From: an uncultured Salinisphaerales bacterium
GTDB taxonomy: Bacteria; Pseudomonadota; Gammaproteobacteria; Nevskiales; OUC007
Direction of reading: 5' to 3'
Length of the DNA: 40,856 nt
NCBI GenBank assembly: GCA_937896565.1
Contig: CALBOV010000039.1
Span: forward strand, 1 to 40,856
In this document: piece by piece, positions 1-40,856 of the stretch
Numbering within the stretch: position 1 is the stretch's first letter
Layout: each line of letters begins with the position of its first letter
Program-made: the position numbers and the translations under genes
Notes under the pieces: generated by a model
Told to the model about the DNA's origin: nothing
Databases searched by the model: none
What the model saw: only the letters and a program-made list of their open reading frames with translations

Positions 1-1
1 C

Positions 2-391
2 ATCGGCTACGGGCTGCCCTGCGCGATGGCGTTGGCGCCGGCCGGGTTCTTCGTCGGCATCGGCCTGCCGCTGAACATTTACACCGCGATCTTCACCGCC
101 TTCGGACTGGGCCTGCTGCTCGCGATCGTCGCCACGATGACGGCACCGGCGACGGTGGCGCGAGTCCGACTGCGGCGCGCCACCGGACTCGCGCTGCTGC
201 TCTCCGTGTCGCTGCGCTGGCTCACCGGTGGTCCGGGCTGGGTCGATGCCATCGTCCAGGGCCAGATCACGGTCCTGGTACTCGATGCGGCCATGGTGCT
301 CACCGCCCTCGTCCTGCTGTGGCGCAAGCGTCCAGCCTCCGAACCCGCCCGCGCCCGCCGTACCCGCCGGATCGAGGACGGCGCCGGATGA
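2..391 (+). CDS. C-terminal part of a multi-pass membrane protein (5' end outside window)
   Basis: Open frame from the window edge; several hydrophobic segments then basic tail RRTRRIEDGAG. Confidence 0.5.
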   Translation: MGYGLPCAMALAPAGFFVGIGLPLNIYTAIFTAFGLGLLLAIVATMTAPATVARVRLRRATGLALLLSVSLRWLTGGPGWVDAIVQGQITVLVLDAAMVLTALVLLWRKRPASEPARARRTRRIEDGAG

Positions 392-678
392 TTACCTGGT
401 TGCCGGCCCTGCTCGCCCTGCTGGTCAGCGTCCCGGCGCTGACGGCGCTCGCCTGGCGCGATGGCAAGCGCCTGCGAGCGGCCAGAAATCGCGCACGGCC
501 CTGGACGACAGCGATCCGACGCGGACTGACGATGATCGTCCTGCTGCCCGGCCTGCTGCTGATGCTGTCCGGCCTGTGGCCCGCCTGGCTGCTGTGGCTG
601 ACGCTCATCGCCGCCGCCGGCTGGCTGATCACCCGTGCGTTCGCCCCCAATGCAACGACCCACTCCCAAGCACCATGA
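388..678 (+). CDS. Small hypothetical membrane protein
   Basis: ATG at 388 overlaps previous stop (ATGA); MITWLPALLALLVSVPALT... with several TM segments. Confidence 0.6.
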   Translation: MITWLPALLALLVSVPALTALAWRDGKRLRAARNRARPWTTAIRRGLTMIVLLPGLLLMLSGLWPAWLLWLTLIAAAGWLITRAFAPNATTHSQAP

Positions 679-1760
679 CCGATCTCATCGGCGTCTGCCG
701 CAACAGCGTTCTCGCCTCGCTGGGCCTGTTCTTCGCTCCCGAGTCACAAAGCCGGTCCGCACTGGCCGCGACGGGCTTCGCGGAACTGCAACTGGAGCAG
801 GTGACCCACCACGACAGCGACGGCCGGTCGGGTCACTCCACGCTGCTGGCGCGGGGTGAACTGGCACCCACCTGGACGCTGACCCCGGGAGTCCGTCTGG
901 AGAGCACCCTGGTGCTCGAATCGCTGCGTGACCCGGCGGTGAATGACGACCACTGGGCGGGCGACGAAGGGGTCTTCGTCGAGGAGCTGAAGCTGGTCGT
1001 CGAGCAGGGGTCGTGGCAGGCCACGCTGGGCAAGTTCAATCCCGCATTCGGCAGCGCCTGGAACGATGGCCGCGGCATCTGGAGTCGACAATTCGCCGAG
1101 GGCTACGAGATCACCGAGCGGCTTGGCGCCGGTCTGGAGCACACCGGACCCGACCATGCGCTGGGCCGCTGGAGCGGCAGCATCAACGCCTATGTCGCCG
1201 ACACCACGGCGCTGTCCGACGCCGTGATCACGTCGCGGCCACGCACGGATCGCGAGGCTGGCGGACCGGCCAACACGGACAGCATCGCGTCGGGCACGGC
1301 GACGCTTGGCGTGGAGCGGCTGCTGGGGGTGGAGCGACTGGTCGCCACGATCGCCTACCGGCATCAGGGCGCCGGCGATGCCGACCCGACGGCGGAGGAC
1401 GAGACCGGTGTCGCGGTCACCTTGGAACACGGAACCCTGTTCAGCCCCACGCTCGGCGCAGACGTTCTCGTGGAATACGTGGATATCCAGCACTTCGAGA
1501 CGCAGGACGCCGACGCCAGCTGGCTGACCACCGGCGCCGTGATCCACCTGCATCGCCGCTGGCAGCTCGCGGCCAGCCACACCCGACGTCGGATCGGCGG
1601 CGAGACTGACGACCGGCTGCTGCAACTCTCCGGTGGCTACCAGTTTGACCACGGCGGCACCCTGGAAATCGGCTGGCGACGCAGCCGCGAGGCGGGCGAG
1701 GACGCGGACATCATCGGCGCCCGATGGCAGCAGCCATTCCAGCTCGGCGAGAGCGGCTGA
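675..1760 (+). CDS. Putative outer-membrane beta-barrel/porin-like protein
   Basis: ATG at 675 overlaps previous stop; alternating amphipathic strands (GWRRSREAGEDADIIGARWQQPF). Confidence 0.6.
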   Translation: MTDLIGVCRNSVLASLGLFFAPESQSRSALAATGFAELQLEQVTHHDSDGRSGHSTLLARGELAPTWTLTPGVRLESTLVLESLRDPAVNDDHWAGDEGVFVEELKLVVEQGSWQATLGKFNPAFGSAWNDGRGIWSRQFAEGYEITERLGAGLEHTGPDHALGRWSGSINAYVADTTALSDAVITSRPRTDREAGGPANTDSIASGTATLGVERLLGVERLVATIAYRHQGAGDADPTAEDETGVAVTLEHGTLFSPTLGADVLVEYVDIQHFETQDADASWLTTGAVIHLHRRWQLAASHTRRRIGGETDDRLLQLSGGYQFDHGGTLEIGWRRSREAGEDADIIGARWQQPFQLGESG

Positions 1761-1778
1761 CCGCGCGGGCAAGACCGC

Positions 1779-2384
1779 TCAGCTCAGCGGCATTTCCATC
1801 CGCCGTGCATCCGGCACCGGACCATTGAACCCGCGCTCGGCGACGACGCGAAAGCCAAAGCGCTCATACAGACGCTGCGCCCGCGGATTGGTGACCGCCA
1901 CGTCCAGGGCGTAAATCCGGCGCCCCTGCTCGACGGCGAGTTCGCGTTGATAAGTCAGCAGCGCTTCGCCGATGCCCTGCCCCCGGGATTCCGGCGCCAC
2001 ACCGAGATGCGCGGCGTAGTGAGTACGGCGCGATGGCGGCGGCAGCAGGCGATCCAGGCGCAACGCGTGGCTCAGCACACGCGGCACGAGCCGAGGCGGA
2101 TAGTGCCGCAGAATCTGGAACGCCACGGCGCGAGACATGGCGCCGGCTTCCGCGCCGCTGTAGAACGCCCCCACGGCGACCAGGCGACCGTCCTGTACCA
2201 CCGCGCAATGATTGCGATAGCCGAACAGCCCCCGCCCGTCGCGAAACGTGCGCGTGAGGAATTCCTCCGCGGTTAGCCCGCCGTGGGCGAAGCCGTAGTC
2301 GAAGGCCGCGGGTCCGGAGCTGTAGATCAGCGGCACCGCGGCCTCGGCGTCCTCGGCCACACAGGGTCGAAACTGCCAGTTCAT
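1779..2384 (-). CDS. GNAT family N-acetyltransferase
   Basis: MNWQFRPCVAEDAEAAVPLI... HLGVAPESRGQGIGEALL ... NPRAQRLYERFGFRVV acetyl-CoA binding motif. Confidence 0.85.
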   Translation of the reverse strand: MNWQFRPCVAEDAEAAVPLIYSSGPAAFDYGFAHGGLTAEEFLTRTFRDGRGLFGYRNHCAVVQDGRLVAVGAFYSGAEAGAMSRAVAFQILRHYPPRLVPRVLSHALRLDRLLPPPSRRTHYAAHLGVAPESRGQGIGEALLTYQRELAVEQGRRIYALDVAVTNPRAQRLYERFGFRVVAERGFNGPVPDARRMEMPLS

Positions 2385-2445
2385 GTGGAACCCCTCTCCG
2401 GCCGGAACCGTCCGGCCGGAGGACAACGCAAGCGGTGAGCCAGCC

Positions 2446-3867
2446 TCAGCCGAATACGCCGACATGCGTGGCCAGGACATCGGCGACACAGGCGGTCAGC
2501 CGCTTGCCCGTGGGGATGTCCAGGAACTCGTTCGGCCCGTGGGCATTGGAGTTCGGACCCAGCACACCGGTGATGAGGAACTGGGCATCCGGAAACTTCT
2601 CGCCCAGCATGCCCATGAACGGGATCGAGCCACCCTCGCCGTTGTAGGCGGCGGGCTCGCCGAAGTAGCGTGCCGACGCACGGTCCACGGCGTCCTTGAG
2701 CCAGTCGGCCAGCGGCGGCGCCTCCCAGCCATTGGCGAATTCGTGCAGATCGAAGCTGACGGTCGCGCCATACGGCGGATCACGCTCCAGCTCGGCCTTG
2801 AGCGCGGCCGACGCCGCCTCGGCATCGACGGTGGGCGGCAGCCTCACGCTCAGCTTGACCGTGGTGTAGGGCCGCAGCACGTTGCCGGCGGATGCCAGCG
2901 GGGGCATGCCGTCGACGCCGGTGACGGAGATCGTCGGCTTCCAGCTGCGCGCCAGCACCAGATCCACCGGCTCGGACGCGGCCGCCGCCATCCCCTGCAC
3001 GAAGGGAAAGCGTCGTGACACCTGCTCGCCCATCACCTGCGCCGTGTGGCGGGCCTGCTCGATGCGCTGCTCCGGCACCGGGGCATGCAGCGCGGGCAAG
3101 CGAACCTCACCGGTGTCGGCATCCTCGATGCGTTCCAGAAGCTGACGCAGCACACGGAAGCTGGAAGGCACCACGCCGGAGGCATCGCCGGAATGCACGC
3201 CCTCGCGCAGCACGTCCACGCGCAGGTCGCCGGAAAGCATGCCGCGCAGCGACGTGGTGGACCACAGCCGCCGGTAGTCGCCGCAACCGGAGTCCAGGCA
3301 GACGACCAGCGACGGCGCGCCAATGCGGTCGGCCAGATGATCGACGTAGTACGGCAAATCGTCGCTGCCGGACTCCTCGCAGGCCTCGATGATCAGCACG
3401 CAGCGGGCGTGGGGAATCCCCTGCGCCTGCAACGCGGCGATGGCGGTCAGCGACGCGAAGATGGCGTAACCGTCATCGGCGCCGCCGCGGCCGAACAGGC
3501 GGTTGTTCTCGATCACCGGCTTCCACGGGCCCAGGTGCTCGGCCCAACCGGTCATCTCCGGCTGCTTGTCCAGGTGACCGTAGAGCATCACCGTTTCCGA
3601 CCCGCTGCCGGCGACCTCGATGAAGATCAGCGGCGTGCGCCCCGGCAGTCGCACCACCTCCAGGCTCATCCCCGCGACCGGCTGCCTGCGGGCCCAGTCG
3701 GTCATCAGCGTGACCGCCTGCTCCATGTAGCCGTGCGCCTCCCAGTCGGCGTCGAACAGCGGCGACTTGTTAGGAATGCGGATGTAGTCGATCAGCTGCG
3801 GGATGATCTCGTCGTCCCAGGTGGTCTCGACATGCTCGAACAGCTCGGCGGTATTCAAATCGGTCAC
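2446..3867 (-). CDS. M20 family metallopeptidase (dipeptidase-like)
   Basis: VMLYGHLDKQPEMTGW, GRGGADDGYAIFASL, EACEESGS motifs. Confidence 0.9.
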   Translation of the reverse strand: MTDLNTAELFEHVETTWDDEIIPQLIDYIRIPNKSPLFDADWEAHGYMEQAVTLMTDWARRQPVAGMSLEVVRLPGRTPLIFIEVAGSGSETVMLYGHLDKQPEMTGWAEHLGPWKPVIENNRLFGRGGADDGYAIFASLTAIAALQAQGIPHARCVLIIEACEESGSDDLPYYVDHLADRIGAPSLVVCLDSGCGDYRRLWSTTSLRGMLSGDLRVDVLREGVHSGDASGVVPSSFRVLRQLLERIEDADTGEVRLPALHAPVPEQRIEQARHTAQVMGEQVSRRFPFVQGMAAAASEPVDLVLARSWKPTISVTGVDGMPPLASAGNVLRPYTTVKLSVRLPPTVDAEAASAALKAELERDPPYGATVSFDLHEFANGWEAPPLADWLKDAVDRASARYFGEPAAYNGEGGSIPFMGMLGEKFPDAQFLITGVLGPNSNAHGPNEFLDIPTGKRLTACVADVLATHVGVFG

Positions 3868-4003
3868 GGCGCGGGCCCGGTCGCGCCGGGCGATGAAAAA
3901 TGTGGCGCCAGTGTAGACGCTTCCCGCCCCGGTTCATCGGGAGAACCACCGACCCGCAGATTACGCAGTTCTGCCGATGTGACGGGTTCCAGACAGTCCT
4001 ACG

Positions 4004-5422
4004 GTGTGCTCTCTGCTTTGGGACATCGCCGTGCTCGCATTCAGTCGACATCCGGACGGACTGCGCTGTCTGTTCTTCACCGAGCTGTGGGAACGCTTCA
4101 GCTTCTACGGCCTGAGCGCGATCCTGGTGCTCTACCTGGTGCTGCCCGTCGACGAGGGCGGCCTGGGGTATGCAACCGACGATGCCGTGGTGCTCTATGG
4201 CAACTACGCGATGGCGGTCTACCTGCTGTCGGTGGCCGGTGGCTTCATCGCCGACCGCTGGACCGGACCCGATCGCGCGGTGCTGATCGGCGGGGTCATC
4301 ATCACCGCCGGCCACGCGCTGATGGCGCTGGGCCACTCGGCGGCGGCTCTGCTCACCGGGCTTGGCTTCGTGGCCGCGGGCACCGGCCTGCTCAAGCCGA
4401 ACATCAGCGTGCTGGTCGGGCAACTCTACGCGGCCGATGACGACCGGCGCGATGCCGGCTTTTCGCTGTTCTACATGGGCATCAACGTCGGCGCCTTCCT
4501 CGCCCCGCTGATCTGCGGCTATCTGGCGCAGTCGGACCGGTTCCGCGACGCCCTTGCCGAACTGGGCCTGGACCCGCGCACGAGCTGGCACTGGGGATTC
4601 GGCGCGGCGGGCGTCGGCATGCTGCTCGGCCTGATCGTGTTCGTGGCGCGGCGCTGGCCGGCGATCCGCGCCGCACGGCCCGGCACGGGCTGGAGCCGTC
4701 CGGTCGCGCCCCCCTCGGGATGGGCCGATCTGTCGCGACGCTTTGGCGTCATCGCCTTCTTCTGCGCCTGCTCCATCCTGTTCTTCTCGGTGCTCCAGCA
4801 GGCCGCCGCATCGCTGAACCTGTTCGCCGACCGCTACACCCGCACCGAGCTGTTCGGCTGGGTGTTCCCGTCGTCCTGGTTCCAGTCGGTACCCGCGCTG
4901 TACGTCATCGTGCTCGCGCCGCTGTTTTCGGCGCTGTGGATTCGCCTCGGCACACGCCAACCGGACAGCGCCACCAAGATGGTCATCGGCCTGTTCGCCG
5001 CGGCGGCCGCGCTGGCGGTGATGATTCCGGCGGCCGCCGCCGCGCAGACCGCTGCCGTCAGCCCGTTGTGGCTACTGGCCGTGTACGGGTTGATCGGCAT
5101 CGGCGAAATGTGCCTGAGCCCGGTGGGGCTCAGCAGCGTGACGCAGATCGCCCCGGCGCGACTGGTCGGCGTGGCCATGGGCGCGTGGTTTGTCGCCGCC
5201 GGCCTGGGCGGCAAGCTGGCCGGGGAATTCAGCGCCTGGCTGAACCTGGACGCCGTCGACGGCCTGGCAGATGCCTTCGCCCGGCAGGCCGGACTGATCC
5301 TCGTCGGCGCCCTGCTGCTGGCCGGGATCTGCCGGCTGATCCGCGACACCGCGAGACGATTGGCGACCACCGCACCGGACCCCGAAACGCCGACCGCCCT
5401 GCTGGCCGGAGACACGCCGTGA
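4004..5422 (+). CDS. POT/PTR family peptide:H+ symporter (MFS)
   Basis: FFTELWERFSFYGLSAILVLYL PTR2 signature; 12-14 TM pattern. Start may be downstream of 4004. Confidence 0.9.
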   Translation: MCSLLWDIAVLAFSRHPDGLRCLFFTELWERFSFYGLSAILVLYLVLPVDEGGLGYATDDAVVLYGNYAMAVYLLSVAGGFIADRWTGPDRAVLIGGVIITAGHALMALGHSAAALLTGLGFVAAGTGLLKPNISVLVGQLYAADDDRRDAGFSLFYMGINVGAFLAPLICGYLAQSDRFRDALAELGLDPRTSWHWGFGAAGVGMLLGLIVFVARRWPAIRAARPGTGWSRPVAPPSGWADLSRRFGVIAFFCACSILFFSVLQQAAASLNLFADRYTRTELFGWVFPSSWFQSVPALYVIVLAPLFSALWIRLGTRQPDSATKMVIGLFAAAAALAVMIPAAAAAQTAAVSPLWLLAVYGLIGIGEMCLSPVGLSSVTQIAPARLVGVAMGAWFVAAGLGGKLAGEFSAWLNLDAVDGLADAFARQAGLILVGALLLAGICRLIRDTARRLATTAPDPETPTALLAGDTP

Positions 5423-6240
5423 CGCCTCTGGACGCGGCCATCGCGCCGGACGGGATGCACCCGGTCATGACGGCCGCCGCCACCCCCGTAATGGAGACGG
5501 GGCGTTTGCAGGCGGAGACGATCACGACCTGCACGCGCGACTATCCAAGGGGTTCGGTGGTCGAGCAGCACCAGCATGCCGAGGCGCAGTTGATCTACGC
5601 CTCCGAAGGGGTGATGCGCGTGGAGACCCCGGCCGGTGTCTGGGTTGTTCCACCGTCGCGCGCGGTGTGGGTGCCCCCGCTGACCCGCCACGGCATCCGG
5701 GCCTCGACACCGGTGAGGCTTTGCACGCTATATCTGCGCCCCGATGTGGTCGGCGCCCTGCCCCGGCAATGCTGCGTCGTCAACGTGTCGCCGCTGTTCC
5801 GGGAGCTGGCGCTGCGACTGACGCACCGGCAGACCGCGGACTGGAATCCCGCGCTGACCGCGCATGCCACCGCGTTGATGCTTTCCGAGATCCACGCGAT
5901 GAACGTGCAGCCCATGCAGATCCGCATGCCGCAGGACCCGCGGCTGCGCAAGGTCTGCCGCGCCCTGCTCGATGATCCCGCAAGCCCGCGAACCTGTTCG
6001 CAATGGGGTGACGTGGCCGGCGCCAGCGCCCGTACGCTGGAGCGGCTGTTTCGCAAGGAAATGCAGCTCAGCTTCGGACTCTGGCGCCGTCAGGTTCGAT
6101 TGCTGGAGGCGATGGATCGCCTCGCCGCCGGAACCCCGGTGACCAGCGTGGCGCTGGATCTCGGCTATCGCAGTCCCAGCGCCTTCACCGTGATGTTCAA
6201 GCGCGCGCTGGGCTGCCTGCCCAGCGAAATGTATGACTAG
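5419..6240 (+). CDS. AraC family transcriptional regulator
   Basis: Cupin-like N-terminus (HQHAEAQLIYASEGVMRVETP), C-terminal HTH (ARTLERLFRKEMQLSFGLWRRQ..VALDLGYRSPSAFTVMFKRALG); GTG start overlapping upstream stop. Confidence 0.88.
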   Translation: MTPLDAAIAPDGMHPVMTAAATPVMETGRLQAETITTCTRDYPRGSVVEQHQHAEAQLIYASEGVMRVETPAGVWVVPPSRAVWVPPLTRHGIRASTPVRLCTLYLRPDVVGALPRQCCVVNVSPLFRELALRLTHRQTADWNPALTAHATALMLSEIHAMNVQPMQIRMPQDPRLRKVCRALLDDPASPRTCSQWGDVAGASARTLERLFRKEMQLSFGLWRRQVRLLEAMDRLAAGTPVTSVALDLGYRSPSAFTVMFKRALGCLPSEMYD

Positions 6241-6659
6241 TCGGCCGCCTCATCACGCGTGGCCAGATAGTCCGTGGCGCGGGTGGGCCCGAGCACGTAG
6301 GTGTCCTCGTGCGACGTGTACATCCTGCGAAATTCGAAAAAGAAGTCCGGCCCGCTGGGATACCCCTCGTCATGAAGGATCTTCATCATCTGCTCCCATT
6401 TCCCGTCGTCCTGCCCGAGCGGCTTGACCAGGACGAAATCCCAGCTGGCGCCGGCCTCGTGGATGTACAGATCACCCGGGTCCAGACCCACGGCCTTTGC
6501 GGCGCGCTCCTGCTGCGCGATGCGTTCGAGAAAGGCCTCGTGCTGACCCGGGGCGATATGGAACACCTCGATGATGCTGCGCGGGATGTCGGGGGTCTCC
6601 GCGAGCGTGGGGCCGGCGAACGCGAGGCCGACCACCAGCAGGACAGGACGAATGTTCAT
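6237..6659 (-). CDS. Secreted hypothetical protein
   Basis: MNIRPVLLVVGLAFAGPTLAETP signal peptide; compact ORF convergent with AraC gene. Confidence 0.65.
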   Translation of the reverse strand: MNIRPVLLVVGLAFAGPTLAETPDIPRSIIEVFHIAPGQHEAFLERIAQQERAAKAVGLDPGDLYIHEAGASWDFVLVKPLGQDDGKWEQMMKILHDEGYPSGPDFFFEFRRMYTSHEDTYVLGPTRATDYLATRDEAAD

Positions 6660-6748
6660 GGGTTGCCATCCGGACAAAGGGGTTGCTCAGCCTAGGCGGC
6701 CCGGAATCACGCCACATCGGAAATCTCACCTACCGACCAAGGAGCTCA

Positions 6749-7918
6749 ATGCACATGTGGGACGTCATCGTCGTCGGCCTCGGGGCCATGGGCTCGGCCA
6801 CGACCTACCAGCTCAGCAAGCGCGGCCTGCGGGTACTCGGCTTCGACACGCACCGCCCGCCGCACAGCGAAGGCTCCAGCCACGGCCATACCCGTCTGAC
6901 CCGTCGGGCCATCGGCGAGGGGCCCGGGTACACGCCGCTCGCGTTGCGCTCGCATGCGATCTGGCGGGAACTGGAAGCCGCCACCGGTTGCGAGTTGCTG
7001 ACGGTTACCGGCGGACTGGTGATTTCGAGTCCGACGCCAGCGCGCAATGACCACGCCGAGGATTTCTTCGGCAACACCCTCCGCGCCGCCCGCAAGTACG
7101 GCATCGCGCACGATATCCTCGACCGCACCGACATGCAGCGGCGGTATCCGCAGTTCGCGCTGGCCGAGGATGAGTATGCGTACTTCGAACCCGGTGCCGG
7201 CTTCGTCTGCCCCGAGCGCTGCATCGAGGTTCAACTGAAGCTGGCGCGCCAGTTCGGCGCGACGCTGCGCACCGGCGACACGCTGCTCGGGTTCGAAACC
7301 GGTGACGGCGGCGTCACCGTGCGCACGGAATCCGGCACCTACACGGCGGAACGCCTGGTGCTGACCGCGGGCGCCCGGTTGCCGGAGCTGCTGGGGACGG
7401 TCGCGGACAACTGGTTCCGCGTGACGCGTCAGGTGCTCTACTGGTTCGAGCCCGCGCACGATGCGCCGTCCTACGCGCCGGAAGACTTTCCGGTGTTCAT
7501 CTGGGAATCGCAGCGGGCGGCGCATTCACTCTACGGCTTTCCAGCGCTGGATCGCCCGGCCGGCGGCGTGAAGATCGCCAGCGGCAACTATCTGGACAGC
7601 ACGACACCGGACAGCATCGACCGCGTGGTGTCCGAAGCCGAGATTCGCCGGATGTACGAACAGAATGTCGCGCCCTGCTTTCCGACGCTCAGTAGTAACT
7701 GCATCCAGACCGCGACCTGCATGTACACGGTGACGCCGGACACGCGCTTCGTCATCGACACGCATCCGGAATCCGAGCACATCCTGCTGGTGTCGCCCTG
7801 CTCCGGCCACGGCTTCAAGCACTCCGCGGCCATCGGCGAAGCGGTGGCGCAGCGGCTGGTGGACGGACGCAGCGACATCGACCTGGACTCGTTCGCGCTG
7901 GACGGACGCTTCGCATGA
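6749..7918 (+). CDS. solA: FAD-dependent N-methyl-L-tryptophan oxidase / sarcosine oxidase family
   Basis: VIVVGLGAMGSATTYQLSKRG dinucleotide-binding motif; SSHGHTRLTRRA; CMYTVTPDTRFVID; SPCSGHGFKHS. Confidence 0.85.
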   Translation: MHMWDVIVVGLGAMGSATTYQLSKRGLRVLGFDTHRPPHSEGSSHGHTRLTRRAIGEGPGYTPLALRSHAIWRELEAATGCELLTVTGGLVISSPTPARNDHAEDFFGNTLRAARKYGIAHDILDRTDMQRRYPQFALAEDEYAYFEPGAGFVCPERCIEVQLKLARQFGATLRTGDTLLGFETGDGGVTVRTESGTYTAERLVLTAGARLPELLGTVADNWFRVTRQVLYWFEPAHDAPSYAPEDFPVFIWESQRAAHSLYGFPALDRPAGGVKIASGNYLDSTTPDSIDRVVSEAEIRRMYEQNVAPCFPTLSSNCIQTATCMYTVTPDTRFVIDTHPESEHILLVSPCSGHGFKHSAAIGEAVAQRLVDGRSDIDLDSFALDGRFA

Positions 7919-7942
7919 GCCATCCGCCACCGTGGCGGGTAC

Positions 7943-8824
7943 TCAGAGGTTCTCGGCCAGGTAATCGATGAACGCCAGCACGCGACGCGAAGGACGCCTG
8001 CCCACGGCATGGACCGCGTAGAGATTGATCTCCGTTTGCCGGAAACCGTCGAGGACGGTTTCCAACCGCCCCGCCGCCACGTCGGCGGCAATGTCGTAAT
8101 CCGACTTCATCACCACGCCGGCCCCGGCAACGGCCCACTGTCGCAACAAACCGCCATCGTTGGCCGTCCGGTTGCCGGAAACCTGGACCGCCAGCTCCCG
8201 GGCGCCGTCGACGAACCGCCAGGTACTTTGCGGATGGCCCATCCGCGACAGCACCAGGCAATTGTGCTCGACCAGCTCCTCGGGCCGGTCGGGCCTGCCG
8301 TGCCGTGACCAGTACGCGGGTGAGGCGCAGATCGAGCGCCCGCCGCGCTGGATCAGGCGCGCCTTGAGCCGCGAATCCGTCAGCGGGCCGGTGCGAAGCG
8401 CGAGGTCGTAACCCTCGTCGATCAGGTCCCGCACGTCGTCGCCCAGCGCCAGCTCGAAGCTCACCTCGGGATGCCGTGCCTGAAAGCCGTCGATCAGCCC
8501 GGACAGCCGCGAGCGCCCGAAATCGTTGATCGACGTCAGGCGGATCGCCCCCCTGAGCAGACCGGCGTCCGCCACCTGCTCGATGGCCTCGTCCAGATCG
8601 CCGACGATGCGCCGGCATTCATCCAGAAAGCGCTCACCCTCGGCGGTCAGCGAGAGCCTGCGGGTGGACCGCAGGATCAGTGTGGCGCCGAGGTGATCCT
8701 CCAGCCGTTGCAGGCTGGCCGTGACGGCCGGGGGCGCCAGATCACGCGCCCGCGCGGCCCCGGCCAGGCTGCCGTGATCGACGATGTCGATGTAGATGCG
8801 GATGTGCCTGAGCAGATCGATCAT
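7943..8824 (-). CDS. LysR family transcriptional regulator
   Basis: N-terminal HTH (IYIDIVDHGSLAGAARARDLAPPAVTASLQRLEDHLGATLILRSTR). Confidence 0.93.
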   Translation of the reverse strand: MIDLLRHIRIYIDIVDHGSLAGAARARDLAPPAVTASLQRLEDHLGATLILRSTRRLSLTAEGERFLDECRRIVGDLDEAIEQVADAGLLRGAIRLTSINDFGRSRLSGLIDGFQARHPEVSFELALGDDVRDLIDEGYDLALRTGPLTDSRLKARLIQRGGRSICASPAYWSRHGRPDRPEELVEHNCLVLSRMGHPQSTWRFVDGARELAVQVSGNRTANDGGLLRQWAVAGAGVVMKSDYDIAADVAAGRLETVLDGFRQTEINLYAVHAVGRRPSRRVLAFIDYLAENL

Positions 8825-8841
8825 TCATGAATTATGAATGA
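8821..8841. promoter_or_regulatory. Probable LysR operator palindrome TCATTCAT-GAATT-ATGAATGA
   Basis: Perfect 8-bp inverted repeat, 5-nt spacer, in the divergent lysR/SDR intergenic region; contains TTCAT-N5-ATGAA (T-N11-A). Confidence 0.6.
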
Positions 8842-8917
8842 TGACTTTTCATCAAGCCCAATTATTTCGCCAGAACACGCGTTTAGGGTGCTGTTTTTCT
8901 CCCGCAGAGCACAACAC

Positions 8918-9709
8918 ATGAAGATCGACCTCACCGGAAAAACCGCCATCGTCACCGGCTCCACCAAGGGCATTGGTCTGGGCGCGGCCAAGGGGCTGGC
9001 CGCAGCCGGCGCCACCGTCGTGGTCAATGGCCGCAAGCAGGCGGATGTCGACACCGCGATCGAGGCGGTGAAACAGACGGCGCCTGATGCGGAGGTCATC
9101 GGTATTGCGTTGGATCTGGGCTCCGCCCAGGGCTGCGATGCGCTGGTGGCGGCACAGCCGTCCTGCGACATCCTGGTCAACAATCTGGGCATCTTCGGTC
9201 CGCAGGATTTCTTCGAGACGCCGGACAGCGACTGGACCCGGTTCTTCGAAGTGAACGTGATGTCCGGTGTGCGACTGTCGCGGGCCTACCTGCCCGGCAT
9301 GCGGGAGCGTGGCTGGGGCCGCGCCGTGTTCCTGTCCTCGGAATCGGCGTTCAATATCCCGGCGGACATGATCCACTACGGCTTCACCAAGACCGCGGTG
9401 ACCTCGATTGCGCGCGGACTGGCCAAGCGCATGGCGGACACCGGCATCACCGTCAATTCGATCCTGCCTGGCCCCACGTATTCCGACGGACTGATCGACA
9501 TGCTGCGGGATGAGATGGAGAAGTCCGGCAAGACGCTCGATGAGGTTGGCCGGGAATTCGTCATGGCCAACCGTCCTTCGTCGATCATCCAGCGCCCGGC
9601 CAGTGTCGAGGAAGTCGCCAACCTGATCGTCTATACCTGCTCGGCGCAGGCATCGGCCACCACCGGCGCCGCGCTGCGCGTCGATGGCGGCGTGGTCGAC
9701 AGCCTCTGA
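8918..9709 (+). CDS. SDR family oxidoreductase
   Basis: TAIVTGSTKGIGLGAAKGL; NNLGIF; YGFTK; C-terminal GAALRVDGGVVDS. Confidence 0.9.
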   Translation: MKIDLTGKTAIVTGSTKGIGLGAAKGLAAAGATVVVNGRKQADVDTAIEAVKQTAPDAEVIGIALDLGSAQGCDALVAAQPSCDILVNNLGIFGPQDFFETPDSDWTRFFEVNVMSGVRLSRAYLPGMRERGWGRAVFLSSESAFNIPADMIHYGFTKTAVTSIARGLAKRMADTGITVNSILPGPTYSDGLIDMLRDEMEKSGKTLDEVGREFVMANRPSSIIQRPASVEEVANLIVYTCSAQASATTGAALRVDGGVVDSL

Positions 9710-9754
9710 GCCTCGACGCGGGATCGGTGACGCATCATCCGGACCGCCGCTGCC

Positions 9755-11122
9755 TCAGGGCAGCGCGGTCATGAGCAACACCGCGAAGATCGCGATCGGG
9801 CAAAGCCAGCGCAGCAGCCACACCGCCGCCCTGCGCGCCCAGGGCGTGGCTTCCTCCAGCTCCTCGACATAGGCCTGACGCACGCGCCAGCCCAGCAGCA
9901 GGCTGGTGAGCAACGCGCCCAGCGGCATCATCACGTTGGCGGCAAAGTAGTCCAGCGTGTCGAACAGGGTCTTGCCCTCGAACAAGGCGATGGCGCCCAG
10001 CGGGTGCCAGTCCGCCAGCAGATTGAACGACATCACCGAACCGATGCCCAGCAGCCAGGAGGCCGTGAGCACGATCAACGTCGTGCGCTGGCGCGAGGCG
10101 CGGAAGCGCTCGTGCGCCCAGGCCACGGTGGGCTCGACCGACCCCACCGACGGCATCAGGGCCGCCAGCACGAGCAGCAGGAAGAACAGCGTGCCAACCA
10201 CGCGGCCGCCGGGCATCTCGGCGAAGGCGCGGGGCAGCACCTCGAACACGAGCTGCGAGCCCTGGGCCGGGTCCATGCCGTAGCCGAATACCAGCGGAAA
10301 GATCATCAGCGTCGCCAGCAGTGACACCAGCAGAATCGACCCGGTGACGATGCCCGAGGTCTTCAGCAGCGAGGTCCCACGCGGCACATAGGCGCCGTAG
10401 GCGATCATCATCGCCTGGCCGACACCGGTGGCGTAGAACGCCTGGCCGATCGCGGCGAGCACCACATCGGAATCGATGGCGGAAAAGTCGGGCCGGAACG
10501 CGAAGGCCAGGCCCTGGCGCACGTCACCGGTGATCAGCGCGTAGGCGACGAGAATCAGCAGCAGAATCAGCAGCCCCGGCGCGCGAATCTTGTTGGCGAC
10601 TTCGATGCCGCGCTGCAACCCACGCGAGGTGATGACGGCGACGCCAACAACAAAGGCGAGATGCCACAGCGCCATCTCCACCGGATCGGCGAGAAAGTCG
10701 TCCCAGATCGCCTGGGTGCCATCGGGGCCGGCGGACGAGAGCATCCCGACGCCAGCCTTGAATGTATAGGCCAGCACCCAGCCGGCAATCAGCATGTAAT
10801 AGGACGACACCACGAACGAGGACAGCGCGCCCATGACGCCGATGGCGTTCCAGCGACGACCGCCACCCACACGCGCCGCGATGGAGCCGGCCGCCGCGGG
10901 CGGACTGACACGGGCGCCGCGACCGATCGCGAACTCGGCCGCCAGCAGCGGCGTGGCAATCAGCAGACAGGCGATGACGAACACGAGTATGAATGCGCTG
11001 CCGCCGCTGGATCCGGCCAGATAGGGAAACCGCCAGATGCTGCCAAGACCGACGGCGGCGCCGGCCGCGCCAAGGTAGAACGCGACCCGGGAGGACCAGC
11101 GCAGTTCGGCGCCCGCGCTCAT
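9755..11122 (-). CDS. Sodium-dependent transporter, SNF/NSS family
   Basis: WSSRVAFYLGAAGAAVGLGSIWRFPYLAGSSGGSAFILVF TM1 signature. Confidence 0.92.
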   Translation of the reverse strand: MSAGAELRWSSRVAFYLGAAGAAVGLGSIWRFPYLAGSSGGSAFILVFVIACLLIATPLLAAEFAIGRGARVSPPAAAGSIAARVGGGRRWNAIGVMGALSSFVVSSYYMLIAGWVLAYTFKAGVGMLSSAGPDGTQAIWDDFLADPVEMALWHLAFVVGVAVITSRGLQRGIEVANKIRAPGLLILLLILVAYALITGDVRQGLAFAFRPDFSAIDSDVVLAAIGQAFYATGVGQAMMIAYGAYVPRGTSLLKTSGIVTGSILLVSLLATLMIFPLVFGYGMDPAQGSQLVFEVLPRAFAEMPGGRVVGTLFFLLLVLAALMPSVGSVEPTVAWAHERFRASRQRTTLIVLTASWLLGIGSVMSFNLLADWHPLGAIALFEGKTLFDTLDYFAANVMMPLGALLTSLLLGWRVRQAYVEELEEATPWARRAAVWLLRWLCPIAIFAVLLMTALP

Positions 11123-11398
11123 GCCCGGTGGCTCAGGCGAACGGTTTCTGACGAGACGGCACAGGCGACTGGAGGCATTCGGGGATTCCGGTGGATCACA
11201 TGGCGACGCCGGCACAACAACCGGCCCTCACACCGTAGAAAACCCCGCCGCTCCGGCCTCCGGAAAAGCCGTCATGCGATGTCGTGATTGCGCCATGTCA
11301 CCGAGCTGTCGCATTTCCGACAGCAAGTGACCAGCCGGCGCGCGCGTGCCCGGGTCGATGTTTCTAGGCTGGGCGCTCGCTCAATCCCCCTTGTCACC

Positions 11399-13036
11399 AT
11401 GCAGCATGCAGCCGGCCGCGCGCCCTACCCCCCGCCTCTGAACGAACCCGAACTGTCCTATGCCCCGGGCACACCGGAACGCGCCGCGTTGCGCACCGCG
11501 CTGGAGACCATGGCCGGCGAGAACACCGACATGCCCTGCGTGATCGGCGGCCGGGACGTCACGACGGGCCGCCTCGAAGCCGCGCGGATGCCGCATGACC
11601 ACCAGCACGTGCTGGGTCAGGCCCACCTCGCCGGCACCATCGAAGTCCGGGACGCGATCGACGCCGCGCTCAAGGCCAGAGCCGACTGGGCGAACTGGCC
11701 CGCCGAGGAGCGCGCCGCGATCTTCCTGCGCGCGGCGGAGCGGCTGTCCGGTGACTGGCGGCAGACCCTGAACGCCGCAACGATGCTGGGCCAGTCGAAA
11801 AACGTGCAGCAGGCCGAAGTGGATTCGGCCTGCGAGCTGATCGACTTCTGGCGTTACAACGTCGACTTCATGCAGCAGATCCTCGCGCAGCAGCCGCAGA
11901 ACGCCGACGGCGCCTGGACCCATATCGACTACCGTCCGCTGGAAGGTTTCGTCTACGCGGTCTCGCCGTTCAACTTCACCGCCATCGCCGGCAACCTGCC
12001 CAGCGCGCCGGCGCTGATGGGCAATACCGTGGTCTGGAAGCCGTCACCGGCGGCCAAGCTCTCGGCTCACTACATCATGAAGCTGTTGCAGGCGGCCGGC
12101 CTGCCCGATGGCGTGATCAATCTGGTCTATGGCGACGCGGCGGAGGTCACCTCGACGGTCATGGCGCATCCGATGCTGGCCGGCGTGCACTTCACCGGGT
12201 CCACGCAGGTGTTCGACCGGTTGCAGCATGCGGCCGCCACCCACGCGCACCGATCGATTCCGCGCCTGGTCGGCGAAACCGGCGGCAAGAACTTCATCCT
12301 CGCGCATGCCAGCGCCGATCCCGAGCAGCTCGTCCCGGCGATCCTCCGTGGCGCCTTCGAATACCAGGGACAGAAGTGCTCGGCGCCGTCGCGGCTGTAC
12401 CTGCCCGAATCGCTGTGGCCCGGTCTGCGCGAGCGGCTTTGCGACGAGATCGCGACCATTCGCATGGGCGATGTCCGCGACTTCGGCAACTTCATGACCG
12501 CAGTGATCCACGAAGGCGCCTGGTCGCGCCACATGGAAGTCTTCGAGGCGGCGAAGTCCGATCCGGACACCGAGATCCTGACCGGGGGCCGCGGCGACCA
12601 GTCCGTCGGTTACTTCATCGAACCGACATTGCTGCGGACCACCAACCCCGCCGCGGCATTCATGAAGGATGAATACTTCGGCCCGATCACCTGCGCCCAC
12701 GTCTATCCGGATGCCGAATACGACGCGCTGCTGAACACGATTGATACCACCGCGGACTACGCGCTGACCGGTGCCATCTTCGCCAACGACCGCGCCGCGT
12801 TGCAAAGCGCCAGCGCCGCGCTGCGCTACACGGCGGGCAATCTGTATCTCAACGACAAGCCCACCGGCGCGCTGGTTGGTCAACAGCCCTTCGGTGGCAG
12901 TCGCGCCTCCGGAACGAACGACAAGGCTGGATCGACCTGGAGCCTGGCGCGCTGGACCTCGCCTCGCACGGTCAAGGAAACCTTCAACGCCTCACGCGGC
13001 GGTTACGCACATCCGTTCATGGCGGCGGAGGACTGA
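11399..13036 (+). CDS. pruA: L-glutamate gamma-semialdehyde (1-pyrroline-5-carboxylate) dehydrogenase
   Basis: AVSPFNFTAIAGNL, VGETGGKNFI, FEYQGQKCSAPSRLY, GALVGQQPFGGSRASGTNDKAG motifs. Confidence 0.92.
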   Translation: MQHAAGRAPYPPPLNEPELSYAPGTPERAALRTALETMAGENTDMPCVIGGRDVTTGRLEAARMPHDHQHVLGQAHLAGTIEVRDAIDAALKARADWANWPAEERAAIFLRAAERLSGDWRQTLNAATMLGQSKNVQQAEVDSACELIDFWRYNVDFMQQILAQQPQNADGAWTHIDYRPLEGFVYAVSPFNFTAIAGNLPSAPALMGNTVVWKPSPAAKLSAHYIMKLLQAAGLPDGVINLVYGDAAEVTSTVMAHPMLAGVHFTGSTQVFDRLQHAAATHAHRSIPRLVGETGGKNFILAHASADPEQLVPAILRGAFEYQGQKCSAPSRLYLPESLWPGLRERLCDEIATIRMGDVRDFGNFMTAVIHEGAWSRHMEVFEAAKSDPDTEILTGGRGDQSVGYFIEPTLLRTTNPAAAFMKDEYFGPITCAHVYPDAEYDALLNTIDTTADYALTGAIFANDRAALQSASAALRYTAGNLYLNDKPTGALVGQQPFGGSRASGTNDKAGSTWSLARWTSPRTVKETFNASRGGYAHPFMAAED

Positions 13037-13154
13037 GGCGGCCACGGTCCCGGGGAATTCCAGCAATTCTACGGATGGAGGCAACCGGGCCCGAGCGTCA
13101 GGCTTGCACCACATCTTTCAGACCGCTGTTCCCGTGACAGGCCTCGCCGACTCC

Positions 13155-14216
13155 ATGACTACCGCCGCCCGCTCCACGTCTCCAACCGCCGGCTCGCCAG
13201 GTGCCCCGTTGGCATTGCGCAAGCCCTATCTGCTGTTCGTCGGCGACATCAGCTACAAGCCGCATGCGAAGACCGCGTTCGGCATCCGCGACTGGGCGCC
13301 GGACGACTGCGCCGCGCAGATCAGCCTGCCTGGCTCCGGCCTGGATCTGGGGTTGCCGGAGTGCGATCCGGCCACCGCGGCGCGCGAGCACGGCGCCAAG
13401 ACACTGGTACTGGGCGCCGCGGCGCCCGGCGGTCGCATCCCCGACCACTGGCGTCCCACCCTGCTCGCGGCGATCCAGGCCGGCATGGATGTGGTCGCCG
13501 GCATGCACACGCGGCTCAGCGACATCCCGGAGCTTGCCGCCGCCGCGCAGGCCGCCGGCGTTCAACTGATCGACGTTCGCGTGCCCCCGGTCGGCCTGTC
13601 GGTGGCGACTGGCCGCAAGCGCTCGGGCAAGCGCCTGCACACCGTCGGCACCGATTGCGCCCTGGGCAAGAAGTACACGGCGCTCACCCTGGCAGCGGCG
13701 CTGAAAGCCCGTGGCATCGACGCCGATTTCCGCGCCACCGGGCAGACCGGCATCCTGATCGCGGGCGGCGGCATTCCGATCGATTCGGTGGTGGCCGACT
13801 TCGTCGCCGGTGCCGCGGAAGCGCTGAGCCCCGACGCCGACCCGGATCACTGGGACGTGATCGAAGGTCAGGGAGCACTGCTGCATCCGTCCTACGCCGC
13901 CGTCACACTGGGCCTGTTGCACGGTTCACAGCCCGATGCCCTGGTGATCTGCCATGACCCCACACGCACGCATATCGTGACCTGCCCGAATGCCGCCATC
14001 CCGCCACTCGACGAGATCGCTCGCCGGTATCTGGAAGCCGCGCGCCTGACCAATCCGGACGTGCGTATCGTCGGCGTGAGCCTCAACACCTCCGGCCTGT
14101 CCGACACCGCGGCCGAAACCGCGATGTCCGAGGCATCGGCGCTGCTGGGCGTGCCCTGCTTCGACCCGATGAAGACCCCGGCGGACGCCGTGATCGACCG
14201 GCTGCTCGCTGCATGA
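13155..14216 (+). CDS. dgcN: DUF1611 family protein, DgcN-like (N-acyltransferase of D-Glu pathway)
   Basis: YLLFVGDI, GTDCALGKKYTALTL P-loop-like motif, IEGQGALLHPSYAAVTLGLLHGSQPDALV. Confidence 0.85.
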   Translation: MTTAARSTSPTAGSPGAPLALRKPYLLFVGDISYKPHAKTAFGIRDWAPDDCAAQISLPGSGLDLGLPECDPATAAREHGAKTLVLGAAAPGGRIPDHWRPTLLAAIQAGMDVVAGMHTRLSDIPELAAAAQAAGVQLIDVRVPPVGLSVATGRKRSGKRLHTVGTDCALGKKYTALTLAAALKARGIDADFRATGQTGILIAGGGIPIDSVVADFVAGAAEALSPDADPDHWDVIEGQGALLHPSYAAVTLGLLHGSQPDALVICHDPTRTHIVTCPNAAIPPLDEIARRYLEAARLTNPDVRIVGVSLNTSGLSDTAAETAMSEASALLGVPCFDPMKTPADAVIDRLLAA

Positions 14217-15196
14217 GCCTGTCGCTGACCGTGGAGACGCGGGCCTGGGCGCTGAAGGAACCCTTCGTGATCTCGCGTGGTGTACAGACCACGGCGGATG
14301 TCGTCGTCGTCCGACTGCGTGATGGCGATCTGGAAGGCCTGGGCGAGGCCGCCGGCGTGCCCTACCGCGGCGACACCCAGGCGCGAATGCTGGGGGATCT
14401 GGAAACCGCCCGCGCCCGCGTGGAAGCGGGGCTGACGCGGGAACAGCTGCTGGACGTGCTGCCGCCCTGTGGCGCCCGCAACGCACTGGACGCCGCGCTC
14501 TGGGATCTGGAATCCAAGCGCAGCGGAACACGCGCCTGGACCCGCGCGGGCATGCCCCGGGGCGATGCCATCACCTCGGTGATGACCATCGGCATCCGCG
14601 ACACCGAGGCCTATGCCGAGGCGGCGACCCGGTTGGCGCACTATCCGTGGCTGAAGATCAAGGTCGACGCCAGCGACCCCGTGGCCGCGATCGAAGCGGT
14701 CCGCCGCGGCGCGCCGGACGCCCGCCTGGTCGTGGACTCGAATCAGTCCTGGACGGTCGATCAGCTGCGCGCCGTCGCGCCGGACATGGCCCGGCTTGGT
14801 GTCGACCTGCTGGAACAGCCGGTGTCCGCGGGCTCCGACGACGCCCTCATCGACTATGACAGCCCGGTCCCGCTCTGCGCCGACGAATCGGCGGAGACGC
14901 TGGCCGACCTGCCGCATCTCAAGGGCCGCTACGATTTCATCAACATCAAGCTGGACAAGACCGGTGGCCTGACCGCCGCCCTGGAGCTGGCGCATGCGGC
15001 GCGTGCCAACGGACTGCGGCTGATGGTGGGCTGCATGGTCGGCGGCTCGGCGGCGATGGCGCCGGCAATGGTGCTGGCGCAGATCTGCGAGGTCTGCGAT
15101 CTGGACGGCCCGATGCTCCAGGCCGAGGACTGGCCGGGCGGCATCGTCGAGAACGCGGGCGTGATGCAGCCGCCCTGGCCCGGCCTCTGGGGCTGA
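14213..15196 (+). CDS. dgcA: Enolase-superfamily dipeptide / N-acyl-amino-acid epimerase (DgcA-like)
   Basis: ATGA overlap with dgcN; WLKIKVDA, DARLVVDSNQSW, INIKLDKTGGL metal/catalytic motifs. Confidence 0.87.
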   Translation: MSLSLTVETRAWALKEPFVISRGVQTTADVVVVRLRDGDLEGLGEAAGVPYRGDTQARMLGDLETARARVEAGLTREQLLDVLPPCGARNALDAALWDLESKRSGTRAWTRAGMPRGDAITSVMTIGIRDTEAYAEAATRLAHYPWLKIKVDASDPVAAIEAVRRGAPDARLVVDSNQSWTVDQLRAVAPDMARLGVDLLEQPVSAGSDDALIDYDSPVPLCADESAETLADLPHLKGRYDFINIKLDKTGGLTAALELAHAARANGLRLMVGCMVGGSAAMAPAMVLAQICEVCDLDGPMLQAEDWPGGIVENAGVMQPPWPGLWG

Positions 15197-15200
15197 TCCC

Positions 15201-16205
15201 GTGGTCGAGATCGCTTCGCCCGTCCGCGAACTGGCCGCCGCGCACGGCGAGACACTGGCCGAGGGCATGGAGACCTTCGTCGACGCCCTGACCCGCGGCT
15301 ACGAGGAACACGCGGATGCCGACTTCGGGATACCGGCCGAACGCCGCCGCGTCGCCTCCCTGGTCCGCGCACCCTGGACCCGCGGCGGACCGGTCATGCA
15401 CCGCAGCATCAACCGCATTGTCCCCACGGCCGCCGGCCGGATTCCGATTCGCGTGCATCTGCCAACCGATGAAACGGCGTTGCCGGCCCTGCTCTACATC
15501 CATGGCGGCGGCTGGGTGATGTTCGATCTGGACACCCACGACCGTCTGATGCGCGAATACGCCGCGAGGACCGGTTGCGCGGTGGTCGGCATCGACTATT
15601 CGCTGGCGCCGGAAGCGGTGTTTCCGCGACCGATCCTGGAGATTTCCGCCATCACCCGCGCCCTGGCCCGCGGGCGGCTGGACCTGCCGGTCGATCCCGG
15701 GCGTCTGATCCTCGGCGGCGATTCGGCCGGCGCGAATCTGGCGGTCGCGACGGCGCTGACGCTGCGAGACGCCGGCATGGGCGAGGCGCTGGCCGGGCTG
15801 CTGCTGAACTATGGAGCGTTTGATCCCCGCTGCGACAGCGCCTCGTATTCACGCTTCGGCGACGGTCGCTACCTGCTGTCCGCGGAAGAGATGCACGGCT
15901 TCTGGGCGGCCTACGCGGGTGACCCCGAGCTGCTGGATGACCCGCTGCTCGCGCCGGTGGAAGCCGACCTGGCCGGACTGCCTTCCACGCTGCTGTGCGC
16001 CACCGAATACGATGTGCTCGCCGACGACAGCGAACGGCTGTACCGGGGATTGCAACAAGCCGGCGTCAACGCCGATCTGCGCCGCTACGCGGGCACCGTG
16101 CACAGCTTTCTGGAGGCGGTGTCCGTCGCGCCGGTGGCGGAAACGGCACTGGACGACGCGGCGGCCTGGATGCGGCACATCTTCAAATCCAATCGCCGGA
16201 GCTGA
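15201..16205 (+). CDS. Alpha/beta hydrolase, HSL/acetyl-esterase family
   Basis: YIHGGGWVMFD oxyanion HGGG and GDSAGANLAVA nucleophile motif; GTG start. Confidence 0.92.
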   Translation: MVEIASPVRELAAAHGETLAEGMETFVDALTRGYEEHADADFGIPAERRRVASLVRAPWTRGGPVMHRSINRIVPTAAGRIPIRVHLPTDETALPALLYIHGGGWVMFDLDTHDRLMREYAARTGCAVVGIDYSLAPEAVFPRPILEISAITRALARGRLDLPVDPGRLILGGDSAGANLAVATALTLRDAGMGEALAGLLLNYGAFDPRCDSASYSRFGDGRYLLSAEEMHGFWAAYAGDPELLDDPLLAPVEADLAGLPSTLLCATEYDVLADDSERLYRGLQQAGVNADLRRYAGTVHSFLEAVSVAPVAETALDDAAAWMRHIFKSNRRS

Positions 16206-16208
16206 ACC

Positions 16209-16829
16209 ATGTGGACTCCCGCCCCGTTCGAGCAGCCCGAACTGAAAGCCGGCCATGACCTGGTCCGCCGGATCCGCCTTGGCACCGTCGTGACCGCCGC
16301 CCCGCTGAACGCCACGCCCGTGCCGTTTTATCTGGACGGGGATCGTGGCACCGGAGGCACCCTCGTCGGCCACCTGGCGCGAGCAAACCGGCACTGCGAG
16401 GCGCTCGCCACCGGTCCCGAGGTGCTGGTGAGCTTCACCGGTCCGCAAACCTATGTCTCCGCCGAGTGGTACGTGACGCAGCCACGCGTCTCGACCTGGT
16501 ATTACGCCGCGGCGCATGTGCACGGCTGCGCCCGGCTGATCGAATCACCGGAGGCCGTCCGCGCCATTCTCGACCGCAGCTTTGCGGCGTTTGGCTCACC
16601 AGACAGCAACTGGCGCCCCGACCCGACCTATGTCGACCGGCTGCTGCCCGCCATCGTCGGCCTGGAAATCGACATCGAGCGGATCGAGGCGCAGCAACGC
16701 TATGGGCAGGATGGGCCGCCCGCCGACCAGACCGCCGTGTTCGAGCGCCTGCGCGACGGTGGCCCCGGCGACCGGGAGATCGCGAGCTGGATGCGCGACG
16801 CACCCGGCAGTGCGCTGAGCCCGGCCTAA
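16209..16829 (+). CDS. FMN-binding negative transcriptional regulator, PaiB family
   Basis: MWTPAPFEQPE..., GHLARANRHCEA, FTGPQTYVSAEWY, VSTWYYAAAHVHG. Confidence 0.88.
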   Translation: MWTPAPFEQPELKAGHDLVRRIRLGTVVTAAPLNATPVPFYLDGDRGTGGTLVGHLARANRHCEALATGPEVLVSFTGPQTYVSAEWYVTQPRVSTWYYAAAHVHGCARLIESPEAVRAILDRSFAAFGSPDSNWRPDPTYVDRLLPAIVGLEIDIERIEAQQRYGQDGPPADQTAVFERLRDGGPGDREIASWMRDAPGSALSPA

Positions 16830-16927
16830 AACCGCCACTCTGCCTGTCCGGCGTGGCAACACACGGACCGGCGCCCCCCAACAATCACCGCCACGCCACA
16901 CCGCGGGACCGGTTATCCGCCACTATT

Positions 16928-16939
16928 TGACTTATGTCA
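16928..16939. promoter_or_regulatory. Shared palindromic operator copy 1a (TGACTTATGTCA)
   Basis: Matches TGACW-NN-TGTCA; upstream of Rox-like gene 1. Confidence 0.65.
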
Positions 16940-16959
16940 TTTACTGTTTGACCATAATT

Positions 16960-16971
16960 TGACAAGTGTCA
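16960..16971. promoter_or_regulatory. Shared palindromic operator copy 1b (TGACAAGTGTCA)
   Basis: Perfect TGACA-NN-TGTCA palindrome 32 bp from copy 1a. Confidence 0.7.
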
Positions 16972-16995
16972 TGCCAACAACGATTGGAGGAGACC

Positions 16996-19107
16996 ATGAC
17001 GCAACAAAGCCTGGAAAAAGGCTGTGAACGGCCCGTAGTGGCCGCAGTACGTCGCCACCATGCCCACCGGCTGTGGCCCGCGCTCTTGTTGATGCTGGCC
17101 GCCGCCTGCAGCGGCGGGGGTGATCCGCAGACGGGGGCGACCGACCCACCCGATGGTTGCGCGTCCAACCCCGACGACTGTGGCGTCGCCGAGAACTACC
17201 CGCTGATCGGCAAGGCGCGCGGTGGCAACGTCTGGGCGAATTACTGCGAGGACAAGGCCGATTCGGCCGTGCTGCCCCGCGACCCGCGCGAACTGCTGAC
17301 ACCCGGCGTGAACGACGGCCTCGCGGTGGCGTTCAACGCTAACTGGCAGTCCTGCGACATCGGCGTGGAACGCCCGACCACCTGCGGAGAGATGCGCGAG
17401 CAGGCGGAGATCGGCAAGTTCGTGGCGTTCGGAAACGGGGAGGTCGGCAGTCCGGTGGCGTTCGCGGGAGGCCAGGACGCGCCTTCCGGTGTGGACGCCG
17501 AGAACTACAACAATCTGTGGCAGGTCTGGGGGCTGTCCGAGCGCCCCGACAACTTCGATGAACTGGTCGCCCAGCGGCACGGTTCTCCGCTGGCGCCCTG
17601 GCCCAATCCCTACCCGCTCCCCGGCGAGGATCCGAACGAGACGAACGGTGGCTCGGGCCAACTGCCGCTGGCCTACACGCAGATCCGTGAACCGGACGGC
17701 ACCTGGACCGGCGAGATCGGCACCAAGGTCTGCGTGTTCTGTCACAACGGCCGCATCGACACCACGAATCCCGATGTCGAACTGGGCACCATGCTCGGCG
17801 GCGCCGGCAGTATCGGGGACTTCGCGGTCTCCGGCTCCGATCTAGACAAGGCCGCCGGTGTGCTCGCCGCGCCCAGCCCGACATCGCTGATCACGATCTC
17901 GACCAACCGCGGCACCGGCGCCATCGATTTCTTCCAGCTCGCGTTCGTGCTGTTCAGCAAGGGCGACCTGGAACTGTTGCTGAACCCCAAGATCCTGTTC
18001 AGCCAGGCGATCGGCAACATCAAGAGCCCGCCGTGGTGGAACCTGGCCTACCGGCCGCAGAAATTCCACGGTGCGATCCTGCCCACGGACGCGTCACGAA
18101 TCGATCTGGCGGCGTATTACGACCTGGTGTCCAGCCTGTCGGGCGATGACGAAGCCGCGCTGGCGTGGAACGACGCGCATTCGGGGCCGTTCCAGGTCTG
18201 GGCGGAGACACAGGCATCGCCGCGCTACCCGGGCGAGATCGACATGGATCTGGCCGAGGCCGGCGCGGTGCTGTTCCATGCCAAGGACCTGTGGGCCGAC
18301 AATCTCAACAATCCGGTGCCCCGCCCCGACGAGGGCAACGGCTCCTGCGCCAGTTGCCACGGAGCCTATTCACCTCGCTTCATCCATGATCCGGCCTATC
18401 TGGAAACGCCGGAACTGGGCGGGCTGGCGGCCTACACCGTGCCGATGGACGTGATCCGTACCGATCCGACCTACGCCGAGGCCATGCAAAGCCTGCGCAA
18501 TCCTGACGGCAGCTTCCCGAATGCCACCGACCAGCAGAACTTCCTCTGGTGCGGCCACGGGAACTACGGCGACACCGAGAATCGCACGCCCATCCTGCTG
18601 GCTCCGCCCCTGTGGGGCGTCTGGGCGGCCGCGCCCTATCTGCACAACGGCTCGATTCCGAACATCTGGGGCGTGCTCGATCCCGCCAGCCAGCGCCCGA
18701 ACATCTGGCGCCGCGTATCCGCGCCCGCCCGGCCGGATCAGGAAGGCGAGGTGGTCATGGGATACGACACCAGCTTCGAGCGCGCCTACGACACCGAGCA
18801 CCTGGGCTGGAAATACGACGAGCTCCAGTGTGGTGACGACGGGACCGAGCCGTTCCTGGCCTGCAGCCCGCTCAGCGAAGATCAGCCATCCACGGCGCAG
18901 CAGGCGATCAGCCTGCTGTACGAGCAGATCGGCATCACCTGGAACCTGCCCCGCCCGGCCGGCATCCGGATGAGCGAGCAGGACATCGAAAATCGAAAGA
19001 TCTACAACACCAATCTCTACAGCCAGGGCAACCAGGGACACGACTTCACGATGGTGCTCACCGACGCCGAGCGACGCGCGTTGATCGAGTACCTGAAAAC
19101 CCTGTAG
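16996..19107 (+). CDS. RoxA/RoxB-like di-heme c-type cytochrome, lipoprotein (Rox-like 1)
   Basis: Lipobox LLMLAAACSGGG; CVFCH (17731-17745) and CASCH (18346-18360), 205 residues apart; SPPWWNLAYRPQKFH; paralogous over full length to two other window genes. Confidence 0.75.
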   Translation: MTQQSLEKGCERPVVAAVRRHHAHRLWPALLLMLAAACSGGGDPQTGATDPPDGCASNPDDCGVAENYPLIGKARGGNVWANYCEDKADSAVLPRDPRELLTPGVNDGLAVAFNANWQSCDIGVERPTTCGEMREQAEIGKFVAFGNGEVGSPVAFAGGQDAPSGVDAENYNNLWQVWGLSERPDNFDELVAQRHGSPLAPWPNPYPLPGEDPNETNGGSGQLPLAYTQIREPDGTWTGEIGTKVCVFCHNGRIDTTNPDVELGTMLGGAGSIGDFAVSGSDLDKAAGVLAAPSPTSLITISTNRGTGAIDFFQLAFVLFSKGDLELLLNPKILFSQAIGNIKSPPWWNLAYRPQKFHGAILPTDASRIDLAAYYDLVSSLSGDDEAALAWNDAHSGPFQVWAETQASPRYPGEIDMDLAEAGAVLFHAKDLWADNLNNPVPRPDEGNGSCASCHGAYSPRFIHDPAYLETPELGGLAAYTVPMDVIRTDPTYAEAMQSLRNPDGSFPNATDQQNFLWCGHGNYGDTENRTPILLAPPLWGVWAAAPYLHNGSIPNIWGVLDPASQRPNIWRRVSAPARPDQEGEVVMGYDTSFERAYDTEHLGWKYDELQCGDDGTEPFLACSPLSEDQPSTAQQAISLLYEQIGITWNLPRPAGIRMSEQDIENRKIYNTNLYSQGNQGHDFTMVLTDAERRALIEYLKTL

Positions 19108-19120
19108 CGGCGAACCACCG

Positions 19121-19162
19121 CCGAAGGCTGCCGCGTCAGCCGACCGACGCGGCAGCCTTCGG
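19121..19162. terminator. Strong hairpin, possible bidirectional terminator
   Basis: Perfect 17-bp inverted repeat CCGAAGGCTGCCGCGTC / GACGCGGCAGCCTTCGG with 8-nt loop between convergent genes. Confidence 0.7.
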
Positions 19163-20629
19163 CGCGGCCTCGGGCGGCGGTGTCACGGTGATGTCGGAGG
19201 GATGCCGCAGCGCATCGTCCTGGCCGAGACGCCCGAGGATATCCTCCAGCGTGCGCGACACGCGGGTGGCGTTGCGGATCATCTCCAGCTTGGGCCAGCT
19301 CGCATGCTGACCGGCGTCGATGATCCGGTCGATCTCGTCCGCGTTCATGTAGTGCAGCGCCCTGAGCGGCCGGATCAGCCCGGGCGGCGGCAGGATGTTC
19401 ACGTCACCGCTGTATTCCTGTGTCCACACCGCCATGAGCGAACTGACGACATGTCGCAACTCCGGCCAGCGGCGGCCGTAGCGGTGGGTCATGCGCTGCG
19501 CCAGATGGGCGATGTTCTTCGCCGAATGATGCGCGAACAGCCGCAGATCCTGAGACAGCGATGCCGGGTATTGCACCGGCAACATCACCGCGAACGGATT
19601 CACCTGGCTGACGATGTAGTGATTGACGGCGAATAGCCGCGAAAGACGCCGCGCCGGCAGGTCCTCGCTGACCGAGCCGTCCACCCACTTGCGGCCAGGC
19701 AGATAGGGCTGGATCTCGCCCCGATGGTTTTTCGCCATGAGCTGGACCGGCGGGAAGAAGCCGGGCACGGCACAGGACGCCATCACCGCCGAACGAATGC
19801 AGACGTTGGGCGAGGTGATTGCGTTGAGCAACCGGGAGGTCTGATGCAGCGCCGCCGGCGACACGGTGATGTTGATGTGCAGTCCGGTGATCTCGAAGGC
19901 CTCGGCGAAGGTCAGATCCGGCACCAGGCGGCAAATCGTCGAGCGGATGTCGCGCTGATCGAAATACGGAATCACGCCGAACTTGCGCTGCGCGGAGCGG
20001 CTGCTGGTCGGCTGCACCTCGAACTGCTCCGCGCGCAGAATCCCGTCGAGCTGCTCGCGGGGATAGCTGCCGACCATCGCCACGGTCAGCGATCCCGCGC
20101 TGGAACCGGACATCCCCCGGGGCAGCAGATCGGCCTCCATCAATGCCCGGACCACACCGGTGTGAAAGCTCCCGTAGGCGCCCCCTCCGCTGAGCAGCAA
20201 TGCCGAGCGTCCGAAGCAGAGATTCGCGCGGCGGAAGAAATCCAGACGCTGCGCCCGTGTCACGCCGCCGCCATCCGACCGGGCCAGATGTTCCAGAGCC
20301 TCGCAAAGCGCGTCGACGTACTCACCGATCAGCGATTTCGTGCCGGCTTTCGCGCGCTCGTAGAGTTCCTTGGACCCCATCCGGCCGAAGTTGCCGTGCA
20401 CGCCCTCGTTCAGCGCATCCAGCAGCGCGGCATCATCGCCGGCGGCCCGCAACGCGCGCAGGGCGTCCAGCCTCGCGCGGATCGCCTTGTAGTCATAAAT
20501 CCGGGTCTGCTCGACGCCGCGCCAGCTGGCCGCCCCGGTCGCCGCGTCATGCGCCTCCGCCGCCGTGCGCCAGTCCGCGTATGAATCCGCACGCGCCATG
20601 CGGTTGGCTATCTCCGTGAGTTCACCCAT
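19136..20629 (-). CDS. Patatin-like phospholipase (DUF3336-type)
   Basis: ALLLSGGGAYGSFHTGVVRAL and GMSGSSAGSL (GxSxG); VDGSVSEDLPARRL (DGS). Confidence 0.9.
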   Translation of the reverse strand: MGELTEIANRMARADSYADWRTAAEAHDAATGAASWRGVEQTRIYDYKAIRARLDALRALRAAGDDAALLDALNEGVHGNFGRMGSKELYERAKAGTKSLIGEYVDALCEALEHLARSDGGGVTRAQRLDFFRRANLCFGRSALLLSGGGAYGSFHTGVVRALMEADLLPRGMSGSSAGSLTVAMVGSYPREQLDGILRAEQFEVQPTSSRSAQRKFGVIPYFDQRDIRSTICRLVPDLTFAEAFEITGLHINITVSPAALHQTSRLLNAITSPNVCIRSAVMASCAVPGFFPPVQLMAKNHRGEIQPYLPGRKWVDGSVSEDLPARRLSRLFAVNHYIVSQVNPFAVMLPVQYPASLSQDLRLFAHHSAKNIAHLAQRMTHRYGRRWPELRHVVSSLMAVWTQEYSGDVNILPPPGLIRPLRALHYMNADEIDRIIDAGQHASWPKLEMIRNATRVSRTLEDILGRLGQDDALRHPSDITVTPPPEAAPKAAASVG

Positions 20630-20812
20630 TCGATTCCTGTTTCGCTCCGGTCGGTGTGGGTTTTCGTCAAGCTGCCCTAGCGGGCGTCAAAGCCGCGTAA
20701 ACGAAGGATCGTCGGCTACCGCCCGCACGACCCGTTACCGTCGCGCAGTCACCACCATGCCGGGAGTTTCCCGGACGGAAGCACTGGGCGCGGGCTGAGA
20801 AACCCATAAGTT

Positions 20813-20824
20813 GACATTTGTCGT
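20813..20824. promoter_or_regulatory. Shared palindromic operator copy 2 (TGACATTTGTCG)
   Basis: One mismatch to the palindrome; overlaps TTGACA at 20812-20817 with TAAATT 16 nt downstream. Confidence 0.65.
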
Positions 20825-20928
20825 ATTTTAACTAAATTGGGACCCAATAGCGAAGCGGGAAGCAAGCCGGTCACGGCGCAAATCGACGCTCCGCAAATAA
20901 GAACAGACGACGTGTGCGGTGTGGAGAG

Positions 20929-23439
20929 ATGACGGGAAATCACTGGAGTTGGGGCATCCTGATCGTGCTGGCGAGCGCCGTGCCGCTGACGGGTCACGCC
21001 CAGGACGACGATTTTTTCGACGAGCTGTTCGCCGAGGAGCGCGAAGACTCCACCTCGGAACCCGCATCCAGCCGGCCAGCGGACGACGGTGAAGCCAGCA
21101 CCGCCCCGCAGCGCGACCCTGATGCCGACCAAACGCCGGAGACCGTCGACGTCATCCAGCTTCCCGAAGAGCAGAAGACCTTCGACGACGACGCCCCGCC
21201 CCGCACACGCAGCCGCCTGGTCGAGGAAATCGTCGTCACCGCCCAGAAGCGCGAAGAAAGCCTGCAGGACGTTCCGATCTCGGTGCAGGCCTTCTCGGGC
21301 GACAAGCTCGACGCGCTGGGCATCACCGAGCAAACCGACCTGCAGCGCATCACGCCGGGGCTGAACGTCACCGAGCAGGTCAGCTACACCATCACGTTTC
21401 TGCGCGGGATCGGCACCGACGCGACCATCGCCGCCGACCCGAGCGTCGCCACCTACATCGACGGCATCTACTACCCGTTCGCATCCAACCTCGCGCAGAA
21501 CTTCGGCGCGGTGGAACGCATCGAGGTCCTGAAGGGCCCCCAGGGCACGCTGTTCGGCCGCAACGCGACCGGCGGCGCCATTAGCATCCATACCAAGAAG
21601 CCCGAGTTCGAAGGCTTCTTCGGCGAGTTCATGGGCGAGGTCGGCAGCTTCGACCGCAAGCTCGGCCGCGTCCATCTCAACCTGCCGATCGGCGACACCA
21701 TGGCCGCCAGCATCACCGCCCTGCGCGGCGAGAGCGAGGGCTACTACAGCGGGCTGCACGGCACGCCCCGGCGCCCGATTCCCGGCAACAGGCAGGAGGG
21801 CTACCGCATCAAGCTGCGCGCCCAGCCGACCGAGAACCTGGACATCAACCTCGCCGCCCTGCATTTCGAGATGTACCTGGGCACCGACAGCGTCGGTTTC
21901 ACCTCGGATCCCTCCGCGCTTGGCGCCACCCTGGGCATACAGCCGCAACCGGGCTACGAAGGCGAGGTCGACGCCCTGCTGCGCAACGACACCGACGCCA
22001 ATGACGTGGTCTACGGCTCCATCGAGTACACCGCACCGTGGTTCGACGTGAAGCTGCTCGGCAGTGACCAGCGCATGGACACCTACGGCGTGCGCGACTT
22101 CGACGGCTCGCCCCGGCCCCTGATGGTGCTGGCCACGCCCAGCCAGTACATCGATGCCCAGTCCGCGGAAATCCAGATCCTCTCCAATGGCGAGTGGGGT
22201 CCGGACTGGCTGGAATGGATCGTCGGCGGCTTTTTCTTCCAGGCCGAGAACGGTTTCGGCGAGCTCGACTTTCAGGTCGCCGGGCTGGATCTGGCGACGG
22301 GCACCGTCCTCGGTATCGCGCTGCCACCGGCGCTGGTCAACCTGCTCAACACGGTGGTCGAACCGCTGCCGATCGGTCTGCCCACCGGCGAGTTCGATCT
22401 CACCGGTCTGATCGGCACCGATTCACGCGCGGTGTTCGCGCAGACCACGATCTCGTTCACCGAATGGCTGGACCTGACCCTGGGTGGCCGTTATCAGGTG
22501 GAGGAACGGTTCATCATCGAATCCACCGCCAATCTGGACACCTCGGACGGCGAGATCCCGCTGATCAACAACAGCAACCGCGCGGAGGACAGCGACGGCA
22601 ACCCCTACCCCACGCGTGACATCCAGAAGGACTTCACGCCCAAGGTCTCGCTGCAACTGCGCCCGTTCGACAACGACACCCTGATCTACCTGTCCTGGCA
22701 GGAGGCGATCAAGGCGGCGACCTACAACACGGTCGTGCTCTACACCGCTCCGAACTACGTCGAGCCGGAAGAGTTGCGCGCCACGGAGATCGGCATCAAG
22801 ACGTCGTTCTTCAACGGCCTGGCCACGTTCAATGCCGCCGCGTTCGACTACGACGTCAAGAACCTGCAGACCTACTACCTGTCGCTGTTCGCCGGCGGCG
22901 TGATCAGTTTCCAGAACGCCGGTCGCGCCAAGATTCGCGGGCTGGAGTTCGACACCCTGCTGCAGCTGTTCCCCAGCGTGATCGACAACCTCGTGCTCGC
23001 GGGTGGCGCCGCCTACCTGGACACGGAATACGTCGACTTCGACGGCGCCTCGGGCTTCGGGGAAAACGGCGCGTTCCGGCAGAACCAGAACAACACCGGC
23101 AACCAGGTGATCCGGACGCCGGAACTCACCGCGACCGCATCACTGAGCAAGACCTGGGATGTGCCCGGCGGACCGCTGGAGCTGGCCTTCGATGCCTATT
23201 ACACCGACGATTTCTACTACGAGGCCACCAACCGCGATGCCTCGCTGCAGGAGTCGTACTGGCTGTTCGGCTCCAGGATCAGCTACCTGTACGCGCCGTG
23301 GGATCTGCGCGCGACCTTCAGCGTCGACAACCTGACCGACGAGTTCTACACGGCCGGCTTCTTCGCCACGGATTTCGGCGTGCAGCCCACGCTCGCACCG
23401 CCGCGTTCCTACCGTTTCCAGATGATCTGGAACTTCTAG
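20929..23439 (+). CDS. TonB-dependent receptor 1
   Basis: Signal peptide ending GHAQ; EEIVVTAQKREESLQDVPISVQAF plug; GPQGTLFGRNATGGAISI; C-terminal ...MIWNF. Confidence 0.95.
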   Translation: MTGNHWSWGILIVLASAVPLTGHAQDDDFFDELFAEEREDSTSEPASSRPADDGEASTAPQRDPDADQTPETVDVIQLPEEQKTFDDDAPPRTRSRLVEEIVVTAQKREESLQDVPISVQAFSGDKLDALGITEQTDLQRITPGLNVTEQVSYTITFLRGIGTDATIAADPSVATYIDGIYYPFASNLAQNFGAVERIEVLKGPQGTLFGRNATGGAISIHTKKPEFEGFFGEFMGEVGSFDRKLGRVHLNLPIGDTMAASITALRGESEGYYSGLHGTPRRPIPGNRQEGYRIKLRAQPTENLDINLAALHFEMYLGTDSVGFTSDPSALGATLGIQPQPGYEGEVDALLRNDTDANDVVYGSIEYTAPWFDVKLLGSDQRMDTYGVRDFDGSPRPLMVLATPSQYIDAQSAEIQILSNGEWGPDWLEWIVGGFFFQAENGFGELDFQVAGLDLATGTVLGIALPPALVNLLNTVVEPLPIGLPTGEFDLTGLIGTDSRAVFAQTTISFTEWLDLTLGGRYQVEERFIIESTANLDTSDGEIPLINNSNRAEDSDGNPYPTRDIQKDFTPKVSLQLRPFDNDTLIYLSWQEAIKAATYNTVVLYTAPNYVEPEELRATEIGIKTSFFNGLATFNAAAFDYDVKNLQTYYLSLFAGGVISFQNAGRAKIRGLEFDTLLQLFPSVIDNLVLAGGAAYLDTEYVDFDGASGFGENGAFRQNQNNTGNQVIRTPELTATASLSKTWDVPGGPLELAFDAYYTDDFYYEATNRDASLQESYWLFGSRISYLYAPWDLRATFSVDNLTDEFYTAGFFATDFGVQPTLAPPRSYRFQMIWNF

Positions 23440-23703
23440 GGAAGCACCGATGTATTCACACCACCAAGACGGAGCCAGTTTTTCCGCAAGCCTAGGCGGA
23501 GTGAGTGCCGCTTGGTTATTCCAAGTCAGCGAACGACAACGCAGGATTGCGGAAAAACCGGCCCGTTCCATACGGATTGCGCCTGAAATGAGGCCATGCA
23601 GCGTTACTCGTCGCTCATTTGGAATGACCAAACCTCTCTCCTCGCGCCTTGCCTGGCCTCATTTCAGGCGACAACTTGGCGGCGTTAATACATCGGTGCT
23701 TCC
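23440..23703. mobile_element. 264-bp MITE-like element with terminal inverted repeats and CTAG target duplication
   Basis: TIRs GGAAGCACCGATGTATT / AATACATCGGTGCTTCC; direct CTAG at 23436-23439 and 23704-23707; nested internal inverted repeats; no ORF. Confidence 0.85.
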
Positions 23704-23707
23704 CTAG

Positions 23708-26275
23708 ATGACTCGGATGGCGGGAATGACCTACGGGATGAGATGGCTGGGCGGCGCCTCGCTGGCCGCAGGACTTTTCGTCAGTGCGGGTCATGCGCAG
23801 CAGGATGACGATGCCTGGCTGGACGACATGTTCGGAGAGTCATCCGAACCTCGGGACGCCGCCCCGTCCGAGCGCGAGCCCTCGGAGACGAAGCGAGACG
23901 ACACCGCCGGGACCGCACCGGAAACCGTCGAGACGATTCCGCTGCCGCAGCCCGAATCCGAGCCCCTGCCATCCGCCCCGCGCCAGCGTCGGACCATCGA
24001 GGAAATCGTCGTCACCGCCCAGAAGCGCGAGCAGGGACTCAGCGAGGTGCCGATCTCGCTGTCGGCCTTCGACGAGAACTTTCTGATCGAGAATGGCATC
24101 AGCGATTTTCGCGATCTATCCGCCTTCGTCCCCAACGCCCGGATCGACGCCAACGGCACGCTGCCGCAGCTGAGCATCCGCGGGTTCAACGCCCATCCCC
24201 TGAACCGGGCATTCGAACAGGCCATCAGTCTGGTCGTGGACGGGGTCACCTACGGCACCTCGCCCTTTTTCCAGACGCCGTTGTACGACATCGGACGGGT
24301 CGAGGTCCTGCGCGGACCGCAAGGCACGCTGTTCGGCAAGAACAGTACGGCCGGCGCGTTCAACATCACCACCCGTGAAGCCGATGCCGACCGGATCGAA
24401 GGCCGTATCAGCGTCCAGGGTGGCGAACTGGAGCGTGAGCGCGTGGAACTCGGTGTCGGCGGCCCGCTGGGCGGCGTCGGCCACTGGCGCATCGCCGGGC
24501 TCTACGATGCCCGCGACGGGCTGATCGAGAACACCACGGCCGCGACGGTGCCTGCGGCCAACGAGCGCATCAACGCACGGGACCGCCGCGCCGCGCGGCT
24601 CAAGCTGGCATTTCCCGACATCGGCGGTTTCGGGCTGAAACTGGGCGCGGAAACCGTGGACGTGTCGCTGACCGGATTCGGCGCCGAGTTGTACCTCGTG
24701 GCTCCTGAGGCGGAAGGGCTTTACCGGCTGTTCGACCCGGATTTCGATACCACGCCCAACAACTACGTCGGCTCGATCGACGCGCCCGAGTTCACGGAGA
24801 TCACCGGCGAGATCTACACGCTGGAGCTGACCCGCCCCCTGGGGGGCTGGGACATGACGCTGGTCGGCGGCTACGCGGAACTGCTGTTCGAGAACGCCGC
24901 CGACACCGATTTCGGACCGGCGCCGTCCCTGACACTGCTTCAGAAGGACAACCACCCGCAGACGACGGTGGAACTGCGCACCGCCTCGCCGGAGATCGAC
25001 GGCCTGTTCGGACTGGACAGCCTGTTCGGCCGCGATCTCGGAAGCAGCCGCCTGACGGCCGGGGTGTTCTGGCAGGACCGCGGTTTCGAGGACAGCGAGG
25101 CCGGGCTGCGCATCGACCCGACCGCGACGATCGTGTTCCTGGCCGGCGACACCCTGCCCCTGCCGATCCCGATACCGGACCCTCTGCCCATCGTGTTCCC
25201 GCCGAACCAGCCGCAGGACGATGAAATCGGCATCATCTATTACGACCAGACGACGCGATCGGCGGCCCTGTTCGGGCAGTTCGAATGGTCCCCGACCCCG
25301 CCGCTGACGCTGCAGCTCGGCCTGCGGTATTCCGACGAAACCAAGGAGGCGGACTGGAACTCGGTCACCGTCCAGGGCACCGGGCTGCTTGCACGCGCCG
25401 CGCTGGGCCGCCAGCCTTACACGGCCAGCCGCGAACGCTCTGAGCAGCAGCTCAGCCCCAAGGTGCTGGTGAGCTACGCCTTCTCGGAGGACGTCAACGC
25501 CTACGCCGGCTGGGTCCGGACGTTCCGCGCCGGCGGCTTCAATCAGATCGCATCCACCGGCGACCCCGAGGGTCTGGAGTACGACGAGGAACAGGTGCGC
25601 TCCTGGGAGGCTGGCACCAAGCTGACGCTGCTGGACGGGGCGGCCAACCTCAACATCGGCCTGTTCTGGATGAACCTGGAGGACTTCCAGGTGGTCACTC
25701 AGGACCCCAGCGACGTCGGTTTCACCGTGCTCAACGCCGGCGAGGCCCGCGCCCGCGGCGTGGAGATCGACGGCCTGTGGCTGGCCAACCAGTGGTTCAG
25801 CCTGCAGGGCAGCCTTGGCTACAACGACAACGAATTCCTGAATTTCCCGTTCGGCACCTGCGCGGCCGGCAGCGAGGACACGGACGGCGACGGGGACGAG
25901 CGCTGTGACATCACCGGCGAGCCGCTGGATTTCGCGTCCAAACTCACGGTCACGCTGAATCCGCGCGCCGACTTCACCCTGCCCTGGCACGGGCTGTCTC
26001 TGACGGTGGGCGCGGTCGCCGCCTACCAGAGCGAGTATTTCGCCGACAACGCGCTGCGCGACGAACGCGTCAAGCAGGAGGGCGTGACCCGCTGGAACGC
26101 CAACATCGGACTCGGTGCCGCCGACGGAAGCTGGCGGTTCCGTCTCGTGGGCGAAAACCTCACCGACGAGGTCGTGGCCAGCTACAAGAGTGATGTGCCG
26201 CTGGCGACGGATACCTACTACCAGACGCTTGAGCCCGGACGGCTGCTGTACGGCGAACTGAGCTGGCAGTTCTGA
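23708..26275 (+). CDS. TonB-dependent receptor 2
   Basis: Signal peptide ending GHAQ; EEIVVTAQKREQGLSEVPISLSAF; GPQGTLFGKNSTAGAFNI; C-terminal ...ELSWQF. Start could be 23708, 23717 or 23726. Confidence 0.95.
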   Translation: MTRMAGMTYGMRWLGGASLAAGLFVSAGHAQQDDDAWLDDMFGESSEPRDAAPSEREPSETKRDDTAGTAPETVETIPLPQPESEPLPSAPRQRRTIEEIVVTAQKREQGLSEVPISLSAFDENFLIENGISDFRDLSAFVPNARIDANGTLPQLSIRGFNAHPLNRAFEQAISLVVDGVTYGTSPFFQTPLYDIGRVEVLRGPQGTLFGKNSTAGAFNITTREADADRIEGRISVQGGELERERVELGVGGPLGGVGHWRIAGLYDARDGLIENTTAATVPAANERINARDRRAARLKLAFPDIGGFGLKLGAETVDVSLTGFGAELYLVAPEAEGLYRLFDPDFDTTPNNYVGSIDAPEFTEITGEIYTLELTRPLGGWDMTLVGGYAELLFENAADTDFGPAPSLTLLQKDNHPQTTVELRTASPEIDGLFGLDSLFGRDLGSSRLTAGVFWQDRGFEDSEAGLRIDPTATIVFLAGDTLPLPIPIPDPLPIVFPPNQPQDDEIGIIYYDQTTRSAALFGQFEWSPTPPLTLQLGLRYSDETKEADWNSVTVQGTGLLARAALGRQPYTASRERSEQQLSPKVLVSYAFSEDVNAYAGWVRTFRAGGFNQIASTGDPEGLEYDEEQVRSWEAGTKLTLLDGAANLNIGLFWMNLEDFQVVTQDPSDVGFTVLNAGEARARGVEIDGLWLANQWFSLQGSLGYNDNEFLNFPFGTCAAGSEDTDGDGDERCDITGEPLDFASKLTVTLNPRADFTLPWHGLSLTVGAVAAYQSEYFADNALRDERVKQEGVTRWNANIGLGAADGSWRFRLVGENLTDEVVASYKSDVPLATDTYYQTLEPGRLLYGELSWQF

Positions 26276-26319
26276 CCCGAGCAGCCTGACCGGGCATCCC
26301 GCCCCGGCGCCACCAGGTC

Positions 26320-27240
26320 TCAGACGGACCCGATGGCGATCCGGGGAAACCTCGGGTAGAGCGACTTCGGATTGTGTCCCAGGCGCCGGCAGGCTTCGAT
26401 CGCCGGGCTGCCCGGGATCATCCAGCGATCCGCGATACCGCCGGCCAGCCGGACAATCGGACGCTCCCAGGCGCGCAACCGCCACTGCGGACCGATCTCC
26501 AGCTTGTCCAGCGCCCAGGCCGGCACGATGTCCACCGCGGCGCGTAGCAGACGCTCCTGCAACGGACGCAGAGGCCGGGGGAACACGGCGGTCCGCCGCA
26601 TCAGTTCCAGAAACTCGAAGATCACCGGCGTCGGGGTCAGCCTGGGTTCCATGGTCTGGAACAGAGACTGCAAACCGGCCTCCGACGTGGGCGCACCCAC
26701 CGCTCCGTACAACCTGGCCGGGATGGCGCTCTCCCCGTAGAACGCGTCGCGCTCACGTGCGTCCAGCGCATGCACGTACTGCGCGTAGGCTTCCAGAAAG
26801 CCGAAGCTGGCGGTTGCCTGAACCCAGTTCAGCAATTCGGGTTCGCTGGCCCGGTAGGCCTGGCCACTGGCGGTGACGCCACTGACGCGATCATGCATGC
26901 GCCGCACGCCGGCAATCATGCGCTCGGCTTCGCTGCGAGCCCCGTATACCGTCATCATCGCGGCCAGCCCGGTCCGGCGCAGCCGGCGCAACGGGTCGGT
27001 ACGGAATGTCGTGTGATCCCAGACGCCCGCGCAGACCCGGGGCTCGGCCAGCTCCAGGATGACCGCGGTAATCCCGCCAATGTAGGTCGCGACCGGATTC
27101 TTGAACACCTGCCAGGTCATGGAGTTGGCCGGAATCAGCGCCGGCTCGCCCGGAGGGCTGGTGAAATCCACGCGACGCGATGACCCACCCTTTCCGCTGG
27201 GGGCCGCATGGTCGACGTTGGTCCGGCTGGGCTGGGTCAT
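26320..27240 (-). CDS. DUF2236 / MpaB-type oxygenase family (superfamily including Lcp rubber oxygenase)
   Basis: AGVWDHTTFRTDPLRRLRRTGLAAMMTVYGARSEAERMIAGVRRMHDRVSG...YRASEPELLNWVQATASFGFLEAY. Confidence 0.85.
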   Translation of the reverse strand: MTQPSRTNVDHAAPSGKGGSSRRVDFTSPPGEPALIPANSMTWQVFKNPVATYIGGITAVILELAEPRVCAGVWDHTTFRTDPLRRLRRTGLAAMMTVYGARSEAERMIAGVRRMHDRVSGVTASGQAYRASEPELLNWVQATASFGFLEAYAQYVHALDARERDAFYGESAIPARLYGAVGAPTSEAGLQSLFQTMEPRLTPTPVIFEFLELMRRTAVFPRPLRPLQERLLRAAVDIVPAWALDKLEIGPQWRLRAWERPIVRLAGGIADRWMIPGSPAIEACRRLGHNPKSLYPRFPRIAIGSV

Positions 27241-27256
27241 GTCACAAACCTTAAAA

Positions 27257-27268
27257 TGACTTTTGTCA
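27257..27268. promoter_or_regulatory. Shared palindromic operator copy 3 (TGACTTTTGTCA)
   Basis: Matches TGACW-NN-TGTCA just upstream of the DUF2236 start. Confidence 0.65.
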
Positions 27269-27369
27269 GTTTAGAGTTTAGCAGGCTTGTGCCCCTGCGG
27301 CACCGTGTTCAACCCGGAGGTGTCCGCGAGACCGGCATGCGCGCCGGCCTCGCGATTGACTGGATGTTG

Positions 27370-30355
<2,986 letters not shown>

Positions 30356-30408
30356 GGGTCAAACCGTCCGGCCGCCCGTGCAATCTTGTGAAACGCGACG
30401 CGGCGCGC

Positions 30409-31044
30409 TTATTTCTTGGCCCGGTAGTACTCCAGGTAGCGCTGCATCGCGATGACCGCGGCCTCCTGGTATTCGGGCGTGATCCACCCGTGATCCAGAA
30501 ACGACCGCCGGAAACAGGTCAGCCCGATATCGGCCACCAGCGTGGACACGTCGGGCGACGTGGGCAACGGCGAGTCCTGCTTTTCCCAGATGCGTCGCCC
30601 CAGTTCGCCGAGGTGGCGCATGAGCATGTCCTGCGCGCGAAAACTGGTGTCGGTGACCGCCCCGCCGAGGATGAGCATCCGCGCCGCGGGCCGCGAGTTG
30701 TGGAATTCCACCGCGTACTGGACCACGGTCCGAATGGCATCCCGCCAGGACATCGCCGCCAGATCGACGGCCCGCTCGTTGAACAGGGCCTGCAATTCAT
30801 CCAGGTGCCGCTTCGCGAGTTCGTTGAGAATCGCATGCGGTGTCGGAAAATAGGTGTAGATGCTGCCCCGCGTCATGCCGAGCCGCTCGGCGACCGTGGG
30901 AATCGAAAAGGCCTGCAGACCGGACTCCTCGAGCAACTTCTCGCTTTCCGCCAGCACGGCCTCGAAACGGGCCCTCGCCCGGCTCTGCATGGGAACGCGG
31001 GCGACTGCGAGCGGGTCCAGTTCCGTCGCGGGCTTGGCCTGCAT
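30409..31044 (-). CDS. TetR family transcriptional regulator
   Basis: N-terminal HTH LLEESGLQAFSIPTVAERLGMTRGSIYTYFPTPHAILNELAKR; ATG at 31044 (upstream TTG at 31083 lies in the operator). Confidence 0.92.
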   Translation of the reverse strand: MQAKPATELDPLAVARVPMQSRARARFEAVLAESEKLLEESGLQAFSIPTVAERLGMTRGSIYTYFPTPHAILNELAKRHLDELQALFNERAVDLAAMSWRDAIRTVVQYAVEFHNSRPAARMLILGGAVTDTSFRAQDMLMRHLGELGRRIWEKQDSPLPTSPDVSTLVADIGLTCFRRSFLDHGWITPEYQEAAVIAMQRYLEYYRAKK

Positions 31045-31070
31045 CAATGCTCGATCCTCGAATTCTGAAA

Positions 31071-31082
31071 TGACATCTGTCA
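31071..31082. promoter_or_regulatory. Shared palindromic operator copy 4 (TGACATCTGTCA)
   Basis: Perfect TGACA-NN-TGTCA palindrome upstream of tetR, consistent with autoregulation. Confidence 0.72.
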
Positions 31083-31156
31083 ACTTTTAGCAGATTACAC
31101 GATTCAGAGTGTGCCGCAAAATCCCCTGCACCACCTATCCGGACAGGTAGTTCGAA

Positions 31157-32350
31157 TCAATTCCAGCGGTACTGGATGGCCGCGCTGATCACCGAAAACT
31201 GCACCAGACCGGGGTTTTCGACAGCGACATCCTGCAAGGCATACGACGCATCGGCCTCGTAGCGCTCGGCCGCGAGCGACACGACCCAGGCCGGCCAGGC
31301 ACGTTCCACGGCCACCCGGACGCTGACGGCGCCGTAGGGAGACAGGCGATAGTCGCTGGAATAGTGCGCATCGCCCCGTTCCGCATTGAAATACGGGCTG
31401 TAGAAATCCGCCCCGCTCTGCTCATACCAGCGCAGCCGCGCCTCGGCGCGCCATTGGCCGCCGATGTTCTGCAGCCATGCGGCCTCGACGGTGTCCGAGT
31501 AAACGCCCCAGTCGTCACTGTAGAAGCGCGCGTCCAGATGGACCGCGGCCGCCAGCCGTTTCAGGTAGTGGCGCAGGCGGCCGGAGACCGACAGGCGGAC
31601 ACGACGGTCCGGGCGCGCATCCGGCAACAGGTCACCGTCGACGAACACCTGCTTGTAGGGGTCGGACAGATACCCCGTTTCGTAGGCAAGCGAGGCGCCG
31701 ACCTGCGCGACGGTCCGCGCCGAGAATATCTGGCTGAACCCGACCGACGATGTCACCCGGTCGCGATCCGCGGAGATGATGCGATCGGGAAAGCGCGTGG
31801 AACCGCCATCCGTCGGGTCCAGCTGATCGTAGGAATAGCCGATCGCCGCGCTGAGCGTGCGCTGGCGCTCGTCGAATTCCCACTCGCCCTCCAGCCCGCC
31901 GGTCAGCGCGAGATAGTCGTTCTCCGTGGAAATCCCCAGTAGCAGCGCCTTGGCGCCCGTCTCCTCGTGACGGGTGAGCCGGGTCATCAGGTCGTAGCGA
32001 TCCTCCTGAATGGTTGCACCCGACATCACCTGCACCGGCCGGCCATCCGCGCCTGGCGTGATGAACCAGGGCGAGGCCCCGGACATCGTCTCGATCATCA
32101 CGTCGGTTTCCAGCTCCAGCTCGTCGCCGAGCGGTCTGGAAAGCTGGAACTGGTGGGTGGAAATCTCGTAGCGGCTGGCGCTGCCGCCGGACAACCTGTC
32201 GTCCGGCAGGTCGTCCTCGCTGTAGTACGAATAGCGGTAGCCGACCGTTGGCTCGTCGACGGTGCCCGCGCGCGCGGGGCCGGAATAGACGGGCAACGCG
32301 GACGCCGCCGCCGTCAGCACGGCCAGCGTGCTCTTCTGGTGATGCGCCAT
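31157..32350 (-). CDS. DUF3570-family outer-membrane beta-barrel protein
   Basis: YRYSYYSEDDLP..., RYEISTHQFQLSRPLGDELELETDVMIETMSGASPWF; C-terminal IQYRWN; next to DUF4266-like gene. Confidence 0.75.
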   Translation of the reverse strand: MAHHQKSTLAVLTAAASALPVYSGPARAGTVDEPTVGYRYSYYSEDDLPDDRLSGGSASRYEISTHQFQLSRPLGDELELETDVMIETMSGASPWFITPGADGRPVQVMSGATIQEDRYDLMTRLTRHEETGAKALLLGISTENDYLALTGGLEGEWEFDERQRTLSAAIGYSYDQLDPTDGGSTRFPDRIISADRDRVTSSVGFSQIFSARTVAQVGASLAYETGYLSDPYKQVFVDGDLLPDARPDRRVRLSVSGRLRHYLKRLAAAVHLDARFYSDDWGVYSDTVEAAWLQNIGGQWRAEARLRWYEQSGADFYSPYFNAERGDAHYSSDYRLSPYGAVSVRVAVERAWPAWVVSLAAERYEADASYALQDVAVENPGLVQFSVISAAIQYRWN

Positions 32351-32382
32351 GATGTCTCCTTCCCTGGCCTGGCCGATGAGGC

Positions 32383-32622
32383 CTAGTTGCAGCCGCAGCC
32401 TCCGCCGCCCAACGCGGCGTTGTCGGCCGCCGCTTCCTTGCTGACGTAGGTATGCGATCGAATCGCCGACTCCCCGGCGATGCCGGCGCTCCAGGCCATC
32501 TCCGGCCGCGCCAGATCCCCCCGTTCCCAGGGTTGCAGCGGAGTCGTCGAGCAGGCCTGGAGCCCGCCGGCGATCAACAGCGCCACCAGACAGCACACCC
32601 TGCGAATCACTATGCGAGTCAT
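32383..32622 (-). CDS. DUF4266-family small lipoprotein
   Basis: LLIAGGLQACSTTPLQPWERGDLARPEMAWS...SHTYVSKEAAADNAALGGGGCGCN. Confidence 0.85.
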   Translation of the reverse strand: MTRIVIRRVCCLVALLIAGGLQACSTTPLQPWERGDLARPEMAWSAGIAGESAIRSHTYVSKEAAADNAALGGGGCGCN

Positions 32623-32636
32623 GCCTCTCCCCCTGC

Positions 32637-33776
32637 TCAGTCGAGAATGGACCGGGCGACGATTTCCTTCATGATCTCGGAGGTCCCGGCGAAGATCCGG
32701 TTGATGCGCTCGTCCTGATACATGCGACAGATCGGGTATTCGTCCATGTAGCCCGCCCCGCCGTGCAGCTGCAGGCATTCGTCCACGGCGCGGCCATAGA
32801 CCTCACTGGCGAACAGCTTGATGCGGGCGGCGTCCTCGGCGCTGAGCTTGCCCTCGTTGTGCACCTCGACGCAGCGATCCAGGAAGCACTGGGCCATCTC
32901 GATCTCGGTGTCCAGCTCGGCCAGCTTGAAGCGGGTGTTCTGCATCTTGCTCAGCGGCTGACCGAACAGGATGCGGTCGCGGACGAACTCACGGGTCACG
33001 TTCACCGCGGCGCGCGCCGCCGGCACGTTCCCGGCGGCGGACAGCAGCCGCTCCTCGGCCAGGGCGTGCATCAGGTGGTAGAAACCCTTGCCCACGGTTC
33101 CGAGCACGTTGGACTTGGGCACCTTGACGTTGTGGAAGAACAGCTCCGCGGTGTCCTGCGCCTTCAGGCCCATCTTCTTGAGGTTGCGGCCGCGCTCGAA
33201 GCCCTCCATGCCCCGTTCGACGATGAACAATGTCATCGCATGTGGCTTGTCGGGATCGGTCTTGGCGGCCACGAAGACGATGTCCGCGAGGATGCCGTTG
33301 GAGATGTAGGTCTTGGAACCGTTGAGCAGCCAGTGATCGCCCTTGTCCTCGGCGCGGGTCTTGGTGCCCGCGATGTCGGACCCGGCACCGGGCTCGGTCA
33401 TCGCCACGGCGAGAATCTTCTTGCCGCTGATGATGTCCGGGAAGAAGCGGTCCTTCTGCTCCTCGGTGCCGAAGGTGCCCAGGTAAGGCGCGATCAGCCG
33501 GCTGTGCACGGTCATGAAGAAGCCGGGATCCCCGTGGTAGACGTTTTCCTCGATCAGGATCTGCTCGTAGCGAAAGTCGCTGATACCGGCGCCGCCGTAT
33601 TTCTCGTCGGCCCACATGCACAGGAAGCCCTGCTCTCCGGCCTTAAGGAAGGCCTCACGATCGACGATGCCCGCCTCACGCCATTTCTCGGAGTGAGGCC
33701 GGATCTCGTTCTGGAAAAACCGCCGGGCCTGGTCCCGGAACAGTTCCATTTCCGGGTCAAAGGGTTTGCGCTGCAT
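32637..33776 (-). CDS. Acyl-CoA dehydrogenase 1
   Basis: AVAMTEPGAGSDIAGTKTRA; GSKTYISNG; LQLHGGAGYMDEYPICRMYQDERINRIFAGTSEIMKEIVAR. Confidence 0.95.
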   Translation of the reverse strand: MQRKPFDPEMELFRDQARRFFQNEIRPHSEKWREAGIVDREAFLKAGEQGFLCMWADEKYGGAGISDFRYEQILIEENVYHGDPGFFMTVHSRLIAPYLGTFGTEEQKDRFFPDIISGKKILAVAMTEPGAGSDIAGTKTRAEDKGDHWLLNGSKTYISNGILADIVFVAAKTDPDKPHAMTLFIVERGMEGFERGRNLKKMGLKAQDTAELFFHNVKVPKSNVLGTVGKGFYHLMHALAEERLLSAAGNVPAARAAVNVTREFVRDRILFGQPLSKMQNTRFKLAELDTEIEMAQCFLDRCVEVHNEGKLSAEDAARIKLFASEVYGRAVDECLQLHGGAGYMDEYPICRMYQDERINRIFAGTSEIMKEIVARSILD

Positions 33777-33805
33777 TCAGGATTCTCCGTTGATACTGAT
33801 CGGCT

Positions 33806-34996
33806 TCAGAGGCTGCGGGCGATCAGTTCTTTCATGATTTCGTTGGTGCCACCGAAGATGCGCATCACGCGTGCATCGGCCCAGGCCCGGGCGACGGGGT
33901 ATTCCCACATCCAGCCGTAGCCGCCGTGGAGCTGAACGCACTCGTCGATGACGCGGTTCATCATGTCCGAGCACCAGTACTTGCCCGCCGCCGCGGCTTC
34001 CGGCGAGAGCTTGCGCTCCAGTACCAGTTCGAGACTGCGATCGACATAGCTCTGGCCAATGCCGATCTCCGAACGCATCTCGGCCAGCTTGAAACGGGTG
34101 TTCTGAAATTCGGCGATGGCCTGACCAAACGCCTTGCGGCCGCGCACGTAATCCAGGGTGTGAGCCAGCGCGGATTCCGCCCCCGCGACCGACAACACCG
34201 AGATAATCAGCCGCTCCCAGGCGAGTTCCTTCATCAACATGACGAAACCCTGGCCCAGGTAGTCCGGTCCACCGAGCACGTTTTCCTTGGGAATCCGGAC
34301 GTTGTTGAAGTACAGCTCGCAGGTGTCCTGCGCCTTCATGCCGACCTTTTTCAGGGGTTTGGCCTTCTCCACACCCTCCCGATCGGCTTCGACCAGAAAC
34401 AGGCTGATGCCCTTGGCCCCCTTCGGACCGTCACCAAGCCGCGCGGCGACGATGATCAGATCGGACAGATACCCGTTGGTGATGAAGATCTTGCTGCCGT
34501 TCAGCAGGTAATCATCGCCGTCCTCGACCACGGTGGTCTTCATCGCCTGCAGATCGGAACCGGTTCCCGGCTCCGTCATCGCGATGGCACCCACGGCCTC
34601 GCCGGAGACCAGCTTGGGCAGCCAGGTCTGCTTCTGGTCCTGGGTGCCGTAGTTGATCAGGTAAGGCGCGACGATGTCCGAGTGCACGGCCCATCCAAGC
34701 CCGGACGCGCCGGCGTACATGATCTCCTCCAGCACCACGACGCTGTAGCGCCGGTCCGCACCGATGCCCCCGAATTCCTCGGGCACCGTCAGGCAGAGCA
34801 GACCCATCTCCCCGGCCTTGTTCCAGATATCCCGGTCCACGTGCTGTTGATCCTCCCAGCGTGCGTGGTGCGGCGTGACTTCCTCTTCGATGAAGCGGCG
34901 GACGGAACGCCTGAAGTCCTCATGCTCCGACTGAAACAGCGCTCGGGGCAGCATGGGGGATAGCGGCGGCATGAATGAATTGCTTTGTGCGGACAT
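33806..34996 (-). CDS. Acyl-CoA dehydrogenase 2
   Basis: AIAMTEPGTGSDLQAMKTT; GSKIFITNG; VQLHGGYGWMWEYPVARAWADARVMRIFGGTNEIMKELIAR. Confidence 0.95.
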   Translation of the reverse strand: MSAQSNSFMPPLSPMLPRALFQSEHEDFRRSVRRFIEEEVTPHHARWEDQQHVDRDIWNKAGEMGLLCLTVPEEFGGIGADRRYSVVVLEEIMYAGASGLGWAVHSDIVAPYLINYGTQDQKQTWLPKLVSGEAVGAIAMTEPGTGSDLQAMKTTVVEDGDDYLLNGSKIFITNGYLSDLIIVAARLGDGPKGAKGISLFLVEADREGVEKAKPLKKVGMKAQDTCELYFNNVRIPKENVLGGPDYLGQGFVMLMKELAWERLIISVLSVAGAESALAHTLDYVRGRKAFGQAIAEFQNTRFKLAEMRSEIGIGQSYVDRSLELVLERKLSPEAAAAGKYWCSDMMNRVIDECVQLHGGYGWMWEYPVARAWADARVMRIFGGTNEIMKELIARSL

Positions 34997-35482
34997 TCAG
35001 TCTCTCGGTGATTGGAAATCGGTGATTCGGGTGAGGTAGAAGTACAGGGGCAAGTCATCGCCCTTGCGATCCATCACGCCCATGACCACGTCATCGTTGA
35101 CGTGCTTGAAGTGGTCCATGATCGGGTGCCGGTCGTAGATCATCGTCGCGGTCACGACGCCTCGGTAACCGACCTGACGCAGCCTTGCGGTTCCCATCAC
35201 CGGGTTTGTGACGCGGCGACCGGCGTCGTCCAGCGTGATCATGGGCTCGACATGGTCGCGCGCATGGAAGCACTTGCCGTCCCAGCCCAGGTTCCGGATC
35301 TGGCGCTCGCCGGGATGGCCGGTGTGAAACAGTCCGCCCTTCCAGTCGCCGAACAGGAATGCCTCGTCACTGATCGATCGCAGCGACTCGAAGAGCCGAG
35401 CCAGCTCGCGCTGCTCGGCGGCCGCGGCACGGGCCAGCACATCCTCGAAGGCGCTGGTCGCGTGATCTGTTGCTCTCACCAT
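34997..35482 (-). CDS. GXWXG/DUF4334-domain protein
   Basis: FGDWKGG motif; MGTARLRQVGYRGVVTATMIYDRHPIMDHFKHVNDDVVMGVMDRKG. Confidence 0.8.
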   Translation of the reverse strand: MVRATDHATSAFEDVLARAAAAEQRELARLFESLRSISDEAFLFGDWKGGLFHTGHPGERQIRNLGWDGKCFHARDHVEPMITLDDAGRRVTNPVMGTARLRQVGYRGVVTATMIYDRHPIMDHFKHVNDDVVMGVMDRKGDDLPLYFYLTRITDFQSPRD

Positions 35483-35529
35483 TGTCGTGTCGCTGTCCTG
35501 ATCGTCGGCCGGATCATCCCCCGGCCGTG

Positions 35530-37959
35530 CTAGAGCGTCTTGAGATACTCGATGATCGCGCTCACTTCCTGATCGGTCAGATTCTTGCCGAACTCGTGAC
35601 CGGCATTGCCCTGGCTGTAGAGATTCGTGTTGTAGGTCTTGCGGTCTTCCACCTGCTGCGGCGTGACCTGGGCGAACACGCCCACCTGCGCCAGATTCCA
35701 GACCAGCACCACGTTGCCGTAGAGCTGGTCGAACACGACCTGCAGCGGCGAGGCGCCATCCGTGATCGGGTTACAGGCCAGCAGCGGCGGGTTCACGGTA
35801 TCGGTCAGACAGGCGACGTCCTCGTACTTCCAGCCCAGGCGTTGCGCATCGAACGCCCGCTCCATGCTGACGTCGTAACCCATCACCGCCTGATTGATCA
35901 GTGGCCCCTCCTGACCCGCCGGCGTTGGCGTCGACACGCGCTTCCACATGTTCGGACGCTCATCCGGCTTGAGCAGTGACCGCACGTTCGGCACCGAACC
36001 GTTGTGCAGGTAGGGCGCGGTGGCCCACACGCCGTAGAGCGGCGGGGTCAGATACCCGTAAGGACGGTCTCCGCGCAGCTCGGGACGATTCTGCGGCCCG
36101 CAATCCTGATCGGTGCCGACGGTTTCCGGATAACCGAGAAAGCTGCTGGAGCCGAATTCGTTGACCGAATCGTTGTTGGTGTCGGCCCGCGCCCGATCGG
36201 TCCCGATCACGTCGTGCGGCGCGATGTAGGCGGCAATGCCTTCCATGACCGGGTCGGCCAGGAACTGCTGGTCATGGGAGAACTGCGGCGAATAGGCGCC
36301 GTGACAGCTTGCGCAGGACCCGTTGCCAGCCTCCGGGCGCGGCGGAAAATCCTCGCCCGCATCGGCCCACAAATCCTTGGTGTGGAACAGAATCGCGCCC
36401 TGCCTTGCCAGCGCCTCGTCGATCTCCAGCGGATAAACGGGAGCCTTGAGCGAACGCATCCAGATATCCGATGCCGGCGCCTGATCGCGCATCCAGTCCT
36501 CGGCATTCTCCGAGCCCAGCGGCATGTAGAAGATCAGATCGACGCGGGCGGCGTCGCCAGCGAAGAACCCGTCCTGGAACTTCAGCGGGCGGTGCCCCAT
36601 GTTCCACCATGCCGGCGTATCGCCCGATGCCGTCGACCCACTGGTCAGAACGCCGGCAAAGTGGGCGAAATCCTCCAGTCCGCTGAACCGCTCGATGTAA
36701 CTGTCCTGGGTAATGCCGAAGAAGATGTTGACGTCGCTGGCGTTGTTCGTGCCCCGGCTGGTGCCGAACAGCGAAAACAGGATGCCGGGCGACAGCGCGA
36801 TCTCGCCGATTTCGCGCGACATCAGCGCAATGTCGTGCAGGCTGTTTCCGCTGCCGTAGAGCAGCCCCAGCCCGTCGCCCTCGTCCGGCAGGCCCGCGGC
36901 CCCGGTGTGGCAGGCGTGGCAGGTGAACCCGAGACGACCCGTCCAGCTACCGTCCGGATCGCGGAACTGGGTCATGAACGCCGGCAACTGACCGCTGCCG
37001 GGGTTGGCGGGGTCATCGGCTTCCTCGTCGTTCACGGGATACGGATTGGGCGTCTGGCCGATGGGCATCCCGTAGCGCTCGGAGACCAGGCGATCGAAAT
37101 TGTCCGGCCGCTGCGTGAATCCCCACAACCGCCATAGCTGGTTGTAGTCGCTGGCGGAAATGCCCAGCAGCGGATTGGAGTGGTCGTTGCCGGCGAAGAA
37201 CGATCCCGAGGTGATCTGACCATTGCCTTCCATCAGCGCCCGCCCCTTCTCCCAGCGCTGACGCAGATCACCGCAGGTTTCCGGATGCGGCGCCTCGTTG
37301 ACCAGATCCGGATAGGCCCGGCAGTCCTTCCAGGTGACATTGAACATGACCGCCTTGTCGTCGCTGACACCGTCCTGGACCAGCGAGCGCGGATCGGCCG
37401 GGAGCACCGTGCCGTCGGGCTGCCCCTCGCAGAAGTCGAACCACAGATGCCCGCCGCGCTTGCTGCCCAGCAGGGCCAGGGTTTCGCCGCCGCCCGGCTC
37501 CCCGCCACCCGCGGCACAGCTGCCTCCGGAGGAGAAGCTGGCGATCAACGCGGCGGCGTCATCGTAGGCGGCGCTGCCCTGCGGCCATGGCGAACCGCCG
37601 GAATGGGCCCGATCGGCGGTGCCGGACGCCATCTGCAGAATCAGGGACTGATCAGCCGAGAGACTTCCGATCCGCTCCCAGGACGCCATCAGATGGTCGA
37701 AATCCTCGGTCTGGTCGCCGGACAGCATGAAGCGCTCGCCATCCGGTACGTCACCCACACCGCCAGGCACGTGACAGGTTCGGCAGTAGTCCATCCGGGG
37801 CTGAACCCGGGAGGCGAACAGCTCCGAACAGTCGGCCGGTGCAGCACCACCGCCCGCGTTATCCGACCCGCCGGCGACGTCACCATCGTAGTCACCACCC
37901 ATGCCGCAAGCCGCCAGCAATAAGGCAGCGGCAACAACGATACCGTTGGTTGACTTCAT
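35530..37959 (-). CDS. RoxA/RoxB-like c-type cytochrome lipoprotein with extra N-terminal heme domain (Rox-like 2)
   Basis: Lipobox LLLAACGMGG; three CxxCH: CRTCH (37771-37785), CHACH (36907-36921), CASCH (36301-36315); C-terminus IIEYLKTL as in paralogs. Confidence 0.75.
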   Translation of the reverse strand: MKSTNGIVVAAALLLAACGMGGDYDGDVAGGSDNAGGGAAPADCSELFASRVQPRMDYCRTCHVPGGVGDVPDGERFMLSGDQTEDFDHLMASWERIGSLSADQSLILQMASGTADRAHSGGSPWPQGSAAYDDAAALIASFSSGGSCAAGGGEPGGGETLALLGSKRGGHLWFDFCEGQPDGTVLPADPRSLVQDGVSDDKAVMFNVTWKDCRAYPDLVNEAPHPETCGDLRQRWEKGRALMEGNGQITSGSFFAGNDHSNPLLGISASDYNQLWRLWGFTQRPDNFDRLVSERYGMPIGQTPNPYPVNDEEADDPANPGSGQLPAFMTQFRDPDGSWTGRLGFTCHACHTGAAGLPDEGDGLGLLYGSGNSLHDIALMSREIGEIALSPGILFSLFGTSRGTNNASDVNIFFGITQDSYIERFSGLEDFAHFAGVLTSGSTASGDTPAWWNMGHRPLKFQDGFFAGDAARVDLIFYMPLGSENAEDWMRDQAPASDIWMRSLKAPVYPLEIDEALARQGAILFHTKDLWADAGEDFPPRPEAGNGSCASCHGAYSPQFSHDQQFLADPVMEGIAAYIAPHDVIGTDRARADTNNDSVNEFGSSSFLGYPETVGTDQDCGPQNRPELRGDRPYGYLTPPLYGVWATAPYLHNGSVPNVRSLLKPDERPNMWKRVSTPTPAGQEGPLINQAVMGYDVSMERAFDAQRLGWKYEDVACLTDTVNPPLLACNPITDGASPLQVVFDQLYGNVVLVWNLAQVGVFAQVTPQQVEDRKTYNTNLYSQGNAGHEFGKNLTDQEVSAIIEYLKTL

Positions 37960-38021
37960 GTCTCGCTCCATCGCAACCAGGCGAGCCGACGGCCCTTCAG
38001 GGCTCTCTTGCTCGCTGTTTA

Positions 38022-38033
38022 TGACTTTTGTCA
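38022..38033. promoter_or_regulatory. Shared palindromic operator copy 5 (TGACTTTTGTCA)
   Basis: Matches TGACW-NN-TGTCA upstream of Rox-like 2. Confidence 0.65.
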
Positions 38034-38124
38034 GTTTATAGGCTGGGCAACGCTTGTCAACACGCATGGATGGCGGGGACGGCCCGGCGTAATGTCCGGA
38101 TCGCCCGCGCCATCCCCGCATCGA

Positions 38125-40218
38125 TCAAAGCGTTTTCAGGTACTCGATGATTGCCCGCCGCTCCGCGTCGGTCAGCACGTCACTGAACACGTGACCGCCG
38201 TTGTCCTGGCTGAACAGGTGGGTGTTGTAGATCTTGCGATTCTCGATCTGCTGCGGCGTCCACTGCGCCAGCACGGTGGCATTGCCCAAATTCCACGTCA
38301 GCAGCACGTTGCCGTACAGCTCGGACAGAATCTGCTGCAGCAACGGGTCCTGCTCCGGCTGTAGCGGATCTCAATCCAGCAGCGGAATCGTGCCGTCGCC
38401 GCAGGCCAGTGCATCGTAGGACCAGCCCATCCGCTCGGGGTCGTAGGCGCGCTCGAGGTCGGTGTCAAAGCCCATGACCACCTGCCCCACCTGGTCCTCG
38501 CGAGCCGGCTCGGACACGCGGCGCCAGATCGCCGGGCGCTCATCGGATTTCAGCAGCGACCAGACATCCGGCACCGAACCGTTGTGCAGATACGGTGCGG
38601 TGGCCCAGATGCCGTACAGCGGTGGAGCCAGATAGCCGAGCTCGCGATCGCCACGCAAATCGTCGCGATTCTGGGCCCCGCAGTCCTGATCGGACCCGAC
38701 GGTTTCCTCATAGCCCACGAAACCGGACCCACTCGATTGCTGGACCGCCTCGTTGAACGCGTGCATGCGCTCCGGGTCCGTCTGGATGATGTCCATCGGC
38801 ACGATGTACGACGCGACACCTTCCAGGGCGGGATCGGCCAGGAACGCGGGATCGTTGGCGAAATGCGGGGAGTAGGCGCCGTGGCAGCTCGCGCAGGACC
38901 CGTTGCCGCCATCGGGCCTGGGCACCGGGTTGCCCGAATTGCCCGCCCAGAGATCCTTGACGTGGAACAGCAGCGCGCCCTGCCGGGCCAGGTCCTCGTC
39001 AATCTCCATCGGATAGGTCGGCGCCTTCAGCGACAGCATCCAGTGATCCGCAGCCTGATCATGCGCCCGGACCCATGCCCCGGCGTCCTGACCGGTGGGC
39101 ACCGGCCTGTTGTCGAGCAGCGGCGTGTAGAACGCCATGTCGACTCGCACCGCATCCGTCGGCACGACACCGTCGATGAACTTGGCCGGTCGGTGGCCGA
39201 GATTCCACCAGGCCGGCGTGTCCATCGACGCGGTCGAGCCGGAGGTCACCCAGCCGGCGAACTGCTGGCCAAAGGCGGCACCGCTGTCGGCCGGACTCGG
39301 AATCGCGGTGATGTTGGCGAACTGCGCATTGTTGGTGCCGCGACTGGCGCCGAACAGCGCGAAGATGCCCATCGGCGGCGCACCGGCAATCGCCAGATCG
39401 CGCGCGATGACGCCGATGTCGGGCAGACCGGTTCCGCTGCCGTAGAGCGCGCCGAGCGCATGCCCGTCGGCTGGTGAGCCGACCTCGCCGCTGTGACAGC
39501 CATGACAGGTCAGGCCGATGTTTCCGCTCCAGCTGCCGTCGGCGTTGCGGGTCTGGGTCATGTTGATCGGCAGCTGCCCGGAGCCGCCGTCGACCGCATT
39601 GGGATCCTCGCCCGGCAACGGGTAGGGATTGCGCTCGGTGCCCAGCGGCACGCCGAACCGCTCCGCGACCAGATAATCGAAATTGTCCGGCCGCCCGGGC
39701 AGCCCCCAGGTCACCCAGAGGTTGTTGTAGATATCCGCGGGAAACGACAGGAATCCACTGGGCTCGGTCCCGGCGAAGAAGGTCCCGGCGCCGACGGCAC
39801 CGTTGCCGACCATGAGCTGATGCCCGCGCTCCCAGCTCTCGCGCAGCTCTCCGCAGGTCTCGGGATGCGGCTGCTCGCCAACCAGTTCGGGATCGACATG
39901 GCAATCCTTCCACCAGGCGTTGAAGTGCACCGCCTTGCCGTCACTGACGCCGGGCTGCACCAGCGCCCGCGGGTCCCCGGGCAACGCCGCGCTGTCCGGC
40001 TGACCCTCACAGAAATCGAACCAGGCGTGCCCCCCATGCTTGCTGCCCAGCAGCACCAGCGAGTCACCGCCTCCCTCGTCGGGGACATCCTGCACGGGCG
40101 CATCGCCCGGTCCGCCCTCGACGTCGCCGGCACAGCCGGCAGCCCACATCACCAAGGAACAAATACCGATCAGGGCGCCCAGACGCACCGATCCTGTCAA
40201 ACCCGGCAGTTTCCGCAT
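38125..40218 (-). pseudogene. RoxA/RoxB-like di-heme cytochrome lipoprotein interrupted by in-frame TGA at 38371-38373 (Rox-like 3); may still be functional
   Basis: ORF 38371-40218 (CHGCH 39493-39507, CASCH 38881-38895, lipobox MWAAGCAG) continues in the same frame after TGA with conserved C-terminus ...IENRKIYNTHLFSQDNGGHVFSDVLTDAERRAIIEYLKTL. Confidence 0.75.
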
Positions 40219-40296
40219 GTCTCCTCCTGAGCGCCCGGCGAGGATCGTTCACTGCCCTCACTCTGAATGACGCCACGAACCACGCTACACCCATAA

Positions 40297-40308
40297 TGAC
40301 ATTTGTCA
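40297..40308. promoter_or_regulatory. Shared palindromic operator copy 6 (TGACATTTGTCA)
   Basis: Perfect TGACA-NN-TGTCA palindrome, between Rox-like 3 and the divergent acyl-CoA ligase gene. Confidence 0.72.
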
Positions 40309-40486
40309 ATTAATGCGACTGCGCCTATCCTTCGCAGCCGGAGTCGCGGGAACCGCCGGGCGCGGAACACATGACATTGCCGTTGTCACTGGGGCAGACT
40401 CGGTGTCGACGCGACAGCGGGTTTTTCACGATGAAACATCCCGACGACGACAGATCGCGAATCCAAAAACTTCGGCGAGGAGACAC

Positions 40487-40856
40487 ATGAGCGCTGCACC
40501 GACTGACGGCACGCCGCTGGCGGCCCTTTATCACTGGGAGAAAACCCGCCCCGACGCTGTCCACCTGACCCAGCCGGTCGGCAACGGACAATCCGTCGAC
40601 TACACCTGGGCCGAGATCATGGATCAGGTGCGACGCATGGCCGCGCATCTGCAGTCACTGGACATCCCGCCCCACAGCCAGATCGCGCTGATGGGCAAGA
40701 ATTCGGCGCACTGGATGATGGCCGACTGGGCGATCTGGATGGCCGGCCACGTCACCGTGCCGCTGTACCCGACGCTGAACGCGGAAACGGTCAACTACAT
40801 CCTGGAACACAGCGAATCGAAGCTGCTGTTCGTCGGCAAGCTGGACGACTGGGACA
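40487..40856 (+). CDS. AMP-dependent long-chain acyl-CoA synthetase, N-terminal part (3' end outside window)
   Basis: MSAAPTDGTPLAALYHWEKTRPDAVHLTQPVG...SQIALMGKNSAHWMMADWAIWMAGHVTVPLYPTLNAETVNYILEHSESKLLFVG. Confidence 0.88.
   Translation, partial: MSAAPTDGTPLAALYHWEKTRPDAVHLTQPVGNGQSVDYTWAEIMDQVRRMAAHLQSLDIPPHSQIALMGKNSAHWMMADWAIWMAGHVTVPLYPTLNAETVNYILEHSESKLLFVGKLDDWD

Follow-up and report, generated by a model that had tools for sequence, protein, structure and literature searches.

A putative third-haem domain on a RoxB-like lipoprotein and its linkage to a predicted flavinylated electron-transfer system

The locus analyzed here raises the question of why a Rox-like lipoprotein should carry an additional cytochrome-like domain in front of its di-haem core, and with what partners this domain could exchange electrons. 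In the 40,856-nucleotide stretch of DNA considered in this study (the window), an uninterrupted open reading frame of 863 aa, 35530-38121(-), holds the sequence strings on which the first-pass annotation based its claim of an extra N-terminal cytochrome-like domain with a third CxxCH motif, and the domain was indeed found there (Table 1). Its size had been given as about 130 extra residues; the insert is real, but 142 residues separate the lipid-bearing cysteine from the core, and the folded domain occupies only a part of them.

A GGAG immediately 5' of M55 (37957-37959(-)) makes this codon the preferred start of the gene, with M51 (37969-37971(-)) as the alternative. Translation from M55 yields the N-terminus MKSTNGIVVAAALLLAAC, a lipoprotein signal with the lipobox LLLAA followed by the lipidated residue Cys72 (37906-37908), and the mature protein has a computed pI of 4.46 and a mass of 85.3 kDa without haem. 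A lipobox is present in 70 of the 74 Rox relatives with a third CxxCH, as against 20 of 55 other Rox homologues. With its three CxxCH motifs the protein (hereafter three-haem Rox) is a predicted tri-haem c-type cytochrome, and would be an outer-membrane-type lipoprotein in which a bis-His c-type cytochrome domain precedes the Rox di-haem core.

Table 1. Coordinates of the three-haem rox gene, its motifs, and neighboring genes in the window
Feature	Coordinates	Strand	Basis or detail
Three-haem Rox-like lipoprotein gene	35530..37959	-	809 aa (start M55), 792 aa when mature (from C72)
Lipoprotein signal peptide, MKSTNGIVVAAALLLAA followed by C, lipidated Cys72	37906..37959	-	Sequence
N-terminal cytochrome-like domain, residues 95-202 (108 aa)	37516..37839	-	NCBIfam RoxC match; AlphaFold2
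Third haem-attachment motif CRTCH, residues 113-117, proximal His117	37771..37785	-	Cys/Cys/His 100% kept in 74 aligned domains
His173 (HSGG), distal axial ligand predicted for the third haem	37603..37605	-	100% conserved
Cys98...Cys202, predicted disulfide	37516..37830	-	Mutually exclusive partner positions
Rox (di-haem peroxidase-like) core	35533..37479	-	337 bits to RoxA 4b2n; Foldseek 4b2n E=5e-45
Core haem 1 motif CHACH (His405), RoxB-type	36907..36921	-	Motif comparison
Core haem 2 motif CASCH (His607)	36301..36315	-	Alignment to RoxA
Distal His842 of core haem 2	35596-35598	-	Alignment to RoxA H394/H641/H517
MauG-type His706	36004-36006	-	Alignment to RoxA H394/H641/H517
Phe531, equivalent of catalytic Phe317 of RoxA	36529..36531	-	Alignment
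Gln516, equivalent of W302 of RoxA	36574-36576	-	Alignment
DUF3570 protein, two SGA[ST] motifs (SGAS, SGAT), predicted ApbE-flavinylated	31157..32350	-	Pfam E=5e-61; biochemistry of one homologue, PMC8238504
DUF4266 small lipoprotein, C-terminus GGGGCGCN (CXC)	32383..32622	-	Pfam E=1e-16
Upstream neighbor, a Rox-like paralog without the third-haem domain; TGA in frame at 38371-38373	38125..40218	-	Sequence
Rox-like paralog, no third-haem domain, lipobox	16966..19107	+	Passes the NCBIfam RoxB cut-off (950.7)

The third CxxCH is not a chance occurrence, because such a motif appears within the first 205 residues in only 0.17% of composition-preserving shuffles and is conserved in relatives. Both cysteines and the histidine of CxxCH, the histidine of HxGG, and one tryptophan are invariant in 74 aligned domains. 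The HSGG motif, overlooked in the first-pass annotation, contains the likely second axial ligand, His173. The spacing between the two histidines is 54 in 47 of the 74 domains (range 52-62) and 56 in the three-haem Rox of the window. Cys202 is conserved in nearly all domains together with one of two alternative partners, either a cysteine a few residues before Cys202 (66 sequences) or one preceding CxxCH, as Cys98 does here (7 sequences); no sequence has both partners, and one has lost all three cysteines. This pattern looks like a single disulfide with a switched partner, and such covariation argues for a real, maintained fold. AlphaFold2 predicts four helices with pLDDT of about 90-95 across the domain, both within the whole protein (mean pLDDT 85.8, pTM 0.91) and alone. 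Thus, as judged from conservation and modeling, the domain is real and folded, and haem binding through CRTCH and the invariant distal histidine is very probable.

A search with the domain alone, the check proposed in the first-pass annotation, gave a mixed outcome, with positions 43-151 of the NCBIfam model NF051462 (putative rubber dioxygenase RoxC) matched at E=2.6e-34 and no family found in Pfam. Searches of the PDB by sequence and by fold likewise gave no relative of the domain; because both Pfam and PDB lack one, its fold class is left unnamed. Remote relatives of the domain occur inside two unrelated large proteins, in a 3220-aa frame (L075, G224:C21; E about 1e-8) and in a 988-aa frame (L167, G127:C1; E about 1e-4), which suggests that it belongs to a broader family of cytochrome domains not represented in Pfam.

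A third haem on Rox proteins is already known and is built into the NCBIfam RoxC model, so that the novelty ascribed to it in the first-pass annotation does not stand. Its statement that known Rox enzymes are di-haem applies to the characterized RoxA and RoxB, but a third N-terminal CxxCH was reported in a substantial number of RoxC proteins by Prakash et al. 2024 (PMC10837239). For instance, RoxCFth of Fontimonas thermophila has CRTCH44, axial ligands H44/H98 (a spacing of 54, as in most third-haem domains), and three Fe3+ haems (PMC10837239, Table 1). Two RoxCs were expressed in that study, one of them three-haem; both were ferric as isolated and did not cleave rubber. RoxB35Y was also ferric as isolated, yet active (PMC10837239), and therefore some Rox proteins may not need reduction. 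RoxC is the largest Rox group, comprising 243 of the 458 homologues in the 2024 survey, and has no known function (PMC10837239). In the literature that we searched, from which most subscription journals fell outside, we found neither a RoxB-like, Phe317-keeping core with a third haem nor a link between Rox and a flavinylated electron chain.

The core of three-haem Rox begins at L215 (37477-37479) and extends to the C-terminus. The whole AlphaFold2 model matches RoxA in Foldseek, the NCBIfam di-haem cytochrome c peroxidase model matches the core at E=2.5e-29, and the MauG motif PYLHNG is present; the RoxA numbering used here (F317, W302, H517, H641) was checked against 4b2n. The protein scores 846.7 bits with the NCBIfam RoxB model NF050034, 763.7 bits with the RoxC model NF051462, and 408.6 bits with the RoxA model, in each case below the membership cut-off (900, 900, and 1000 bits, respectively). 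Trees were built for 131 Rox cores and, by a quick IQ-TREE search, for a smaller set of 43 rows. Three-haem Rox is sister to a homologue from Solimonas fluminis (IQ-TREE support 99) within a clade (support 97) that includes the secreted CHACH/Phe/Val RoxB lineage, and the CFQCH/Ala RoxC lineage forms a separate clade (support 100). A plain RoxC identity was rejected, as the score, the motifs (CHACH, Phe531), and the tree are all against it. By these sequence comparisons the core falls outside strict-sense RoxC, and its nearest lineage is RoxB, with the qualification that the published RoxC cluster is drawn more broadly and may include it.

Three-haem Rox is not unique, as relatives with the same domain were found. 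The domain is present in 78 of the 128 classifiable Rox homologues of our set. The first-pass annotation allowed that it might prove to be a common feature of characterized Rox enzymes; it is common in homologues, but absent from RoxA and from the secreted, characterized RoxB lineage, that is, from the active enzymes. Third-haem relatives above the RoxB cut-off include those of Zhongshania marina (914.8), Perlucidibaca (973.4), and S. fluminis (922.5). Since several Rox lineages include proteins with the third haem, it is not a RoxC hallmark. On the 43-taxon tree at least 11 gains or losses of the domain are required, and with the domain lost repeatedly the core can therefore work without it in cis.

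As noticed in the first-pass annotation, the domain is absent from both Rox paralogs in the window; a second domain-bearing Rox is encoded elsewhere in the genome (C256:14453-16872), split over two frames. The in-frame TGA of the upstream paralog occupies the position of a conserved cysteine in relatives, and beyond it the Rox C-terminus is intact over about 80 codons. Selenocysteine was considered and rejected: no SelB scored above the family cut-off, tRNA-Sec matches were only at or near threshold, and the hairpin did not stand out (z -1.8). As the genome has no SelB above the cut-off, the TGA is probably a point mutation or an assembly error. The plus-strand paralog (16966-19107) has Ala and His at the F317 and W302 positions and groups with third-haem lipoproteins; its automatic name, "rubber dioxygenase RoxB", may be over-called. 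A conventional secreted RoxB-type protein with CHGCH, Phe, and Val and without a lipobox is encoded in the same genome (L005, G000:C20:17545-19506). Among other homologues, L032, L047, L058, and L071 are Rox proteins in frames of 1055-1369 aa with a third CxxCH and RoxA-like equivalents of both Phe317 and Trp302; some of them adjoin DUF3570 genes.

A same-strand run of genes from 40218 down to 26320 comprises the TGA-bearing rox, three-haem rox, a GXWXG/DUF4334 gene, two acyl-CoA dehydrogenases, DUF4266, DUF3570, a TetR regulator, a class III CoA transferase, an SDR, a nitronate-monooxygenase-like protein, and an MPAB/Lcp-type oxygenase; two TonB receptors on the other strand come next. The gene content could fit isoprenoid or lipid breakdown at the cell surface.

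Two gene families of this run recur near other rox genes. The MPAB/Lcp-type oxygenase (26320-27240(-), Pfam E=2e-49), which shares the locus with three Rox homologues, has homologues beside RoxB genes in Paraliomyxa, a Polyangia MAG, and Povalibacter. The GXWXG/DUF4334 gene (34997-35482(-)) and a second one in the same genome (L042:795-1340) each lie directly 3' of a rox gene, and a further one is near a RoxB gene in Paraliomyxa (L101).

The DUF3570 and DUF4266 genes are on the same strand as three-haem rox, 2.9 kb downstream. DUF3570 proteins are flavinylated by ApbE at two [ST]GA[ST] sites (Meheust et al. 2021, PMC8238504), and their genes cluster with those of thioredoxin-like proteins, DUF4266, and sometimes DsbD; DUF3570 was assigned to an electron pathway with DsbD, thioredoxin, and DUF4266 (PMC8238504). 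The main text of that paper makes no mention of rubber, oxygenase, or peroxidase. No ApbE gene was found in the window, and three are present elsewhere in the genome, one of them adjoining another DUF3570 gene of this type; no thioredoxin-like gene was seen between the acyl-CoA dehydrogenase and DUF4266 genes of the window.

In two other genomes the domain occurs as a separate protein. The one in G013 (L163, plus strand) is a lipoprotein with the third-haem domain and one more CxxCH; after its gene the same strand carries, in tight or overlapping order, DUF4266, DUF3570, ApbE, a thioredoxin-like gene, and a two-haem Rox. G006 (L160, minus strand) has the first five genes in the same order, and Rox lies 1.4 kb further, past an opposite-strand gene.

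For a broader comparison, 283 relatives, 31 genomes with Rox and 252 others, were searched for both Rox and DUF3570. A Rox-associated DUF3570 type, delimited post hoc by scores of about 158-225 bits and taken to include two fragments in G007, was found in 29 of the 31 Rox genomes and in 6 of the 252 others (Fisher p=2e-31, inflated by kinship and draft assemblies). Kinship does not bear on the distance between the genes in the way that it bears on this genome-level p-value: the Rox-associated type is within 5 kb of Rox in 17 genomes and within 25 kb in 21, often at about 200 bases, whereas none of the 11 cases of the second DUF3570 type (at least 266 bits) in these genomes is near Rox. In 75 separately fetched loci, DUF3570/DUF4266 genes flank 10 of the 41 with the third-haem domain and none of the 34 without it (p=0.0015), four out-of-frame DUF4266 matches (L056, L076/L143, L089, L107) having been excluded beforehand. 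The remaining 31 of the 41 loci have no DUF3570 within 6 kb, which counts against a role of the third haem as an electron port, as do the activity of the ferric RoxB35Y and the repeated loss of the domain. One of the two Rox genomes without the Rox-associated DUF3570, G016, also lacks the third-haem domain. The linkage spans the Nevskiales and other lineages (Spongiibacter, Zhongshania, Perlucidibaca). The sequences show the domain with its conserved ligands, the lipobox, a RoxB-like core retaining Phe317, and a linkage, both physical and phylogenetic, to DUF3570, DUF4266, ApbE, and thioredoxin-like genes.

We suggest, as an explanation somewhat better than an even bet, that the third haem serves as an electron port, connecting the Rox core with a flavin/thiol chain of DUF3570, DUF4266, ApbE, and thioredoxin-like proteins. 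The idea of an electron entry or exit site, raised in the first-pass annotation, is favored by the split-gene case and by the strong linkage to a flavinylated electron-transfer system. The thioredoxin-like protein and the CXC lipoprotein DUF4266 would deliver electrons to the FMN-bearing barrel DUF3570, its FMN being attached by ApbE, and from there they would pass to the third haem and into the Rox core. The flow would most likely be inward, with the electrons reducing the ferric active-site haem (CHACH) so that O2 could bind, and the CASCH haem acting as the electron-transfer haem of the core; the reduced core would then cleave an isoprenoid or another unsaturated lipid held at the cell surface. 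For haem occupancy, inter-haem distance, electron flow, its direction, and the substrate, all of which we infer, the chain of support is genetic. The ferric state of the purified, non-cleaving RoxCs would be expected if a reductant were missing. At slightly less than even chances, we extend this suggestion to many Rox homologues, including the RoxB-like Phe keepers, which could be terminal oxidoreductases of a flavinylated outer-membrane chain receiving electrons through a fused or separate cytochrome domain.

Thioredoxin-like and CXC proteins are able to reduce the thiols of CxxCH ahead of haem attachment, and the DUF4266, DUF3570, ApbE, and thioredoxin-like proteins could be maturation or redox-stress helpers, which would for instance hold the cysteines of haem motifs in the reduced state, while the third domain would serve for docking or stability only. 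The many third-haem loci without a nearby cluster would agree with such a role; however, a flavinylated DUF3570 is unnecessary for maturation, the cluster is found in the flanks of none of the 34 two-c-haem RoxB loci, and the domain adjoins it as a separate cytochrome in G006 and G013, all of which makes helpers of this kind quite unlikely. The same architecture could also end in a peroxidase or MauG-like oxidase, in which electrons arriving from the flavin chain by way of the third haem would serve for the reduction of H2O2 or restore a high-valent haem. The core is a member of the di-haem cytochrome c peroxidase/MauG superfamily, the two tested RoxCs did not cleave rubber, and only Phe317, not Trp302, is kept in three-haem Rox. 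Nevertheless, we consider a peroxidase unlikely, since the core is nearest to RoxB, a lineage of active oxygenases, and retains CHACH and the Phe317 equivalent, and the presence of an MPAB/Lcp-type oxygenase, a class III CoA transferase, and two acyl-CoA dehydrogenases in the locus fits isoprenoid or lipid breakdown.

Finally, electrons could leave through the third haem, the core oxidizing its substrate and the flavin/thiol proteins serving as the acceptor. Gene order does not reveal the direction of flow, and the eLife authors noted a possible reversal (PMC8238504), but the DsbD-linked system that they described sends electrons outward to thioredoxin-like and flavin proteins (PMC8238504), and known Rox chemistry uses O2 rather than a protein acceptor. 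We therefore regard exit through the third haem as very unlikely. The reception of electrons by many Rox homologues from a flavinylated chain, if true, would account for the ferric and inactive state of purified RoxC, the linked reductant system being a concrete reason for the inactivity of the tested RoxCs, and would provide a terminal enzyme for the DUF3570 systems, to which no purpose has been assigned. An oxygenase anchored in the membrane and driven from within the cell would also bear on rubber and isoprenoid breakdown.

The locus combines traits of several known systems. As in the system of Meheust et al. (PMC8238504), the DUF3570 protein of the window has both [ST]GA[ST] motifs and DUF4266 ends in CXC; unlike in that system, the ApbE and thioredoxin-like genes are not adjacent in the window, ApbE being encoded elsewhere in the genome. 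Three-haem Rox shares its fold and three key core histidines with RoxA (4b2n), which differs in having CSACH and Trp302 and in lacking the third haem and the lipobox, where three-haem Rox has CHACH and Gln and keeps the Phe. With RoxC, as represented by RoxCFth, it shares the lipoprotein nature that most RoxC members have, the acidic pI, the N-terminal CRTCH domain with the second axial histidine about 54-56 residues past CRTCH, the CASCH core motif, and the MauG motif; the core haem motif of RoxC, however, is CFQCH in place of CHACH, and the two expressed RoxCs have Ala at 317 and Phe at 302, where three-haem Rox has Phe and Gln. RoxB is a secreted di-haem protein and has Val at 302, in contrast to the lipobox, third-haem domain, and Gln found here, but RoxB35Y has the same CHACH motif and the same Phe at the 317 equivalent (RoxB Phe309), and RoxB is the nearest core lineage.
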